Positions 1 to 64,000 of a DNA stretch of 64,000 nucleotides are shown here, piece by piece. Positions within the stretch are counted from its first letter, which is position 1; each line of letters begins with the position of its first letter. Source of the DNA: Pseudomonas sp. TH15 (GTDB taxonomy: Bacteria; Pseudomonadota; Gammaproteobacteria; Pseudomonadales; Pseudomonadaceae); the NCBI RefSeq assembly GCF_016651105.1, contig NZ_JAEKEL010000001.1:5012001-5076000 (forward strand), in the 5' to 3' direction. The position numbers were made by a program, and so were the translations under genes. A model generated the notes under the pieces. The model searched no databases, was not told the DNA's origin, and was given only the letters and a program-made list of their open reading frames with translations.

Positions 1-1
1 C

Positions 2-277
2 AACATTATGTGGAACGAGCACGGTGACTGTCTGCTGGGCGACTTTGGCGGTGCGTCTTTCCACGCCACCACGGACAACCTTGAAACTCGCGCGCTGCAA
101 CGGATCGAAGTGCGGGCGTTCGGGGTGCTGTTAGGGGAACTGCTGGCGCGCATCGACTCAGGCTTGAGCGACGAAGCTCGGGTGACGCTGGAGGACCTTG
201 AGCAGCGTTGCTGTCAGCCAGATGTACTGGCGCGGCCGGGCTTTAGCGAGATTGTGCGGGAATTGAATGGCCGGTGA
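2..277 (+). CDS. Protein kinase-like protein, C-terminal fragment (5' end outside window)
   Basis: The reading frame is open from the first base, so this is the last ~91 residues of a gene that begins upstream. The visible part starts at the Asn of a kinase catalytic loop (N-I-M-W) and contains a DFG metal-binding motif (GDFGGASF), followed by a helical C-lobe (FGVLLGELLARI) ending in a Pro-Gly-Phe segment typical of the last kinase helix. Pseudomonads carry leucine-rich-repeat proteins with such a C-terminal Ser/Thr kinase-like domain, and this is probably one. Without the N-terminus, neither the leucine-rich repeats nor the ATP-binding lysine can be checked. It ends about 160 bp before the convergent YebC-family gene, with a REP doublet between them. 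Confidence 0.6.
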   Translation, partial: NIMWNEHGDCLLGDFGGASFHATTDNLETRALQRIEVRAFGVLLGELLARIDSGLSDEARVTLEDLEQRCCQPDVLARPGFSEIVRELNGR

Positions 278-310
278 CCGCTTCGCAGTCATTCGTCGGA
301 TCGCCGCCCG

Positions 311-410
311 GAGCAGGCCCGCTCCCACAGTGGTTTTGTGTCGTGCACATAATGTGTGACCAACACAGATCAACTGTGGGAGCGGGCTTGCTCGCGAAGA
401 CGGCCTGTCA
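311..410. repeat. REP doublet (inverted pair)
   Basis: Two inverted REP copies lie between convergent genes: GAGCAGGCCCGCTCCCACAG near 311-330 and the reverse-oriented TGTGGGAGCGGGCTTGCTCG from 375. The second copy continues into GCGAAGACGG. No ORF is supported here. Confidence 0.85.
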
Positions 411-439
411 AACAACAAAGCTGTCAATGCTGTAAACGC

Positions 440-1147
440 TTAACCCGCCAACCCGACAAACATGTCCTGCACGTCATCATGGTTATCGAGGCCTTCGAGG
501 AAGGCTTCAACTTCAGCCATGTGCTCGTCGCTCAAACCGCTGACCGGGTTCTTCGGCTGGTAGCCCAATTTGGCCGACAACACGGTGAAACCTTGCTCAG
601 GCAGGGCTTTCTGCACCGCGTCCAGGTCTGCAGGCTCGGTCAGGAACAGGGTCGTGCCCTCTTCTTCACCCGGTTCGAAATCCTGGGCGCCGGCTTCGAT
701 GGCGGCCATTTCCGGATCGGCGTCAGGGCTGTCCGGGGACGCCTCGATCATGCCGACATGGTTGAAGTCCCAGGACACCGAACCGGACGCGCCCAATTGG
801 CCCTTGCGGAATGCCACGCGGATTTCAGCGACGGTACGGTTGATGTTGTCGGTCACGCATTCAACGATCAGCGGCACCTGATGCGGGGCGAAGCCTTCGT
901 AGGTCACGCGATGGTATTGCACGGTTTCGCCCAACAGGCCCGCGCCTTTCTTGATCGCGCGATCGAGGGTTTCCTTGGGCATCGAGGCTTTCTTGGCCTG
1001 TTCAACCACCAGACGCAAGTGTGCGTTAGTGGTGATATCAGCGCCGTTACGCGCAGCAATGGTGATTTCTTTCACCAGTTTGCCGAAGATCTTGCCCTTG
1101 GCGTTGGATGCCGCTTCTTTGTGTTTAACCTTCCACTGTGCGCCCAT
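440..1147 (-). CDS. YebC/PmpR (TACO1) family protein
   Basis: This is a 235-residue protein of the usual family length. It begins [13 protein letters not shown], has the conserved N-terminal helical segment ([19 protein letters not shown]), the YEGF-P motif near residue 85, an NRTVAEIR segment, the [10 protein letters not shown] core motif, and an acidic C-terminus ending ...[14 protein letters not shown]. Family members were described as DNA-binding regulators (PmpR represses a quorum-sensing gene in P. aeruginosa), and YebC/TACO1 proteins have also been linked to translation of difficult sequences. The sequence cannot say which role applies. It looks closer to the YeeN-like second paralogue than to the ruvC-linked YebC, because no ruvABC genes are nearby. 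It is monocistronic. Confidence 0.85.
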
Positions 1148-1363
1148 TACTCACTCTCTTGATCTGTGGCGCCGAGACATCTATTGGCCGACGCATGGCG
1201 GCAAGTTTATACGGCCTAAAGTCGGCAATCGACCAAAAATTCCATCCTGTACACCGACAGGACGCGTCGACATCTTCAACAGTGCTTGTAGGAGGATTCT
1301 GAAAAGTCGATTTGCGATGACTATTCAGGGCTGTGGTTTCGTACCCTCTGCGCCCCGTATGAC

Positions 1364-2767
1364 ATGGCAGAAGCACACGCGATGCACAACGACAAGGAAA
1401 GTCCCTTCACCTTGACCCTGACCGATAGCGGGTTATGCCTGCCGGTGCTGCGCTTTCGTGGCGAGGAAGCGCTGAATCAGCCGTTCCGGTTCGAAGTGGA
1501 AGTGATGGGCCTGGCGCCTGCCGTCACGCCAGATACGCTGCTGAATCAGCCGGCGTTTCTGCGCATGGGCGAACATCACGGCGTGCATGGCCTGATCCAC
1601 AACGTCTCGTGCGAACATCGCGGCACCCACCGCGTCGGCTATCGATTGGTGCTGGTGCCCTATCTGCAAGGCCTGGCGCAGGCGCTGCGACGTCGCCTAT
1701 TTGTGCAGTCGAGCGTGCCATCGATCCTCGCGCAGTTACTCGCCGAACATGGCCTGCCGGCAGGCAGTTGGCGCATCGAGATGAGCGTCGGTACCTATCC
1801 GTGTCGTGAGTTCTGTATCCAGTACGAGGAAAACGACCTGGCGCTGTTGCAACGGTTGTGCGAGGAAGAAGGCATTCACTATCACTTTGAACATGGGCCC
1901 GGCGGGCATGTCGTGGTGTTTGCCGACGACAGCCTGAGCCTGCCTCAAGCCCCCACAATGATCCCCTTCAATAGCGATGACCAAGAGCAATCGCCGGGTG
2001 TCAGCAGCCTGTTTCAACGCCATGACAGTACCCAGCTCACGGTCCTGCATCCGGTGCGCAACCGCGGGCAACAGGCCGTCAGCGAAGATGCCGCCAATCA
2101 AACCGTGGCCCAGCCAGGTGTGACGTCGGTGTCTGCGCAACAACGCCATGCGGAACAACGCAGTCGTCGCCATCTCGAACGCCAGCGCTGCCAATATCGT
2201 TCGATCCATGGCCGCAGCGACGCTACCGATTTGCGCAGTGGTCACTTGCTGCAAGTCACCGACCACCCTGTCAGCGGGTTCAACGAACAGTGGTTGATCA
2301 CCGAACTGCGCCACAAAGGGCAACAGCCGTCGATTCTTGACCCGACGCCCATCGCGTATCGCTATCACAACGACTTCACCGCCCTGCCCTGGTCAACGGA
2401 TTTTCGCCCGGCGCTTAAACAGCCGCGACCGAGCATTCCCGGTTATCACCTGGCCCGCGTCCTCGGTGCCCTTGGGCAGCCGACCACGCTTGATGAACAA
2501 GGACGAATCCATGTCAGTCTGTGGCCAGCACCAACGGCCCGGTGTGAGCAAGGGATCTGGCTGCCAATCGCCTTGACCACCGCCCATGGCCGGATTGCTG
2601 CACACGAACTGCCCCGCGCAGGCAGCGAAGTCTGGGTGAGCTTTCTCGACAGTGACCCGGATCGACCAATTCTGTGCATGGGAGCGCTACGCGACGATCC
2701 ACCGAGGGAAGCGCCGCCAGCCAGCGACAGCAGCTTGTTACTCGAGTGGCTGATCAACCGCTCCTGA
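1364..2767 (+). CDS. Orphan VgrG-like protein (type VI secretion spike family)
   Basis: This is a 467-residue VgrG/gpD-like protein. Residues ~10-330 show the phage-tail gp27-like part (FTLTLTDSGL, EALNQPFRFEVEVM, the QYEENDLALLQRLCEEEGIHYHFEH segment). About residues 365-445 form the gp5 OB-fold (DEQGRIHVSLWP, GSEVWVSFLDSDPDRPILCMGAL). The long beta-helical needle and any effector extension found in full VgrGs (600 or more residues) are missing; the protein stops about 20 residues after the OB-fold. No T6SS structural, PAAR or effector/immunity genes lie beside it. Neither the ATG at 1364 nor the in-frame ATG at 1382 has a clear Shine-Dalgarno, so the start is uncertain. It could be a tip protein working with a distant T6SS cluster. 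Confidence 0.8.
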   Translation: MAEAHAMHNDKESPFTLTLTDSGLCLPVLRFRGEEALNQPFRFEVEVMGLAPAVTPDTLLNQPAFLRMGEHHGVHGLIHNVSCEHRGTHRVGYRLVLVPYLQGLAQALRRRLFVQSSVPSILAQLLAEHGLPAGSWRIEMSVGTYPCREFCIQYEENDLALLQRLCEEEGIHYHFEHGPGGHVVVFADDSLSLPQAPTMIPFNSDDQEQSPGVSSLFQRHDSTQLTVLHPVRNRGQQAVSEDAANQTVAQPGVTSVSAQQRHAEQRSRRHLERQRCQYRSIHGRSDATDLRSGHLLQVTDHPVSGFNEQWLITELRHKGQQPSILDPTPIAYRYHNDFTALPWSTDFRPALKQPRPSIPGYHLARVLGALGQPTTLDEQGRIHVSLWPAPTARCEQGIWLPIALTTAHGRIAAHELPRAGSEVWVSFLDSDPDRPILCMGALRDDPPREAPPASDSSLLLEWLINRS

Positions 2768-2833
2768 ATCCACGCAGGAGCAGGGTTGTGTTTATCGGTG
2801 CAACGCGGAGCATTTTTTGAGTGTTTACAGCGC

Positions 2834-4225
2834 TCAGCCTTTGTCGGCTTTGCCGGCAGCTGCCGCAAATTTTGCCAGGCGCACGTCCAGATGACGGGGG
2901 CGCCGGCCGTGGTCTTCCGCATGTTCCTTGCGGCGGATCGCGTTGCGCACCATCAGCGAACCGAGGTAGCGGATCGGCTCCGGCGGGAAATAGCCCAGCG
3001 GGCCGTTGATAAGCGGTGAGCGGGTCCACGGGTTGTCCAGGCCCTGCACCAGCGAGGCGAGAATCTGCCCGCCCATGTGGCACGGACCGACGCCACTGCC
3101 GGAATAACCAAACCCGTAAAACACGTTGCCGCTGGCGCTCATCTGGCCGAAGAACGGCAAACCGGTGACCGAACGATCCGAGGGACCGTTCCAGGTGGCC
3201 TCGACCTTGACCTCGGCAAATGCCGGAAAGAAGTCCGTCAGGCTGCTGCGCAACAGACCGGCATAGGGCGACGGTTGATCGAACACCGGCAACATCCGCC
3301 CGCCGTAGGCGAAGGTGTTGCCACCCTTGCCGAGCATGATCCGGCCGTCCGGGGTGTTGTGGTAGTAGTGCACGAAAATCCGCGAATCAAGCACCGTGAC
3401 GCCACTGGTCAAGCCGATTTCACTGAGCAACTCCGGGCGCGGTTCGGTGATCAGCATGTCGCTGGAGACAATCGCCACGCTGCGTTCGAACTGCGGGAAG
3501 GCCCGGGCCATCCAGGCGTTCATCGCCAACACCACTCGATCTGCACGGACGGCGCCGCTCGGAGTGTGAATCGCCGCCGGCGTGCCCTCCTCCAGCCCGG
3601 TCATCGCGGTGTTTTCATGAATCCGCACACCGAGTTGCAACGCCACCCGGCGCAAGCCGCGCACCAGTTTGCCCGGTTGTACGCTAGCCGCTGCCGGGGA
3701 AAACCAGCCTTCCAGGTGTTTGCCGGACCCGGCCATGCGCTGCACATCCGCCACCGGTCGCTGAGTAAAGGAGTTGATGCCGTTGCGTTCCAGCGCGGCG
3801 ATCACCGCGTCGGTCGAGCCGCACTGGGCGCGATTGGTCGCGGTGTAAAGAGTGCCGTCGAGGCGGTAATCGGCATCGATTCCGTACTGTTCGCAGAACG
3901 CACCGATGGCGTGGATGCTGCGCTCCGACTCCTTGACCAGCCGCACCGCTTCTTCGACGCCGAACAACCGTTCAAGAGTGAAGTACTTGGCCGACCACGA
4001 CAGTGCGCATCCGCCGTTGCGCCCACTGGCGCCGGCGCCGCAGATGTCGGCTTCGATCAGCAGCACGTCGAGTTCGGGGTTTTGCTCCTTGAGTATGATC
4101 GCGGTCCACAGCCCGGTGTAGCCGCCGCCGACGATGCAGACGTCGGCGCGGGTGTCGCCGTCCAGCGCCGGGCAAGTTGCGGATGCATCGGCCTTCAAGG
4201 CTTGCTCCAGCCAAAAGGGTCTCAT
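2834..4225 (-). CDS. FAD-dependent oxidoreductase (DAO family), likely phosphonate-linked
   Basis: This is a DAO/glycine-oxidase-type flavoenzyme of 463 residues from the ATG at 4225, which has GGAGA seven bases upstream; an in-frame GTG at 4252 has no such site. The N-terminal dinucleotide-binding motif is VCIVGGGYTGLWTA, followed by an acidic LLIEAD strand end and GASGRNGG, which contacts the flavin in this family. The C-terminal FAD closure is FYGFGYSGSGVGPCHMGG. It lies 69 bp downstream of the OPA transporter gene and is probably co-transcribed with it. FAD oxidoreductases of this class recur in AEP gene clusters, where PbfC/PbfD-type enzymes oxidise N-alkylated AEP. Its position near phnWX makes that a reasonable hypothesis. 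Other amine substrates remain possible. Confidence 0.75.
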   Translation of the reverse strand: MRPFWLEQALKADASATCPALDGDTRADVCIVGGGYTGLWTAIILKEQNPELDVLLIEADICGAGASGRNGGCALSWSAKYFTLERLFGVEEAVRLVKESERSIHAIGAFCEQYGIDADYRLDGTLYTATNRAQCGSTDAVIAALERNGINSFTQRPVADVQRMAGSGKHLEGWFSPAAASVQPGKLVRGLRRVALQLGVRIHENTAMTGLEEGTPAAIHTPSGAVRADRVVLAMNAWMARAFPQFERSVAIVSSDMLITEPRPELLSEIGLTSGVTVLDSRIFVHYYHNTPDGRIMLGKGGNTFAYGGRMLPVFDQPSPYAGLLRSSLTDFFPAFAEVKVEATWNGPSDRSVTGLPFFGQMSASGNVFYGFGYSGSGVGPCHMGGQILASLVQGLDNPWTRSPLINGPLGYFPPEPIRYLGSLMVRNAIRRKEHAEDHGRRPRHLDVRLAKFAAAAGKADKG

Positions 4226-4294
4226 CGGGATTCTCCAGTCAGATGTCCACACGCCAACCTGCCGCCAGTGCAGCAGGCCGCGAGGAAAAGGGTT

Positions 4295-5620
4295 TCAGGT
4301 ACGCAGGGGTTTGATGCTGATCGGCTGGTTGGGCACGAAGGTGGAGTCGGTTTGCAAGCCCGCCGGGCGGCTGTTCCAGTGCGGGATCAGCACGAACGCC
4401 GAGAACATCGCGCAACCGGCGAAGACGATGAACACCGTGACCGAATCGAAATAGCCCGGCAGTAAACCACCGAGAATCGCCCCGACCGAACCGCAGCCGT
4501 TCACAAAACCCGCCGCCGTGGCGCCGGCCTTGGCCGTGCCGAAATCAATCGCCGCCGCGCCGCTGATCATCGAGTCCGGCCCGTAAAGGGTCAGGCCCAT
4601 GACAAACAACAGCGCCACCACCATCAACACGCTGCCGGTGTGCAAGGCACCCATGAACAGCGCCAGGGAAACCGTCAGCGCCAACAGACTGATCACACAC
4701 GCCGGCATCCGCCGGGCGCCGAACAGCTTGTCGGAGGCCAAACCGATCATGATCGGCCCGAGTAGCCCGGCCAGTTCAAAAGACGTGGGAATGATCGCCG
4801 CGCCGACCTTGCCCACCGAGGGCATTTGTTCGAAAACAATCACCGGCCCCCAGAGCAAAATCGCGTAACGCGCCGGTTTCAGCAGGAAGTACGAGAGCCC
4901 GAGTACCAGCACGGTGCGGTTGCGCAGGATTTCCTTTAACGGCTCCCAAACGCTGATCTGGCTTTGTGCGTAGGCCGCTTCGACGCTCAACTCCGGTTCT
5001 GGCTCCACGGCGGGCAAGCCGACGTCTTCAGGCTTGTTGCGCTGAAGAAAGAAGAACAGCACCGCCACCACGCCGACCACCGCCGCACTGGAAAAGAACG
5101 CCGCGTGCCAGGTGCCGATCAGTGTGTAGGCCCACCAACCGGCGAATGGTGAAGCCACCAATCCACCAAAGGCGTAGCAGGAACTCCACAACCCGAGCAC
5201 CCGCCCGCGCTGTTCGGCGGGGAAGAAACTGCCGAGGTTCTTGCACAGTCCCGACCATCCGGTGGACTGGGCCAACCCTTGAATCAGCATGCAAGTAGCG
5301 AAGATCGGCAACGTGGCAAAACTGCCCATCACCACCGCGGCCGCGGCGGAAATCAGCAACCCGCCGAGCACCACGACCCGTGGGCCAAAGCGATCGGCGA
5401 GGATGCCCCAGGTGAATTGGCCAATGGCGTAGGCCGCCAGATAGATCGCGTCGAGGTTGGCCATGGCCATTTTGTCGAGCAGGAAGGTAGGGTCTTCGCC
5501 GATCCCCAGTTTGGCCACGGAAAACGCTTTGCGGGTGAAGTAGAAAGCGGCGTAAGCGAGCCAGGTGATCGCGAAGATCTGCACGCGCCAACGCTTGATG
5601 GTGCCGATGGGATTGTTCAT
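4295..5620 (-). CDS. OPA-family (GlpT/UhpT-like) major facilitator, candidate phosphonate transporter
   Basis: This is a 441-residue MFS protein with about 12 hydrophobic segments. The N-terminal WLAYAAFYFTRKAFSVAK stretch and GILADRFGPRVVV loop are typical of organophosphate:phosphate antiporters (GlpT/UhpC). The central cytoplasmic loop is charged (QRNKPEDVGL, PELSVEAAYAQSQ). Members of this family carry phosphorylated compounds, so uptake of 2-aminoethylphosphonate or a relative fits the neighbouring FAD oxidoreductase and phnWX; this is inferred from context. The gene is divergent from the LysR gene at 5888, with 267 bp of regulatory space between them. Confidence 0.75.
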   Translation of the reverse strand: MNNPIGTIKRWRVQIFAITWLAYAAFYFTRKAFSVAKLGIGEDPTFLLDKMAMANLDAIYLAAYAIGQFTWGILADRFGPRVVVLGGLLISAAAAVVMGSFATLPIFATCMLIQGLAQSTGWSGLCKNLGSFFPAEQRGRVLGLWSSCYAFGGLVASPFAGWWAYTLIGTWHAAFFSSAAVVGVVAVLFFFLQRNKPEDVGLPAVEPEPELSVEAAYAQSQISVWEPLKEILRNRTVLVLGLSYFLLKPARYAILLWGPVIVFEQMPSVGKVGAAIIPTSFELAGLLGPIMIGLASDKLFGARRMPACVISLLALTVSLALFMGALHTGSVLMVVALLFVMGLTLYGPDSMISGAAAIDFGTAKAGATAAGFVNGCGSVGAILGGLLPGYFDSVTVFIVFAGCAMFSAFVLIPHWNSRPAGLQTDSTFVPNQPISIKPLRT

Positions 5621-5697
5621 TGTGGTTCTGACCTCAGGGTGTGAGTGTGCCGGCAGAAATTAAGAAATAACGCCTGTTTTTTTATTGTTGAGCACTT

Positions 5698-5727
5698 CGA
5701 TATCGCTGCTTCCCTGAGGCGATATCG
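5698..5727. promoter_or_regulatory. Inverted repeat, possible regulator site between transporter and LysR gene
   Basis: The 8-bp palindrome CGATATCG occurs at 5698-5705 and again at 5720-5727, with 14 bases between. It lies in the divergent intergenic region, about 80 bp upstream of the transporter start and 160 bp upstream of the LysR start. The placement fits an operator, but no binding is shown. Confidence 0.35.
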
Positions 5728-5887
5728 GTCAGATGAGTCCTGCTGTTGCACGCACAGACTCATGGCGCCCGATGCTGTTCGACTGACCAGTCACCGGGGC
5801 TGAGGCCGATAAAAACAATTACTGATTAATAAGTGAAATCGATTTATCGTATTTCCAATATAAGTTCAGCTTGTTACTGGAGGTTCG

Positions 5888-6760
5888 ATGTCGGTCTCCC
5901 ACGCCCAGCTCAAAGCCTTCCACGCCGTGGCCGTGCACGGCGGCTTCACCAAAGCCGCCGAGCGCCTTTTCCTCACGCAACCGGCGATTTCCGACCAGGT
6001 GCGCAAACTCGAAGAGCGTTTTGGCGTCTTGCTGTTTCACCGCAATAAGCGTTCCGTGCGCCTGACGGACCTCGGCGAGCGTTTGCTGGCGATCACCCAG
6101 CGCCTGTTTGTGATTGAGGCAGAGGCCCAGGAGCTGTTGCAGGAGTCCCAGGCCTTGCAGACTGGCAGCCTGATTCTGGCAGTGGATGCGCCGGTGCACG
6201 TGTTGCCGCAGATCGCGCGGTTCTGCGAACGCTATCCGGGCATCAGCGTGAAAATCGAAACCGGCAACACCGATGAGTCGCTGTTTCGCCTGTTCAACTA
6301 TCAGGCGGATCTGGCGTTGCTGGGGCGCGATGTCAGCGATGAACGCTTGCTGTGCGTGCCACTGCGTAACGATCCGATGGTGGCGTTCGTGTCGCGCAAT
6401 CATCCGTGGGCCGAGCGTGAATCAATCTGCCTGGCGGATCTCGATGACACACCGCTGGTGTTGCGTGAGCACGGTTCGGTGACGCGGCAGACACTGGAAG
6501 AGGAAATGGCCCGGGCGGGGTTTCGCATTCGTCCGGCGATTCAGGTCGAAGGCCGAGAAGCGGCGCGCGAGGCGGTTGTCGTCGGCATTGGCGTCGGGGT
6601 GGTGTCGGCGGCGGAATTTGGTGCGGATTCGCGGGTGTGTGCGTTGCCCATCATCGACTGCACCCGACGGCTGACGGAGACACTGGTGTGTTTGCGTGAG
6701 CAGAGTTCGCGGCGTGTTGTGGCGACGTTTCTCGACATGGTTCGCGAGAGCCTGGCGTAA
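5888..6760 (+). CDS. LysR-family regulator (AEP locus, first paralogue)
   Basis: This is a 290-residue LysR protein. The N-terminal winged helix-turn-helix covers about residues 5-65 (FTKAAERLFLTQPAISDQVRKLE), followed by the linker helix and a periplasmic-binding-protein-like effector domain (PGISVKIETGNTDESL, GIGVGVVSAAEFG). The start has a strong GGAGG five bases upstream. It is divergent from the transporter/FAD oxidoreductase pair, the classic LysR arrangement, so it probably controls that pair. It aligns along its whole length with the LysR protein encoded at 8042-8902 (shared PGI-V, RE-A-EAV, G-GVGVVS segments), suggesting duplication within this phosphonate region. Its ligand is unknown. 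Confidence 0.85.
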   Translation: MSVSHAQLKAFHAVAVHGGFTKAAERLFLTQPAISDQVRKLEERFGVLLFHRNKRSVRLTDLGERLLAITQRLFVIEAEAQELLQESQALQTGSLILAVDAPVHVLPQIARFCERYPGISVKIETGNTDESLFRLFNYQADLALLGRDVSDERLLCVPLRNDPMVAFVSRNHPWAERESICLADLDDTPLVLREHGSVTRQTLEEEMARAGFRIRPAIQVEGREAAREAVVVGIGVGVVSAAEFGADSRVCALPIIDCTRRLTETLVCLREQSSRRVVATFLDMVRESLA

Positions 6761-6772
6761 TCAGGGCCGGCC

Positions 6773-6797
6773 CCTTCGCGAGCAGGCTCGCTCCCAC
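6773..6797 (-). repeat. REP copy (left partner of the REP doublet split by the IS)
   Basis: CTTCGCGAGCAGGCTCGCTC followed by CCACG is a complete REP in inverse orientation. Its partner begins at 6834 (TGTGGGAG) and resumes after the insertion sequence at 8009 (CGAGCCTGCTCGCGA). Confidence 0.85.
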
Positions 6798-6870
6798 GTT
6801 GGAACCGGTTCCTCCAGAAAAAACGCGGTCGAATGTGGGAGATTCTATGTTGGCCAGCAACCCTAAAATC

Positions 6871-7806
6871 TCAGGCTAATCGGTATTCGCCCTGATTTTT
6901 CATCAGGGCGAATGCCACTCGACAGAGCTTGCGAGCAAGGGCCACTAACGCCTGTGTTTTCGAGAAGCCTCTGGCCAGGTAAGACTCGTAAAATGGTTTC
7001 CACTTCGTTGAGCGACTCGCCGCCATCGCGGCGTTGTACGTCAACCGACGGATCTCCGGGTCTCCTTTTTTGGTCAGGAATCTCGGGCCATTCTTTTTAC
7101 CCGAATCGTCCACTGTCAGATCCATACCCAAAAACGCGATGAAGGCATCGCTATTGGCAAAGTCACCGCGCATATAGGTCGTTGCCAACCCAGTCGCCGT
7201 CAGTTCTCCCACGCCTTCGATCGCTTTGCAGCGGTCAATATTGTCTTCAATACCCGCCTCTTTGCTGACCTTGCGCAGCAGTTTCTGAATGACCTGATCG
7301 GATCGTTCGAATGCTTTTTGCTGAGCGGCACGCTCTTTTTTCAGCAAGGGTTCATCGGCCCAGCTCAACATAAGCCCCGTATGGTTCTGAATTAACGTCG
7401 CGCGTCTGTGCAGCAAGCTTTTCAGTACGGTATAGGCCTTGGGTGGCGGGTTCCAAAGCCGCAATTTACATTGCTCATTCGTCAAATAACGCGCGAGCAC
7501 GCGGGCATCGCAGGGATCATTTTTGGCCCGTTGACCGACCCCGCGACGATAATGGCTAACTCGATAGGCATCTACGACATAGACCTGATGCCCCATCGCA
7601 TGAGCCAGATCAACAGTCTCCAAGTGGTAGATGTTGGTGGCTTCAACAGCGATAGCGCTTTGCGCAGGCAAAGTTTTGAGCCAACGTTTGAGGGCGGCTC
7701 GATCATTTTTGACCGACTCAATTGTTTCCAGGTCAGCACGATAGACAACGACTTCGGCCTTGGCGATATCGATACCAACAACCGTCTGCGAAGTAAGGAT
7801 TGTCAT
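6871..7806 (-). CDS. IS110-family transposase (DEDD recombinase)
   Basis: This is an intact 311-residue transposase. The N-terminal RuvC-like DEDD domain shows D13 (GIDIAK), E55 (AVEAT), and D97 and D100 (KNDPCDARVLARY). A coiled-coil linker with many Lys/Gln/Arg residues spans about 150-190. The C-terminal Tnp20 domain has EGVGELTA and DDSGKKNGPRFLTKKGDPEIRR, where S235 is the expected nucleophile. IS110 enzymes recombine DNA guided by an element-encoded bridge RNA. No frameshift or stop interrupts the gene, so it may be active. The last codons form a perfect 12-bp hairpin (6885-6913). Confidence 0.95.
   Translation of the reverse strand: MTILTSQTVVGIDIAKAEVVVYRADLETIESVKNDRAALKRWLKTLPAQSAIAVEATNIYHLETVDLAHAMGHQVYVVDAYRVSHYRRGVGQRAKNDPCDARVLARYLTNEQCKLRLWNPPPKAYTVLKSLLHRRATLIQNHTGLMLSWADEPLLKKERAAQQKAFERSDQVIQKLLRKVSKEAGIEDNIDRCKAIEGVGELTATGLATTYMRGDFANSDAFIAFLGMDLTVDDSGKKNGPRFLTKKGDPEIRRLTYNAAMAASRSTKWKPFYESYLARGFSKTQALVALARKLCRVAFALMKNQGEYRLA
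6885..6913 (-). other. Perfect hairpin at the 3' end of the transposase gene
   Basis: ATTCGCCCTGAT and its exact reverse complement flank a 5-base loop, inside the last codons of the transposase. There is no T-run after it, so it is not a classic terminator. It may stabilise the mRNA end or block read-through. Confidence 0.6.
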
Positions 7807-8006
7807 GACGAATCCTCGGAGCTAGGGTTTAAGAGCTTGTTGGGGTCTACCGTTGCGCTGGCTTGTCTCTATCGTCGGTTTACCGATGAATTCCTTATCG
7901 GCGCTTTGGGTAGAAAGGGCGGGACGAGAAGTCTCCCACGGTCTGTACTGGTCAGAGTCAGAATCGAGTCTGTAGTCCAGCCCACCCCTTCAAGTCTAAA
8001 CATACA
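7807..8006 (-). ncRNA. Candidate IS110 bridge RNA region
   Basis: This is the non-coding stretch between the element end and the transposase start, read on the transposase strand. It can form a target-loop-like structure: a basal stem AAGGGGTGGG (7990-7981) with CCCGCCCTT (7923-7915), an inner stem TCTG-AC with GT-ACAGA, and two unpaired segments facing each other. The 3' segment GTGGGAG (7939-7933) is exactly complementary to CTCCCAC of the REP right half, including the CT core. The 5' segment GACTCGAT (7970-7963) matches GGCTCGCT of the left half at 6 of 8 positions. A second hairpin CCGAT/ATCGG lies further 3'. This is folding by eye; donor guides could not be assigned. Confidence 0.6.
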
Positions 8007-8008
8007 AG

Positions 8009-8026
8009 CGAGCCTGCTCGCGAAAG
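8009..8026 (+). repeat. REP right half displaced by the IS
   Basis: CGAGCCTGCTCGCGAAAG continues the REP that is interrupted after 6841. Joining 6834-6841 to 8009 restores a normal REP. Confidence 0.85.
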
Positions 8027-8041
8027 GAGCGCCACGGTGTT

Positions 8042-8902
8042 TCAGGCTGGGGCCAAGCCGAAGAAGGCCTGAATCAAGCGCAAATCCCGCCGCCGTTCCA
8101 TGCACCCGATCATGTGCCGATTGACCAACCCTTCCCCCAAAATCGGCACCGCCGCCACCCGCGGGTCATGGCTGACTTCCACCGACGACACCACCCCTAC
8201 GCCTAATTCAGCGGCGACAGCCTCGGTCACCGCCTCACGGCTATCCAGTTCCAGCAACACCCGCGGGCTGACCTTCGCCTGACTGCACGCCTCATCAAAT
8301 GTACGCCGAGTAATCGAACTCGGCTCGCGCAACACCATGATCACCTGATCCAACTCTTTGAGTTTCACGTCTGAAGATCGCGTCGCCCACGGGTGCGCCG
8401 CCGGCACCAGCGCGCAAATGCGCGATTCACTCAACGCTTGCAGATGCAGGCCCTTGCGCGGTTCGACCTCGGTCAGCACCGCCACGTCGGCATGCTCGGA
8501 CAACAACGCCGCCAAGGTTTCCTGAGCGTTACCCAAGCGCAAATTCACGGTAATTCCCGGATACCGCGCCCGCAAACTGGCGAGCATCGGCATGACCATG
8601 TGCGGCCCGTCCGCCGCCACTTCCAGACGCCCGGTGAGCAATTGCCGGTTGGCTTCCAGCATCACCTGCGCCTCTTCGGCGAGACCAAACATCGCCCGGG
8701 TGATCGCCGCCAGTTTGGTGCCCTCCTCCGTTAACTCCACCCGCCGGGCGGTACGGCGCAACAGGGTGATCTGGTAGTGCTCCTCCAGCGCCTTGATGTG
8801 CCCGGTGACCGCCGGCTGGCTGATGAACAGTCGCGCGGCGGCCCGGGTAAAGCTGCCCTCGCGGGCCACCGCGTCGAATGCGCGAAGCTGAAACAGATTC
8901 AT
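8042..8902 (-). CDS. LysR-family regulator of phnWX (second paralogue)
   Basis: This is a 286-residue LysR protein with an N-terminal HTH (FTRAAARLFISQPAVTGHIKALE) at about residues 18-42 and an effector domain (RYPGITVNLRLGN, AAELGVGVVSSVEV). It is divergent from phnW with 109 bp between starts, so it most likely activates phnWX in response to AEP or a related ligand, as LysR regulators beside phnWX do in other pseudomonads. It is convergent with, and paralogous to, the LysR gene at 5888; the IS110 element and REP lie between their 3' ends. Confidence 0.85.
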   Translation of the reverse strand: MNLFQLRAFDAVAREGSFTRAAARLFISQPAVTGHIKALEEHYQITLLRRTARRVELTEEGTKLAAITRAMFGLAEEAQVMLEANRQLLTGRLEVAADGPHMVMPMLASLRARYPGITVNLRLGNAQETLAALLSEHADVAVLTEVEPRKGLHLQALSESRICALVPAAHPWATRSSDVKLKELDQVIMVLREPSSITRRTFDEACSQAKVSPRVLLELDSREAVTEAVAAELGVGVVSSVEVSHDPRVAAVPILGEGLVNRHMIGCMERRRDLRLIQAFFGLAPA

Positions 8903-8937
8903 GAATAAATCTCGCTGATGGCTGGCATAACAACAAA

Positions 8938-8971
8938 CAATTTGATTGATGCGACGGCAAATTGCAATTTA
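8938..8971. promoter_or_regulatory. Dyad upstream of phnW, probable LysR operator
   Basis: CAATTTG (8938-8944) and its exact inverse CAAATTG (8958-8964) are 13 bases apart. The second arm overlaps the 12-bp palindrome AAATTGCAATTT (8960-8971). The site lies centrally in the 109-bp divergent region, the normal place for a LysR binding site. Confidence 0.5.
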
Positions 8972-9011
8972 AGCCCCGTAGGTTCATCCCATCGATTGCG
9001 AGGACACGAGA

Positions 9012-10121
9012 ATGAGTACTGCCGAACCCATCCTGCTCACCCCCGGCCCATTGACCACGTCGCGCCGCACCCGTCAGTCGATGATGGTCGACTGGGGTTC
9101 ATGGGATGACCGCTTCAACCAACTGACCGCCAGCCTCTGCGAGCAACTGTTGGCGATCATCAACGGTGCCGACAGTCACCACTGCGTACCCCTGCAAGGC
9201 AGCGGCACCTTCGCCGTCGAAGCAGCGATCGGCACGCTGGTGCCTCGCGACGGTAAAGTCCTGGTGCTGATCAACGGCGCCTACGGCAAACGCCTGGCGA
9301 AGATCTGCGAAGTGCTCGGCCGCCCGTTCAGCACCTTCGAAACCGCCGAAGACGAACCGACCACCGCTTCTGACGTTGATCGCCTGCTGCGGGCTGATCC
9401 GAGCATCACTCACGTCGCGCTGATCCATTGCGAAACCAGCACCGGCATCCTCAACCCGCTGCCGGAAATCGCTCAGGTTATTGCGCAACAGGGCAAGCGC
9501 CTGATCATCGACGCGATGAGTTCCTTTGGCGCCCTGCCAATCGATGCGCAGCAGGTGCCGTTCGACGCGCTGATCGCCGCCTCGGGCAAATGCCTGGAAG
9601 GTGTGCCGGGGATGGGTTTCGTCTTCGCTCGCAAAGAATCCCTGGCGAATGCCGCCGGCAACTCGCATTCGTTGGCGATGGACTTGTTCGACCAGCACAC
9701 CTACATGGCCAAGACCGGCCAATGGCGCTTCACCCCGCCGACCCACGTAGTCGCGGCGCTGCACGAAGCCCTGCTGCAATACAACGAAGAAGGCGGTTTG
9801 CCGGCGCGGCATCAGCGCTACGCCAACAACTGCCAGGTGCTGCTCGATGACATGGCCAAACTTGGTTTGCGCAGCTTCCTGCCGGCCGCGATCCAGGCGC
9901 CGATCATCGTCACCTTCCATGCGCCGAAAGACCCGCGCTACCAGTTCAAGGAATTCTACGAACGGGTCAAGGCCAAGGGTTTCATTCTGTATCCGGGCAA
10001 ATTGACCCAGGTCGAGACCTTCCGTGTCGGCTGCATCGGCCACGTCAATCCGCCAGAGATGCACGCGGCCGTGGCGGCGATTGCCGAGGTGCTGCAGGAA
10101 ATGGAAGTCCTCGAAATCTAA
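9012..10121 (+). CDS. phnW: 2-aminoethylphosphonate--pyruvate transaminase
   Basis: This 369-residue fold-type I PLP aminotransferase moves the amino group of AEP to pyruvate, giving phosphonoacetaldehyde and alanine. The N-terminal [10 protein letters not shown] motif binds phosphate in this family. [10 protein letters not shown] contains the PLP-contacting Asp, and [14 protein letters not shown] holds the Schiff-base lysine at about residue 193. The length matches characterised PhnW proteins (~365-370). The start is preceded by GCGAGGACACGAG. It is followed by phnX after 152 bp that contain a REP doublet, so the two genes are probably co-transcribed but may be expressed at different levels. 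Confidence 0.96.
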
Positions 10122-10138
10122 ATCACACCGCCATCCCT

Positions 10139-10228
10139 TGTGGGAGCGGGCTTGCTCGCGAAAGAGGTCTGACATTCAACATTGATGTCGACTGACACAC
10201 AGCTTTCGCGAGCAAGCCCGCTCCCACC
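10139..10228. repeat. REP doublet between phnW and phnX
   Basis: TGTGGGAGCGGGCTTGCTCG at 10140 and its inverse ending at 10228 flank a spacer containing GTCGACTGACACAC. The pair can form a long hairpin inside the phnWX transcript. Confidence 0.9.
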
Positions 10229-10273
10229 AAAAGCAGCCCTTCATTAGCCAGTTGCCACAGGATTCTGATCACC

Positions 10274-11101
10274 ATGAACTACACCAACCCAACCAAACTC
10301 CAAGCCGCCATCCTCGACTGGGCCGGCACCGTGGTCGATTTCGGTTCGTTCGCGCCGACCCAGATTTTTGTCGAAGCCTTCGCCGAGTTCGACGTTCAGG
10401 TTTCCATTGAAGAAGCTCGCGGGCCGATGGGCATGGGCAAGTGGGACCACATCCGCACCCTGTGCGATCAGCCGCAAGTCGCCGAGCGTTATCGCAAGGC
10501 GTTCGGCCGCACACCGACCGACGATGACGTCACCGCCATCTATAAGCGCTTCATGCCGCTGCAAATCGAAAAAATCGCCGAGCACTCGGCGCTGATCCCC
10601 GGCGCTCTGGCAACTATCGCCAATCTGCGCCAGCAAGGCATCAAGATCGGCTCCTGCTCCGGCTACCCGAAACAGGTCATGGACAAAGTCGTGGAACTGG
10701 CCGCCACCAACGGCTACATCGCCGATCACGTGGTCGCCACCGACGAGGTGCCGAACGGCCGTCCATGGCCGGCTCAGGCCCTGGCCAACGTGATTGCCCT
10801 GGGGATCGATGATGTTGCGGCCTGCGTGAAGATCGACGATACCGTGCCGGGCATTCTTGAAGGTCGCCGCGCCGGCATGTGGACCGTGGCGCTGATCTGC
10901 TCCGGTAACGCGCTGGGCCTGGACTACGCGGGTTATCAGGCCCTCGGCAGCGAGGAACTGGCCAGCGAGCGCAAGCGTATCCACGCCATGTTCGAAGGCT
11001 CACGCCCGCATTACATGATCGACACCATCGGCGATTTGCCGCAAGTGATAGCCGATATCAACAAGCGTCTGGCCAACGGCGAAATGCCGCAAACCAACTG
11101 A
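10274..11101 (+). CDS. phnX: Phosphonoacetaldehyde hydrolase (phosphonatase)
   Basis: This 275-residue HAD-superfamily enzyme cleaves the C-P bond of phosphonoacetaldehyde to acetaldehyde and phosphate. The nucleophile D15 lies in [10 protein letters not shown]; the Ala two residues after it is the usual phosphonatase feature in place of the second HAD aspartate. The Schiff-base lysine is K56 ([12 protein letters not shown]). [11 protein letters not shown] is HAD motif II, and [20 protein letters not shown] is the motif III/IV region. With PhnW it completes a two-step AEP degradation route. A strong terminator follows 23 bp after the stop. Confidence 0.96.
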
Positions 11102-11123
11102 TTGCCCTGCCCACTGCAAACAA

Positions 11124-11158
11124 AAACGCCAGCGTCCACACGACGCTGGCGTTTTTTT
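11124..11158 (+). terminator. Intrinsic terminator of phnWX
   Basis: AACGCCAGCGT and ACGCTGGCGTT form an 11-bp stem with a short loop, followed by seven T residues. Confidence 0.9.
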
Positions 11159-11289
11159 GATGAAACCCGTGATTCAGAGCATTGAAAGTCCGATCAGCTT
11201 CAGGCAAATCCGCCAAAGCGGATTACAGTTAAAGCATGCCGTCGCACAAGAACGGCCGGTATCGACCCTGATCTGTGAGGAAACACCGT

Positions 11290-11838
11290 ATGCCGTGGAC
11301 AAGCTCCGAATCGCGTTACAGCACCGTGTCGGTCCTGTTGCACTGGCTGATGCTGGTGTTGTTGGTGCTGGTCTACGCCAGCATGGAATTTCGCGGCATC
11401 TTTCCCAAGGGCAGTGGCGGGCGCACGCTGATCCGCGAAGTGCATTACATGCTCGGCCTGACCGTGTTCGTGCTGGTATGGTTTCGCCTGCTCGCGCGCA
11501 GCCTCGGCCCGGCGCCGAAGATCTTCCCGGCTTCGCCGCAATGGCAGACCGTGCTCGCGCGGCTGATGCACTGGGCGTTGTACCTGTTCATGATCAGCAT
11601 GCCGATTCTCGGCTGGCTGATCACCAGCGCCGAGGGGCATCAGGTGATGTTCTACGGTTTCGACCTGCCGCTGCTGGTGAGTGAGGACAAGGCCTACGCC
11701 AAGCAAGTGGAGCACTGGCATGTGCTGATCGCCACCATCGGGTACTGGCTGATCGGCCTGCATGCGCTGGCGGGGATTTATCACCATTACGTGGTGGGCG
11801 ATAACACGCTGCTGCGGATGATGCCCAAACGCGGCTAA
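11290..11838 (+). CDS. Cytochrome b561 family protein
   Basis: This is a 182-residue four-helix membrane protein of the di-haem b561 (CybB) family, which exchanges electrons with the quinone pool. The haem-ligand histidines lie in LLHWLMLVLL, REVHYMLGLT, LMHWALYLFM and EHWHVLIATIGY/GLHALAGIYHH. The ATG at 11290 is preferred because GTGAGG at 11275 is the ribosome-binding site; an apparent GTG start at 11275 would overlap it. The gene stands alone, convergent with the desulfhydrase gene. Confidence 0.9.
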   Translation: MPWTSSESRYSTVSVLLHWLMLVLLVLVYASMEFRGIFPKGSGGRTLIREVHYMLGLTVFVLVWFRLLARSLGPAPKIFPASPQWQTVLARLMHWALYLFMISMPILGWLITSAEGHQVMFYGFDLPLLVSEDKAYAKQVEHWHVLIATIGYWLIGLHALAGIYHHYVVGDNTLLRMMPKRG

Positions 11839-11862
11839 AACGCTTTTGGAACAGCTGGATTC

Positions 11863-11896
11863 ATTGTGAAGAGGGGATTTATCCCCTCTTCACAAT
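11863..11896. repeat. Palindrome between convergent genes (GGGGATTTATCCCC family)
   Basis: ATTGTGAAGAGGGGAT and its inverse form a near-perfect 16-bp stem with almost no loop. The core GAGGGGATTTATCCCC recurs at ~30700 and throughout the array at 52.8-54.5 kb. It has no T-run but sits where a bidirectional terminator would. Confidence 0.75.
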
Positions 11897-11926
11897 AAAT
11901 CCACTCATGACAGAAATACGCTGCAA

Positions 11927-12853
11927 TCAGGGGACGCGGTTGAATCCCCGGCGCCCTTGCAATCCGCCGGTATGGACGAAAATCAGCCGAGTGCCGCAGG
12001 CAAATCCGCCCGCCTCGACGTGACTCTTGAGCGCCAATAACGCCTTGGCGGTGTAAAGCGGTTCCAGCGGCACACCGCTCGCCTGCTCGCTACGGTCGAT
12101 AAATTCAAGCAGTCCGGCATCGACCTTGGCAAAACCGCCACGACAGGCATCGATCAATTCATACCCTGCATTGGCCATCCCTGCTTCCTGGAGGATTGCC
12201 TCAACCTGCGGCGCCACACCGTGAGCCTCCGGCACCGCCAACGCGCCATACACCGGGTGCTCACCGCCCTCGGCCAGCACCAGCCCCGCCAATGTCGTCC
12301 CCGTGCCGCAAGCCAGCCACCAACCGTGGTAATCGCTCCAGCCCAGATTGCGCAATTGCGCATCGACCTGAACCTTAAGCGCTGCGCAGCCCAATGCCCC
12401 GGGTATTCCGCCGCCTCCCTCAGGCACCGCTTGCAATGTCGGGTACTGCACCTGCCACGGCTGCCAGAAACCCGGCTCGTGCCGCGCGCGGTAACCGGCG
12501 TAACCCAACCAGTGCAGCTGCATGCCGAAGTCTTGCAGATCCTTTACGGTCGGAGTGTCTTGCGGATGACCGCGCAGCAGGCCAACGGTTTTGAAGCCGA
12601 AGCGTTTGCCTGCTGCAGCCAATGCGTGCAGGTGATTGGAGTGAGCGCCGCCGAGGCTGATGATGCCGTCGGCACCGGTACGGTCGGCGGCGTTGAGGTG
12701 TTCGATGAGCTTGAACCACTTGTTGCCGCTGATCAGCGGGTCGATTTGGTCCAGGCGCAGGATCGCCACTTCAACATTGGCGGCGGCCAGCCAGTCGAGC
12801 GAGAGTAATTCGAGAGGGGCTTGGGGTAGCCAATCGGAGGGAGGCAAAAACAT
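11927..12853 (-). CDS. PLP-dependent D-cysteine desulfhydrase / ACC deaminase family enzyme
   Basis: This 308-residue fold-type II PLP enzyme has the Schiff-base lysine in ISGNKWFKL (~residue 45), the SLGGAHSNHLHALAAAG cofactor segment and a phosphate-binding ACGTGTTLAGLVL loop. This family includes D-cysteine desulfhydrase (DcyD, giving pyruvate, ammonia and sulfide) and 1-aminocyclopropane-1-carboxylate deaminase. True AcdS enzymes are longer (~338 residues), so a desulfhydrase-like activity is more likely, but the substrate cannot be fixed from sequence. No clear Shine-Dalgarno is seen before the ATG. Confidence 0.8.
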   Translation of the reverse strand: MFLPPSDWLPQAPLELLSLDWLAAANVEVAILRLDQIDPLISGNKWFKLIEHLNAADRTGADGIISLGGAHSNHLHALAAAGKRFGFKTVGLLRGHPQDTPTVKDLQDFGMQLHWLGYAGYRARHEPGFWQPWQVQYPTLQAVPEGGGGIPGALGCAALKVQVDAQLRNLGWSDYHGWWLACGTGTTLAGLVLAEGGEHPVYGALAVPEAHGVAPQVEAILQEAGMANAGYELIDACRGGFAKVDAGLLEFIDRSEQASGVPLEPLYTAKALLALKSHVEAGGFACGTRLIFVHTGGLQGRRGFNRVP

Positions 12854-12906
12854 GAGCGTCGATTCGATCTGGACAGAGCCAGCATTCTAGTCGCTCATAA
12901 GCAGCC

Positions 12907-12972
12907 ATCGCGAGCAGGCTCACTCCTACATTTGAAATGCGTCCACCTGTAGGAGTGAGCCTGCTCGCGATA
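12907..12972. repeat. REP doublet (short spacer)
   Basis: ATCGCGAGCAGGCTCACTCC and its inverse, GGAGTGAGCCTGCTCGCGAT, flank about 26 bases between the desulfhydrase start and the fadH stop. Confidence 0.9.
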
Positions 12973-12998
12973 GCCATTGGCACGCTAGGCCTGCGAAA

Positions 12999-15059
<2,061 letters not shown>

Positions 15060-15248
15060 TCACGGAAAAAGTGCAGGAGCTCTTCGGCCCCCGTCAGTCA
15101 TGTTGGACAGACTAAGAGTCGCGCCGCCGTCTCTCAATGACCGTAACTGACAACTTATTGATCCAAATGTGCAGCGCCCCTTGGCAAGCGTCGGCGTGGG
15201 CCCTACCCTAGTCGACGAATCCCGCACACGGCCGTTGACTGCTTTCCC

Positions 15249-16379
15249 ATGCGTAAACTTCTGTACCTGACATTTTCCATGGCGTTGATCGCCGCCCTCA
15301 CGACCTACGCCATGTGGGCCGCGGACCGTCCGGCGGGTCATTACCTGTCGGACCTGCGAATCAATCTGGCGGTCGATCAAGGCACACCGGCCGATCGCGG
15401 CAACCTGCTGGGTATCCAGCCCGAGCTGTTCCCCACCGACTACCAAAGCCCCGAGCGCCTGCACCGCAAGCTCGCGGCCTATCTGCAAAAAGCCCAGGAC
15501 CAGGGCCTGCTGAATGAAAAAACCATCGTCGTGCTGCCGGAACATGTCGGCACCTGGCTGATGGTCAGCGGCGAGAAAGATGAGCTGTACCAGGCCAGCA
15601 CGCTCCAGGAAGCGATGAACTGGCTGGCGGCGAGCAATCCATTGCAGTTCGTCCGCGCCCTGATTAGCGCCAAGGGCGCCAGCCGTCTCGATGATGCCCA
15701 CCTGCGCATGAAAGCCAAAAGCATGGCCAAGGATTACCAGGCTCTGTTTGGTGGTTTGGCGAAAGAATTCCACGTGACGTTGGTAGCCGGCTCCATCGTG
15801 CTGCCAGAGCCCAGCGTTATCGATGGCACGTTGAAAATCGGCCACGGCGCACTGTTCAACAGCAGTGTGGTGTTCGGTCGCGACGGTTTGCCGATCGGCC
15901 AGCCGCAGCGGCAGATGCACCCGATCTTCGATCAGCGCGATGTACTGGAAGCCGAAGATAAACACGCGATCAACGTTGTTGATACCCCGGCCGGACGCCT
16001 GGGCATCTTGATCGGCAGCGACAGTTGGTACCCGGACAACTACCGCAAACTCGACGAACAAGGCGCGCAACTGGTGGCGGTCCCGGCGTACATCGTCGGC
16101 CACGGAACCTGGGACAAGCCGTGGCGCGGTTACAAGGGCCTGTCGACGCCAAGCTCCGTCAGCCTCAAGGCCGGCGAACTCAGCGAAGGCCAGGCCTGGC
16201 ATCGCCTGACCCTGATCGCCCAACCACCCAGCAGCCAGGCCATCGCCGGCATCAGCGTGTTCCTGCGCGGGCAGTTCTGGGACAAGGGCAGCGCCGGTCA
16301 GAGCTTTCTCAGCGCCAACGGCCAGCACTCCGCCGACAGCAATGTCCGGGGTGCGCGCCTGTTGAACCTCTGGTTATAA
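15249..16379 (+). CDS. Nitrilase-fold (carbon-nitrogen hydrolase-like) protein lacking the catalytic cysteine
   Basis: This 376-residue protein has an N-terminal signal anchor (residues ~1-25, LLYLTFSMALIAALTTYAMW). The fold markers are present: VVLPEHVG carries the Glu position of the E-K-C triad, and GRLGILIGSDSWYPDNYR aligns with the usual G-V-x-I-C-Y-D-x-x-F-P strand. At the nucleophile position there is Gly instead of Cys, and the whole protein contains no cysteine. It is therefore unlikely to hydrolyse amides or nitriles by the normal mechanism. It is followed after 3 bp by an AraC regulator, so the two are probably translated together. The function is unknown. Confidence 0.7.
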   Translation: MRKLLYLTFSMALIAALTTYAMWAADRPAGHYLSDLRINLAVDQGTPADRGNLLGIQPELFPTDYQSPERLHRKLAAYLQKAQDQGLLNEKTIVVLPEHVGTWLMVSGEKDELYQASTLQEAMNWLAASNPLQFVRALISAKGASRLDDAHLRMKAKSMAKDYQALFGGLAKEFHVTLVAGSIVLPEPSVIDGTLKIGHGALFNSSVVFGRDGLPIGQPQRQMHPIFDQRDVLEAEDKHAINVVDTPAGRLGILIGSDSWYPDNYRKLDEQGAQLVAVPAYIVGHGTWDKPWRGYKGLSTPSSVSLKAGELSEGQAWHRLTLIAQPPSSQAIAGISVFLRGQFWDKGSAGQSFLSANGQHSADSNVRGARLLNLWL

Positions 16380-16382
16380 ACG

Positions 16383-17420
16383 ATGAAACCGCTGCCGATG
16401 CGCCTCGGGGATCTGTCGGTGGGCTTTGTTCATAGCCTGGCCGACGCTGTGCGCAGCCATGGCGCTGACCCTCAGCCATTACTCGACCAGTACGGCCTCG
16501 ACGCCGCTCGCTTGAGCGAAGCAGGCGCCCGGCTCTCTATCCCGCGCTATATGCGCCTGGGCCACGGGGCGATTCAACTGACCGGTGACCCGGCGCTGGG
16601 CTTGCGCATGGGTCAACTCAGTCGCTTGAGTCAGGCGGGCCTGGCCGGTGTCACCGCCGCCCAGGCCCCGACGGTGCGGGAAGCGGCGCGTTGCCTGATT
16701 CGCTTCGAAGCCTTGTACGGGTCCAACTATCGCGGCCAGTCGAGTTTCCACGAAGACGCCCGGGGCGCATGGCTGCGGTTCTATTCCATCAGCCCTTACA
16801 ACGCCTACAACCGCTTCGTGGTGGACTCGATCATCGCAGGCTGGTTGCAGCAATTGTCCAGCGTAAGCCCTGCCCCGCTGCGGGCCGAACGCATCGAGAT
16901 CGAATTCGAAGAAACGCAGTATAGAGAAGCCTACAACGTGTTTGATTGCCCGATCCAGTTCGGCGCCGAACACAATCAATTGCGTCTGAGCCTGGCCAGC
17001 CTCGCCCAGCGCAACCCGCAACATTGCCCGAGCACCTGGCGGCACCTGCTGCAATTATGTGAACGGGAACTGGAGCAACTGACACGCACCCGTAGCCTGC
17101 GTGAACGCATCACTCAGTTACTGGGGCCGTTGCTCAACGGTGGCCGGGAACCCGACCTGGAAGAAGTGGCGGCACGCCTGAAGCTGCCCACCTGGACCTT
17201 GCGTCGCAAACTCGCCGAGGAAGGCACGCAGTTTCGTGCAATTCTCAACGACACGCGCCGCGACCTGGCCATGACCTACATCCGCGATACCGAACTGGCG
17301 TTCGGGGAAATCGCTTATCTGCTCGGCTTTGCCTCAGCCGAAGCCTTTCAACGGGCCTTCAAACGCTGGAACGGCCAGACACCCGGCGAATTTCGCCGCA
17401 GTCATCGCAAAACGGCATAA
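16383..17420 (+). CDS. AraC-family transcriptional regulator (OruR-like architecture)
   Basis: This 345-residue protein has an N-terminal AraC-binding domain of the type found in OruR/ArgR-like regulators (residues ~10-200, LSVGFVHSLADAVRSHG, LGLRMGQLSRLSQAG). The C-terminal double HTH covers ~residues 255-340 (LEEVAARLKLPTWTLRRKLAEEGTQF and FGEIAYLLGFASAEAFQRAFKRW). It starts 3 bp after the nitrilase-like gene with no strong ribosome-binding site, which suggests translational coupling. The inducer is unknown. Confidence 0.88.
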   Translation: MKPLPMRLGDLSVGFVHSLADAVRSHGADPQPLLDQYGLDAARLSEAGARLSIPRYMRLGHGAIQLTGDPALGLRMGQLSRLSQAGLAGVTAAQAPTVREAARCLIRFEALYGSNYRGQSSFHEDARGAWLRFYSISPYNAYNRFVVDSIIAGWLQQLSSVSPAPLRAERIEIEFEETQYREAYNVFDCPIQFGAEHNQLRLSLASLAQRNPQHCPSTWRHLLQLCERELEQLTRTRSLRERITQLLGPLLNGGREPDLEEVAARLKLPTWTLRRKLAEEGTQFRAILNDTRRDLAMTYIRDTELAFGEIAYLLGFASAEAFQRAFKRWNGQTPGEFRRSHRKTA

Positions 17421-17461
17421 GAGCAACTGCAAGCCCACAGCCACAAGCGGCAAGCAAACCC

Positions 17462-17548
17462 TTACAGCTCGGTAGCGTCTTCCGCAGGCTCTGGCGGATC
17501 CAGTTCAAAGGCCTGGTACTCGAGCAGTTCTTCTTGGTAATCGTCCAT
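17462..17548 (-). CDS. Small acidic protein, 28 residues
   Basis: This short ORF reads MDDYQEELLEYQAFELDPPE... and ends ...DATEL. It has a strong GGGGGA ribosome-binding site eight bases before the ATG. The peptide is very acidic, with a clear coding look (tyrosines and a Pro-Pro-Glu segment) rather than REP-like sequence. No membrane segment or known motif is seen. It is convergent with the AraC gene. The function is unknown; the evidence is the start signal and composition only. Confidence 0.55.
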   Translation of the reverse strand: MDDYQEELLEYQAFELDPPEPAEDATEL

Positions 17549-17722
17549 CGTGTAATCCCCCGTACTGCTCGCTGAAAAATGGCCTGATCAATCGACCCGT
17601 GCCCCGAGCATAAAGTGCCCGTATGAAGGAAAAATGAAACACGGCCTTCATCAATAAAACGTAGCAGACGGTCAGGAATTTATCGCGGGACTTTTGTCCG
17701 GAGAATGTAACGAAATACTCGC

Positions 17723-17804
17723 GTAGGAGCTGCGGCACGCTGCGATCCGTTGATCTTGTTTTTAGGACAAGATCAACAGATCGCAGCGTGCCGCAGCTCC
17801 TACA
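17723..17804. repeat. Inverted repeat of the GTAGGAGCTGC family
   Basis: GTAGGAGCTGCGGCACGCTG and its inverse flank a nearly palindromic centre (TTGATCTTGTT...ACAAGATCAA), forming an almost perfect ~38-bp hairpin arm. Confidence 0.85.
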
Positions 17805-17814
17805 CGGGATCGGA

Positions 17815-18678
17815 TCACTGGCCGGACGCAGGCATCGCCGGGATCGGCTCGGACGGCGGTGGGATGTCCGGGTTGGCCGGCGGAGTGATGGTCTCCGCGG
17901 CAGGAGCTGGTTCAGCGACTGGCGCCGGGGTGATCGGCGCCGTCTCTGCCGGCGGAACCACCGGCTCCGAACTCACCGGCGCCACTTCGGCCGGGGCCGG
18001 AGCTGGTTCAGCAGCCGGAGCAGGCGTTGCTGCAGGCTCGGCGGCTGGCGTCGGCACCAATGCCGCCGGCGCTGGCGCAGGAGCAGCTTTGGGTTCAGGT
18101 ACGCCCAGGTCAGTTTTAGGCTTCTCGACGATGTGCGCCGCTTTCTTCGCTTCCGGCGGCAGGAACAACTCCACCAGAGTAAAGAAACGCTCGTAGAACT
18201 TGGCCGAGGACACGGTTTCGCTGGCGACCTTGACCATCGAATCATCGGAGGAGCCGATCGGCATCGACACCGAGCCCAACACGCCTACACCGAGGCTGGC
18301 AGAGTTGTTGGTCTTCTTCAGCGCGTAGCGGTCCTGCAAGGCGTTGGCGAACATGGTCGCGTGGTGCCCCTCGGTGCCGTCATCGGCACAGACCACACTG
18401 AAGCTGATCTCCATGTGGGTCTCGCCAGTCTGCTGGAAGCTCTTGTGCCCGCTGACCAGTTTCGGATCGCTGCTGGTGATGATATAGCCCTGGCTGAGCA
18501 AGGCGCGACGAGCGGCTTCGCAGGTCTGTGCATCGCTCACCGGGTAGTTGCGTGAAAACGTTCCGGAGTCGTCGAAGTTCTCATGCTCATAGATGGCGGC
18601 TTTTTTCGACGAACAACCGGCAGCAGCGGCTAGCACCAGCGCCAGCCCGACGACACGCATGGGAATTGACTTAAACAT
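17815..18678 (-). CDS. DUF2242-type lipoprotein with Ala/Pro-rich tail
   Basis: This 287-residue lipoprotein has the signal peptide MRVVGLALVLAAAAG|CSS with the lipobox cysteine at residue 22. Residues ~30-190 form the globular DUF2242-like domain (ENFDDSGTFSRNYPVSDAQTCEAARRAL). The last ~95 residues are a low-complexity Ala-Pro-Glu tail (repeats such as APAPAALVPTPAAEPAA), perhaps a spacer through the periplasm. Upstream the sequence gives an AGGATG ribosome-binding site. No function is established for this family. Confidence 0.75.
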   Translation of the reverse strand: MFKSIPMRVVGLALVLAAAAGCSSKKAAIYEHENFDDSGTFSRNYPVSDAQTCEAARRALLSQGYIITSSDPKLVSGHKSFQQTGETHMEISFSVVCADDGTEGHHATMFANALQDRYALKKTNNSASLGVGVLGSVSMPIGSSDDSMVKVASETVSSAKFYERFFTLVELFLPPEAKKAAHIVEKPKTDLGVPEPKAAPAPAPAALVPTPAAEPAATPAPAAEPAPAPAEVAPVSSEPVVPPAETAPITPAPVAEPAPAAETITPPANPDIPPPSEPIPAMPASGQ

Positions 18679-18838
18679 TGAACATCCTGAGGGGAAACGG
18701 TCCGGGGCGTATTGTGCTACAGAACGATGCTTAGGTGCGCATCGATTAGTGTCTTAAAACGGTTACAGGTGTGTTGACCGTTATATGCAGGAAAAGTCGC
18801 GCGGGGTTGTGGATTCCCGATGGACAGGGGCAAAAATC

Positions 18839-18902
18839 AAAAGATCGCAGCCTTCGGCAGCTCCTACGCGTCTGTGGGTGCCGCCGAAGGCTGCGATCTT
18901 TT
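18839..18902. repeat. Inverted repeat (GATCGCAGCCTTCGGC family)
   Basis: AAAAGATCGCAGCCTTCGGC and its inverse flank a short spacer (CAGCTCCTACGCG...). The same element appears at 33623-33696. Confidence 0.85.
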
Positions 18903-18912
18903 GCTTCACCCA

Positions 18913-18943
18913 CAAAAAACCCCAGCCTTTCGGCCGGGGTCCT
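18913..18943 (-). terminator. Intrinsic terminator of ppiD
   Basis: On the minus strand, ACCCCGGCCGAAAGGCTGGGG is followed by TTTTTTG, 27 bp after the ppiD stop. Confidence 0.85.
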
Positions 18944-18969
18944 TGTGTCGCGCAAAACTCAGTCAGCCA

Positions 18970-20841
18970 TCAGTAACGCTTGATGTCAGCTTCGCTTTCC
19001 AACTGCTTGCGGTAGGCCGCAAAGTCTTGCTGGCCAACACGCGAAGCGAGGAAGCGACGGTATTGAGCCTTCTCTTCATCGGTCGGCGCTGTGGCTTCGT
19101 TCACGCCGTTAAGACGCACGATCACCAGGCTACCATCGGCCAGGGTCACGCTGCTGAACGTCGGCTTGTCCTTGGCGGCTGGCTTAGGCATGCGGAACAG
19201 CGCTTGCAGCACGGTTGGGTCAACCCCTTCCTGCGCACGAGTGGCTGCTGCGGTGACTTTCCAGTTCTGGCCGTCGATCGCCTTGTCCAGCGGTGTCTTG
19301 CCATCGCGCAGGCTGGCGATCAGCTCATCAGCCTTGGTCTTGGCGGCAGCACTGGCGTGCTCCTTGGCCAATTGCGTGCGGATGCTGGCAGCCACGCTTT
19401 CCAACGGCAACTGCGAAGGCTTCAAATGCTCTTTGGCATGCAGCACGATCACGGTTTCCGGGTCCAGTTCGATGGCGGTGCTGTTGGCACCTTCATCCAG
19501 TACTTCTTGACTGAACGCTGCAGTGACTACGGCACGGTTGGCCGCAACACCTTCGCCACCTTCACGACCGAACGGTGCGGAAGTGTGAACGGTCAGTTTC
19601 AGGTCCTGCGCTGGCTGGGCCAGGTCAGAAGCTTCGAACGCGGAGTCTTCCAGTTGCTTGCTCGCCTCAACGAAACGCTGCTCGACCTGCTGGGTTTTCA
19701 GCTCGCGGGTCAGCTTGCCTTTGAGGCTGGCAAACGTTGGAACTTCCGGCGCTTCAACACCCAACAGCTTGATCAGGTGGAAACCGAAGTCGGTACGAAT
19801 TGGCTGGGATACTTGATCCTTGGTCAACGAGTACAGGGCTTTTTCGAACGCTGGATCGTAGACACCAGGACCGGCGTAACCGAGGTCACCACCGTTGTTC
19901 GCCGAACCCGGATCCTGGGAGAATTCCTTGGCCAGAGCCTCGAATTTCTCGCCTTTGGCCAGACGCGCCTGAACTTCTTCGATCTTGGCCTTGGCTTGCG
20001 CCTCGGTGACCTTGTCGTTCACTTCGATCAGAATGTGCGCAGCCCGGCGTTGTTCGGCCAGGTTGGCGGTTTCTTTCTGATAGGCCGCTTGCAGGTCTTC
20101 GTCTTTAACGCTGATTTCGTCGAAGAAGGAAGCCTTCTTCAACTCCAGGTAATCGATGACCACCTGATCCGGCGTCATGAATTCCTTGGCGTGCTCGTCG
20201 TAGTAAGCCTTGACCTCATCGTCGGTCAGCTTCACAGCTGCCGGGTCAACCTTGATGTTCAAGGAAGCGAAATCGCGAGTCTGTTTTTCCAGACGGGCGA
20301 AGGCCAGAACCTGTGCGTCGGTGACAAAACCACTACCCGCCAGGCCAGCGCGCAGCTGACCGATCAGCATTTCCTGAGCCAGCATCTGGCGGAATTGCAT
20401 GCGGCTGTAGCCCAACTGACGAATCACCTGGTCAAAACGCTCAGAACTGAACTTGCCGTCAGCCTGGAATTCAGGCGTCTGCAGGATCACTTGGTCCAAA
20501 GCAGCTTCGGAGAAAGCGAATTTCGATTTCTCTGCGCCTTGCAGCAGCAGTTTGCGATCGATCAGGCCTTTGAGGGCCGATTCGCGCAGCATTTTTTCGT
20601 CGAGCAAGGAAGCGTCGAAATCCTTACCAAGCTGTTGCATCAGCTGACGGCGTTGCATGTCGACAGCCTGGCTCAGCTCGTTCTGGCTGATCTCTTCGCC
20701 GTTGACCTTGGCCGCATCATTGCTGTGCGTCGTGGCCTTGAAAATGGCATCGAAACCGGTCAAAGCCATCAGTGCAACGATGACCCCGATAATGGTCTTG
20801 GCAATCCAGCCTTGTGAATTGTCCCTGATATTCTGCAGCAT
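18970..20841 (-). CDS. ppiD: Periplasmic folding chaperone PpiD (SurA/PpiC-like)
   Basis: This 623-residue inner-membrane-anchored chaperone has one N-terminal transmembrane helix (AKTIIGVIVALMALTGFDAIF, residues ~14-34), a SurA-N-like segment (VNGEEISQNEL, residues ~45-170) and a parvulin domain at about 265-360 (AAHILIEV, FEALAKEFSQDPGSANNGGDLG, FGFHLIKLL). A large C-terminal helical domain follows. PpiD helps outer-membrane and periplasmic proteins leaving the Sec translocon. The start has GGGGA before the ATG. It follows hupB with a tRNA-like relic and a terminator between them. Confidence 0.94.
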   Translation of the reverse strand: MLQNIRDNSQGWIAKTIIGVIVALMALTGFDAIFKATTHSNDAAKVNGEEISQNELSQAVDMQRRQLMQQLGKDFDASLLDEKMLRESALKGLIDRKLLLQGAEKSKFAFSEAALDQVILQTPEFQADGKFSSERFDQVIRQLGYSRMQFRQMLAQEMLIGQLRAGLAGSGFVTDAQVLAFARLEKQTRDFASLNIKVDPAAVKLTDDEVKAYYDEHAKEFMTPDQVVIDYLELKKASFFDEISVKDEDLQAAYQKETANLAEQRRAAHILIEVNDKVTEAQAKAKIEEVQARLAKGEKFEALAKEFSQDPGSANNGGDLGYAGPGVYDPAFEKALYSLTKDQVSQPIRTDFGFHLIKLLGVEAPEVPTFASLKGKLTRELKTQQVEQRFVEASKQLEDSAFEASDLAQPAQDLKLTVHTSAPFGREGGEGVAANRAVVTAAFSQEVLDEGANSTAIELDPETVIVLHAKEHLKPSQLPLESVAASIRTQLAKEHASAAAKTKADELIASLRDGKTPLDKAIDGQNWKVTAAATRAQEGVDPTVLQALFRMPKPAAKDKPTFSSVTLADGSLVIVRLNGVNEATAPTDEEKAQYRRFLASRVGQQDFAAYRKQLESEADIKRY

Positions 20842-20911
20842 GCGTCCCCCAGAAACGGTTGAACTTCAAAGTTAGGCAACCGTGGAGCGTGGGTAGAATC
20901 CGGATAGAAGA

Positions 20912-20935
20912 AAGGCGCATCCGAGGATGCGCCTT
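20912..20935 (-). terminator. Intrinsic terminator of hupB
   Basis: On the minus strand, AAGGCGCATCC and GGATGCGCCTT form an 11-bp stem followed by TCTTCT. It lies downstream of hupB and of the tRNA-like relic. Confidence 0.85.
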
Positions 20936-20943
20936 CTCGTAAC

Positions 20944-21021
20944 TGACGGAGCGGACCGAGGGCTCGAACATGCGACCCTCGGTGTCTCAGATCAGCGATA
21001 TGCTGACTGGACTACCGCTCC
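20944..21021 (-). pseudogene. tRNA-Asp-like relic
   Basis: A 78-nt sequence starts GGAGCGGTAGTCCAGT and ends TTCGAGCCCTCGGTCCGCTC-CG-TCA. The first ten bases, the 7-bp acceptor stem (GGAGCGG/CCGCTCC) and the T-arm region (GGGTCGC..GTTCGAG) closely resemble bacterial tRNA-Asp. The anticodon arm no longer pairs, no GTC anticodon is in place, and the 3' end is TCA instead of CCA. A different 8-bp stem (ACCGAGGG/CCCTCGGT) can form. I read it as a decayed tRNA gene lying in the hupB 3' untranslated region. Confidence 0.5.
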
Positions 21022-21074
21022 GCTGCCAGGTCAGGCATGACCCCGACCCGGATAGGCAAAAACCTGAATCGAAC

Positions 21075-21347
21075 TTAGTTGACAGCTTCTTTCAGTGCTT
21101 TACCGGCTTTGAAACCTGGTTTTTTAGCAGCTGCGATTTCCAGCGTCTTACCGGTCTGTGGGTTACGACCAATGCGAGCTGGACGATCAGTTACGGAGAA
21201 AGTACCGAAACCAACCAGAACAACAGAGTCGCCAGCCTTGAGAGCGCCAGTGACGGATTCGATTACAGCGTCCAGCGCACGGCCAGCAGCAGCTTTCGGG
21301 ATATCAGCGGATGCAGCGATAGCATCAATCAGTTCCGACTTGTTCAC
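21075..21347 (-). CDS. hupB: Nucleoid protein HU-beta
   Basis: This 90-residue HU protein is the usual length. It begins [18 protein letters not shown] from a GTG at 21347, with AGGGGA seven bases upstream; a longer reading frame upstream is not needed. [24 protein letters not shown] contains the beta-arm and its conserved Arg/Asn-Pro tip, which intercalates DNA. HU-beta bends DNA and shapes the nucleoid. It sits between lon and ppiD, as in many gammaproteobacteria, and has its own sigma-70-type promoter. Confidence 0.97.
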
Positions 21348-21442
21348 TCTAAGTCCCCTTATATCTATTTTGAGTATGATTCTAAGTTTTTTGGTGAAAG
21401 CAAAAACGAGTGCTGAATGGCCTACAGACACTTAAGAGCCGC

Positions 21443-21472
21443 TTTATAACAAGGGCTCTAAAAAGCTGTCAA
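21443..21472 (-). promoter_or_regulatory. Sigma-70 promoter of hupB
   Basis: On the minus strand TTGACA (21472-21467) and TATAAA (21448-21443) are separated by 18 bases. This is a near-consensus promoter about 95 bp before the hupB start and 25 bp after the lon stop. Confidence 0.8.
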
Positions 21473-21496
21473 GGAAGCCCCCCAGGCAAATGCGTA

Positions 21497-23893
21497 CTAA
21501 TGCGTGCTAATTCTTTCCTTAGAGTCAGACTCGCGTTTTTCATCCTTTGCAACTATCTCAGGAGCCACATCCGGTAAGGGCTCCGGCGCGTATTGCAGCG
21601 CAATTTGCAGGACCTCGTCAATCCATTTAACCGGTTTAATCTGTAGATCTTGCTTGATATTGTCAGGAATTTCCTTCAGATCGCGTACGTTCTCTTCAGG
21701 AATGATCACCGTCTTGATCCCGCCACGGTGTGCAGCGAGCAGTTTTTCTTTCAAACCGCCGATCGCCAATACCTGGCCACGCAAGGTGATTTCGCCGGTC
21801 ATGGCGACGTCTGCGCGTACAGGAATCCCGGTCAATGCTGACACCAGGGCCGTGCACATGCCTACACCAGCGCTAGGGCCGTCCTTCGGGGTCGCCCCTT
21901 CCGGCATATGGATGTGCGTGTCGCGCTTCTCGTGGAAGTCCAGGGGGATCCCCAGGCTCTTGGCACGGCTGCGGACAACGGTCAGGGCTGCGGTGATCGA
22001 TTCGACCATCACATCACCCAGCGAACCGGTCTTGATCAACTGGCCTTTACCCGGTACGACGGCAGCCTCGATGGTCAGCAACTCACCGCCCACCTGAGTC
22101 CACGCCAGGCCGGTCACTTGACCGATCTGATCCTGGGATTCAGCCAGGCCGTAGCGGAATTTACGCACACCCAGGAAGTGTTCCAGCATCTCGGCGGTGA
22201 CTTTCACCGAGAAGCGTTTCTCCATTGCATGCTCTTTGACCGTCTTGCGGCAAACCTTGGCAATCTGGCGCTCAAGCCCCCGTACACCGGCTTCGCGAGT
22301 GTAATAGCGGATGATGTCGCGGATCGCTTCGGCTTCGAATTCCAGCTCGCCTTTCTTCAAGCCGTTGGCAGCAATCTGCTTGGGCGAGAGGTATTTGACG
22401 GCGATGTTGATCTTCTCGTCTTCGGTGTAACCCGGCAGACGAATCACTTCCATCCGGTCCAGCAGCGCCGGTGGAATGTTCATGGAGTTGGAGGTGCAAA
22501 GGAACATCACATCGGATAGGTCGTAGTCGACTTCCAGATAGTGATCGTTGAAATTGTGGTTCTGCTCAGGGTCGAGCACTTCCAGCAACGCCGACGCCGG
22601 GTCACCGCGCATGTCGCTGCCCATTTTGTCGATTTCATCGAGCAGGAACAGCGGGTTGCGAACCCCCACCTTTGTCATCTTTTGAATCAATCTTCCTGGC
22701 ATCGAACCGATGTAAGTACGGCGATGACCACGAATTTCCGCTTCATCACGCACACCACCGAGGGCCATACGGACGAATTTGCGGTTAGTGGCGTGAGCAA
22801 TCGACTCCGCCAAGGAGGTTTTACCAACCCCTGGAGGACCGACCAGGCACAACACCGGACCACGAATTTTCTTCACGCGCTTTTGCACGGCGAGGTATTC
22901 GAGGATGCGTTCTTTGACTTCGTCCAGACCGTAGTGGTCGGCGTCGAGAATGTCTTCTGCACGGGCAAGGTCCAGACGCACCTTGCTCTGAGCCTTCCAC
23001 GGCACCTGAACCAGCCAGTCGATGTACGAACGCACCACTGTCGCTTCCGCAGACATTGGCGACATTTGTTTCAGCTTGTTCAGTTCGCCCTGGGCCTTGG
23101 CCAAGGCATCTTTGGGCAGGCCAGCGGCATCGATGCGCTTTTTCAGCTCTTCGATTTCGTTGTGGCCTTCCTCGCTGTCGCCGAGCTCTTTCTGAATGGC
23201 CTTCATCTGCTCATTCAGGTAGTACTCGCGCTGACTGCGCTCCATCTGTTTTTTGACGCGACCGCGAATACGTTTTTCGACTTGCAGCAGATCGATCTCG
23301 GCATCCAGCAACGCCAGAACGTGCTCGACCCGGGCCGACAAATCGATAATTTCGAGGATTTCCTGCTTCTGCTCGATCTTCAGGGCCATGTGCGCGGCCA
23401 TGGTGTCGACCAGGCGGCCTGGCTCGTCGATGCTATTGAGCGAGGACAGGACTTCAGCCGGGACTTTCTTGCCCAACTGCACATATTGTTCGAACTGAGC
23501 CAGCAGGCTGCGAACGAACACTTCCGATTCACGTTCCGGCGCGTCGACTTCGTCAATCAGCGAGACTTCGGCACGGCAGTGACCGTCCACTTCGCTGAAG
23601 CGCTCCACGGCGCCCCGCTGCTCACCTTCGACCAGAACCTTGACGGTGCCGTCAGGCAGCTTGAGCAGTTGCAGAACGGTCGCGATGGTACCTACGCGAT
23701 AAAGTGCTTCTTCACCGGGATCGTCGTCAGCAGGGTTTCTCTGAGCCAGCAGAAGGATCTGCTTGTCGCCCGTCATCGCAGCCTCGAGGGCTTCGATGGA
23801 TTTCTCGCGCCCCACGAACAGCGGGATAACCATGTGCGGATAAACCACAACATCACGCAATGGCAGGAGAGGCAATTCGATGGTTGTCTTCAT
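21497..23893 (-). CDS. lon: ATP-dependent protease Lon
   Basis: This is a full-length 798-residue LonA. It has an N-terminal substrate-binding domain (LPLLPLRDVVVYPHMVIPLFVGR), an AAA+ module with Walker A GPPGVGKTSL (~residues 355-364) and Walker B FLLDEIDKM, and a C-terminal peptidase domain with the Ser in PKDGPSAGVGM (~675) and the Lys in GGLKEKLLAAHRGG (~718). Lon degrades misfolded and regulatory proteins in the cytoplasm. The start has GAGG before the ATG. A heat-shock-type promoter lies ~60-90 bp upstream. Confidence 0.98.
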   Translation of the reverse strand: MKTTIELPLLPLRDVVVYPHMVIPLFVGREKSIEALEAAMTGDKQILLLAQRNPADDDPGEEALYRVGTIATVLQLLKLPDGTVKVLVEGEQRGAVERFSEVDGHCRAEVSLIDEVDAPERESEVFVRSLLAQFEQYVQLGKKVPAEVLSSLNSIDEPGRLVDTMAAHMALKIEQKQEILEIIDLSARVEHVLALLDAEIDLLQVEKRIRGRVKKQMERSQREYYLNEQMKAIQKELGDSEEGHNEIEELKKRIDAAGLPKDALAKAQGELNKLKQMSPMSAEATVVRSYIDWLVQVPWKAQSKVRLDLARAEDILDADHYGLDEVKERILEYLAVQKRVKKIRGPVLCLVGPPGVGKTSLAESIAHATNRKFVRMALGGVRDEAEIRGHRRTYIGSMPGRLIQKMTKVGVRNPLFLLDEIDKMGSDMRGDPASALLEVLDPEQNHNFNDHYLEVDYDLSDVMFLCTSNSMNIPPALLDRMEVIRLPGYTEDEKINIAVKYLSPKQIAANGLKKGELEFEAEAIRDIIRYYTREAGVRGLERQIAKVCRKTVKEHAMEKRFSVKVTAEMLEHFLGVRKFRYGLAESQDQIGQVTGLAWTQVGGELLTIEAAVVPGKGQLIKTGSLGDVMVESITAALTVVRSRAKSLGIPLDFHEKRDTHIHMPEGATPKDGPSAGVGMCTALVSALTGIPVRADVAMTGEITLRGQVLAIGGLKEKLLAAHRGGIKTVIIPEENVRDLKEIPDNIKQDLQIKPVKWIDEVLQIALQYAPEPLPDVAPEIVAKDEKRESDSKERISTH

Positions 23894-23951
23894 GATTTCG
23901 CCTCTACGGCGGCCATAAGGCCGTAAACAGATGGAAGTAAGCTTGAAACCA

Positions 23952-23980
23952 AGATGGGGGCTGCTTTCAAAAAAAACAAG
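23952..23980 (-). promoter_or_regulatory. Sigma-32 (RpoH) type promoter of lon
   Basis: On the minus strand CTTGTTT (23980-23974) and CCCCATCT (23959-23952) are 14 bases apart. The -10 matches the RpoH consensus CCCCATNT exactly and the -35 keeps CTTG. It lies ~60 bp before the lon start. Confidence 0.7.
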
Positions 23981-24013
23981 CGCAAAGAGGGTGTTAAAAC
24001 GCTTTAAAAGAAA

Positions 24014-24031
24014 AGGGGCCCGAAGGCCCCT
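24014..24031 (-). terminator. Intrinsic terminator of clpX
   Basis: On the minus strand AGGGGCC-TTCG-GGCCCCT is followed by TTTCTTTT, about 25 bp after the clpX stop. Confidence 0.8.
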
Positions 24032-24054
24032 CCTTTATTCCAGCAGCGCGACGC

Positions 24055-25338
24055 TTAAGCGTCTGGCGCAGCCTTGGCAGTCGGCTCACTGTTTTCGTAG
24101 ATATACAGTGGCTTGGACTTGCCTTCGATAACGCTTTCATCGATCACTACTTTACTCACCTCGGACTGCGAGGGGATTTCATACATAGTGTCGAGCAATA
24201 CACCTTCGAGAATCGAACGCAGTCCACGGGCACCGGTCTTGCGTTCCAGGGCACGTTTGGCGACCGATTTCAGTGCGTCGGCCCGGAATTCCAGGTCCAC
24301 GCCTTCCATCTCGAACAACTTGGCGTACTGCTTGGTCAGAGCATTTTTCGGCTCGGTGAGGATCTGCATCAAAGCAGCCTCATCAAGCTCGTCCAGCGTG
24401 GCAAGTACCGGCAGACGGCCGACGAATTCCGGAATCAGACCAAACTTGACCAAATCGTCAGGCTCGACTTCACGCAGGGATTCACCGACTTTCTTGCCTT
24501 CTTCCTTGCTGCGCACTTCTGCGTTGAAACCGATGCCACCCTTGGTGGAACGGTTTTGAATGACTTTCTCCAAACCGGAGAACGCACCACCGCAGATGAA
24601 CAGGATGTTACGGGTGTCGACCTGCAGGAATTCCTGCTGCGGATGCTTGCGACCACCTTGTGGCGGAACGGAAGCGACCGTGCCTTCGATCAACTTGAGC
24701 AAGGCTTGCTGCACGCCTTCACCGGAAACATCCCGGGTGATCGACGGGTTGTCAGACTTACGCGAGATCTTGTCGATCTCATCGATGTAGACAATGCCCA
24801 TCTGGGCTTTTTCTACGTCGTAATCGCACTTCTGCAGCAGCTTCTGAATGATGTTCTCGACATCTTCACCTACATAACCCGCCTCGGTGAGGGTGGTTGC
24901 GTCGGCGATGGTGAACGGAACGTTCAGCAAACGAGCCAGTGTTTCGGCAAGCAGGGTTTTACCCGAGCCTGTCGGGCCGATCAGCAAGATGTTGCTTTTG
25001 CCAAGTTCGACGTCGTCATTCTTTTTGTCACGCTGGTTCAGGCGCTTGTAGTGGTTGTACACCGCTACGGCCAGAACCTTCTTCGCACGTTCCTGACCAA
25101 TTACATACTGATCAAGGATGCCGCTGATTTCTTTAGGCGAAGGCAATTTATGCGCGCTGCTCTCGGCCTGGGCTTCCTGCACCTCCTCACGGATGATGTC
25201 GTTGCACAGGTCGACGCACTCGTCGCAAATAAAGACCGAGGGGCCGGCAATCAACTTACGCACTTCATGCTGGCTTTTGCCACAGAAGGAGCAATAGAGC
25301 AGCTTGCCGTTGTCCTCGCCGTTGCGGGTGTCAGTCAT
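24055..25338 (-). CDS. clpX: ClpX, ATP-dependent unfoldase of the ClpXP protease
   Basis: This is a 427-residue AAA+ protein. The start chosen ([16 protein letters not shown]) gives the family length; an upstream in-frame start would add 11 residues. The N-terminal zinc finger has four cysteines (YCSFCGKSQ and [10 protein letters not shown]). Walker A is [12 protein letters not shown], the Walker B region is [10 protein letters not shown], and the IGF motif (GGIGFNAEV) that docks ClpP is present. ClpX recognises tagged substrates and threads them into ClpP. It lies 112 bp downstream of clpP. Confidence 0.98.
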
Positions 25339-25386
25339 TCGTTCGATCCAAATCCGATAGGCTTGCAACACAAGATGAAGGCTATT

Positions 25387-25406
25387 GCGGGCTTTTTCAA
25401 GCCCGC
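25387..25406 (-). terminator. Hairpin between clpP and clpX
   Basis: GCGGGCT and AGCCCGC form a stem with a T/A-rich loop and no good T-run on the minus strand. It may attenuate or process the clpP-clpX transcript rather than end it. Confidence 0.45.
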
Positions 25407-25450
25407 TGGTGATCGGAGCAGCCGACCTAGCCTATTTTGAGCTGCTTATT

Positions 25451-26086
25451 TTAAGCGGGGCGCTGGCTGATCACTTCATCGATCAACCCATACTCACGCG
25501 CAGCTTCTGCACTCATGAAGTTATCGCGGTTGGTGTCACGCTCGATTTCTTCAAGAGTGTGCCCGCTATGCTTGGCCATCAGCGTGTTGAGACGCTCACG
25601 AATGAAGAGGATTTCCTTGGCATGGATTTCGATATCCGACGCCTGGCCCTGGAAACCGCCCAATGGCTGGTGAATCATCACACGCGAGTTCGGCAGGCAG
25701 AAACGCTTGCCAGGGGCACCGGCCGTCAGCAGGAACGCGCCCATGCTGCACGCTTGACCGATACAGGTGGTCGACACGTTTGGCTTGATGAACTGCATGG
25801 TGTCGTAGATCGACATGCCCGCCGTCACCGAACCGCCCGGGGAGTTGATATAGAGATGGATGTCCTTGTCCGGGTTTTCCGCTTCAAGGAACAGCAGTTG
25901 CGCACAGATCAGGTTGGCCATGTAGTCCTCTACCGGGCCAACCAGAAAGATCACTCGCTCCTTGAGAAGGCGCGAGTAAATGTCGTAAGCGCGCTCGCCA
26001 CGAGCAGACTGCTCGACAACCATCGGGACCAGGCCGCCTGCGGCCTGGATATCAGAGTTCTGCTGAATATACGAATTACGGAACAT
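25451..26086 (-). CDS. clpP: ClpP, proteolytic subunit
   Basis: This 211-residue serine protease forms the tetradecameric ClpXP/ClpAP chamber. The catalytic Ser lies in [13 protein letters not shown], the His in [10 protein letters not shown], and the Asp in the following region. [21 protein letters not shown] is the oxyanion-hole segment. A short N-terminal propeptide ([13 protein letters not shown]) is visible. It is the first gene of the clpP-clpX pair, downstream of tig. Confidence 0.98.
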
Positions 26087-26125
26087 GCTCTGCAGTCACT
26101 CCCAAATAGTTATGTCTTGAATACG

Positions 26126-26153
26126 CATAAGCCAGCACGAAGGCTGGCTTATG
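26126..26153 (-). terminator. Hairpin between tig and clpP
   Basis: CATAAGCCAGC and GCTGGCTTATG form an 11-bp stem. The T-run is poor, so it may be a partial terminator allowing some read-through from tig into clpP. Confidence 0.5.
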
Positions 26154-26180
26154 GTGATTACTTCTTACCGCAAAAAGCGA

Positions 26181-27491
26181 TCAGTCGGCTTGTGGAGCTT
26201 CTGCCGGCTTGACTGCTTCTTCGTAAGAGACCGATTTGTCGGTCACGTTAGCCTTCTGCAGAACAGTATCCACAACTTGTTCTTCCAGCACAACCGAACG
26301 GACTTCGTTCAGTTGCTGGTCGTTCTTGTAGTACCAGGACACAACCTGCTCAGGCTCTTGGTAGGCCGAAGCCATTTCCTGAATCATTTCGCGAACGCGG
26401 GCTTCGTCTGGCTTGAGGTCGAATTGCTTGACCACTTCAGCCACGATCAGACCCAGAACAACGCGGCGCTTGGCTTGTTCTTCGAACAGCTCGGCCGGCA
26501 GTTGGTCAGGCTTGATGTTGCCGCCGAACTGCTGAACAGCCTGCACGCGCAGACGGTCAACTTCGTTGGACAGCAGAGCCTTAGGCACTTCGATCGGGTT
26601 GGTGGCCAGCAGACCGTCCATTACCTGATTCTTGACCTTGGATTTGATCGCCTGACGCAGTTCGCGCTCCATGTTCTTGCGAACTTCGGTGCGGAAGCCT
26701 TCCAGACCAGTTTCCTTGATGCCGAATTGAGCGAAGAATTCTTCGTTCAGCTCTGGCAGTTTTGGCTCGGAAACAGTGTTCACGGTAACGGTGAACTCAG
26801 CGGCTTTGCCAGCCAGGTCGAGGTTCTGATAGTCCTCTGGGAAGCTCAGGTTCAGAACGCGCTCTTCGCCGGCTTTAGCGCCAACCAGACCGTCTTCGAA
26901 ACCAGGGATCATGCGGCCGGAACCGATAACCAGCTGAGTGCCTTTGGCGGAACCGCCAGCGAACACTTCGCCGTCAACCTTGCCAACGAAATCGATGTTC
27001 AGTTGGTCGTCGTTCTGAGCAGCGCGATCGGCCACTTCGAAACGGGTGTTCTGCTTGCGCAGCACGTCCAGCATTTTGTCCAGATCAGCGTCAGCCACGT
27101 CAGCGCTCAGGCGCTCAACGGCGATACCGTCGAAACCGGCTACAGTGAACTCCGGGAACACTTCGAAAATTGCGACGTATTCCAGATCTTTGCCAGCTTC
27201 GATCGACTTAGGCTCGATCGAAGGAGCGCCAGCCGGGTTCAGCTTCTGCTCAACAACAGCTTCGTAGAAGGAGGACTGGATCACATCGCCTACGGCTTCC
27301 TGACGTGCATCAGCGCCAAAGCGACGCTTGATTTCACTCATTGGCACTTTGCCTGGACGGAAGCCAGCAATCTTGGCCTTTTGCGCGGTCTGCTGCAGAC
27401 GCTTGTTGACCTGAGTCTCGATGCGCTCAGCCGGCACGGTGATGCTCATGCGGCGCTCAAGAGCAGAAGTATTTTCAACAGAAACTTGCAT
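26181..27491 (-). CDS. tig: Trigger factor
   Basis: This 436-residue ribosome-associated chaperone and peptidyl-prolyl isomerase starts at [15 protein letters not shown], with GAGGAAT before the ATG. The ribosome-docking signature AGFRPGKVP is in the N-terminal domain (~residues 43-52). An FKBP-like domain lies at about 150-245 ([24 protein letters not shown]) and a long helical chaperone domain follows. It is the first gene of the tig-clpP-clpX-lon block. Confidence 0.98.
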
Positions 27492-27855
27492 GGATATTCC
27501 TCGTTGCACAGACGTTAGCCGGCCGTTTCCGACCCCAGAATCAAGGGCATGCATTCTAGTGGGTCAAACTCAAGAAGTCACCCTACTGAAAACGGGTAAA
27601 AAAGCAGCAGGCAATTTATAGGCGAGGGACAAACGGTTGCGCCTCGCCCTGTTAGCAAATACAGCCAATGAAACCAGGGCTCTGCACCAACCCTTCTATA
27701 TAGAAGAAGTTGCCAATTATCTCCCTGACAGCCGATCTTGCGAGCAAGGCCGGCGGGTGGCGCGGCATCATCGAGAAACATAAATACGACGAAACACCCC
27801 GCCCCTGCGACCCAGAACCTGCAGCCGCTGATCACTCGAACCGCTAAAACAAAAA
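27492..27855. other. Intergenic region between the tRNA cluster and tig
   Basis: This is 364 bp with no convincing ORF. It presumably holds the tig promoter, but I could not pick a clear -35/-10 pair. Codon composition and lack of start signals argue against the short frames seen here. Confidence 0.5.
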
Positions 27856-27883
27856 AGGCGCCAGACTGTTAAATCTGGCGCCT
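27856..27883 (-). terminator. Terminator of the tRNA operon
   Basis: On the minus strand AGGCGCCAGAT and GTCTGGCGCCT form a stem followed by TTTTTGTTTT, ten bases after the tRNA-His 3' end. Confidence 0.9.
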
Positions 27884-27892
27884 CTCGAAATA

Positions 27893-27969
27893 TGGGGTGG
27901 ACGAAGGGGATCGAACCCTCGACAACGGGAGTCACAATCCCGTGCTCTACCAACTGAGCTACGCCCACC
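27893..27969 (-). tRNA. tRNA-His(GTG), second copy
   Basis: The cloverleaf reads GTGGGCGTAGCTCAGTTGG... with anticodon GTG in GGGATTGTGACTCCC. The acceptor GTGGGCG pairs with CGTCCAC, followed by discriminator C and encoded CCA. The extra G(-1) typical of tRNA-His is encoded at 27969. Confidence 0.96.
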
Positions 27970-28045
27970 ATAGTGCCTCACAAAGAAGCCAAAAAACTTC
28001 CTTGCTGCGCCCCCTTCAAGCCAACGGCCTGAGTGAAGCTGTATT

Positions 28046-28130
28046 TGGTGCGGATGAAGAGACTCGAACTCTTACACCTTGCGGCGCTGGAACCTAAATC
28101 CAGTGTGTCTACCAATTCCACCACATCCGC
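28046..28130 (-). tRNA. tRNA-Leu(TAG)
   Basis: This is an 85-nt class II tRNA, GCGGATGTGGTGGAATTGG..., with anticodon TAG in CTGGATTTAGGTTCCAG, a long variable arm and encoded CCA. Confidence 0.96.
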
Positions 28131-28150
28131 GCTTGAAGCTTTTAAAGCAA

Positions 28151-28177
28151 AGGCGCCAGACTATTAATCTGGCGCCT
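28151..28177 (-). terminator. Terminator-like hairpin inside the tRNA cluster
   Basis: AGGCGCCAGA-TTAATAG-TCTGGCGCCT, followed on the minus strand by TTGCTTT. It is nearly identical to the hairpin after the other tRNA-His, so each His copy carries its own hairpin. It may partly terminate before tRNA-Leu. Confidence 0.75.
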
Positions 28178-28186
28178 TTTAAAATA

Positions 28187-28263
28187 TGGGGTGGACGAAG
28201 GGGATCGAACCCTCGACAACGGGAGTCACAATCCCGTGCTCTACCAACTGAGCTACGCCCACC
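28187..28263 (-). tRNA. tRNA-His(GTG), first copy
   Basis: The sequence is identical over the mature tRNA to the copy at 27893-27969, including G(-1), anticodon GTG and encoded CCA. Confidence 0.96.
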
Positions 28264-28294
28264 ATATTGCGCTACTTGTGCCAAAGCTGCCTAA

Positions 28295-28371
28295 TGGCGC
28301 ACCCGGCAGGACTCGAACCTGCGACCATCCGCTTAGAAGGCGGATGCTCTATCCAGCTGAGCTACGGGCGC
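28295..28371 (-). tRNA. tRNA-Arg(TCT)
   Basis: GCGCCCGTAGCTCAGCTGG... with anticodon loop CTTCTAA (anticodon TCT, reading AGA), T-arm GGTTCGAGTCC and encoded CCA. It is the first gene of the tRNA operon. Confidence 0.96.
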
Positions 28372-28487
28372 CTTATTAATCTGTACTCTTGGAGGACTAC
28401 AAACTAAGTGCTTCCAGTCTTGCAGAACCGTAATCCCGCTCGACCTTCTCATCCAGTGCTAGGCTGTGCCCGACAAGTGCGACGAAT

Positions 28488-28514
28488 AGTATAGAGCGCC
28501 CCAAAGGCAGTCAA
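28488..28514 (-). promoter_or_regulatory. Probable promoter of the tRNA operon
   Basis: On the minus strand TTGACT (28514-28509) and TATACT (28493-28488) are 15 bases apart, about 115 bp before tRNA-Arg. The hexamers are good but the spacing is short. Confidence 0.45.
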
Positions 28515-28645
28515 ATCCTTTTTAAAAAAAATTCATTTAATTAAAGGGCTTAGAGGAATTTGCAGACCAAGCGCCTTTGCCCTCACCTCTTGGCATGCGA
28601 GAATGCGCTCTCTTTTTTTCCCCTCTCGATGGTTAACCACGCGCA

Positions 28646-29500
28646 ATGACTGCACAACTAATCGACGGCAAATCGATCGCCGCCAGCCTGCGCCAGCAGA
28701 TCGCCAAACGAGTTGCCGAACGTCGCCAGCAAGGCCTGCGCACCCCCGGCCTCGCGGTGATCCTGGTCGGCAGCGATCCTGCCTCTCAGGTTTATGTCTC
28801 GCACAAGCGTAAAGACTGTGAAGAGGTCGGCTTCCTTTCCCAGGCTTACGACCTGCCTTCTGAAACCACTCAAGAAGCACTGACCGATCTGATCGATCGC
28901 CTGAACGACGACCCGGCAATTGACGGCGTTCTGCTTCAACTTCCTTTACCTGCCCACCTGGACGCGTCCAAATTGCTGGAACGCATTCGTCCGGATAAAG
29001 ACGTCGACGGTTTTCACCCTTATAACGTCGGTCGCCTGGCTCAACGCATTCCGCTGCTGCGCCCCTGCACCCCTAAAGGCATCATGGCCCTGCTGGAAAG
29101 CACCGGTGTGGATCTTTACGGGATGGACGCAGTGATTGTCGGTGCCTCCAACATTGTTGGTCGTCCAATGGCGATGGAACTGCTGCTGGCGGGCTGCACC
29201 GTCACCGTCACCCACCGCTTCACCAAGGATCTGGCAGGCCACGTCGGCCGCGCCGATCTGGTCGTGGTTGCTGCCGGCAAGCCGGGCCTGGTCAAGGGTG
29301 AGTGGATCAAGGAAGGCGCGATCGTGATCGACGTCGGCATCAACCGTCAGGAAGACGGCAAACTGGTCGGTGACGTAATCTACGAAACCGCCCTGCCCCG
29401 CGCCGGCTGGATCACCCCGGTACCGGGTGGCGTCGGCCCGATGACACGTGCCTGCCTGTTGGAAAACACTCTGTACGCAGCCGAAACCCTGCACGTCTGA
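28646..29500 (+). CDS. folD: Methylenetetrahydrofolate dehydrogenase / methenyl-THF cyclohydrolase
   Basis: This 284-residue bifunctional FolD makes 10-formyl-THF from 5,10-methylene-THF. [14 protein letters not shown] carries the catalytic Lys region, [11 protein letters not shown] the folate-binding motif and [18 protein letters not shown] the NADP-binding loop. [15 protein letters not shown] is the C-terminal signature. It is divergent from the tRNA operon and followed by a strong terminator. Confidence 0.97.
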
Positions 29501-29520
29501 AGCGTATTTTCGGCAATACA

Positions 29521-29546
29521 AAAACCCCGCCCTGTGCGGGGTTTTT
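29521..29546 (+). terminator. Intrinsic terminator of folD
   Basis: AAAACCCCGC-CCTGT-GCGGGGTTTTT, 20 bp after the folD stop. Confidence 0.9.
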
Positions 29547-29728
29547 CATATCTGAGAAAAAACTATAACCGTTCGCCGGAAACCCCTCTTTTTACAGGCC
29601 TTTTCACGAGATTTTCAGGTCAATCAAACAACCATCGACAGTTCTTCAGCCATACTCCTAAAATGCGTCGCTTTTTAAGAAATAGCCCGTTACAAAAACG
29701 GCATATCCACCCTTATGAGTTCGCCCGC

Positions 29729-30667
29729 GTGAAAATCCGTCTTTCCATCCTGAGCCTATTTTTTGCATTTACAGGGACTGTTATCACGCCAATGTCCGAT
29801 GCTGCGGAGACCACCGCAGCACCCCGAGACGCCTCACAATTGAAGATTGCTTCCGGCAGCGCTTTGCTGATGGATTTGCAGACCAATAAAATCATTTATT
29901 CCAACAACCCGGACGTGGTTGTACCGATCGCCTCGGTCAGCAAGCTGATGACCGGCCTGGTGGTGGTTGAAGCCCATCAGAACATGGAGGAATACATCAA
30001 CGTCGATATCAGCCACACACCGGAAATGAAAGGTGTGTTCTCCCGGGTCAAGCTCAACAGCGAGCTGCCACGCAAGAAGATGCTGCTGATCGCCCTGATG
30101 TCCTCAGAAAACCGCGCCGCCGCTACCCTCGCCCACCACTACCCGGGCGGTTACGTCGCGTTTATTGCGGCAATGAACGCCAAGGCCAAGGCATTGGGCA
30201 TGAGCAGCACTCACTTCGTCGAACCGACCGGGCTTTCCCCGCGTAACGTCTCGACGGCCCGCGACCTGAGCAAATTGCTGATCGCCGCCCGTAAGTATCC
30301 GTTGCTGACCGAACTGACTACCACCAAGGAAACGACTGTCTCGTTCCGTAAACCCAACTACACCTTGGGCTTCCACAACACCGATCATTTGGTGAACAAG
30401 GCCAACTGGGATATCAAAATCACAAAGACCGGCTTCACCAACGACGCTGGCCACTGCCTGGTATTGGTCACCACCATGGCCAATCGCCCGGTTGCCCTGG
30501 TGATTCTCGATGCGTTCGGCAAGTACACGCACTTTGCCGATGCCACGCGGATCCGTAGCTGGGTCGAAACCGGCAAGAGCGCCAGCGTTCCAGCGGTAGC
30601 TCAGCAATACAAAGCGGAGAAAAACCTCAAGTCGCGCCAGAGCGGCGTGGTTGAAGCCTCGAAGTAG
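29729..30667 (+). CDS. pbpG: D-alanyl-D-alanine endopeptidase (PbpG/PBP7 type)
   Basis: This periplasmic S11-family enzyme is 312 residues long from the GTG at 29729, which begins a proper signal peptide ([16 protein letters not shown]). Earlier in-frame starts run into the folD terminator. The SxxK motif is SVSKLM, the SxN motif is SSENRAA, and the KTG motif is [13 protein letters not shown]. This type cuts DD-crosslinks in murein and helps in cell-wall remodelling. The 8-residue lipid-anchor or PBP5-like C-terminal domain is absent, as expected for PBP7. Confidence 0.9.
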
Positions 30668-30687
30668 TCCAGCACACCATCGGATAT

Positions 30688-30728
30688 CCCCTCACCTGTG
30701 GCGAGGGGATTTATCCCCGCTCCACAGC
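30688..30728. repeat. Single GGGGATTTATCCCC palindrome
   Basis: CCTGTGGCGAGGGGATTTAT followed by CCCCGCTCCACAG. It is the same element family that makes up the array after ampC. Confidence 0.75.
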
Positions 30729-30797
30729 TAAGTGAATAGTGCCTCTTAACAAGGGGACATCCACTGTCCCAGTGAGAAGTCTCACGACCTGAAAGAC

Positions 30798-31004
30798 TCA
30801 ATCATTCGGCAATGGCATCTGATCATCATCAGGAATGCCATCCCCCTTGCTCGGATCGCGCACAGAATCCGGCGTCAGTACATTCGGCCGCGCCAGCGGA
30901 TCACGCAGCGGACTGTCAGGATCCAGCACCGGATCAACCTCTGTCTCGGGCGTTGTCGGCACACTGTCGGGTTTTTGATCATCAAAGCTTGAATCGGTAC
31001 TCAT
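30798..31004 (-). CDS. Small acidic Asp/Pro-rich protein (68 residues)
   Basis: It begins MSTDSSFDDQKPDS, with GAGGTG five bases before the ATG at 31004. Nearly every third residue is Asp or Pro (VDPVLDPDSPLRDPLARP), so it is probably disordered and soluble. No cysteine, signal peptide or known domain is seen. It lies 12 bp after a similar gene at 31017-31223 and shares the DPDSP element with it. The function is unknown. Confidence 0.65.
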   Translation of the reverse strand: MSTDSSFDDQKPDSVPTTPETEVDPVLDPDSPLRDPLARPNVLTPDSVRDPSKGDGIPDDDQMPLPND

Positions 31005-31016
31005 ACGCACCTCACA

Positions 31017-31223
31017 TCAAGGTTTCAGATTGGCTAACGGGTCATAGGGCTTGGCCGGCTTCTTGTCGTCCTCACCCGGCTTCACGTCTTTGGGTGCTTT
31101 GGCCGGGCCGACGGGATCGACCTGCGGATCATCGAGATCCGGCGAATCCGGATCGAAACCTAAATCGTCGCCCGTAGAGTGTTCGGACGAATGAGGGCCT
31201 TTTGGGGATGGGGAATCTGCCAT
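31017..31223 (-). CDS. Small acidic Asp/Pro/Lys-rich protein (68 residues)
   Basis: It begins MADSPSPKGPHSSEH with a consensus AGGAGG before the ATG at 31223. The body is low-complexity (DDLGFDPDSPDLDDPQVDPVGP) with a lysine-rich C-terminus (PGEDDKKPAKPYDPLANLKP). It is the same length as the next gene and shares DPDSP motifs, suggesting an old tandem duplication. It is probably intrinsically disordered; the role is unknown. Confidence 0.65.
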   Translation of the reverse strand: MADSPSPKGPHSSEHSTGDDLGFDPDSPDLDDPQVDPVGPAKAPKDVKPGEDDKKPAKPYDPLANLKP

Positions 31224-31312
31224 GCTCGCCTCCTGATGCACCCGCGAAATCGGGTTATAGAGGTAAGAGGCCTGCCAGGCACAGACGTGCCCGGCAGATG
31301 ACGAACGGAAAC

Positions 31313-31987
31313 TCAGTGCGCAGCCAACGCCTTCCTGGCCTGAGCAGCTTCGTTTTCCTGACCGGCCTGCGCCAGCTCATCGGCGGCTTTGAGCCAACGC
31401 TGACGGTCGACGGCCGCGGGAATCTGCGACGGTTTCTGTATCAGAATGGCCCAGCCGCCAGCGTCCTTGAAGGACGACTCAAATGAACTGAAGCTCATCA
31501 GCAACCGATGGTTCATCCCCGAACGCAACAACACCGTCTGCTTATGACGGTTGTACCCGGCAAGGATGGCGTACCGCGGCTCGGCCCAGAACGCCGAGCC
31601 TTCGGTGAAACGCACCATCACCGGATAACCGGCCGCGACCTGGGTCAATAGCGCAGGCAGATTGCTGTCGACGGGATAGACCACCATGCCGTACTCGCGG
31701 GCCAGATTCTGCATGTTCTGCTGCAACTGCGCCTCGGCGCCCGGCAAATGCAGGGGCTTTTCGAGCAACCCTGGCGTAATCACGACACCTTGCTGGGACA
31801 GCAGGCTGGCCAGGACTTGTGGCCCGCTTTCATTGGCCTTGCCCCGGTAGAACGTACCGCTGAGCTCCACACGTTCCGGCAGACGCTTGACCTCAGGCGC
31901 CACGCTACCGGCGCAACCCGCCAGCCCGGCCACGCAGCCCATTACCAGTACCGCAGCTCGAATTCGAGAAAATACCCGCACCATCAT
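31313..31987 (-). CDS. C39-peptidase-like lipoprotein lacking catalytic residues
   Basis: This 224-residue lipoprotein has the lipobox VAGLAGC (Cys at about residue 25). Residues ~50-190 follow the C39-like layout seen in pseudomonad lipoproteins (LASLLSQQGV, PLHLPGAEAQLQQNMQNLAREYGM, LPALLTQVAAGYPVMVRF, FESSFKDAGGWAILI), with a C-terminal TPR-like helix pair. The usual Cys-Gly-Pro catalytic start is Ser-Gly-Pro here (NESGPQVLAS), and the expected catalytic His reads Arg-Tyr (EPRYAILAGYN). It is therefore probably a non-catalytic, binding-only member. Start choice: MMVRVF, preceded by AGAGAG. Confidence 0.65.
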   Translation of the reverse strand: MMVRVFSRIRAAVLVMGCVAGLAGCAGSVAPEVKRLPERVELSGTFYRGKANESGPQVLASLLSQQGVVITPGLLEKPLHLPGAEAQLQQNMQNLAREYGMVVYPVDSNLPALLTQVAAGYPVMVRFTEGSAFWAEPRYAILAGYNRHKQTVLLRSGMNHRLLMSFSSFESSFKDAGGWAILIQKPSQIPAAVDRQRWLKAADELAQAGQENEAAQARKALAAH

Positions 31988-32208
31988 CACTCTCTTGTTC
32001 AGACGCCAGGCAACCGTACTCCCGGCTTGGCTGTTGATCATAGGATGCCGCGCCGCAGCGGTATAGCCTTAAGCGGTAGTCGTTTGCTTTCGATAGAGCG
32101 AACGGGTTGGTGACAGGAGACCTTTGGTCAATAGCCTGAAACATGGCAGCGACTAGACTGTCATTTGAATAGCGTGTACGCCCGCAGCAGGGCAAAGAGG
32201 AGGCACCG

Positions 32209-32379
32209 ATGAGCCTGACATTGACAATCGTAATGCTGATATCCGGCTGGCTGACCGTCGCCGCCGCCATGTTGTGGGGAGTACTGCGCATTACCCGACG
32301 TCACTATCATCACCCGGTGCAATCGGCGCCCGCGGCGAAAGCCGACCAACCAGCGACACGTCCCGCCACCGCGCACTAA
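32209..32379 (+). CDS. Small single-span membrane protein (56 residues)
   Basis: It begins MSLTLTIVMLISGWLTVAAA and ends ...ATRPATAH. A strong AAGAGGAGG lies before the ATG. One hydrophobic helix (residues ~3-25) is followed by a basic stretch (RITRRHYHH) and an Ala/Pro tail, so a type I-like inner-membrane topology with a basic cytoplasmic side is likely. A bidirectional terminator follows. The function is unknown. Confidence 0.6.
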   Translation: MSLTLTIVMLISGWLTVAAAMLWGVLRITRRHYHHPVQSAPAAKADQPATRPATAH

Positions 32380-32391
32380 GGACAGCCGAAC

Positions 32392-32440
32392 AAAAACGGC
32401 CGCCTGGGCTCTTTCGAGCACAGGCGGCCGTTTCTTTTTC
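32392..32440. terminator. Bidirectional terminator
   Basis: AACGGCCGCCTG and CAGGCGGCCGTT form a 12-bp stem with A- and T-rich flanks, between the small membrane protein and the convergent terC-like gene. Confidence 0.85.
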
Positions 32441-32448
32441 AGCGCCGG

Positions 32449-33198
32449 TTAAGCTTCAGCAGTCAGTCGCTTCTGCTTTGCCCGCCGGGACATCATGTTC
32501 AGCCCCTCAATCGTTGCCGAGAATGCCATGGCAGCGTAGACGTAGCCTTTCGGTACGTGGGCGCCGAAGCCTTCGGCGATCAGCGTCATGCCGATCATGA
32601 TCAGGAAGCCCAGAGCCAGCATTACCACGGTCGGGTTGTCGTTGATGAACTTGGCCAGCGGGTCAGCAGCCAACAACATCACCAGCACCGACACCACCAC
32701 CGCGATGATCATGATCGGCAAATGCTCAGTCATGCCGACGGCAGTGATGATGCTGTCGATGGAAAACACCATGTCCAGCATCAGGATCTGACCAATCGCC
32801 GCCGCAAAGCCCAGGCTCACGCCAGAGGTGGCCGACTTCGGATCTTCCGGCGCCGGGTCCATGCTGTGATGGATCTCGGTGGTTGCCTTCCACAACAGGA
32901 ACAGGCCACCGGCGATCAGGATGATGTCCTTCCAGGAGAACACCTGGCCGAGGATATCGATAACCGGCTCAGTCAACTGCACGATGAAAGCGATGGTGCT
33001 CAACAGCGCCAGTCGCAGGATCAGTGCCATGCCGATACCGATACGCCGCGCCTTCTGGCGGTGCTGCATCGGCAACTTGTTGGTCAGGATCGAGATGAAA
33101 ATCAGGTTATCGATGCCGAGCACGATCTCCATGACGATCAACGTGGCCAGGGCGACCCAGGCGGTGAGGCTTGCAGCAAGTTCTAAAAGGTATTCCAT
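32449..33198 (-). CDS. TerC/YgdQ family integral membrane protein
   Basis: This 249-residue protein has about seven transmembrane helices. The TerC signature is present: acidic residues within helices ([16 protein letters not shown] and [16 protein letters not shown]) that probably bind metal ions. Family members export manganese or take part in tellurite resistance and in metalation of exported proteins. No ter operon genes are nearby, so a Mn2+-related housekeeping role is more likely. It is preceded on the same strand by a small lipoprotein gene. Confidence 0.88.
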
Positions 33199-33227
33199 GG
33201 GTCAGTCCTGACTCGTTTTAAGACGGT

Positions 33228-33470
33228 TTAGATTTCCTGGGACGAAGATTCGGTTTTTTCCGACTCTTTCTCCGGTTGTTCTTTCTTGCCAATCAGCCCG
33301 CCGGAGGCATCGCTGATCGCTTGCTCTGCGGCTTTATGCGTATCGTCGATGGCCTGCTTGGCGGTTTCGGCGGCTTTGCCCATCAGTTGCTGGGCACTCT
33401 TTTCTGCCTGGTCGCAACCGGCCAATACCAGTAAAGACGTGATCAACAGCGCCGTAGCGGTAAGTTTCAT
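33228..33470 (-). CDS. Small lipoprotein (80 residues)
   Basis: A signal peptide ends at the lipobox LVLAGC (Cys at residue 19). The mature part is an amphipathic Ala/Lys/Glu-rich helix (KSAQQLMGKAAETAKQAIDDTHKAAEQAI) with a Glu/Ser tail, resembling coiled-coil envelope lipoproteins. It lies 29 bp upstream of the TerC-family gene and is probably co-transcribed. No enzymatic role is expected. Confidence 0.75.
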   Translation of the reverse strand: MKLTATALLITSLLVLAGCDQAEKSAQQLMGKAAETAKQAIDDTHKAAEQAISDASGGLIGKKEQPEKESEKTESSSQEI

Positions 33471-33622
33471 GGGGCTTTCCTCGATAGAACGGACAAGCGC
33501 GAAAAGGCGCGCTGTCGATAGCGAGGCATTCTAGGGAGACAAACACTTCAGGAAAATTCGTATTTTTAGCGGTTATACTTCGGTTTATACGAACTCATAA
33601 CTTCTGGAACTGAACACTTGAT

Positions 33623-33696
33623 GTGTAGGAGCTGCCGAAGGCTGCGATCTTTTGATCTTTTAAAAGCAAAGATCGCAGCCTTCGGCAGCTCCTACG
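33623..33696. repeat. Inverted repeat (GTAGGAGCTGCCGAAGGCTGC family)
   Basis: TGTAGGAGCTGCCGAAGGCT and its inverse form a ~28-bp stem just upstream of the nhaR-like gene. Confidence 0.85.
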
Positions 33697-33711
33697 GGGG
33701 GATGTTGGCAC

Positions 33712-34611
33712 ATGCTGAATTATCGACAGCTGCATTACTTCTGGGTGGTGGCCAAGACTGGCAGCATCGTGCGCGCCTGTGAGCAGCTAAACCTGACGCC
33801 GCAGACCATCAGCGGGCAGATTTCCTTGCTCGAACAAACCTACGGCATCGAATTGTTTCGGCGGGTCGGGCGCAATCTGGAACTCACCGAGGCCGGGCGC
33901 CAGACCTTGCCGTATGCCGAGCAGATGTTCCAGCTCGGTGGAGAGTTGGAGTTGATGCTCCGCGCCCAGCCCAATGAACAACAGATTCTGTTTCGGGTCG
34001 GCGTGGCGGACGTGGTGCCCAAATCCATCGTCTATCGGCTGATCGCGCCAACCATGGAGTTGAGCGAGCCGCTGCGCATCACTTGCCGCGAGGACAAACT
34101 GGAACGTTTGCTCGCCGACCTGGCGATCCAGCGCCTGGACCTGGTGATCTCCGACAGCCCGATGCCTTCGCACCTGGACATCAAGGGCTACAGCCAGAAG
34201 CTCGGGGAATGCGGGATCAGCTTCTTCGGGACTCCAGAACTGGCGGCGCAGTACGGTCAGGACTTCCCCCGTAGCCTGCACGGCGCACCCTTGCTGATTC
34301 CCGGGGCGGAAACAGTGGTGCGCAGTCGTTTGCAACGTTGGTTTGCCGAGCAGCAGATTCAACCGCGTATCGTTGGGGAGTTCGACGACAGCGCGCTGAT
34401 GCAGGCCTTCGGCCAATCCGGCAGCGGGATTTTTATCGGCCCGAGCGTGATTGCCGACGAGGTGAAACGCCAATACGGCGTGGAGTTGATCGGCCAGACC
34501 GACGCGGTCACCGAGTCGTTCTACGCCATTTCGGTGGAGCGCAAGGTCAAGCACCCCGGCATTGTGGCGATTACCGAAGGTGCCCGACGCGAGCTGTTTA
34601 CCGCGTTATGA
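33712..34611 (+). CDS. nhaR: LysR-family activator NhaR-like
   Basis: This 299-residue LysR protein starts MLNYRQLHYFWVVAKTGSIVRAC, a typical NhaR N-terminus, with the HTH LNLTPQTISGQISLLEQTYG. NhaR senses Na+ and activates nhaA in E. coli. No nhaA lies beside it here, so its targets are elsewhere or different. The start is very close (15 bp) to the long inverted repeat. Its stop overlaps the convergent MFS gene by 6 bp. Confidence 0.82.
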   Translation: MLNYRQLHYFWVVAKTGSIVRACEQLNLTPQTISGQISLLEQTYGIELFRRVGRNLELTEAGRQTLPYAEQMFQLGGELELMLRAQPNEQQILFRVGVADVVPKSIVYRLIAPTMELSEPLRITCREDKLERLLADLAIQRLDLVISDSPMPSHLDIKGYSQKLGECGISFFGTPELAAQYGQDFPRSLHGAPLLIPGAETVVRSRLQRWFAEQQIQPRIVGEFDDSALMQAFGQSGSGIFIGPSVIADEVKRQYGVELIGQTDAVTESFYAISVERKVKHPGIVAITEGARRELFTAL

Positions 34612-35769
34612 GGCCTCTGCGCACACTTCGCGCGGCTTGAGTGTCATCAACACCATGGCGAGGAATACCGAGAGCAAAATGAATCCGGCGGCAGCAAAGC
34701 CGAGGAAGCCCAGACCAACAGCGTTGATCACCCGGCCGCCAACCATGGCGCCCAAACCGATCCCCAGGTTGGCCCCGGCAATGTTCAGCGACGCAGCAAA
34801 GGCCGGCGCCTCAGGCGCAGCCTTCATCAAACGCACATGGCTGACCAGGAACAGCGCAGCCTGAGTGATCCCCCAAATGCCCATCGCCGCCGCCAGACCG
34901 AGCGGCGACTGAATGTTCGGCACCAAGGCAATCAGGCCGGCAATCAAGAACGCGCAGAACATCATCGACGCGATCAGCGGATGACGATCCACCGCGCGGC
35001 CGCCCCACCAGTTGCCGATCAACCCCACCGCACCGAAGCCCATCAGGCACCAACCCACCAGCGTGCCGTTGAAACCGGCCAGGCGTTCAAGAATGTCCGC
35101 CAGGTAGGTATAAGCAGTGAACATGCCGGTAAACACCAGGATCGACAGCAGCACATGACCGATCATCAACGGGCTGCGCAGGATTTTGAACTGTGAACGA
35201 AAGCTCACCTGATTCTGATGCAGGATGGTTCTCGGCAAGTAGATATACAGCAGCAAGGCTTTGGCAAACGCGATCACTGCCAAAATGCCGAAGGCGCTGC
35301 GCCAGCCGAATGCATCGGAAATCAGCGTGCCCACCGGAATACCGAACACCATCGCGCAGACAATCCCGAAACCGATCTTGGAAATGGCCCGCCCGGCATG
35401 ATCCGGTCCGGAGATGTCCACCGCTGTCTCACTGGCCAAAGCCCAGAACACCGGCAACCCCAACGCCGGGATTAACCGGGCGAAAGCCATCACCCAGATA
35501 TTCGGCGCTAATGCCGCAACGGTGTTGGCCACGCCGAACATGATCAGAATCGAGATAAACAGCTTGCGCCGCTCGAACCTTGCGAAGTACGCAGTCAGGA
35601 ACGGGCCAAACGCGGCCACGGTGAAGGCGAACAAGGTCACCAGCAATCCCGCCTGGGGAATCGTGACGTCCAGGTCCCGAGCGAGCGCCGGCAACAGGCC
35701 GACGATGATGAACTCTGTGGTCAGCACCGTGAAACCGGCGGCAGACAACAGAAGAATGGGCAGAAGCAT
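34606..35769 (-). CDS. MFS transporter, DHA1 family (AraJ-like)
   Basis: This is a 387-residue, 12-helix major facilitator starting MLLPILLLSAAGFTVLTTEFI, with GGAG before the ATG at 35769. The TEFIIVGLLPALARDLDV and GLLVTLFAFTVAAFGPFLTAYFAR motifs are typical of DHA1 efflux pumps for sugars, arabinose or drugs. The substrate cannot be deduced. It overlaps nhaR convergently by 6 bp. Confidence 0.82.
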   Translation of the reverse strand: MLLPILLLSAAGFTVLTTEFIIVGLLPALARDLDVTIPQAGLLVTLFAFTVAAFGPFLTAYFARFERRKLFISILIMFGVANTVAALAPNIWVMAFARLIPALGLPVFWALASETAVDISGPDHAGRAISKIGFGIVCAMVFGIPVGTLISDAFGWRSAFGILAVIAFAKALLLYIYLPRTILHQNQVSFRSQFKILRSPLMIGHVLLSILVFTGMFTAYTYLADILERLAGFNGTLVGWCLMGFGAVGLIGNWWGGRAVDRHPLIASMMFCAFLIAGLIALVPNIQSPLGLAAAMGIWGITQAALFLVSHVRLMKAAPEAPAFAASLNIAGANLGIGLGAMVGGRVINAVGLGFLGFAAAGFILLSVFLAMVLMTLKPREVCAEAS

Positions 35770-36105
35770 GTGGAACTCCAGAAAAACGACGACGCCAGCG
35801 ACAGCCTGAAGGCCCACTGGCGGATTTGAAAATGAGGATGGTGAATCTTATCAGAGTGTTTCCGACAGCGGTGGCTCAGCTCGGACATATCCGCTTAAAC
35901 AACCGGGCGGCAGATCGTCACAGGTCTGAAGGATCAAGACTACCCTGTGATAAAGTCCGCGCCCTGCGATTCGTACACCCTGTTCATCGGCCAGTTTTTT
36001 GGCATTGATGTCGCGTTACCCCCTCGGTTCTTTTCATGTGGCCTGCCCGGCTTGTTGCTGCATGACCCACGGAACCCTGCACCCAAAAAAATCAGAGATA
36101 CCGTT
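35770..36105. other. Intergenic region before sstT
   Basis: This is 336 bp between divergent genes. An in-frame extension of sstT back to 35947 exists but has no ribosome-binding site or membrane-protein character, so it is taken as leader. No repeat or riboswitch was recognised. Confidence 0.5.
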
Positions 36106-37338
36106 ATGAGCGCTTCATCCCCTTCCCTATTGCACCGTTTGAAACGCACCAGCCTGGTCACGCAGATCATCATCGGTTTGATCGCAGGCATTGCCCTGGC
36201 CCTGTTCGCCCCTGAAGTGGCGAAGTCCACCGCGTTCATTGGCAAAGTCTTTGTGTCGGCCCTGAAAGCCGTTGCGCCGATTCTGGTGTTCGTGCTGGTC
36301 ATGGCCTCGATCGCCAACCATAAGCACGGTCAGGAAACCCACATCCGGCCGATTCTGTTTCTGTACTTGCTGGGCACCTTCGCCGCTGCCGTGGTCGCGG
36401 TCGTCGCCAGCACGTTGTTCCCGTCGACGTTGGTCCTGGCGACGCACGATGTTGCGGTGACCGCACCAGGCGGCATCAGTGAAGTCCTGCAAAGTCTGCT
36501 GCTGAGCGTGGTCGACAACCCGGTCAGCGCGCTGATGAATGCCAACTTCATCGGCATTCTGGCGTGGGCGATCGGCATGGGTGTTGCCATTCGCCATGCC
36601 GGTGACACGACCCGCGAGGTACTCGGCGACTTATCCAACGGCGTGACCTTGATCGTGCGCCTGGTAATCCGTTTCGCGCCGCTGGGGATATTCGGGCTGG
36701 TGGCTTCGACCCTGGCCACCTCGGGCTTCGGCGCCTTGATCGGCTACGTGCACCTGCTGGCGGTATTGCTGGGCTGCATGGTGTTTGTGGCGTTGGTGAT
36801 GAACCCGATCATCGTGTTCTGGAAACTGCGCCGCAACCCGTATCCGCTGGTGCTGATGTGCCTGCGGGAAAGCGGCATCACCGCGTTTTTCACCCGCAGT
36901 TCGGCGGCGAACATTCCGGTCAATCTGGAATTGAGCAAACGCCTGGGCCTGCACGAAGACACCTACTCGGTGTCGATCCCGCTCGGCGCGACCATCAACA
37001 TGGCGGGCGCGGCGATCACCATTACTGTGCTGACCCTGGCCGCCGTGCATACGCTGGGGATTGCCGTGGACATTCCGACCGCTATTTTGCTCAGCGTCGT
37101 CGCGGCAATCTGCGCATGTGGCGCCTCGGGTGTGGCGGGCGGTTCGTTGTTGCTGATTCCGCTGGCGTGCAGCCTGTTTGGGATTCCGAGTGAAATCGCC
37201 ATGCAGGTGGTGGCCGTGGGTTTCATCATCGGCGTGCTGCAGGACTCGGCGGAGACGGCGTTGAATTCGTCCACCGATGTGTTGTTCACCGCCGCGGCGT
37301 GTTTGGGTGAAGACGAAAAAGCGCAGCGCACGGCGTGA
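36106..37338 (+). CDS. sstT: Serine/threonine:Na+ symporter SstT
   Basis: This 410-residue DAACS-family transporter starts [21 protein letters not shown], which matches SstT N-termini, with AGAGA upstream. Characteristic segments are [21 protein letters not shown] (the serine-rich re-entrant loop), [21 protein letters not shown] and a hydrophobic series of about eight helices. It brings in L-serine and L-threonine with sodium. A REP doublet and a terminator follow. Confidence 0.9.
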
Positions 37339-37341
37339 CCC

Positions 37342-37430
37342 TGTAGGAGTGAGCCTGCTCGCGATTGCGGAATGTCAGACAAGTACCCGCTGGCTGACAC
37401 ACCGCGATCGCGAGCAGTCTCGCTCCTGCA
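37342..37430. repeat. REP doublet after sstT
   Basis: GTAGGAGTGAGCCTGCTCGC and the inverse GCGAGCAGTCTCGCTCC flank a spacer with GGCTGACACACCG. Confidence 0.88.
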
Positions 37431-37440
37431 CAAAAGCAAT

Positions 37441-37478
37441 AAAAGCCCGCCAAGGCGTAAACCTTGGCGGGCTTTTTT
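37441..37478. terminator. Bidirectional terminator
   Basis: AAAAGCCCGCCAAGG and CCTTGGCGGGCTTTTTT form a 14-15-bp stem between sstT and the convergent DUF1993 gene. Confidence 0.9.
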
Positions 37479-37491
37479 GTAGCCGGGTGGT

Positions 37492-38001
37492 TTAGAACGC
37501 GCCCATGTAATCACGCTTGCCCACTTCAACACCGTTGTGACGCAGCAGTGCGTAGGTGGTGGTGACGTGGAAGAAGAACTGCGGCAGGCCGTAGGTCAGC
37601 AGGTAAGCCTGGCCAGTGAAGCGCTTCTCTTTCGGCGTGCCTTGACGGGTGATGATCTCGATCCCTTCCTTGCCATCGATCTGCTCAGGCTTGAACTCGC
37701 CGATGAAGGCCAGAACCTTGGCGATCAGCGCTTGCAGTTCGGCGAAGGTTGTTTCGGTGTCGTCGTACTTCGGAAGCTCGACTTCAGCCAGACGCGCGGA
37801 AACGCCCTTGGCGAAATCTACGGCGATCTGCACCTGACGCACCAGCGGGAACATGTCCGGGTACAGACGGGCTTGCAGGAAAGCGTTCGGGTCGATGTTC
37901 TTGGCGGTAGCGTGGGCTTCGGCCTTGTTCAGAACGTCGCTCAGGGCGTTGAGCATTTGTTTGAAAACCGGGACGGAAGCGGCGTACAGGGAAATGGTCA
38001 T
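37492..38001 (-). CDS. DUF1993 family protein
   Basis: This 169-residue all-helical soluble protein matches the DUF1993 pattern: SLYAASVPVFKQMLNALSDVLNKAE at the start, RLYPDMFPLVRQVQIAVDFAKG in the middle and LPQFFFHVTTTYALLRHNGVEVGKRDYMG at the end. The layout resembles DinB-like four-helix bundles with His near the C-terminus, but no catalytic role is known. It is common next to unrelated genes in pseudomonads and plants' associates. Confidence 0.82.
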   Translation of the reverse strand: MTISLYAASVPVFKQMLNALSDVLNKAEAHATAKNIDPNAFLQARLYPDMFPLVRQVQIAVDFAKGVSARLAEVELPKYDDTETTFAELQALIAKVLAFIGEFKPEQIDGKEGIEIITRQGTPKEKRFTGQAYLLTYGLPQFFFHVTTTYALLRHNGVEVGKRDYMGAF

Positions 38002-38140
38002 GGCAGTCTCGTGTTGTGGCGGGGTTGAAACATGCGCCGATTATAGCCATGCCCGAGCGCCCTGCGGCTTGTCTTTTATCCAGCAAGGATTACGCTAGGC
38101 GGCTTCGACTGCACGCTTTGACAGCAAAGGGAAAAGCGCG

Positions 38141-38788
38141 ATGAGCACTGAGCAAGAAACGACCTTCGACGAACCGCGCCTCAACAGCACGGAAATCCGC
38201 ATCCTGGGCTCGTTGATCGAGAAGCAGGCCACCAGCCCGGAAACCTATCCGCTGACCCTCAATGCCCTGGTCATCGCCTGCAACCAGAAAACCAGCCGCG
38301 AACCGGTGATGAACCTCACCCAAGGCCAGGTCGGCCAGAGCCTGCGCGCCCTGGAAGGCCGCGGCTTCACCAAATTGGTAATGGGCAGCCGTGCCGACCG
38401 TTGGGAACACAAGGTGGACAAGGCGCTGGAACTGGTGCCAGCCCAGGTGATTCTGACCGGGCTGTTGTTTCTGCGCGGCCCGCAAACGGTCAATGAACTG
38501 CTGACCCGCAGCGGTCGCATGCATGAATTCGAAGATGCGGAACAGGTGGTGCATCAGCTCGAGCGTTTGATTGCCCGGGGTCTGGCGTTGCTGATTCCGC
38601 GTCAGGCCGGTCAGCGTGAAGACCGTTATATGCATGCACTGGGCGACCCGGCGGATATTGAGGTGATTCTCGCGGCAAGGCAGAACCCAGTGGAACGTGG
38701 TGCCGGTGGCGGCGTGTCGGTTGAGCGGATCGAAGAGCTTGAAGCGCGGATAGCGGCGCTGGAAGAGCGCTTGGCGCGCCTCGAATAA
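38141..38788 (+). CDS. YceH family protein (DUF480)
   Basis: This 215-residue protein has tandem winged-helix domains: [37 protein letters not shown] is the defining N-terminal motif, and a coiled-coil C-terminus ([19 protein letters not shown]) could drive dimerisation. DNA binding is suggested by fold, but no target is known. AAGGGAA precedes the ATG. Confidence 0.88.
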
Positions 38789-38809
38789 CCGGCACACATC
38801 GTCAAAAAA

Positions 38810-38899
38810 TGTGGGAGCGAGCTTGCTCGCGATAGCGGTCTTTCAGCGACACATCCTCTTAATGTGCCAATGTCATCGCCAGCAGGCTAGCTCCCACAG
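38810..38899. repeat. REP doublet (right copy degenerate)
   Basis: GTGGGAGCGAGCTTGCTCGC and an inverse copy that has drifted (TCGCCAGCAGGCTAGCTCCC). Confidence 0.85.
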
Positions 38900-38910
38900 G
38901 GACCCGCACG

Positions 38911-39429
38911 TTATTCGCCGTCCCAGTAATCGACACCATCCGCCTGCCGCGCGACGGCGACAAAGCCTGATACATGGCCCTCAGCATCAACTTTGAAGTT
39001 ATCCATCACCGCGTACTTGTTCGAATCCGGGTATTCGCAAATGTCCGGTTGCTGCTGAGTGCTGACCGCCAGATAACGCAGCTCGCCCGCGCTGGTATTG
39101 ATGATCTGATGCGCCATTTCCGGGCCGCCCGCCGGGCAGGCAATCACATCACCGGCGCGGATCGGAAAACGCTCCGCACCCAGACGCACTTCACCCTCGC
39201 CAGCCACCACGTAGAACATTTCTTCATTGACCCGATGACTGTGGAACGGGCTGCCACGCATGCCGGGCGGCAGCGCATATAAACGGTAACCCAGTTTTTG
39301 CGCACCGAGCTGCTGGCCGATCCGAGCCGAACGTTGCTGATAACGTGCGGCGGTTTCGCCTTCGGGAGACAGGGCTTCGGGCAGTGGCTGGAGTTCGACC
39401 TGATGCAGATTGAGGATGGGCGGATGCAT
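38911..39429 (-). CDS. Cupin-domain protein
   Basis: This 172-residue single-cupin protein starts MHPPILNLHQVELQPLPE (ATG at 39429); the longer frame upstream runs through a REP. Cupin motif 1 is GSPFHSHRVNEEMFYVVAGEG (two His and a Glu for metal), and motif 2 is GDVIACPAGGPEMAHQIIN (third His). This is a putative metal-dependent isomerase, dioxygenase or binding protein. The substrate is unknown. Confidence 0.82.
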   Translation of the reverse strand: MHPPILNLHQVELQPLPEALSPEGETAARYQQRSARIGQQLGAQKLGYRLYALPPGMRGSPFHSHRVNEEMFYVVAGEGEVRLGAERFPIRAGDVIACPAGGPEMAHQIINTSAGELRYLAVSTQQQPDICEYPDSNKYAVMDNFKVDAEGHVSGFVAVARQADGVDYWDGE

Positions 39430-39517
39430 GCTGAACCTCGGACACGGTTTTTGTGGAGGGCAAGTCTGTGCTTGCTGGTGAGGCAGTATAGGCAGCAGGT
39501 GAAACCGAGGTGAATTC

Positions 39518-39609
39518 ATCGCTGGCAAGCCAGCTCCCACAGAGTTTCGGGCGGCCCCAAAGACTCCTGCTCCCACTTGGTACCTGTGGGAGCAGGCTTG
39601 CCAGCGATG
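39518..39609. repeat. REP doublet, TCGCTGGCAAGCC variant
   Basis: TCGCTGGCAAGCCAGCTCCC and the inverse GGGAGCAGGCTTGCCAGCGA. This second REP subfamily differs from the TCGCGAGC type elsewhere in the window. Confidence 0.88.
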
Positions 39610-39632
39610 AGGCCAGTCAACTCAACACATCA

Positions 39633-40451
39633 TCAGCTACGGGCAAACGCCACCGCCGCCGCAAACTGCTGCTCATTCGGACGCACGCCGGTGTACAGCA
39701 CAAACTGCTCCAGCGCCTGGATCGCGATGACCTCAAGCCCGGTAATGACCTTTTTCCCCTCGGCACGCCCGCGCACGATCAACGGCGTCTCCGACGGAAT
39801 TGCCACCACATCAAACACCGTCTCGGCGGCTTTGATCACTTCAGGCTCAAACGCCAGCTGCCCCGCCTCCGGCCCACCGTCCATGCCAACCGGTGTGACG
39901 TTGATCAACATCTGTGGCCGCTCATCGCCCAGCTCTGCCTGCCAGCGATAGCCCAGAGAGTCCGCCAACGCCCGGCCAGCGCGCTCGTTGCGCGCAATGA
40001 TCACGCCGTTTCTATAGCCGCCATCACGCAAGGCACTGGCCACAGCCTTCGCCATGCCGCCACTGCCGCGCAGGGCAAAGGTCGACTCTTTGGGCACTTG
40101 ATGGGTTTCCAGCAACTGGGCGATGGCGATGTAATCGGTGTTGTAGGCCTTGAGGTGGCCGTCGGTATTGACGATGGTGTTGATCGATTGAATGGCCGCG
40201 GCCGAGGCGTCCAGCTCATCGACCAGCGCGATGCAGGCTTCCTTGAACGGCATCGACACGCCGCAACCGCGAATGCCCAAGGCACGAATGCCACCCACAG
40301 CGCCGCTAAGGTCCTGGCTGCTGAAGGCCTTGTAGTAAAAATTCAGCCCCAGTTGTTCGTACAGATGATTGTGGAATCGCAGGCCAAAGTTCCCGGGGCG
40401 TGCTGACAGAGACATGCACAGCTGGGTGTCTTTGTTGGGGTTCATCTGCAT
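39633..40451 (-). CDS. Shikimate dehydrogenase-like protein (AroE paralogue)
   Basis: This 272-residue protein has the AroE fold: MSLSARPGNFGLRFHNHLYEQLG is the substrate site region, VSMPFKEACIALVDEL keeps the catalytic Lys, and NTDYIAI keeps the catalytic Asp. FALRGSGGMAKAVASAL is the nucleotide-binding loop. It differs from canonical AroE at the N-terminus (SLSARP instead of ...SPSPKIHN) and lies outside the usual aroE context, like the SDH-like (HI0607-type) subgroup with weak shikimate activity. GGAGAAG precedes the ATG at 40451. Confidence 0.82.
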   Translation of the reverse strand: MQMNPNKDTQLCMSLSARPGNFGLRFHNHLYEQLGLNFYYKAFSSQDLSGAVGGIRALGIRGCGVSMPFKEACIALVDELDASAAAIQSINTIVNTDGHLKAYNTDYIAIAQLLETHQVPKESTFALRGSGGMAKAVASALRDGGYRNGVIIARNERAGRALADSLGYRWQAELGDERPQMLINVTPVGMDGGPEAGQLAFEPEVIKAAETVFDVVAIPSETPLIVRGRAEGKKVITGLEVIAIQALEQFVLYTGVRPNEQQFAAAVAFARS

Positions 40452-40698
40452 GAAACTTCTCCTTTTAATGCACTTTCAGATAGACGGGATTAGCCATTGC
40501 ACCCGTTCTGTTCGATCATAGCGAGGTGTCTACACCCCGGTATTGCGGGGCTGTAAAGACGTCGGTACAGAGCCTTACACAAACTTTACCTAGTGGCTGT
40601 GCTGATTTTCAAAAAGTCGCTGTCTTAGAAGTATCCCCGCGATAATCCTTGGGTCTATTTGCAGATTCAAGCGCCGGGTCGAACAACGAGGAATTATC

Positions 40699-41055
40699 AT
40701 GATCCGTAAACTTCCTGTCTTAGCTTTGCTGATCGGTGCATTAGCTGTCGCAGGGCAAGCAGAAGCCCATGGCGGCAACTATTGGCAAGGCCCTGCGGTG
40801 TTTGGCGCGATCGTCGGCTCGGCCATTATCGGTTCGGCGCTTATCAACCAGGACCGCCCTGTCTATGTGCAACAGGCGCCCGTGTATGCCGCACCACCAC
40901 CGGTTTATGTGCAACAACCGCCGCCACCGGTCTACTACCAGCCAGCGCCGGTGTATGTGCAACAACCGGTGTACGTCCAACCGGCCCCGGTGTATTACGG
41001 CCCGCCGCGTGGCTACTATGGTCGACCACACTATTACGGCGGCCCACGCTGGTAA
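40699..41055 (+). CDS. Secreted Pro/Tyr/Val-rich repeat protein
   Basis: This is a 118-residue protein with a cleavable signal peptide (LLIGALAVAGQAEA|HGG). After a short Gly/Ala hydrophobic stretch (GAIVGSAIIGSALI), the rest is repeats of P-V-Y-V-Q-Q and P-x-P-V-Y-Y, ending in Gly/Tyr-rich GYYGRPHYYGGPRW. This composition suggests a disordered or adhesive envelope protein. GAGGAATT precedes the ATG and a terminator follows. No function is known. Confidence 0.75.
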   Translation: MIRKLPVLALLIGALAVAGQAEAHGGNYWQGPAVFGAIVGSAIIGSALINQDRPVYVQQAPVYAAPPPVYVQQPPPPVYYQPAPVYVQQPVYVQPAPVYYGPPRGYYGRPHYYGGPRW

Positions 41056-41065
41056 TCTGAACAAC

Positions 41066-41095
41066 AAGCCCCGCTTTTATAGCGGGGCTTTTTTA
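41066..41095 (+). terminator. Intrinsic terminator
   Basis: AAGCCCCGC-TTTTATA-GCGGGGCTTTTTT, 11 bp after the repeat-protein stop. Confidence 0.9.
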
Positions 41096-41285
41096 TGACC
41101 GTTGGTCGGCCCAGGTCTGAAAAAATCTCGCCAAGGTCGTTGTCGGGACAGTTTGTGCAGCTAAAGTCGGCATGATGGCCTTGACCGTTGGCGGCAAAAC
41201 ATTAAACGGTCATCTATTTGTCATGACGGAACCGCAATCTGAATCCGTCCGTAAACAACAGGTTGATAAAAACAAGGACGACCTC

Positions 41286-41480
41286 ATGCCAACGCAAAAC
41301 CCGCACCGCAATGTCGGCTTGTGTACCTCCAGCAAGGTGTACAACGCACTGACCGAACTCAAGCACCTGGAAGGCCATCGCAGCGCCAAGTTTCTCTCGC
41401 TGCTGGCCGAAAACCTGGTGCGCAAAGGCCTGCTCAACGAGCAGGAAGTGGTTCATATGCTCGATCTGGTAGTCGATTGA
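41286..41480 (+). CDS. Small helical protein of unknown function (64 residues)
   Basis: It begins MPTQNPHRNVGLCTSSKVYNALTEL, with AGGA eight bases before the ATG at 41286. The body is a compact helical region (LKHLEGHRSAKFLSLLAENLVRKGLLNEQEVVHMLD). An upstream in-frame ATG at 41224 would add 21 residues rich in Gln/Lys and has no good ribosome-binding site. The NALTELKHLEGHRSAKFLSLLAENLVRKG segment hints at a ribbon-helix-helix-like DNA binder, but this is weak. The role is unknown. Confidence 0.55.
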   Translation: MPTQNPHRNVGLCTSSKVYNALTELKHLEGHRSAKFLSLLAENLVRKGLLNEQEVVHMLDLVVD

Positions 41481-41580
41481 CCGCCACACTCGCTGGCATC
41501 AATGACCACTATCAAGAACGTTGATTGTCCGTTGAACCGCGCGGTCCGTAAGGTGGCTCCATAGATCGATGGAGGTACTT

Positions 41581-41763
41581 ATGTCCCAGGTTCAGATCAT
41601 GTCCGTTATCGGCAGCGCCGTTCCCGCATCGCTCAGAGAGCTAGGACTGCTCGCCTGTTGGTATGTGATGCGCGACGGCGAACCGATCAGCGGTCCGCTC
41701 ACCTCGCTTCCCGCCGCCCAGGCCCTGTCGCAACGCATCGGCATCGTCCGGCTCATCGCCTAA
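41581..41763 (+). CDS. Small protein of unknown function (60 residues)
   Basis: It begins MSQVQIMSVIGSAVPASLREL with GGAGG six bases before the ATG. The centre, LLACWYVMRDGEPISGPLTSLPAAQAL, looks like a small beta-rich domain. The stop overlaps the end of the convergent AI-2E family gene by four bases. No homologue is recognised with confidence. Confidence 0.6.
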   Translation: MSQVQIMSVIGSAVPASLRELGLLACWYVMRDGEPISGPLTSLPAAQALSQRIGIVRLIA

Positions 41764-42821
41764 GGCAGCTGAACCTGCGGCTTGCTTTCGACATAGATCG
41801 CCCAGCTCGACATAAACAGCGCGGCGATCAACGGCCCGATTACAAAACCGTTCAGACCGAACACGGCCATACCGCCCAAGGTCGAGATCAGGATCATGTA
41901 GTCGGGCATCCGGGTGTCTTTGCCCACCAGGATCGGCCGCAGCAGATTGTCCACCAGGCCAATCACAAATACCCCGAACAACCCCAGCACCACGCCCTGC
42001 CAGATCGCCCCGCTGAGCAGGAAGTACACCGCCACCGGCGCCCAGACAATCCCCGCCCCCACCGCTGGCAACAGCGACAGAAACGCCATCAACACCGCCC
42101 AGAGCAGCACACTGGGGATATCCAAAAACCAGAAAATCAAGCCGCCCAACGCACCCTGCGTGATCGCGACCAACAAATTGCCTTTGACGGTGGCCCGCAC
42201 CACGCGATTGAATTTAAGCTGCAAACGGCGTTTCTGGTGTTCCTGTAACGGCACGGCGGTGCGGACTTTGCGCGCCAGCTCGGCGCCGTCCCGCAGAAAG
42301 AAGAACAACAGGTACAGCATGATGAAAAAGCTGACGATGAACTCGAACGTCCCCTGACCAACACTGAAAACCTGCGTGGCAAAGAATTGACTGCCTTGCA
42401 TCGCGCCCTTGACGATTTTGTCCTGCACCCCCTTCAACTCACCTACGCCGGACCGATCAAGCAAATGCTGGAAATACGGCGGCAAGCCATGCTTGAACTG
42501 CGACACATACCCGGCGATGTCCAGCTCGCCGCTTTCGATGCGGTTGTACAGCGACGCGCCTTCCTGAACCAGCAGGACACTGAGGATGATCACCGGCAAA
42601 ATCGCGATCACCAGACAAATACTCAGGGTGCACAGCGACGTCAGGTTGCGCTGCCAGCCGAACTTCAATTGCAGCCGCCGCTGCATCGGCGCGAAGACGA
42701 TGCCGAGGATGACCGCCCAGAACACCGCACCGTAAAACGGCAACAGAATCCAGATAAAGGCCAGGGTCACGACGACCAGCAACACAAGCAGCGCCCTGTT
42801 TTGTAGCGTGGTTTCTTTCAT
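41760..42821 (-). CDS. AI-2E/PerM-family membrane transporter
   Basis: This 353-residue protein has about eight transmembrane helices. The family signature is visible in the long central hydrophobic stretch (FEFIVSFFIMLYLLFFFLRDG) and the C-terminal FLSLLPAVGAGIVWAPVAVYFLL and PILVGKDTRMPDYMILISTLGG segments. Members were linked to export of autoinducer-2 (TqsA) or to Na+(Li+)/H+ antiport in other groups. The sequence does not decide between these. There is no luxS nearby. Confidence 0.82.
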   Translation of the reverse strand: MKETTLQNRALLVLLVVVTLAFIWILLPFYGAVFWAVILGIVFAPMQRRLQLKFGWQRNLTSLCTLSICLVIAILPVIILSVLLVQEGASLYNRIESGELDIAGYVSQFKHGLPPYFQHLLDRSGVGELKGVQDKIVKGAMQGSQFFATQVFSVGQGTFEFIVSFFIMLYLLFFFLRDGAELARKVRTAVPLQEHQKRRLQLKFNRVVRATVKGNLLVAITQGALGGLIFWFLDIPSVLLWAVLMAFLSLLPAVGAGIVWAPVAVYFLLSGAIWQGVVLGLFGVFVIGLVDNLLRPILVGKDTRMPDYMILISTLGGMAVFGLNGFVIGPLIAALFMSSWAIYVESKPQVQLP

Positions 42822-42981
42822 GTCCGATCCATGTCAATCCGCAACGGAGCAGGCGCTCCTTGATGCTTAGTCCGCCACGGTTCGCATGAGTGCCATCCGT
42901 TTGTTCATCAAGCATAGATCCAGATCAATGATCCCTGAGGGCAAGCCCTCTATCCTCGGCTGCTTTGCGATCGATACCGCC

Positions 42982-44319
42982 ATGCCCCTTGCCACACCAC
43001 TCTCAATCCCAGAGCTACTCGCCCCCGCCGGCACTCTGAAAAACATGCGTTATGCCTTCGCCTACGGCGCCGATGCGGTGTACGCCGGGCAGACGCGCTA
43101 CAGCTTGCGGGTGCGCAATAACGAATTCGACCACGCCAACCTGGCCCTCGGCATCAAAGAGGCGCAAGCCCAGAACAAGCGTTTCTACGTGGTGGTCAAC
43201 ATCGCGCCGCACAACGCCAAGCTCAAAACGTTCTTGAAAGACCTGACTCCGGTGATTGCCATGGCGCCGGACGCGCTGATCATGTCCGACCCGGGCCTGA
43301 TCATGCTGGTACGCCGGCACTTCCCGCAGATGCCAATCCATTTGTCGGTGCAGGCCAACACGGTGAATTGGGCGAGCGTCGAGTTCTGGCAGCAACAGGG
43401 CTTGAGCCGGATCATCCTGTCGCGGGAACTGTCCCTGGAGGAAATCGCCGAAATTCGCCAGCAAGTACCGGCCATGGAACTGGAAGTGTTCGTTCACGGC
43501 GCGTTGTGCATGGCCTATTCCGGACGCTGCCTGCTCTCGGGCTACATGAACAAGCGCGACGCCAACCAGGGCAGTTGCACCAACGCTTGCCGCTGGAAGT
43601 ACTCGGCACAGGCGGCCACGGAGAATCAGCTCGGCGAGATTGTTCAACAGTTCCAGCCTGAGCCGACTTTAGGCATCGGCGCACCGACCGATCAGGTGTT
43701 CCTGTTGCAAGAAGCCAATCGTCCAGACGAGTTGATGCCAGCCTTCGAGGACGAACACGGCACCTACATCATGAACGCCAAAGACCTGCGCGCCGTGCAG
43801 CATGTCGAGCGTTTGACGCAAATGGGCGTGCATTCACTGAAGATCGAAGGCCGGACCAAATCCCACTTCTATTGCGCCCGCACCACTCAGGTGTATCGCC
43901 AGGCCATTGATGATGCGGTGGCCGGTCGCGCCTTCAATCGCAATCTGATGACTGATCTGGAGTCCCTGGCCCAGCGCGGCTACACCGAAGGGTTCCTGCG
44001 TCGGCATGTGCATGATGAGTATCAGAACTACCAGAACGGCAGCTCGGTGTCGGAGCGACAGCAGTTTGTCGGGGAATTGACCGGCGAACGGCACGATCGC
44101 CTGGCCGAAGTGAAGGTGAAGAACCGCTTTGGCCTGGGCGATCATATGGAACTGATGACGCCCAAGGGCAACTTCCACTTTGATTTGCATCAGTTGCAGA
44201 ACATCAAAGGCGAGCCGATTGAAGTGGCGCCGGGGGATGGGCACACGGTGTATGTGCCGATTCCGGATGCGGTGGATTTGCGGTTTGGGTTGTTGATGCG
44301 CGATGTGGGCACTCAATAA
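42982..44319 (+). CDS. trhP: tRNA 5-hydroxyuridine modification protein TrhP (YegQ, peptidase U32 family)
   Basis: This 445-residue U32-family protein follows E. coli YegQ almost throughout: PELLAPAGTLKNMRYAFAYGADAVYAGQ at the N-terminus, then EVFVHGALCMAYSGRCLLSGYMNKRDANQGSCTNACRW with the conserved cysteines, and KIEGRTKSHFYCARTTQVYR. TrhP forms ho5U at the wobble position of tRNAs, using prephenate with TrhO as the oxygen-dependent alternative. The start is taken as ATG 42982; earlier in-frame starts have no better signal. Confidence 0.92.
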   Translation: MPLATPLSIPELLAPAGTLKNMRYAFAYGADAVYAGQTRYSLRVRNNEFDHANLALGIKEAQAQNKRFYVVVNIAPHNAKLKTFLKDLTPVIAMAPDALIMSDPGLIMLVRRHFPQMPIHLSVQANTVNWASVEFWQQQGLSRIILSRELSLEEIAEIRQQVPAMELEVFVHGALCMAYSGRCLLSGYMNKRDANQGSCTNACRWKYSAQAATENQLGEIVQQFQPEPTLGIGAPTDQVFLLQEANRPDELMPAFEDEHGTYIMNAKDLRAVQHVERLTQMGVHSLKIEGRTKSHFYCARTTQVYRQAIDDAVAGRAFNRNLMTDLESLAQRGYTEGFLRRHVHDEYQNYQNGSSVSERQQFVGELTGERHDRLAEVKVKNRFGLGDHMELMTPKGNFHFDLHQLQNIKGEPIEVAPGDGHTVYVPIPDAVDLRFGLLMRDVGTQ

Positions 44320-44411
44320 CGACGCTGCCCCATCCGACACCTGCTCCGGCGTCGGCGTCGGCCGTCGACCGCGGCACCTGTGCCAGCCGAAGGAGCTGGG
44401 GTGTGTCGGGG
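44320..44411. terminator. Long imperfect inverted repeat between convergent genes
   Basis: CCGACACCTGCTCCGGC and GCCGAAGGAGCTGGGGTGTG-TCGG pair imperfectly over ~30 bases. There is no clear T-run, so its role as terminator is tentative. Confidence 0.4.
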
Positions 44412-45281
44412 TCAGGTGAACTCTTCGCGCAGCATCGCCACGAACGCCTCGCGTGCCGGGTGTACCCCGGCATTTTCGTGCCAGTAAAACAGGTTGTCGA
44501 TGGCCGTCAGCTCGGGGAACTCATAGCCCACGCAGCCGGCGCCTTTGGCATATTGATCAAACACACCCTTGGGTACCAACGCCACGCCGGCACCGGCACT
44601 GACGCAACCGACAATCGCCCCGTAACTGGCAAGACTGACAATTGGCAGTGCCTGGCCCTGACGCAATAACCACTGCTCCAGCGCCGCCCGATAGGGACAA
44701 CCCTGCGGCCACATGAATACGGTTTTGTCTTGCAGATCATCGATGCCGCGCACCGGCCCGAACGACGTTGAGGCGATCAGCAGCAGCTCTTCGCGATACA
44801 TCGGCGTGCGTTTGAGCTGAGAGCGCTCGACGTCCACTGCCACAATCGCGCCGTCGAGTCGATGGCTGAGCGTGTCGTCGAGTAACTGGCCCCAGGTGCC
44901 GGTGGTGAGTTCCAGCGCCACCTGCGGAAAGCGCTTGTGAAACTTCGCCAACAATCGCGGTAATCGCCCGGTCGCCGAGGACTCGATGGCGCCTATGCGC
45001 AGCGGACCGGACGGCTCCGCCGATGGATCGACGGCGCGTTTGGCTTCAGCGGTCAGCGCGAGAATTTTTTCCGCATAGGCCAGAAACGTCTGCCCCGCAG
45101 GACTGATGCGCAACCCGCGCCCCTCGCGCAGAAACAGCGCAACGCCAAGCTCAGCCTCCAACGCCTTGATGCGCGCGGTGATGTTCGACGGCACGCAGAA
45201 CAATTTTTCTGCCGCTCGGGCAATGCTGCCAAGTTCGGCCACGGTCTTGAACATACGGATTTGCGCCAGCTCCATATCCAT
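44412..45281 (-). CDS. LysR-family transcriptional regulator
   Basis: This 289-residue LysR protein starts MDMELAQIRMFKTVAELGSIARAAEKL, with an AGAG site just upstream; the ATG two codons later is an alternative. The HTH is IARAAEKLFCVPSNITARIKALEAELG. The effector domain contains GAGVALVPKGVFDQYA. It is divergent from the DMT permease gene (94 bp between starts) and likely controls it. Its ligand is unknown. Confidence 0.85.
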   Translation of the reverse strand: MDMELAQIRMFKTVAELGSIARAAEKLFCVPSNITARIKALEAELGVALFLREGRGLRISPAGQTFLAYAEKILALTAEAKRAVDPSAEPSGPLRIGAIESSATGRLPRLLAKFHKRFPQVALELTTGTWGQLLDDTLSHRLDGAIVAVDVERSQLKRTPMYREELLLIASTSFGPVRGIDDLQDKTVFMWPQGCPYRAALEQWLLRQGQALPIVSLASYGAIVGCVSAGAGVALVPKGVFDQYAKGAGCVGYEFPELTAIDNLFYWHENAGVHPAREAFVAMLREEFT

Positions 45282-45375
45282 CACTCTGAGTGAACATTCA
45301 GCGCAGTATAAGTCAGTTGTGGCGAATGATTGGCCGATCGGATACTCGACCCACCAAACCTTCCGGTGCCCGATC

Positions 45376-46272
45376 ATGTCGCCCCCTACTCCTCTGAAAA
45401 TCCTTTTGGCCATGGCATTTGTCGTCGGCTGCTGGGCGTATTCGCCGACCGGTATTCATCTCGGCCTGCAAGCCTACGAGCCCGGGCATCTGGCGTTGTT
45501 GCGGTTTCTGCTGGCGTCGTTGCTGATGGCGGTGATCGCGGCGTTCAAAGGTGTTCGCTTGCCACAGTGGCGCGATGTGCCACTGCTGTTTGCGTTGGGA
45601 TTCTTCGCTGTCAGCCTGCATCACGTTGCGTTGAACATCGGCCAGCAAGGCGTCAGTGCCGGCGCTTCGAGTGTGCTGGCGCAATCGAGTCCATTGTTCA
45701 GCACGCTGCTGGCGCGCTTCGTGTTCAAGGATCACGTCAGTGTCTGGCGCTGGGGCTGTGTGTTGCTGGGGTTGATCGGCGTGGTGATTGTGATGGCCGG
45801 CGATAAAGGCCTCGGCGGCATTGATGCCCACGGCTTGCTGATCCTGCTGGCGGCGGTGTCGTGGAGTTTTTACTTTGCGCTGCAGAAGCATCACACCGGG
45901 CGTTATGACGGTTTGACCCTGACTTGCTACACGGTCTGGTGCGGGACCGCGTTGTTGTTGGTTTATCTGCCAGGGCTGGCGGATCAGGTAGTGCGAGCGC
46001 CGGTTAAAGTGCAGATAGCGGTGATTGGGTTGGGCGTGTTTCCGAGTGCCTTGGCGTACCTGGCTTGGGCGTTTGTGCTGGCCCATGTGGATTTGAGTCG
46101 TGCGGCGATGACGTTGTACCTGGTGCCGCCGACAGCGATGGCGATTGCCTCGGTTGCGCTGGGTGAGCGGCCGGCGATGATAGTTATCGTCGGCGCGCTG
46201 GTGGTGTTGACCAGTGTGTTGGCGTTGAATCTGGAGCGGCGGGTTGGCGGGGTTCGGGCAGTTGGGGTGTGA
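45376..46272 (+). CDS. EamA/DMT-superfamily permease
   Basis: This is a 298-residue, ten-helix transporter with two EamA repeats. The first begins LAMAFVVGCWAYSPTGIHLGLQAYEPGHLALLRFLLASLLMAV and the second AVSWSFYFALQKHHTGRYDG. Members export metabolites or amino acids. The start chosen (MSPPTPLKIL, 45376) begins the first helix, and the longer frame upstream overlaps the divergent LysR gene. It is probably the target of that regulator. Confidence 0.85.
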   Translation: MSPPTPLKILLAMAFVVGCWAYSPTGIHLGLQAYEPGHLALLRFLLASLLMAVIAAFKGVRLPQWRDVPLLFALGFFAVSLHHVALNIGQQGVSAGASSVLAQSSPLFSTLLARFVFKDHVSVWRWGCVLLGLIGVVIVMAGDKGLGGIDAHGLLILLAAVSWSFYFALQKHHTGRYDGLTLTCYTVWCGTALLLVYLPGLADQVVRAPVKVQIAVIGLGVFPSALAYLAWAFVLAHVDLSRAAMTLYLVPPTAMAIASVALGERPAMIVIVGALVVLTSVLALNLERRVGGVRAVGV

Positions 46273-46301
46273 TCTGAGAAGGTGTTGAACCTGAAGCAGC
46301 T

Positions 46302-46390
46302 ATCGCGAGCAGGTTCACGCCGGCAATGGCTGGGTGTACCCATATTTGGTGTACACCCCAGCACATTGCAGGTGTGAGCCTGCTCGCGAT
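46302..46390. repeat. REP doublet with internal dyad
   Basis: ATCGCGAGCAGGTTCACGCC and GGTGTGAGCCTGCTCGCGAT flank a second inverted pair (GCTGGGTGTAC/GTGTACACCCCAGC), so the whole element folds into one long hairpin. Confidence 0.85.
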
Positions 46391-46431
46391 GAGGCCCTGA
46401 ACGACAGCAGATCAATCAGACCAGACTTCGA

Positions 46432-46662
46432 TCAGCGCCGATCATCCGACAATGGCGTCGGCTCATCCGCTGGCGGTACGTCATCGGCCGCTGGCGGTTC
46501 CTTCCAGTCTTCCGGCCGGTCGGCATCGCTCAACGGATCGCGCCCCGGTGCCATACCCGGCGGCGCATCGTGATCCGCCAGTGTCGGCTCGTCGGTGCCG
46601 GGCATTGGCCGGGTCGGATCGGTCGGCAGAACACCACCCTGAAACAGCAAATCGTTAGCCAT
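46432..46662 (-). CDS. Small acidic Asp/Pro-rich protein (76 residues)
   Basis: It begins MANDLLFQGGVLPTDPTRPM with GAGGTG four bases before the ATG at 46662; a long frame upstream crosses the start of the GntR gene and is ignored. The protein is rich in Asp, Pro and Ala (DRPEDWKEPPAADDVPPADE). It resembles the paired small acidic proteins at 30.8-31.2 kb in composition and start context. Disordered; role unknown. Confidence 0.6.
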   Translation of the reverse strand: MANDLLFQGGVLPTDPTRPMPGTDEPTLADHDAPPGMAPGRDPLSDADRPEDWKEPPAADDVPPADEPTPLSDDRR

Positions 46663-46754
46663 GACGCACCTCACCAAGGAGGTCCGGAATACCCGGGCCG
46701 TAAACCTTGGAAGCTGCCCTGTGTGCGGCGTGCTATCGAACAGACCAACGGCGA

Positions 46755-47477
46755 TCAGCTCTGCGCGGAAAACCGGTCGCGGCTGTTGGTCAGGTGCAGC
46801 CACATCGCCGCCCGCGCTGCGTCCGGGTCCTGGCGTTTGATGGCGTTGAGGATTGCTTCGTGTTCTTGATTGGCCAGTTGCCCGAGCTTGCTCAAATCCG
46901 TCGAACCGCGCTCGGTCGCGTTGACCCGCGTCCGGGGAATCATCGCGCTGCCCAGTTGCTGCATGATTTCGGTGAAGCACACATTGCCGGTCGCTTCGGC
47001 GATCAGCAGGTGAAAGCGCTTGTCCGCTTCAACGCAACTGTCGTTGTTGGCGAGCAGGCTTTGATAGTCATCCAACGCTTCACGCATCTGCGCCAATTGC
47101 TGATCGGTACGGCGAATCGCAGCTAGCGCGGCAGCCTGGGTTTCCAGGCCCATGCGCAATTCCAGAATGCTGCGCACCCCCAGCGCGGTGTCGACGTTCA
47201 GTCGCAGCCCCTGCTCCGCTGCGCGCTCGATCACGAAGGTGCCGATGCCGTGACGGGTCTCCACCAACCCCGATGCCTGCAGCTTCGAAATCGCCTCACG
47301 CACCACCGTGCGGCTGACCCCGTGCTCCTGAACAATCGTGTTCTCCGACGGCAGCTTGTCTCCCGGCAGCATCTGGCCGAGCAGGATGCTTTGGGTCAGC
47401 TTGGCCACCAGGTCATGAGCCAGGTTGTGGCTGCGCTTGCGGGCAGGTGCGTCGAGGTCTTCTTGCATGGCGATCAT
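46755..47477 (-). CDS. GntR/FadR-subfamily repressor, probable glucarate regulator
   Basis: This 240-residue protein has an N-terminal winged HTH (GDKLPSENTIVQEHGVSRTVVREAISKLQASGLVETRHGIGTFV) and an all-helical FCD effector domain with His/Asp positions for a metal ion (DKRFHLLIAEATGN, NQEHEAILNAIKRQD). It is divergent from the transporter-gudD operon and should control it. Two matches to the FadR-type operator lie between them. No clear ribosome-binding site; the ATG at 47468 is an alternative. Confidence 0.85.
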   Translation of the reverse strand: MIAMQEDLDAPARKRSHNLAHDLVAKLTQSILLGQMLPGDKLPSENTIVQEHGVSRTVVREAISKLQASGLVETRHGIGTFVIERAAEQGLRLNVDTALGVRSILELRMGLETQAAALAAIRRTDQQLAQMREALDDYQSLLANNDSCVEADKRFHLLIAEATGNVCFTEIMQQLGSAMIPRTRVNATERGSTDLSKLGQLANQEHEAILNAIKRQDPDAARAAMWLHLTNSRDRFSAQS

Positions 47478-47545
47478 CCGAAAAGCGGGGCTATCCGGAT
47501 CGTAGCACCGGGCTCGCCCGGAATCTCATGAAAACAACACTCAAC

Positions 47546-47556
47546 TTGTATGACAA
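47546..47556. promoter_or_regulatory. GntR/FadR-type operator 1
   Basis: TTGTATGACAA fits the FadR-subfamily consensus TNGTNNNACNA fully. It lies ~70 bp upstream of the repressor start, in the 271-bp divergent region. Confidence 0.6.
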
Positions 47557-47677
47557 CACTCAACAATCAGCGCTTCAACCCCTCGAAACAGCCAGAACAA
47601 ACATCTAAAAGAATAACAAATTGCCTATAAAGCGCCATTTCGTTGGATATCAGCGCTTGCGGGATCAAAAAACCTAG

Positions 47678-47688
47678 TTGTATGATGT
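47678..47688. promoter_or_regulatory. GntR/FadR-type operator 2 (partial)
   Basis: TTGTATGATGT shares the left half of operator 1 (TTGTATGA) and lies ~60 bp before the transporter start, where a repressor would block the operon promoter. Confidence 0.45.
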
Positions 47689-47748
47689 CTATCAACACAA
47701 AACGCCCAGCAATACCCCGCATAAAAATAATCAGTGGGAGAAAAGCAA

Positions 47749-49095
47749 GTGAGTACATCCGCATCCGCGATAAACGACGGCGCCGATTCAGTCCTGAAAT
47801 CCGCCATCTCGAAAGTCAAACGCCACGTCCTGCCGCTGTTCGTGATCATGTTTATCGTCAACTACATTGACCGCGTAAACATTGGCTTCGTCCGCGCCCA
47901 CATGGAGCAGGATCTGGGCATCGGCGCTGCCGCCTACGGCCTCGGTGCCGGCCTGTTCTTCATTGGTTACGCGCTGTTCGAAGTCCCCTCCAACATGCTT
48001 CTGCAAAAAGTCGGCGCGCGCATCTGGCTGACCCGGATCATGCTGACCTGGGGCCTGGTTGCCGCCGGCATGGCGTTCATCCAGAACGAAACCCACTTCT
48101 ACATCCTGCGTTTTCTGCTCGGTGTTGCCGAAGCCGGGTTCTTTCCCGGGGTGATTTATTACTTCACCCGCTGGTTGCCTGGGCTTGAACGCGGTAAGGC
48201 GATTGCGATCTTCCTTAGCGGCTCGGCGGTTGCGTCGCTGATCTCCGGCCCGCTGTCCGGGATGTTGCTGCAACTCAATGGTTTCGGCCTGCACGGTTGG
48301 CAGTGGATGTACTTCATTGAAGGCATGTTCTCGGTTGGACTGTGCGTGTTCGTCTGGTTCTGGCTTGACTCCAAACCCCACGACGCCAAATGGCTGAGCC
48401 GCGACGAACAGGACGCGCTGGTCAAGGCAATCGACGACGAACAACTCGCTCGCGAAGCCGCGACGCCGATCAAACCGTCCCTGGGCAAACTGCTCAAGGA
48501 CCGTCAGATCATCCTCTTCTGCCTGATCTACTTCTTCATTCAGTTGACCATTTATGCCGCGACCTTCTGGCTGCCGAGCATCATCAAGAAGATGGGCGAC
48601 CTCAGCGACATCCAGGTCGGGTTGTTCAATTCGATCCCGTGGTTGCTGTCGATTGTCGGCATGTACGCCTTCGCCGCGTTTTCGGCCAAATGGAAACACC
48701 AGCAAGCCTGGGTCGCCGCTGCGCTGCTGATTGCTGCGGCCGGGATGTTCATGTCCACCACCGGCGGACCGATCTTTGCCTTTGTGGCGATCTGCTTCGC
48801 GGCGCTGGGTTTCAAATCGGCGTCGTCGCTGTTCTGGCCGATTCCCCAGGCGTACCTGGATGCGCGGATCGCTGCCGGCGTGATCGCGCTGATCAACTCG
48901 GTGGGCAACCTTGGCGGCTTCGTCGCGCCGACCACGTTCGGTCTGTTGGAAGAACACACCGGTTCGATTCAGGGCGGGCTCTACGGTTTGGCGGCGACTT
49001 CGATCATCGCCGCAATCATTGTCTTCGCCGCCCGCAACACACCGAAACCCGCCGCTGAAATCGCCGTGGCCGACGCCGCGCCGAAACACGCCTGA
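47749..49095 (+). CDS. gudP: MFS anion:cation symporter, probable glucarate transporter
   Basis: This 448-residue MFS transporter of the ACS family (GudP/GarP/phthalate type) starts at a GTG (MSTSASAIND), with GGGAG eight bases upstream. VNYIDRVNIGFVRAHMEQDLGI is the typical N-terminal motif, and GVAEAGFFPGVIYYFTRWLPG is the ACS signature. D-glucarate or galactarate uptake is inferred from gudD directly downstream (36 bp) and the divergent GntR repressor. Confidence 0.82.
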   Translation: MSTSASAINDGADSVLKSAISKVKRHVLPLFVIMFIVNYIDRVNIGFVRAHMEQDLGIGAAAYGLGAGLFFIGYALFEVPSNMLLQKVGARIWLTRIMLTWGLVAAGMAFIQNETHFYILRFLLGVAEAGFFPGVIYYFTRWLPGLERGKAIAIFLSGSAVASLISGPLSGMLLQLNGFGLHGWQWMYFIEGMFSVGLCVFVWFWLDSKPHDAKWLSRDEQDALVKAIDDEQLAREAATPIKPSLGKLLKDRQIILFCLIYFFIQLTIYAATFWLPSIIKKMGDLSDIQVGLFNSIPWLLSIVGMYAFAAFSAKWKHQQAWVAAALLIAAAGMFMSTTGGPIFAFVAICFAALGFKSASSLFWPIPQAYLDARIAAGVIALINSVGNLGGFVAPTTFGLLEEHTGSIQGGLYGLAATSIIAAIIVFAARNTPKPAAEIAVADAAPKHA

Positions 49096-49131
49096 CTGGC
49101 GTTTTCGCAGACGACTCACAAGGACATAACA

Positions 49132-50475
49132 ATGAACGCACAAGACACTGCAAAAGCGCCGATCATCACCAGCATGCAAGTGGTTCCGGTGGCGGGCCAC
49201 GACGGCATGCTGCTCAACCTGAGCGGTGCTCACGGTCCGTTTTTCACCCGCAACATCGTGATCCTCACCGACAACGCCGGGCACACCGGCGTCGGTGAAG
49301 TGCCGGGCGGCGAACGCATTCGCCAGACCCTGGAAGATGCGCGCTCGCTGGTGGTCGGCAGCCCCATCGGCACCTACCAGAAGATCCTCAATCAGGTGCG
49401 CCAGACCTTCGCCGATCGCGATGCCGGCGGCCGCGGCCTGCAAACCTTCGACCTGCGCATCACCATTCACGCCGTCACTGGCCTGGAGGCCGCCCTGCTC
49501 GACTTGCTCGGCCAGCATCTGGACGTGCCGGTCGCGGCGCTGCTCGGCGAAGGCCAGCAGCGTGATGAAGTGAAAATGCTCGGCTATCTGTTTTACGTCG
49601 GTGATCAGCGCGAAACCGACCTCGCCTACCGCAGCGAGCCGGACGCCGACAATGAATGGTTCCGCCTGCGTCACGAAAAAGCCATGACTGCCGAAGCCGT
49701 GGTGCGTCTGGCTGAAGCGGCGCAGGCGAAATACGGTTTCAAGGACTTCAAACTCAAGGGCGGCGTGCTCAGCGGCGATGAAGAAATCGAAGCGGTCACC
49801 GCCTTGGCCGAACGCTTCCCTGATGCGCGCATCACCCTTGACCCGAATGGCGCGTGGTCACTGAAAGAAGCGATCCGCTTGTGCCGCGATCAGCATCACG
49901 TCTTGGCGTACGCCGAAGATCCGTGCGGGGCGGAGAACGGTTACTCGGGCCGTGAAGTCATGGCTGAATTTCGCCGCGCCACGGGGCTGAAAACCGCGAC
50001 CAATATGATCGCCACTGACTGGCGGGAGATGGGTCACGCGATTCAATTGCAATCGGTGGATATTCCGCTGGCTGACCCGCACTTCTGGACCATGCAGGGC
50101 TCGGTTCGGGTGGCGCAGATGTGCCATGAATGGGGCCTGACCTGGGGCTCGCATTCCAACAACCATTTCGACATTTCCCTGGCCATGTTCACCCACGTTG
50201 CGGCGGCTGCGCCGGGTGAAATCACCGCCATCGATACACACTGGATCTGGCAGGACGGCCAGCGTCTGACCAAAGCGCCGCTGCAAATTGTCGGTGGCTG
50301 TGTGCAAGTGCCGAAGAAGCCGGGGCTCGGTGTGGAACTGGATTTGGATCAACTGGCCAAGGCGCATGAGTTGTATAAAGGCATGGGCCTGGGCGCGCGG
50401 GATGACAGCGTGGCGATGCAGTTTCTGATTCCGGGCTGGAAGTTTGATAACAAACGGCCGTGTTTGGTGCGCTGA
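49132..50475 (+). CDS. gudD: D-glucarate dehydratase
   Basis: This 447-residue enolase-superfamily enzyme dehydrates D-glucarate to 5-keto-4-deoxyglucarate. The capping domain ([16 protein letters not shown]) is followed by the barrel with the KxK base ([10 protein letters not shown]), Asp/Glu metal ligands ([16 protein letters not shown]) and His-Asp dyad region ([15 protein letters not shown]). The length fits GudD. The later enzymes of the pathway (KDG aldolase or dehydratase) are not in the window. Confidence 0.94.
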
Positions 50476-50502
50476 ACCTGATCTCCAATCCACCACTTTC
50501 CC

Positions 50503-50594
50503 CTGTGGGAGCGAGCCTGCTCGCGAATGCGGTATGACGGCCAACATTTTTGTCGACTGACACACCGTTTTCGCGAGCAGGCTCGCTCCCACAG
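50503..50594. repeat. REP doublet between gudD and ampR
   Basis: TGTGGGAGCGAGCCTGCTCG and its exact inverse flank a spacer containing TGTCGACTGACACACCG, the spacer motif also found between phnW and phnX. Confidence 0.92.
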
Positions 50595-50604
50595 GGGTTT
50601 TGCA

Positions 50605-51477
50605 TTAACCAGAGATTTGCAGCAGCCAGTTTTTGAACGCAAGCATCGCCGCTGTTTCCGGGCGCGACTGCAACCGTGTCAGCCAATAACTGCCAGTGGT
50701 GATCTCGACGGCAAACGGCTGGCAAATCGCCCCCGCCGCCAATTGCCGAGCGAACATCAACGGCGGCGCCAACGCCACACCCGCACCTTGCAGCGCCGCC
50801 TCCATCATCGCCAGCGATGAGTCGAAGATAATGCTTTGTGGCGGCGCAGCGTGGGTCGAGAGGCCCGACGCCTGAAACCAGTCCGGCCATTCATCCGTGC
50901 GATACGAACGCAACAACGTCTGCTGCAACAAGTCGACGGGTGATGCCAGTTGCCGGGCGATCTCGGGAACGCACAACACCGACAGCGGCGCCTCGATCAG
51001 CCGCACCGCTTCAATTCCATGCCACGCCCCGGCGCCAAAACGAATCGCGTAATCCAGCCCTTCAGCGGCCACATCCACCCGGTTATTGTTGGTCGACAGG
51101 CGTAAATCTATGAACGGATGTTTCGCCTGGAAGTCGGTCAGACGCGGCAACAGCCAACCCACTGCGAACGTCCCCACGGCACCCACCGTCAGCACTTCCC
51201 GGTAATGTCCGCCCTCAAGTCGCTCCAGTGTTTCGGCAATTCGGTCGAAGGATTCGCGCAGCACCGGCAGCAGGGTTTCGCCCTCGCTGGTCAGCATAAG
51301 GCCACGGGGCAAGCGTTTGAACAGGGTTACGTTAAGCTGGGCCTCAAGGCTTTTGACCTGATGACTCACCGCCGCTTGCGTGACGCACAACTCCACCGCC
51401 GCCCGGGTGAAGCTCAAATGCCGCGCCGAGGCCTCGAAGGCGCGCAGAGAGTTCAATGGTAATTGCGGACGAATCAT
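50605..51477 (-). CDS. ampR: AmpR, LysR-type regulator of ampC
   Basis: This 290-residue LysR regulator starts MIRPQLPLNSLRAFEASARHLSF with GGGAG five bases before the ATG. It follows P. aeruginosa AmpR closely (FTRAAVELCVTQAAVSHQVKSLEAQL HTH; TGSYWLTRLQSR near the C-terminus). AmpR represses ampC when bound to UDP-MurNAc-pentapeptide and activates it with anhydromuropeptides. It is divergent from ampC, the standard layout. Confidence 0.94.
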   Translation of the reverse strand: MIRPQLPLNSLRAFEASARHLSFTRAAVELCVTQAAVSHQVKSLEAQLNVTLFKRLPRGLMLTSEGETLLPVLRESFDRIAETLERLEGGHYREVLTVGAVGTFAVGWLLPRLTDFQAKHPFIDLRLSTNNNRVDVAAEGLDYAIRFGAGAWHGIEAVRLIEAPLSVLCVPEIARQLASPVDLLQQTLLRSYRTDEWPDWFQASGLSTHAAPPQSIIFDSSLAMMEAALQGAGVALAPPLMFARQLAAGAICQPFAVEITTGSYWLTRLQSRPETAAMLAFKNWLLQISG

Positions 51478-51623
51478 GGCCACTCCCAAATTTTTCTAAT
51501 GGCTCGTGCGAAATATCATCGGTTGTCGATCAGCGGCGCACTGCATAAATTTGCCTCGCCGTTCACCGGCCGGTGGCGGGCAGTCTACCGCTTAGCCGAA
51601 CCAATTCGCATGGAATAGAACCA
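51478..51623. promoter_or_regulatory. ampR-ampC intergenic control region
   Basis: This is 146 bp between divergent starts. An AT-rich dyad, TTTCTAATGGCTCGTGCGAAA, near 51493-51513 has the T-N(11-13)-A form of a LysR site and lies close to ampR. I could not place the ampC -35/-10 with confidence. Confidence 0.4.
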
Positions 51624-52793
51624 ATGACGGACACAATCACCATGACCAGACTGACTATTTTCGGGGCTTGCGCAGCATTACTCAGCGCTGGCCCGTGCTT
51701 GGCGCAAGGTCAGACAGACCAGCAGATTCAAAGCGCGGTCGACGCCGCCATTCGCCCCATCATGCAAGCCCAAGGCGTTCCCGGCATGGCCGTGGCAGTG
51801 ACCATCGATGGCAAGCCGCATTACTTTAACTACGGCGTCGCCAACAAAGAAAACGCCCAAGCGGTCACCGAAAACACCCTGTTCGAAATCGGCTCGGTAA
51901 GCAAAACCTTCACCGCCACTCTCGGCGGCTACGCCCAGGCCACCGGCAAACTGTCCGTTACCGATAAGGCCAGCCAGGTCTTGCCGGCGTTGCGCGGCAG
52001 TGCGTTCGATAACGTCAGCGTGTTGCAACTGGGTACTTACACCGCCGGTGGATTGCCGTTGCAGTTCCCTGATGCGTTCGATCACGCAGATAAAATGCTC
52101 GGCTACTTCAAACAGTGGAAACCGGTGTATGCCGCCGGCACCCATCGTCAATATTCGAACCCCAGCATCGGGCTGTTCGGGTATCTGGCCGCGCAAAGCC
52201 TGGGCCAGCCTTTTGATGAGGTGATGGAGAAGACGCTGTTGCCGAAACTCGGGTTGAAGCACACCTACCTCAAAGTGCCGCAAGATCAGATGGAGATTTA
52301 CGCTCAGGGCTATGACAAGAACGACAAGCCTGTGCGCGTCAGCCCGGGGGCGCTGGACTCTGAAGCATACGGTGTGAAAACCAGTGCGGCGGACATGATT
52401 CGGTTTGTTGAGGCGAACCTGAAACCTTCGGGACTTGAAGCGCCAATGCAGAAAGCCATTGCAGCGACTCATACCGGTTACTACACGGTTGGTGACATGA
52501 CTCAGGGCTTGGGTTGGGAACGCTACACCTACCCGATCACCCTCGATAAATTGCTGGCCGGTAACTCGACGCCGATGGCCATGGAAGCGCATAAAGTCCA
52601 ATGGCTGAACCCGCCGCAGCCTGAGCCAGGCAGTGTATTGATCAACAAAACCGGCTCTACCGGTGGCTTCGGTACTTATGTTGCGTTCGTGCCCGCCAAA
52701 GACATTGGTATCGTGATCCTGGCCAACAAAAACTTCCCGAATGCGCAACGGGTGAAAATTGCCCACGAAATATTCAGCGCCCTCACTGAATGA
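51624..52793 (+). CDS. ampC: Class C beta-lactamase AmpC
   Basis: This 389-residue class C enzyme has a signal peptide ending near CLAQG. The active-site motifs are SVSK (EIGSVSKTFTA), Tyr-Ser-Asn (YSNPS, after HRQ) and Lys-Thr-Gly (INKTGSTGGFGTY), all intact. It hydrolyses cephalosporins in the periplasm. The start at 51624 (MTDTITMTRLTIFG) is preferred; 51642 is an alternative. The last eight codons (EIFSALTE) and the stop are copied into each unit of the tandem array that follows. Confidence 0.95.
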   Translation: MTDTITMTRLTIFGACAALLSAGPCLAQGQTDQQIQSAVDAAIRPIMQAQGVPGMAVAVTIDGKPHYFNYGVANKENAQAVTENTLFEIGSVSKTFTATLGGYAQATGKLSVTDKASQVLPALRGSAFDNVSVLQLGTYTAGGLPLQFPDAFDHADKMLGYFKQWKPVYAAGTHRQYSNPSIGLFGYLAAQSLGQPFDEVMEKTLLPKLGLKHTYLKVPQDQMEIYAQGYDKNDKPVRVSPGALDSEAYGVKTSAADMIRFVEANLKPSGLEAPMQKAIAATHTGYYTVGDMTQGLGWERYTYPITLDKLLAGNSTPMAMEAHKVQWLNPPQPEPGSVLINKTGSTGGFGTYVAFVPAKDIGIVILANKNFPNAQRVKIAHEIFSALTE

Positions 52794-54486
52794 CATAAAC
52801 CTGTGGCGAGGGGATTTATCCCCGCTGGGCGGCGAAGCGGCCCCAAAGCCATTCGATGCGGCGGGTCAGGCAAACCCGGTCGCTCGGATTCGGGGCCGCT
52901 TCGCAGCCCAACGGGGATAAATCCCCTCACCACAAGGTTCTCTACTCACAATAAAAAATGGGCGACCTGTTGAGGTCGCCCATTTCGTTTCAGCGTTTAA
53001 AGCTGCGCGTGCAACCGCCAGCCGATGACATCGAAATATTCAGCGCCCTCACTGAATGACCTAAAACCTGTGGCGAGGGGATTTATCCCCTCACCACAGG
53101 ATTCTCTACTCACAATAAAAAGTGGGCGATCTCTTGAGGTCGCCCATTTCGTTTCAGCGTTTAAAGCTGCGCGTGCAACCGCCAGCCGATGACATCGAAA
53201 TCTTCAGCGCCCTCACTGAATGACCTAAAACCTGTGGCGAGGGATTTATCCCCGCTGGGCGGCGAAGCGGCCCCAAAGCCATTCGATGCGGCGGGTCAGG
53301 CAAACCCGGTCGCTCGGATTCGGGGCCGCTTCGCAGCCCAACGGGGATAAATCCCCTCACCACAGGATTCTCTACTCACAATAAAAAATGGGCGATCTCT
53401 TGAGGTCGCCCATTTCGTTTCAGCGTTTAAAGCTGCGCGTGCAACCGCCAGCCGATGACATCGAAATATTCAACGCCCTCACTGAATGACCTAAACCTGT
53501 GGCGAGGGGATTTATCCCCGCTGGGCTGCGAAGCGGCCCCAAAGCCATTCGATGCGGTGGGTCAGGCAAAACCGGTCGCTCGGATTTGAGGCCGCTGCGC
53601 AGCCCAACGGGGATAAATCCCCTCGCCACAAGGTTCTCTACTCACAATAAAAAATGGGCGATCTCTTGAGGTCGCCCATTTCGTTTCAGCGTTTAAAGCT
53701 GCGCGTGCAACCGCCAGCCGATGACATCGAAACCTTCAGCGCCCTGACTGAATGACATAAAACCTGTGGCGAGGGGATTTATCCCCGCTGGGCGGCGAAG
53801 CGGCCCCAAAGCCATTCGATGCGGTGGGTCAGGCAAACCCGGTCGCTCGGATTTGGGGCCGCTGCGCAGCCCGACGGGGATAAATCCCCTCACCACAGGG
53901 TTCTCTACTCACAATAAAAAATGGGCGACCTCTTGAGGTCGCCCATTTCGTTACAGCGTTTAAAGCTGCGCGTGCAACCGCCAGCCGATGACATCGAAAT
54001 ATTCAACGCCCTCACTGAATGACATAAAACCTGTGGCCAGGGGATTTATCCCCGCTGGGCGGCGAAGCGGCCCCAAAGCCATTCGATGCGGTGGGTCAGG
54101 CAAACCCGGGCGCTCGGATTTGGGGCCGCTTCGCAGCCCAACGGGGATAAATCCCCTCACCACAAGGTTCTCTACTCACAATAAAAAATGGGCGACCTGT
54201 TGAGGTCGCCCATTTCGTTTCAGCGTTTAAAGCTGCGCGTGCAACCGCCAGCCGATGACATCGAAATATTCAGCGCCCTCACTGAATGACCTAAAACCTG
54301 TGGCGAGGGGATTTATCCCCGCTGGGCGGCGAAGCGGCCCCAAAGCCATTCGATACGGTGGGTCAGGCAAACCCGGGCGCTCGGATTTGGGGCCGCTGCG
54401 CCGCCCAACGGGGATAAATCCCCTCACCACAAGGTTCTCTACTCACAATAAAAAATGGGCGACCTGTTGAGGTCGCCCATTTTTTG
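52794..54486. repeat. Tandem array of ~266-bp units derived from the ampC 3' region
   Basis: Counting from the ampC stop, copies of the segment CGAAATATTCAGCGCCCTCA-CTGAATGA end at 53059, 53223, 53489, 53755, 54022 and 54289, giving periods of 266, 164, 266, 266, 267 and 267 bp. Each full unit contains a 37-bp inverted repeat (GAGGGGATTTATCCCCGCTG... and its inverse), a terminator hairpin (GGGCGACC..GGTCGCCC), a spacer (CAGCGTTTAAAGCTGCGCGT) and the copied end of ampC. The second unit lacks the centre of the inverted repeat. The final unit stops at the terminator next to the DUF4174 gene. Confidence 0.9.
54457..54486. terminator. Bidirectional terminator closing the array
   Basis: AAAAATGGGCGACC and GGTCGCCCATTTTTT form a ~12-bp stem flanked by A- and T-runs. 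It serves the DUF4174 gene on the minus strand and ends the array on the plus strand. Six other copies (with CATTTCG instead of the long T-run) lie in the array. Confidence 0.85.
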
Positions 54487-54501
54487 ATTCAGGCCATGCG
54501 C

Positions 54502-55065
54502 TCAATCGTCCGGCATTTCCGGCGGCTTGCTTGGTTTGGCGGGTTTGGTTGGCTTGGCACCTTTGGTACCTTTTGCCGGTTCTGGCGCAGCAGCGACCGG
54601 TGCCTGGGCAGCGGCGGCGGCTTCCTTCTCGGCCATTGGCATGGCGTCGATGGTGTCGAAGATTTTCTTCAGGTCGAGCGCTTTCGCCTCATCACCCGAT
54701 GCCGAGAGTTTGGTCTCGCCGTCCTTGCCCACCAGGAATACTTTCGGATAAGCCCCGGCGCCGAGTTTCAGCGAGCGCAGCAGCGCCATGGTGTCTTGCT
54801 GGCCCATGTCCTTGCCGTCGAGTTGGCCGGACATGTTGAGGATGGTGTAGACCTTGATATTGCGCTGGGCGATCCCCTGTTTGTTGGCCGGATCCTCCAA
54901 CGACTTTTTCAGGCTCACCCAGACCGGGTCGACGGTACTGGGTGCGATTACGATTAGCGGTCGGGCCCTGCCCACATCCGCAGCCAGGGGTGAGTCGCTG
55001 TCGGCGGCGAACAGGGGGCCGGCGAATGCCAGCAGAGTAGCCAGGGTCAATGACCTGATGAGCAT
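54502..55065 (-). CDS. DUF4174-type thioredoxin-fold periplasmic protein
   Basis: This is a 187-residue protein starting MLIRSLTLATLLAFAG, with AGGAG six bases before the ATG at 55065, and a signal peptide ending at FAA. The core (RPLIVIAPSTVDPVWVSLKKSLED ... YPKVFLVGKDGETKLSASGDEA) fits DUF4174, a thioredoxin-like fold without the CxxC motif. The C-terminal ~35 residues are a Lys/Pro/Ala tail (KPTKPAKPSKPPEMPDD). It is convergent with ampC across the array. The function is unknown. Confidence 0.75.
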   Translation of the reverse strand: MLIRSLTLATLLAFAGPLFAADSDSPLAADVGRARPLIVIAPSTVDPVWVSLKKSLEDPANKQGIAQRNIKVYTILNMSGQLDGKDMGQQDTMALLRSLKLGAGAYPKVFLVGKDGETKLSASGDEAKALDLKKIFDTIDAMPMAEKEAAAAAQAPVAAAPEPAKGTKGAKPTKPAKPSKPPEMPDD

Positions 55066-55273
55066 GCGCATCTCCTTTTGATATCCACGCTCTAATGATT
55101 GCGCATCGCGGCGATCGTTCCGGGTGACGATCCACGAATATGTTTCGCGTTGACCAAAGCTTAGGTCAGGGCCGGCATTGCGCAACATATCCAGCGCGAT
55201 AACAACGCGGATTTGATTACCTTTTATGACCGCATTAGGGTGGCAGTTCTGACGACGGAATGGAGTTCCCCCC

Positions 55274-55744
55274 ATGCAGATTGAATACCTGTGCGATCAC
55301 CCCGAATTGATTGAAGAACTGGCCGAACTCAACTTCAAGGAATGGGGTGAGTTTCGTCCGGGCGACACCCTTGAGGCGCGTACCGAACGCATGCGCGCGG
55401 CCTGTGGCAAGGGCGCGATTCCAAGCGTGGTGGTGGCGATTGAAAAAGGTACGTTGCTCGGTGGCGCCCTGCTGATCGACAGCGACATGAAAACCCGTCC
55501 CGAGCTGACGCCGTGGCTGGCCGGGGTGTATGTGAAGACTGAACAGCGCGGGCGCGGGGTCGCGTCGCAACTGGTCAAGCGCATAGTCGAAGAGGCTGCA
55601 GCGCTGGGTGTGCCGCAGTTGTATCTGTACACCGACGCGGCGCAGTCGTTGTATGCGCGGCTGGGCTGGGAGGTCATTGAGGATGTGGTGTACGAAGATT
55701 TGCCGGTAACGGTGATGAAGTACACCACACGGTCGCCGGCATAA
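55274..55744 (+). CDS. GNAT-family N-acetyltransferase
   Basis: This 156-residue protein has the GNAT acetyl-CoA motif (VKTEQRGRGVASQLVKRIVEEAAALG) and the C-terminal LYLYTDAAQSLYARLGWEVIED strand-helix. The N-terminal part (CDHPELIEELAELNFKEWGEF) resembles small-molecule acetyltransferases. The substrate is not predictable. GGAG precedes the ATG. It is divergent from the DUF4174 gene. Confidence 0.85.
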   Translation: MQIEYLCDHPELIEELAELNFKEWGEFRPGDTLEARTERMRAACGKGAIPSVVVAIEKGTLLGGALLIDSDMKTRPELTPWLAGVYVKTEQRGRGVASQLVKRIVEEAAALGVPQLYLYTDAAQSLYARLGWEVIEDVVYEDLPVTVMKYTTRSPA

Positions 55745-55773
55745 GGAGGTCCCCTCACCACAGGGGCGCCGGC

Positions 55774-56100
55774 TCAGTTCAGGGTTGAATCGAGGGCTGA
55801 GAGCAGCTGCGAAGGTTCGATTCGCTGCTCGCCCAGCTTGAGTTCGCCGCTGTCGAGATCAACACTCAGCATCACCGACGGCCGATCACCCGGATATTTG
55901 CGCAGCAGCAGTTCGAGGCTATTGGCCGTCTCGTCGGCAGTACCGATCAGATCCCAAAGACTCTCACTCAAGTCCAGCAACACCTGCTGACGCTGCTGAT
56001 CAACCACAAGCGGCGCATACAGCCAATGGCTCATGCGCATTTCGCGTGGTTCAACGGTAATGGCGATGCGGCCGTCGCAATGCAAAGTGGTTTCACTCAT
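55774..56100 (-). CDS. Hypothetical protein (108 residues)
   Basis: This soluble protein (MSETTLHCDGRIAITVEPREMRMSHWLYAPLV...) has a predicted mixed alpha/beta pattern and no signal peptide, cysteine pair or known motif. It starts 7 bp after the TSUP transporter gene on the same strand, so the two are probably one operon. It may serve that transporter, but no family could be recognised. Confidence 0.65.
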   Translation of the reverse strand: MSETTLHCDGRIAITVEPREMRMSHWLYAPLVVDQQRQQVLLDLSESLWDLIGTADETANSLELLLRKYPGDRPSVMLSVDLDSGELKLGEQRIEPSQLLSALDSTLN

Positions 56101-56107
56101 GGCTTGA

Positions 56108-56893
56108 TCAAAACGCCAATTTATAGCCGATCAACACCAGCATCGTCGCCAGGCACGGGCGCAGCAGTTCGTCGGAAATGCGGCCGGTCAGGTGGCTGCC
56201 CAGCCAGATCCCGGGAAGCGAACCGACCAGCAGGAAACCCAGCACATGCCAATCCATATTGCCCATGCTCGCATGGCCAAGGCCAGCGACCAGCGTCAGG
56301 GGCACGGCGTGGGCGATTTCCGTGCCGACCAGGCGGCGGGTCGGCAGCAGCGGATAAAGGATGAACAGCGCCACGGTGCCCAAGGCGCCGGCACCGATGG
56401 AGGTCAGGGCAACCATCGTTCCGAGGATCAGGCCAGTGATGACCGTCAGCACGTTCAGGCGCGTGCCGCTGGGGTTGTAGTTGCCACCGGCGCGTTTGTG
56501 AGCGAAGTCGAGCAGGCGTTTTTTGAAGAAAATCGCCAGGGCTGTGGCAAACAGCACGAAGCCCAGGGCTTGCTTGATGATGGCGTTCATCGCCTCGGGC
56601 GCGGTGTGCAGGCTGCTCAGAAACCACAGGGTCATGGCCACCGCTGGCACGCTGCCGAGGGTCAGCCAACCGGTGATTGCCCAATCGATGTTCTTGTTCT
56701 TGCGGTGCACCAGCACGCCGCTGGATTTGGTGATGGCCGCGTACAGCAAGTCCGTGCCTACCGCGGTGGCCGGGTTGACGCCGAACCACAACAGGATCGG
56801 CGTCATCAGCGAACCGCCGCCCACGCCGGTCATCCCGACGATAAAGCCAACCACCAAGCCTGCAACGACTAATCCGAAATTACCGAAATCCAT
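56108..56893 (-). CDS. TauE/SafE (TSUP) family membrane protein
   Basis: This is a 261-residue, eight-helix protein starting MDFGNFGLVVAGLVVGFIVGMTGVGGGSLMTP. The GVGGGSLM...PATAVGTDLLYAAITK pattern is the TSUP signature and recurs in the second half (LTSIGAGALGTVALFILYPLLPTRRLVGTEIAHAV). TSUP proteins move sulfite, sulfoacetate or related organosulfur anions. No sulfur-metabolism genes are adjacent, so the substrate is open. A GTG at 56905 is an alternative start. Confidence 0.85.
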   Translation of the reverse strand: MDFGNFGLVVAGLVVGFIVGMTGVGGGSLMTPILLWFGVNPATAVGTDLLYAAITKSSGVLVHRKNKNIDWAITGWLTLGSVPAVAMTLWFLSSLHTAPEAMNAIIKQALGFVLFATALAIFFKKRLLDFAHKRAGGNYNPSGTRLNVLTVITGLILGTMVALTSIGAGALGTVALFILYPLLPTRRLVGTEIAHAVPLTLVAGLGHASMGNMDWHVLGFLLVGSLPGIWLGSHLTGRISDELLRPCLATMLVLIGYKLAF

Positions 56894-57011
56894 TAACACG
56901 CCCACAAAAAACGCATGAAAAAACTGGTCCGCAGCATAGCGATTTTTCTTATAACTACTTATATCGATGCGGTCTATCGTTATGTCTAAAACCCAGAAAA
57001 CACATCAATCC

Positions 57012-57100
57012 TGTAGGAGCGAAGCTTGCTCGCGAAGGCCGTGTCAGTCGATACAGAGGTTGAATGATGGTCCGCCTTCGCGAGCAAGCTTCGCTCCTAC
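57012..57100. repeat. REP doublet, GTAGGAGCGAAGCTTGCTCG variant
   Basis: GTAGGAGCGAAGCTTGCTCG and its inverse flank a spacer with GTGTCAGTCGATACAGAGG. Confidence 0.9.
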
Positions 57101-57113
57101 ATGGATTGGGTTG

Positions 57114-58328
57114 TCAGTGCACCCGCCGTCCTGGCTTGAAGCTGTGGTGGCGATTGATCCACACCGTGGCGAAGGCAATCAGCGACAGGACCAGCAGTGC
57201 CCATGGAAATGAAATGACCCCGACGCGGTCCAGCAGCAGGCCACCAAACAGGCCGCCCCCGGCGATGGCGACGTTCCAGGAGGTGGTGAGCATGGCTTGC
57301 ACCACGTCGACGTGTTCACCCGCCGAGTCTGCCGCCGCTGTCAGCAACTGCGTGGCCGAGCCGCCAAACGACAGCCCCCACACCGCCACGCAGGCACAGA
57401 CCACCCACGGCGACGACATGGCCACGGCCAACACCAGCGCCGTCAACGCAAACACCGCCAGGCTGATCAACGTCAGTTTGCGCAACCAGCGGTCTACCAG
57501 TACGCCAGTGATCCAGATCCCCGCCAGCGAACTGATGCCGAACACCAGCAGCACCAGGTCCACCCGCTCGCCCAGCCCGGACTGCACCAGGAACGGCGCG
57601 ATATAGGTGTAAAGAATGTTGTGCCCGAGCATCCACGTCAGCACGACGAATAGCACCGGCCGTACTCCCGGCATGCGGAACACCTCGGCCAGGGGCAAGC
57701 GCTGGGTGTCGGTCTGGCCGGGTTTGTCCGGCACAACCAGCACAATCCACGCCGCCAGCCCCAGCGCCAGCGCCGACATGATGCCGAACGAGGCACGCCA
57801 ACCGATCAGGTTGCCGAGCCAGGTGCCCGCCGGGGTGCCCAAGGACAGCGCAATCGGTGTACCGAGCATCGCGATCGCCAGGGCCCTGCCCTGCAAATGC
57901 GTGGGTACCAGCCGCCGCGCATACCCGGCCATGATTCCCCAGGACAACCCCGCCGCCATCCCGGCCAGAAACCGCGAGACCAACGTCACACCGTAATGGG
58001 TCGACAGCGTGGTGATGGTGTTGAACACCAGAAACCCGCCAACGGTCATCAGCAGCACCGGCCGACGGCGCCAGCCACGGGTGGCTACCGTCAACGGAAT
58101 AGCGGCCACCAGCGAGCCGAGGGCATAGAGCGTCACGAGTTGGCCGGCCAGCACCTCGCTGACATTGAGGCCCGCGCCGATTTGTGGCAGCAGGCCGGCC
58201 GGCAGGGTTTCGGTGAGGATGGCGATAAAACCGGTCATGGCGAACGCCAGCAACGCGGCGTAGGGCAGTTTGTCCGCACGGGCGGTGCGGTCGACGCAGT
58301 TGAAATCGGCGCTTGCGGGGTCGGTCAT
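57114..58328 (-). CDS. MFS sugar/drug efflux transporter (SotB/AraJ-like)
   Basis: This 404-residue DHA1-type transporter starts MTDPASADFNCVDRTARADKLPYAALLAFAMTGFIAILTETLPAGLLPQIGAGL. The ETLPAGLLP motif and RRPVLLMTVGGFLVFN loop are typical of the SotB/AraJ branch, which exports sugars such as arabinose or small drugs. About 12 helices are seen. A REP doublet lies upstream. Confidence 0.82.
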   Translation of the reverse strand: MTDPASADFNCVDRTARADKLPYAALLAFAMTGFIAILTETLPAGLLPQIGAGLNVSEVLAGQLVTLYALGSLVAAIPLTVATRGWRRRPVLLMTVGGFLVFNTITTLSTHYGVTLVSRFLAGMAAGLSWGIMAGYARRLVPTHLQGRALAIAMLGTPIALSLGTPAGTWLGNLIGWRASFGIMSALALGLAAWIVLVVPDKPGQTDTQRLPLAEVFRMPGVRPVLFVVLTWMLGHNILYTYIAPFLVQSGLGERVDLVLLVFGISSLAGIWITGVLVDRWLRKLTLISLAVFALTALVLAVAMSSPWVVCACVAVWGLSFGGSATQLLTAAADSAGEHVDVVQAMLTTSWNVAIAGGGLFGGLLLDRVGVISFPWALLVLSLIAFATVWINRHHSFKPGRRVH

Positions 58329-58401
58329 GACGGGGGCTGCTCCATTTTGATCAATAGCGGTGACGGATTGTATACAAAAACCGCATTGGCTATTTGATCA
58401 A

Positions 58402-58490
58402 TGTGGGAGCGAGCCTGCTCGCGAATGCGCTGGATCAGTCAATACTTCAGCGCCTGAAATACCGCTTTCGCGAGCAGGCTCGCTCCCACA
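58402..58490. repeat. REP doublet
   Basis: TGTGGGAGCGAGCCTGCTCG and its exact inverse, between the MFS gene start and the lipoprotein stop. Confidence 0.92.
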
Positions 58491-58549
58491 CTGGATCTCT
58501 GCGCACCACAAACTCTTGTGGTGCGTTGACCGTCATCACCCCCGCGAAC

Positions 58550-59287
58550 TCACTGCACCGGCAAGAAATTCAAAAACAACAGACTCTGCGCATAATTCAA
58601 ACCGATGCGCCGATAACGCTCGTCCAGCAGCTGGGTCAGCAGGTCCAGGCGCGCGACGATCTTGCCGAATTCCACGGCGAAACTCAGGTTGCTGCCCTCC
58701 TCCGAGATTTCGTTGGAGAACAGCAACGGTTCGCCATGCTTGTTTTGCCGTTGGCTCAGGATCCACGTGGCTTTCTCGATGTTGCGCGCGGCGTTGCTGA
58801 CGAAGACCGGGTTGATCGCGTCGGTCATGTAGAACTCCAGCCGATTGCCGTGGGCGGTGACCAGCATGCTGCCGATGGCATAGATGAAAGCGCCGACCCG
58901 GTCACCCAGAAACTCCGGGCTCATCGCGTAGCTCAACGCCGCCAGGTCTTTTTTGCCGCCCAGGGTCGGCAATGGCTCTTGCTGTTCGATGGCCATGCGC
59001 ACCTGTTTTTCAGCCGTGCGGGCATCGAGGAAGCCGGATTTCTTCAGCTCTTCGGGGTTACGCAGATAGAGTTTGCTCATCAGCAGATAGAGGCTTTGCA
59101 GGTTGTCGTGCATCGACAACGTGGCCATGCGATCAACGCTGGTCTGGAGAAATTCCTGTGGTTTGCCTTCACGGAACTGGTTGATGACATCACTGCCCTG
59201 CTGCTGGCTGCAACCGCTGGCGAGGAGCATCGACAGACACGCCAACAGGCGAATTCGGGTTTTCAGGTGGGGTAAGACTCGAACCAT
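58550..59287 (-). CDS. Lipoprotein of unknown function (245 residues)
   Basis: The chosen start MVRVLPHLKTRIRLLACLSMLLASGCSQ gives a signal peptide with lipobox (Cys at ~27). A longer start at 59341 only adds an Arg-rich leader. The mature part is largely helical (DVINQFREGKPQEFLQTSVDRMATLSMHDN) with an internal hydrophobic segment (VGAFIYAIGSMLVTA). It resembles conserved pseudomonad lipoproteins, but no domain is recognised. Its neighbours give no hint. Confidence 0.7.
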   Translation of the reverse strand: MVRVLPHLKTRIRLLACLSMLLASGCSQQQGSDVINQFREGKPQEFLQTSVDRMATLSMHDNLQSLYLLMSKLYLRNPEELKKSGFLDARTAEKQVRMAIEQQEPLPTLGGKKDLAALSYAMSPEFLGDRVGAFIYAIGSMLVTAHGNRLEFYMTDAINPVFVSNAARNIEKATWILSQRQNKHGEPLLFSNEISEEGSNLSFAVEFGKIVARLDLLTQLLDERYRRIGLNYAQSLLFLNFLPVQ

Positions 59288-59561
59288 GGGTGATTGGGCT
59301 GACACATTCCTGCGCGGCGGAAGTCGCCGCAGCCTGGCCATGGATAGAGCCGGTTAATTCAGAAAAGTGCAGTGTCGACGGCATCCGGGCGATCTATGGT
59401 CATGAGCACCAACAGTTTAGTCAGACTTTACAATTGAAATAGTTGCCTTATCAGCTATAAATCCAGATCAACACATCCTTTAGTATGACTAGTGAGCCAT
59501 TCCTCACAACTGACTGTCAGATTTGAATACCCACTGAAAACAACAAAAAGGAAGCTCAGCC

Positions 59562-60710
59562 ATGCTTCAACCCCGCTTTCTGCTTTCCGCCCTTGGACTG
59601 TCCCTAATGATCGCCACTCTACCCACCTACGCCACCGGCCTGTCCAGCGAGCACAAAGCTTTCGGCAAGACCAATGACGGCACCCCCGTCGAGCAATACA
59701 TCTTGCGCAACAGCCATGGTCTGCAAGCCACGGTCATTACCTACGGCGCCACGTTGCAATCGCTGAAAGTGCCGGACAGAAACGGCAAGGCCGAAGACAT
59801 CGTCCTGGGTTTCGATAACGTCCAGGGTTATCAGGCTGGCACCGCGTATTTCGGCGCGACCATTGGCCGCTATGGCAATCGCCTGGCCAATGGTGCTTTT
59901 GAACTGGACGGCCAACACTATCAAGTGCCGAAAAATGACGGCCCGAACTCCTTGCACGGAGGCACTCAAGGTTTCGACAAACACGTCTGGAAGGCTGAAC
60001 CGAGCAAAACCGATGATTCGGTGGGCGTCACCCTGACGTATCTGTCGAAGGACGGTGAAATGGGCTTTCCCGGCAACATGAAAACCGAGGTGACTTACAG
60101 CCTCACCGAGAAGAACGAACTGCGCATTGAGTACAAGGCCAGCACCGACAAACCCACCGTGCTGAACCTGACCAACCACAGTTATTTCAACCTGGCCGGC
60201 GCGGGCAATGGCGATGTGCTCAAACAACTCGTCACGTTGCACGCCGACCATTACACCCCGGTCAACGACAAACTGATCCCCACCGGCGAACTGCTGGCGG
60301 TCAGCGGCACGCCCATGGACTTCACTCAACCGACGGCCATCGGCAAAAATATCAAGGCTGATCATCCGCAGTTGAAGTTTGCCGAGCCAAAACAAGGTGG
60401 TTTTGATTTCAACTGGGCTCTGGATGCCGAGGGTGACGTAGGTCAACTCGCTGCCGATGTCCTCGACCCGGCCTCCGGCCGCCGCTTGCAGCTCTACACC
60501 ACCGAGCCGGGCGTGCAGTTCTACACCAGCAACTTCCTCGACGGCACGGTCAAGGGCAAGGCTGGCAAGGTTTATCCGCATTGGGGCGCGTTCACCCTGG
60601 AGACCCAGCATTATCCAGACTCGCCGAATCAGTCGAATTTCCCGAGTACGCGGTTGGATCCGGGCAAGACGTATACCCAGAGCACACTGTTCAAATTCTC
60701 CACCAAATAA
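59562..60710 (+). CDS. galM: Periplasmic aldose 1-epimerase (GalM type)
   Basis: This 382-residue galactose mutarotase has an N-terminal signal peptide (LLSALGLSLMIATLPTYA|TG), so it acts in the periplasm. The catalytic His/Glu motifs are NSLHGGTQGFDKHVW, NLTNHSYFNLAG and PGVQFYTSN with EXXE-type end ETQHYPDSPN. It interconverts alpha and beta anomers of sugars such as glucose before uptake. AAGGAAG precedes the ATG. Confidence 0.9.
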   Translation: MLQPRFLLSALGLSLMIATLPTYATGLSSEHKAFGKTNDGTPVEQYILRNSHGLQATVITYGATLQSLKVPDRNGKAEDIVLGFDNVQGYQAGTAYFGATIGRYGNRLANGAFELDGQHYQVPKNDGPNSLHGGTQGFDKHVWKAEPSKTDDSVGVTLTYLSKDGEMGFPGNMKTEVTYSLTEKNELRIEYKASTDKPTVLNLTNHSYFNLAGAGNGDVLKQLVTLHADHYTPVNDKLIPTGELLAVSGTPMDFTQPTAIGKNIKADHPQLKFAEPKQGGFDFNWALDAEGDVGQLAADVLDPASGRRLQLYTTEPGVQFYTSNFLDGTVKGKAGKVYPHWGAFTLETQHYPDSPNQSNFPSTRLDPGKTYTQSTLFKFSTK

Positions 60711-60730
60711 CCCCCGGTTGACGCAATCCC

Positions 60731-60821
60731 TGTAGGAGCTGATCTTGCTCGCGAAGAGGCCGTGTCAGTCGGCATCACTGTTGAATGATCGACCGCATTC
60801 GCGAGCAAGCCCGCTCCCACA
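60731..60821. repeat. REP doublet with mixed ends
   Basis: GTAGGAGCTGATCTTGCTCG and GCGAGCAAGCCCGCTCCCAC flank GTGTCAGTCGGCATCACTG, a spacer related to that at 57.0 kb. Confidence 0.88.
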
Positions 60822-61002
60822 TTTGCTCTGTGGTGAACCGAGCATTCATGAACAACCACTATCCCCTGCTCGAGATAGCGGAGTGTCTGGCGACATAGAT
60901 CCATCAAAGAACTGCGTCCTGCCTGCTGGAGCACGACGGAACCCATGGGCTAATCTGCTGCCCACTGAAGTATCCATCGCGTTTCCAAAAAGGAGGTTTT
61001 TC

Positions 61003-61824
61003 ATGCGGACCCTTGAACTGGCTGGCGTCAACGTACCGGTCATCGGCCAGGGCACTTGGCGCATGGGCGAGGATCGCTCGGCGCACCGTAATGAAGTCGC
61101 GGCCCTGCGCCAGGGCATCGAACTGGGCATGACCCTGATCGACAGCGCCGAAATGTACGCCGAGGGCGGTGCTGAAGAAGTGGTCGGTGAAGCCATCGCA
61201 GGTCTTCGTGACAAGGTCTTTCTGGTCAGCAAGGTCTACCCGCACAACGCCAGCCGCAAAGGCATTCCCCAGGCCTGTGAGCGCAGCCTGCGGCGCTTGA
61301 ACACCGATTACATCGATTTGTACCTGCTGCACTGGCGCGGCCAATACCCACTGGAGGAAACCGTCGAAGCCTTCGAACGCCTGCGCGAAGACGGCAGGAT
61401 CGGTCGCTGGGGCGTGTCCAATTTCGACCTCGACGACTTGCACGAACTGGCCTCACCGGCCTGCGCCACCAATCAGGTGCTGTACAACTTGGAAGAGCGC
61501 GGCATCGAATTCGACCTGTTGCCCTGGAGCCAGGCACACAATCTGCCGACAATGGCCTACTGTCCGATCGGCCAGGGTGGGCATATGCTGGTGAACTCGA
61601 CGCTCAAACAGGTGGCCGCCCGTCACGGGGTAACACCGGCCCAGGTAGCGCTGGCATGGATACTGCGTCAGGACAGTGTCATTGCGATTCCTAAAGCGGT
61701 CCGACCCGAGCACGTGACGCTCAATGCGCAAGCGGCGCAGTTGAAGCTGGAAGCTGCGGATCTGGAGGCGCTGGACCAAGCGTTTCGCGCGCCACAACGT
61801 AAGCAGCGGTTGGCCATGGTCTGA
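61003..61824 (+). CDS. Aldo/keto reductase family oxidoreductase
   Basis: This 273-residue AKR starts MRTLELAGVNVPVIGQGTWRMGED with AAGGAGG before the ATG; the long frame upstream (60745) runs through a REP and is ignored. The AKR catalytic tetrad is visible: Asp (LIDSAEMYAEGGAE) and Tyr (same segment), Lys (VFLVSKVYP), His (LYLLHWRG). It is a NADPH-dependent carbonyl reductase of unknown substrate. Confidence 0.88.
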   Translation: MRTLELAGVNVPVIGQGTWRMGEDRSAHRNEVAALRQGIELGMTLIDSAEMYAEGGAEEVVGEAIAGLRDKVFLVSKVYPHNASRKGIPQACERSLRRLNTDYIDLYLLHWRGQYPLEETVEAFERLREDGRIGRWGVSNFDLDDLHELASPACATNQVLYNLEERGIEFDLLPWSQAHNLPTMAYCPIGQGGHMLVNSTLKQVAARHGVTPAQVALAWILRQDSVIAIPKAVRPEHVTLNAQAAQLKLEAADLEALDQAFRAPQRKQRLAMV

Positions 61825-61852
61825 GCCATCGCGACCTGTAGAGGGCTTCGGA

Positions 61853-62323
61853 ATGAGAAGCACCGATCAGCTCGACTCGTTCAATCTGCCACGCTTTGTC
61901 CAGGCACAGGACCCGGTGTTCGAGTGGGTTCAGGAGGAGCTACGCGCCGGCCAGAAACGCCGGCACTGGATGTGGTTCATCTTTCCGCAGATTGCCGGGC
62001 TCGGCGGCAGCGAAATGTCCCGCCATTTCGCCATTGGTTCCGCCGAAGAAGCGGCGGCCTACCTCAAGCATCCACTGTTGGGCGCACGGTTGCGCACCTG
62101 CACCCAGTTAGTGCTGAACCTGAAAAAACGCTCGATTGCCGAGATTTTCGGCCACCCCGATGATCTCAAGTTTCACTCCTCCATGACCCTGTTCGCCCAA
62201 GTTGCCCCCGACGGCAGCCTGTTCCATCGGGCGCTGGATCAATTTTTCCATGGCATACAGGATGACTGGACGCTGTCGCTGCTGGACCTAAAACAGGCCC
62301 AACTGCCCACCAATCAGCGTTGA
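61853..62323 (+). CDS. DUF1810 family protein
   Basis: This 156-residue protein has the DUF1810 signature: [37 protein letters not shown], then [25 protein letters not shown]. Phylogenetically related to NADAR/calpastatin-type domains in databases by name only; no activity is known. It starts 28 bp after the AKR gene with GAGGG upstream, probably co-transcribed. Its 3' end overlaps polB by 36 bp in the opposite direction. Confidence 0.85.
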
Positions 62324-64000
62324 GAAGTCGTCATCGACGAACGGCAGGATCGCGTCGGCCACCGGTTGCAGTTGCCGGGTGACGTAGTGGTCGTAGTCAA
62401 TTGGCGCACTGCGGATCTCCAGCGGCTCCGGCCCGGCGACGCTGATCACGTAGCTGATCCAGCCGCCATTCTGGTATTGCTTCGGGCGGCCCTGCTGTTC
62501 GTTATAGGCGTCGGCCATCCGCGCCGCCCGCACATGGGGCGGCACGTTGCGCTCATATTCGTCGAGGGTGCGGCGCAGTCGCTTGCGATAGACCAGGCGG
62601 TCGTCGAACTCACCGGCGAGGGTCTTGCGCACGTAGTCGCGCACATAGTCCTGATACGGCTGGCGATGGAAGATCCGCGAGTACAGCTCCTGCTGAAATT
62701 GCCGGGCCAGCAGCGACCAGTCGGTGCGTACGGTTTCCAGGCCCTTGTAGATCATTTCGTCAGTGCCGTCAGCGCGGGTGACCAACCCGGCGTAACGCTT
62801 CTTGCTGCCCTCCTCGGCCCCGCGAATGGTCGGCATCAGGAAGCGTTTGTAGTGGGTTTCAAACTGCAATTCCAGCGCACTTTCCAGACCATATTGCTGC
62901 TGCACATGCTCACGCCACCACTGATTGACGTGATCCACCAAAGCGCGGCCAATCTGCGCCGCTTCTTCCTGACCGTGGGCGCGGCGTAGCCAGACGAAGG
63001 TCGAGTCGGTGTCGCCATAAATCACCGCGTGGCCCTGGGCTTCGATCAACTGCCGGGTGCGCAGCATGATTTCATGGCCACGCAGGGTGATGGATGAGGC
63101 CAGCCGCGTGTCGAAGAACCGGCAACCGCTGGAACCGAGCACGCCGTAAAAAGCGTTCATGATGATTTTCAGGGCCTGGGACAGCGGCGCGTTGTGTTCA
63201 CGCTTGGCGGTTTCGCGACCTTCGGCGACCCGCGCGACGATGGCCGGCAGGCAATGCCGGGTTCGGGAAAAACGCGCACCGCGAAAGCCGGGCACCGACT
63301 CACTGTCGTCAGGGTGCTTGAGGCCCTCGATCAGCCCTACCGGGTCGATCAGGAAGGTACGGATGATCGACGGATAAAGGCTTTTGTAGTCGAGCACCAG
63401 CACTGACTCGTACAACCCCGGTTGCGAGTCCATCACAAAACCGCCGGGGCTGGCCTGGGGTGGTTTGCCGCCGAGGTTCGGCGCGACGAAGCCCTGACGG
63501 TGCATCAGCGGCATATACAGGTGCGTGAACGCCGCCACCGAACCGCCGCTGCGATCCGCCGGCAAACCGGTGACGCTGGCCCGTTCCAGCAGGAAGGTCA
63601 GCAACTCGGTTTTGGCGAAGATCCGCGTGACCAGTTCGCAATCCTTGAGGTTGTAGGTGGCCAGCGCCGGTTTGTCTTCGGCGAACATGCGGTTGATTTC
63701 GTCCATGCGCTGGTACGGCGTGCTGATCGCCTTGCCTTCGCCGAGCAGGGTTTGTGCGACGTTTTCCAGGCTGAACGAGGGGAAGCTCCAGGTCGCCGAA
63801 CGCAGGGATTCGATGCCGTCGATGATCAAGCGCCCGGCCGCCGAGGCGAAGTAATGATTGCGGCTGCCGTGCTCGCGCCACTGCATTTCTTCGCCGCCAC
63901 GCCCCAGTTTCAGCGGCACCGCAAGGCGCCGGGCGTGCTCGTGGAGGACACGCAGGTCGAACTGCACGACGTTCCAGCCGATGATCGCGTCGGGATCGTG
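62288..64000 (-). CDS. polB: DNA polymerase II (family B), C-terminal part; gene continues past the window
   Basis: The frame is open to the window edge, so ~570 C-terminal residues are seen of a ~785-residue protein. Visible motifs are the end of the 3'-5' exonuclease domain ([17 protein letters not shown]), [17 protein letters not shown] (motif A), [21 protein letters not shown] (motif B) and [11 protein letters not shown] (motif C). PolB is an SOS-linked polymerase for damage tolerance and replication restart. Its stop lies inside the end of the convergent DUF1810 gene. Confidence 0.96.

Follow-up and report, generated by a model that had tools for sequence, protein, structure and literature searches.

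The window, i.e. the whole 64,000-nucleotide stretch of Pseudomonas sp. TH15 DNA analysed here, contains an IS110-family transposon that very probably is of the IS621 type, its insertion into REPs being directed by the guides of a bridge RNA. The element has defined boundaries with a CT core and lies in a REP. Its left end carries a conserved two-loop structure, the guides covary with the targets across relatives, and the choice among host REPs depends on the guide. An earlier note on this DNA had suggested that a bridge RNA, through its guides, programs the element to home to REPs, and the fold, the covariation and the choice of host REPs all support this proposal. RNA transcription, donor-loop pairing, a circular intermediate and RNA-directed catalysis are what we infer by homology to IS621. 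If this is true, circular excision would join the right and left ends as ACATAGAAT-CT-TGTATG and the second loop would hold the CT junction of the circle. The DEDD/Ser recombinase would then exchange strands at the CT, so that the element is inserted into a REP and bordered by CT on each side.

The insertion and its recombinase

The orthologous site in a relative (L174 in genome G011) is empty. It holds an intact REP with a single CT, ...GCAGGCTCG-CT-CCCACATTCG..., and the region between the same LysR-type genes, TTTCGCGAGCAGGCTCG-CT-CCCACATTCGACCG, equals the two flanks of the window joined with one CT. The element therefore splits a REP and has a CT on either side (Table 1), and precise insertion with the CT core at both ends is also seen in relatives. 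A second copy in the same genome is identical. The inverted second REP lies about 36 bp from the interrupted one. The flanking convergent LysR-type regulators (5888–6760 and 8042–8902 of the window) are 39% identical to each other. Elsewhere in the genome (C1:5124005–5124049; L003 1501–1545) a 45-bp remnant consists of a REP left half with the outermost bases of the left end. It represents a third, truncated insertion, in a third REP of the same class. Close relatives of the element were found in the scan of genome contigs only as four copies in Pseudomonas sp. TH43, and the plasmid search found none.

The transposase has Pfam matches to PF01548 (DEDD_Tnp_IS110) and PF02371 (Transposase_20) and matches the NCBIfam model "IS110 family RNA-guided transposase". 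Among solved structures it matches IS621 and ISCro4 (E = 2e-18), and its catalytic D, E, DxxD and Ser-containing motif (ESG/DSG) align with theirs, i.e. both domains are present with the catalytic residues. Membership in the IS1111 group was considered and rejected: only about 30 bp separate the stop codon from the right core, and the long non-coding region lies upstream. The same genome encodes a second, divergent IS110 transposase (L013, C1:1298917–1299840) that is 28% identical.

Table 1. Features of the element and of its target site in window coordinates (LT, left target; RT, right target).
Feature	Position	Strand	Basis or remark
Complete IS110 element of 1167 bp (CT core counted once)	6842..8008	-	Two identical copies in the genome and the L174 empty site
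CT core, left end	8007..8008	-	Set against the L174 empty site
CT core, right end	6840..6841	-	Set against the L174 empty site
LT TTCGCGAGCAGGCTCG, left half of the split REP	8009..8024	-	
RT CCCACA, right part of the split REP	6834..6839	-	
Second REP, in inverted orientation to the split REP	6774..6802	+	REP pair between two convergent LysR-type genes
IS110 transposase/recombinase, 311 aa	6871..7806	-	DEDD RuvC-like domain and Tnp domain with aligned Ser
5' non-coding region, putative bridge RNA (structured part about 7836–7995)	7807..8008	-	Conserved structure
Closing stem, CUUG 7994–7991/CAAG 7839–7836 and GGGGU 7988–7984/ACCCC 7846–7842	7836..7994	-	21 sequences
Basal stem of target-binding loop, GGGCUGGAC 7983–7975/GUCCCGCCC 7925–7917	7917..7983	-	
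Left target guide, AGACUCG and core-facing AU	7963..7971	-	Covaries with LT across relatives
Inner hairpin between the guides, UCUGAC...GUACAGA	7942..7962	-	Compensatory change U-A to C-G in four sequences
Right target guide GUGGGAG (pairs with CTCCCAC)	7933..7939	-	Covariation in two lineages
Putative donor-binding loop, closed by GCGC 7904–7901/GCGC 7858–7855	7855..7904	-	Conserved in every full-length relative
Putative left donor guide AAGGAAUU versus left donor ATAGAATC	7889..7896	-	IS621-like position and order
Putative right donor guide AU....(R)CAAG versus right donor CTTGTAT	7862..7872	-	Discontiguous as in IS621

The putative bridge RNA

The 202 nt that separate the left end from the start codon are predicted to fold into a target-binding loop and a putative donor-binding loop. 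An Rfam search of the window returned tRNAs as the sole matches, and the fold was evaluated on an alignment of 21 relatives against slid-alignment and shuffle controls. In this alignment 97.6% of cells are paired, versus 36–43% when it is slid. Four pairs have changed on both sides. Their number is not significant in the shuffle control with the 21 relatives (79/500); the number of cells with a two-sided change and the covariation score are significant (0/500 shuffles each).

The closing stem is paired in 100% of cells in the 21 sequences and hardly varies. In the basal stem a C-G pair is replaced by U-A (9 versus 12 sequences), and the corresponding stem of the second subfamily, GGAGGAGGAGGG/CCCCUCCUCC, is quite different in sequence and equally paired. 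In the basal stem, the copies of this genome have one U·C mismatch that is absent from the nearest relatives. A basal stem had been suggested in the earlier note, and it does exist, although with another pairing: the family-wide fold joins GGGC[U]GGAC to GUCCCGCCC, and the preceding GGGGU instead pairs with ACCCC near the 3' end, closing the whole RNA. The inner stem TCTG/CAGA, drawn by eye at the time, is real, four relatives having the compensatory TCCG/CGGA.

In the putative donor-binding loop the closing pairs are invariant, and two pairs of the inner hairpin show compensatory change. The putative left donor guide and the left donor share five identical bases, with two possible wobbles and one mismatch; the donor is invariant in the family. 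The right donor guide was placed by eye against the IS621 pairing (PMC11208158), and the base preceding its CAAG is A or G among the relatives listed. The donor guides are consistent with the order in IS621; the donor ends do not vary and are thus outside the reach of covariation. Covariation of the handshake guide is anecdotal, since G080 fits and G139 does not. By-eye inspection of the right–left circle junction found no convincing promoter. In one relative (L104 in G091) the non-coding region is only 127 nt long, the target-binding loop being present and the donor-binding loop wholly deleted; this single copy may be a dead or minimal form.

Guides, targets and the choice among host REPs

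Along the RNA strand the left guide is followed by the inner hairpin and then by the right guide, which is also the order in IS621 and ISEc21. The guide positions given in the earlier note (GTGGGAG at 7939–7933 and GACTCGAT at 7970–7963, minus strand) are exact. GTGGGAG is fully complementary to CTCCCAC (the CT core with the right half of the REP into which the element has inserted), and the reported agreement between GACTCGAT and GGCTCGCT at 6 of 8 positions holds; when the left guide is started two bases further upstream, the match is 8/10 (CAGACTCGAT versus CAGGCTCGCT). More specifically, the guide has A where the REP has G at one position of the arm, and A where the REP has C at the first position of the core. 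REPs with the perfectly matching arm AGACTCG occur only twice in the genome. The target class of the element has 268 exact copies, and two full insertions and the truncated remnant are found in this class. The "hundreds of safe landing sites" foreseen for the element are there in number, and their safety would follow from REPs being extragenic. In a test set beforehand, all insertions of elements with the same loop were in REPs with a CT core (8/8 in three genomes). All seven CTCCCAC sites used by this guide in three genomes are AGGCTCG, an outcome with a probability of 9e-4 by abundance.

Among 399 genomes of the genus that were scanned, 50 hold relatives. The 120 loci fetched and the two own copies gave 122 left ends from 45 genomes, with 19 distinct left guides. 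The left guide agrees with the left target at a mean of 5.61 of 7 bases, as compared to 4.03 ± 0.23 for shuffled guides (0/20,000), and positions −6 to −2 are each significant. The match is confined to one offset: about 5.6–5.8 of 7 at offset 0 and at most 2.9 elsewhere from −12 to +12. For example, guide AAGCCAG goes with target AAGCCAG (G297, G368), UAGUUCG with AAGTTCG (G094), AUGCCCG with ATGCCCG/ACGCCCG (G217) and CAAUUCG with GAATTCG and similar sequences (G018). As an exception, some relatives with the AGGCTCG guide occupy AAGCTCG REPs. In the wobble-direction test, the bias that RNA:DNA pairing would be expected to cause, with guide G/target A and guide U/target C more tolerated than their reverse, was not significant (likelihood ratio 0.58). 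The right guide is GUGGGAG throughout, save GUAGGAG in G094 and G357 and GUGAGAG in G080. CTCCTAC sites are used in 4/4 cases by GUAGGAG elements and in 4/116 by GUGGGAG elements. As GUAGGAG occurs in two lineages, there are at most two independent right-guide changes. The right flank could be read at 120 sites and is CTCCCAC, CTCCTAC or CTCTCAC at every one of them. The target loop guides are therefore complementary to the target and covary with it, i.e. the pairing is conserved across homologues and guide changes track target changes, as the earlier note had expected.

Several loci deserve a separate remark. The two copies in G080 (L141, L142; right guide AGUGAGAG, sites CTCCCACT) carry an additional stretch of about 250 bp of non-coding DNA on the 3' side, with a palindromic segment in it. 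A 14-bp direct repeat, CCCACATTTGGTAG, flanks the element at L124 (G186), where the left half is not REP-like; this is possibly a tandem or rearranged insertion. In G018, two copies (L096, L098) lie in a non-standard site that is itself repeated, GCCGCCCGATTCG; it is similar to the AATTCG guide and has no REP hairpin arm.

The recombinase protein might itself recognise REPs, by sequence or hairpin, so that the likeness of the loop would be incidental or come from a captured REP fragment. Every insertion is in a REP or REP-like site and the recombinases are related, as this explanation requires, but we consider it very unlikely. Guide distance predicts target distance after transposase distance is allowed for (partial Mantel r = 0.42, 1/5,000 permutations as high). 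Recombinases that are distant from each other use similar targets when their guides are the same: among transposases more than 35% different, elements with the same guide differ by 1.36 target bases versus 2.13 for those with different guides, and the guides AAGCUCG and AAGCCCG are both shared by the two subfamilies, where each goes with the same preferred targets. Moreover, the similarity covers about 7 bases at one fixed offset and is not of REP length, and the left and right guides are separate and of opposite sense. Finally, a REP-like hairpin arm is present on the left at 115 of 122 sites and absent at seven, and four of these seven (L094, L096, L098, L115) match the guide over most core-adjacent bases.

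It is extremely unlikely that guide–target agreement reflects shared host ancestry alone, with guide and target each tracking the REP types present in the host. Resident guides do fit the REP repertoire: the best guide-matched class makes up 51% of the host's four counted REP classes versus 30% with permuted guides (p = 0.0003, 26 genomes), a figure that still includes the shared ancestry of hosts and elements. Within genomes, however, the guide-matching class is over-used. Availability of the four common classes was counted in the same genomes, and the test of REP choice was limited to 96 CTCCCAC sites in 29 genomes; CTCCTAC sites, whose availability was uncounted, were excluded, and the right halves of unfetched copies were assumed to be CTCCCAC. 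Guide and insertion site agree at 6.65 of 7 bases, as compared to 6.25 ± 0.06 if choice followed abundance only (0/20,000). Three parameters lowered the negative log-likelihood of the model from 67.8 to 39.4, and the mean z is 3.4 when each genome contributes a single site. Four of five insertions in G125 are in AAGCTCG, which accounts for 106 of 1,075 counted REPs, and all five in G039 are in the guide-matching class (333 of 1,252 REPs). The elements choose guide-matching REP classes beyond host abundance.

The 5' region might instead serve mainly in regulation, as a 5' UTR or as the target of an antisense RNA, and not be a guide. This is suggested by the REP-inserted Pseudomonas IS110 element ISPpu9, whose structured 244-nt 5' UTR has an antisense sRNA, Asr9, that affects tnp translation (PMC8450116). 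It is hardly credible here, as regulation predicts neither guide–target covariation nor choice among host REPs. The two roles are mutually compatible.

Relation to known elements and the evolution of guides

A putative bridge RNA directed to REPs brings the element close to IS621, which targets E. coli REPs in this way (PMC11208160). Both have an IS110 recombinase, a CT core and REP targets, and in both the RNA (putative here) is encoded at the left end, ahead of the gene (PMC11208160, PMC11208158). The target loop has the left guide before the right guide, and the putative donor loop has a discontiguous right donor guide. A mismatch between guide and REP is likewise present, IS621 tolerating a one-position mismatch with its natural REP (PMC11208160, PMC11208158). 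Unlike in IS621, the recombinase is distant from the IS621 protein, the REP and guide sequences differ, and the right target guide has 7 nt instead of 4. In addition, a long-range stem, CUUG..GGGGU/ACCCC..CAAG, closes both loops here and no separate 5' stem-loop was seen.

REP targeting in Pseudomonas has been described for ISPpu9, ISPpu10 and ISPa11 (PMC1525189). ISPpu9 and ISPpu10 of Pseudomonas putida, compared by description, share with our element the IS110 family, a single REP position and a 2-bp direct repeat (PMC1525189, PMC8450116). In ISPpu9 this repeat is AG, i.e. CT on the opposite strand; a bridge RNA or guides are undescribed in these two papers. In ISEc21 and ISMch6 the seekRNA is likewise of IS110 type, with the bottom-strand match 5' of the top-strand match, but the target is another and the target-matching part is carried by a short seekRNA of 74 nt (PMC11187229). 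ISPa11 of P. aeruginosa is also RNA-guided to Pseudomonas REPs. It differs in being of the IS1111 group, with a downstream non-coding region, subterminal inverted repeats and reversed guide order (PMC11187229). Our literature search, made without most subscription papers, preprints and supplements, found no description of guides for this Pseudomonas family. With IS621 on E. coli REPs and ISPpu9 and ISPpu10 in Pseudomonas REPs, the kind of system is already known. What is added is a natural data set of guides and targets with a control for host REPs.

Bridge RNAs are of broad interest as programmable recombination tools. The family offers about 20 natural guide pairs and more than 100 sites in hosts with hundreds of alternative REPs, so that mismatch tolerance and guide evolution become measurable from genomes alone. 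It also gives a ready explanation for the single REP position of some Pseudomonas IS110 elements.

Natural redirection through guide changes is known for ISMch6 (PMC11187229). The present family may retune its guides by point changes toward the common REP class of the host, the evolution of host repeats driving that of the guides, although we regard the case for and against this as evenly balanced. In G291 one copy has the guide AAGCUCG (C1:966100) versus AGGCUCG in three (C1:766585, 1188320 and 1452913), and all four are in AAGCTCG REPs; guide changes therefore arise inside one lineage.

Follow-up and report, generated by a model that had tools for sequence, protein, structure and literature searches.

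Organization of the array downstream of ampC

The window (the whole stretch of DNA analyzed here, 64,000 nt) comes from a Pseudomonas genome record of 6.25 Mb in two contigs (G000). It contains an ampC gene for a class C beta-lactamase, a DUF4174 gene on the opposite strand and, behind ampC, seven real repeat units, each comprising the last codons of ampC, a hairpin and a terminator (Table 1). An earlier sequence-only reading had described seven modules with six extra copies of the ampC end, which is borne out by seven ampC ends (the first is the gene's own, and each stands at the start of a unit) and by seven GGGCGA..TCGCCC hairpins in the array. The regular spacing of 266–267 bp claimed by the same reading holds for five of the six intervals (266, 164, 266, 266, 267 and 267 bp); unit 2 is short, as indicated by the second interval, and has lost ~102 bp of its REPIN core, so that a single short palindrome is left. 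In a full unit the final nine codons of ampC come first, followed by two inverted REPs of the GTGGCGAGGGGATTTATCCCC type forming an imperfect hairpin, a terminator hairpin and ~45 bp more, which in units 1–6 is non-ampC DNA corresponding to the 3' end of another gene, termed here gene X. In unit 7 the right side is swapped for ATTTTTTGATTC, the terminator tail of the DUF4174 gene. The repeat finder gave hairpin arms of 54 nt (~87–89% complementarity, 35 nt apart), where the sequence-only reading had put 37 bp.

Table 1. Features of the ampC–DUF4174 region in window coordinates.
Feature	Position	Strand	Evidence
ampC, class C beta-lactamase, 389 aa	51624..52793	+	NF033085 class C beta-lactamase 583.8 bits, PF00144; base-level parent map
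Parent switch inside ampC: last G216-only base 52735, first TH43-only base 52741	52736..52741	.	base-level parent map
Unit 1, 266 bp: last 9 ampC codons, REPIN 52803-52933, terminator hairpin, gene X 3' end	52766..53031	+	
First REPIN, two inverted GTGG(C/T)GAGGGGATTTATCCCC REPs, begins 9 nt past ampC stop	52803..52933	.	RNA fold
Unit 2, 164 bp, REPIN core deleted	53032..53195	+	
Unit 3, 266 bp	53196..53461	+	
Unit 4, 266 bp	53462..53727	+	
Unit 5, 267 bp	53728..53994	+	
Unit 6, 267 bp	53995..54261	+	
Unit 7, DUF4174-gene terminator tail at right, without gene X end	54262..54483	+	
DUF4174 gene (ORF as listed; likely start ~55047)	54502..55275	-	PF13778; 3' part TH43-like to 54845, 5' part G216-like from 54859

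The array was scored 2546 by TRF, which reported no second tandem array in the 64-kb window. A phage origin received no support, as the array gave no phage match, and as to coding of a peptide, the repeat offers only mechanical ORFs of 53–71 aa. The terminator hairpin (GGGCGACC..GGTCGCCC) folds in the RNA structure predicted for 52760–53031 (-150.3 kcal/mol, z -11.7). A terminator consensus scan called three of the seven array hairpins on the minus strand and none on the plus strand, i.e. that of ampC, on which the T tract is broken, reading ATTTCGTTT in units 1–4 and 6 and ATTTCGTTA in unit 5.

The REPIN and its transposase

Our analysis identified the hairpin of the array as a REPIN, composed of two inverted copies of a REP associated with a RAYT transposase. 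The inverted REP pair forms one hairpin in every unit except unit 2, where it is deleted, and DNA from beside the REPIN is repeated with it in the tandem units. The REP core has 15 matches in the window (13 of them inside the array), against 0.00 expected in shuffled sequences. Genome-wide, with up to one mismatch, this is a high-copy REP, found 228 times in G000 (111+117) and 434 times in Pseudomonas sp. TH43 (219+215), and not at all in G216, a genome listed as the same species as G000. A RAYT gene (NF047646) with matching REPs in the same genome is present at C2:697897-698211 (L072). In TH43 the same REP flanks the RAYT gene; around the RAYT gene of G000 the REPs are mixed, and the REPIN arms there carry the cores GGCTTGCCCCC, AGCTTGCTCCC and ATTTATCCCC.

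Distribution, copy number and shuffling of units

The same array stands behind ampC in TH43 (L104), with a common junction and nine unit starts compared to seven in the window. Among 71 ampC loci in genome contigs (two of which, L090 and L147, extend only 60 and 401 bases downstream), TH43 is the only one with extra ampC ends, of which it has eight. The locus of genome G011 is identical to that of TH43 over 8,824 common bases. In a search of the genus at E 1e-20, the query matched 132 of 398 genomes, and among the matches listed the repeated ampC-end unit was found only in G000 and G011. Since TH43 possesses the array independently, it is not an invention of the assembly. The sequence-only reading, which had denied an assembly artefact, is thus right about the array itself; the junction with this particular ampC is a different matter, being probably artefactual (see below).

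The arrays of G000 and TH43 differ in copy number and in the makeup of their units, while their unique DNA is ~99% alike (TH43-like unique DNA of the record differs from TH43 by 1.17%). Alignment of the units of both arrays revealed 38 variable columns, 18 of which vary in both arrays, six only in the window and 14 only in TH43, with no fixed differences; of 171 informative pairs, 100 violate the four-gamete test. This pattern indicates that the units have been shuffled by recombination. Two units of the TH43 array lack terminator halves, and other units lack parts of the REPIN.

Variation in copy number, suggested from the sequence as a possibility, is also seen in other REPIN arrays, where G000 and TH43 have seven and four units, respectively, between genes resembling folK and panB (presumably these genes; L067 1989-3849, 270 bp x 7 in G000), and 4+7 and 10+3 units in two arrays that we take to lie each between gspD- and gspE-like genes of two paralogous secretion clusters; the array in L064 has seven units in both. 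The two gspD arrays (L065 2308-3327 and L066 1971-3797) consist of the same 255-bp REPIN unit, arrayed at two places separated by 560 kb. Of the eight arrays viewed, six (ampC, L064–L067 and L070) have a unit that starts within the 3' end of the ORF upstream of it; this is less clear for L068 and L069. Evenly spaced REP matches suggest further tandem arrays at C1:445917-446906 (~242 bp) and C1:1268033-1268819 (~232 bp) of G000. TH43 also contains REP-like short tandem repeats that are unlike REPIN clusters, with periods of 37 bp (L061 15194-15506, 8.4 copies) and 19/38 bp (L061 15619-15744).

Origin of the repeat unit

Relatives with a single copy show the unit to span the ends of two convergent genes, comprising the 3' end of ampC, the REPIN, the terminator and the last ~12 codons of gene X. 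Comparison with single-unit strains, which the sequence-only reading had proposed, reveals the state before the array: in G300 (L062) and Pseudomonas sp. N40(2020) (L093), the region beyond ampC contains, each in single copy, a REP remnant, the terminator of the unit and, on the opposite strand, gene X. Gene X encodes 88 aa in G300, has tblastn matches, two of them partial, in ten of 74 loci searched and matched no Pfam or NCBIfam family. At the repeat junction X is joined at GACATC to ampC at GAAATATTC, with ~1 bp shared. In N40 the terminator occurs a second time, ahead of the DUF4174 gene; a deletion between two such terminators would account both for the direct passage of the last unit into DUF4174 and for the loss of the body of X.

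We infer the following order of events. In the TH43-type lineage a REPIN would have settled between ampC and the small convergent gene X. An illegitimate tandem duplication may then have joined X, ~12 codons from its end, to ampC, nine codons from its end, giving the 267-bp unit, which homologous recombination between units could have raised to 7–9 copies while shuffling their variants. Some units would have lost pieces of the REPIN and the terminator, and the body of X may have been removed by a deletion between the last terminator of the array and that of the DUF4174 gene, which resembles it. The proposal that the array grew from the end of ampC is supported for the TH43-type lineage, given one junction, the same locus and a single-copy state in relatives, but not for the ampC of this window, the body of which is G216-like, G216 having no array. 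As such, the locus is a clear case of a REPIN array arising from a convergent gene pair, with a copy number that changes faster than the surrounding DNA.

Mobility of the unit and effect on ampC

It could be argued that the 267-bp unit is itself mobile and was inserted here repeatedly, as REPs of the array type are present at many sites. We give this idea hardly any credence and discarded it: among the matches listed, only the REPIN part of the unit recurs elsewhere in the genome, the parts derived from ampC and gene X occur only at the ampC locus, and other arrays carry the gene ends of their own neighbors. These other arrays also weigh against the possibility that the one studied here was selected to serve ampC as a multi-terminator or mRNA-stability device. 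The sevenfold presence of the terminator hairpin would agree with such a role, as would the location of the first REP less than 15 nt from the stop codon, a position that is reported to lower translation in E. coli, where REPs within 15 nt of the stop codon are reported to stall ribosomes (PMC12306157). However, similar arrays stand behind unrelated genes, terminator halves are missing from two TH43 units and REPIN parts from other units, and only TH43 among the 71 ampC loci has the array, hence we regard a selected device as improbable. With the first REP starting 9 nt past the stop, a modest effect of one unit on ampC is possible by the E. coli precedent, and any such effect would be expected to come mainly from the first unit. 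Six more units located 3' of a terminator should add little, and units 2–7 are most likely passengers. The complete block of read-through and the change in mRNA stability suggested by the sequence-only reading are no more than possible, the former because the consensus scan called no terminator on the ampC strand of the array.

Mosaic structure of the record

The ampC gene of G216 is identical to that of the window over 1090 of 1090 bases, and no array follows it, on which ground we rejected the array as native to this ampC lineage. In turn, the 3' part of the DUF4174 gene is identical to TH43 over 340 of 340 bases. At the base level, the parentage is that of G216 up to 52735, of TH43 in 52741–54845, of G216 again from 54859, and of TH43 again further along; the array and the last ~17 codons of ampC are TH43-like, and the rest of ampC is G216-like. 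An alternation of G216-like and TH43-like sequence is seen in window positions 29600–64000 and throughout the G000 record, which is probably a chimeric assembly. In 234.4 kb analyzed in three stretches we found 64 TH43-like tracts amounting to 49.4 kb (21%), ~98% alike to TH43, in a backbone 99.3–99.7% alike to G216. Exact copies of the REP numbered 15 in these 234.4 kb, and each of them lies inside a TH43-like tract. The flanks of the folK-panB and L064 arrays are 99–100% alike to G216 and 85–91% alike to TH43, while the arrays themselves match TH43 and are missing from G216. The RAYT gene of G000 is 96.5% alike to that of TH43 and is set in G216-like flanks, the REPINs at its locus have arms of different parentage, and G216-style REPINs occur in single units of other arrays.

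The mosaic depends on divergence. In 200-bp bins, counted without those lacking a clear single parent, TH43-like sequence makes up five of 641 bins where the parents are at least 80% alike, and 147 of 188 where they are less than 50% alike or unalignable. The record lacks two blocks of G216 DNA, of 71 kb and 9.8 kb, at sites where TH43 continues; the larger (G216 C1:6611860-6683270, ~71 kb) is lacking between window positions 29.5 and 29.65 kb. As a sign of unpolished long-read tracts, 1-bp indels hardly discriminate, with 0.43 per kb against TH43 and 0.37 per kb against G216. Checked at the base level, the tract edges are mostly clean, with nearly pure parentage on each side. The G000 record is rated 99.99% complete with 0 contamination.

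Chimeric record or natural hybrid

We consider it probable that the array is a tandem REPIN cluster from the TH43-type lineage, and that the record represents a TH43-like template overwritten with G216-like sequence; a TH43-like assembly overwritten with G216-like reads fits the mosaic better than natural recombination. Consensus building or polishing of a TH43-like assembly with G216-like reads overwrites similar DNA and spares dissimilar DNA and repeats, which is the pattern observed. The record would then have kept the array from its template, while the surrounding conserved DNA, including most of ampC, was overwritten as G216-like, most likely by reference-guided consensus or by polishing with reads of another strain. 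Several observations run counter to overwriting. DNA common to the record and G216, and absent from the TH43 stretches, is kept (e.g. contig 1, 53000–54800), which overwriting explains only if the true template had that DNA; ampC was overwritten though the parents are only ~75% alike there; TH43 has extra pieces, several of them REPIN-sized, where the record follows G216; and the mostly clean tract edges are also what real recombination would give. The template would be a relative of TH43 and not TH43 itself, which makes some predictions of the chimera loose and may account for these points, without proving it.

Natural recombination was our earlier working explanation. According to it, a G216-like strain gained short TH43-like pieces by homologous recombination, one of which already contained the full array and took the place of what had stood behind ampC, namely the native REPIN and a gene that by eye encodes a short-chain dehydrogenase. 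The base-sharp switches with nearly pure parentage on either side, the close G216-like backbone and the retention of some G216-only DNA are all compatible with such a hybrid. However, homologous recombination requires similarity and favors similar DNA, so the avoidance of similar DNA argues against it: TH43-like tracts are nearly absent from similar DNA and dominant in unalignable DNA, instead of being at least as common in similar as in dissimilar DNA, as would be expected of a natural recombinant. In addition, the extra DNA of G216 is missing in the stretches compared, mostly with a short TH43-like patch at the site, and REPINs with arms of different parentage also speak against this scenario. 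We dropped it on account of the divergence-dependent tracts and the missing G216 DNA, and now regard it as unlikely. If it were true, about a fifth of a G216-like genome would have been replaced by short TH43-like tracts, and a whole REPIN population, with its transposase and tandem arrays, would have been brought into a lineage without that REP.

Under the preferred reading of an overwritten TH43-like template, the array probably belongs behind a different ampC copy from the one shown beside it. The pairing of ampC and array in this record should not be trusted, and TH43 is the better example. The warning is weightier than the biology: a record that passes quality scores appears to be a base-by-base blend of two species, hence ampC-array joins, species labels and recombination statistics taken from it can mislead.

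Comparison with known systems

Our literature search on ampC with REP found nothing related. Relatives have one intrinsic terminator where ampC meets its convergent neighbor, a GC-rich hairpin with a T-rich tract after it; the array would contain a putative terminator of this kind, but in seven copies within a larger unit and with an interrupted T tract on the strand of ampC. BIME-2 arrays of E. coli are likewise REP-based repeats located between genes, from which the ampC array differs in its REP family, its longer unit and the inclusion of coding ends. Closest are the clusters of Pseudomonas fluorescens SBW25, in which Bertels and Rainey (2011, PMC3116915) describe 16 tandem REPIN clusters that take in flanking sequence and contain at most four REPINs. 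The ampC array is similarly made of tandem REPINs with flanking DNA; compared with the SBW25 clusters, the ampC arrays are longer (seven and nine units) and have their own REP core, and the DNA flanking their REPINs comes from the 3' ends of a convergent gene pair, together with a terminator. The array fits the description of tandem REPIN clusters given in 2011, and is thus a longer example of a kind already known.
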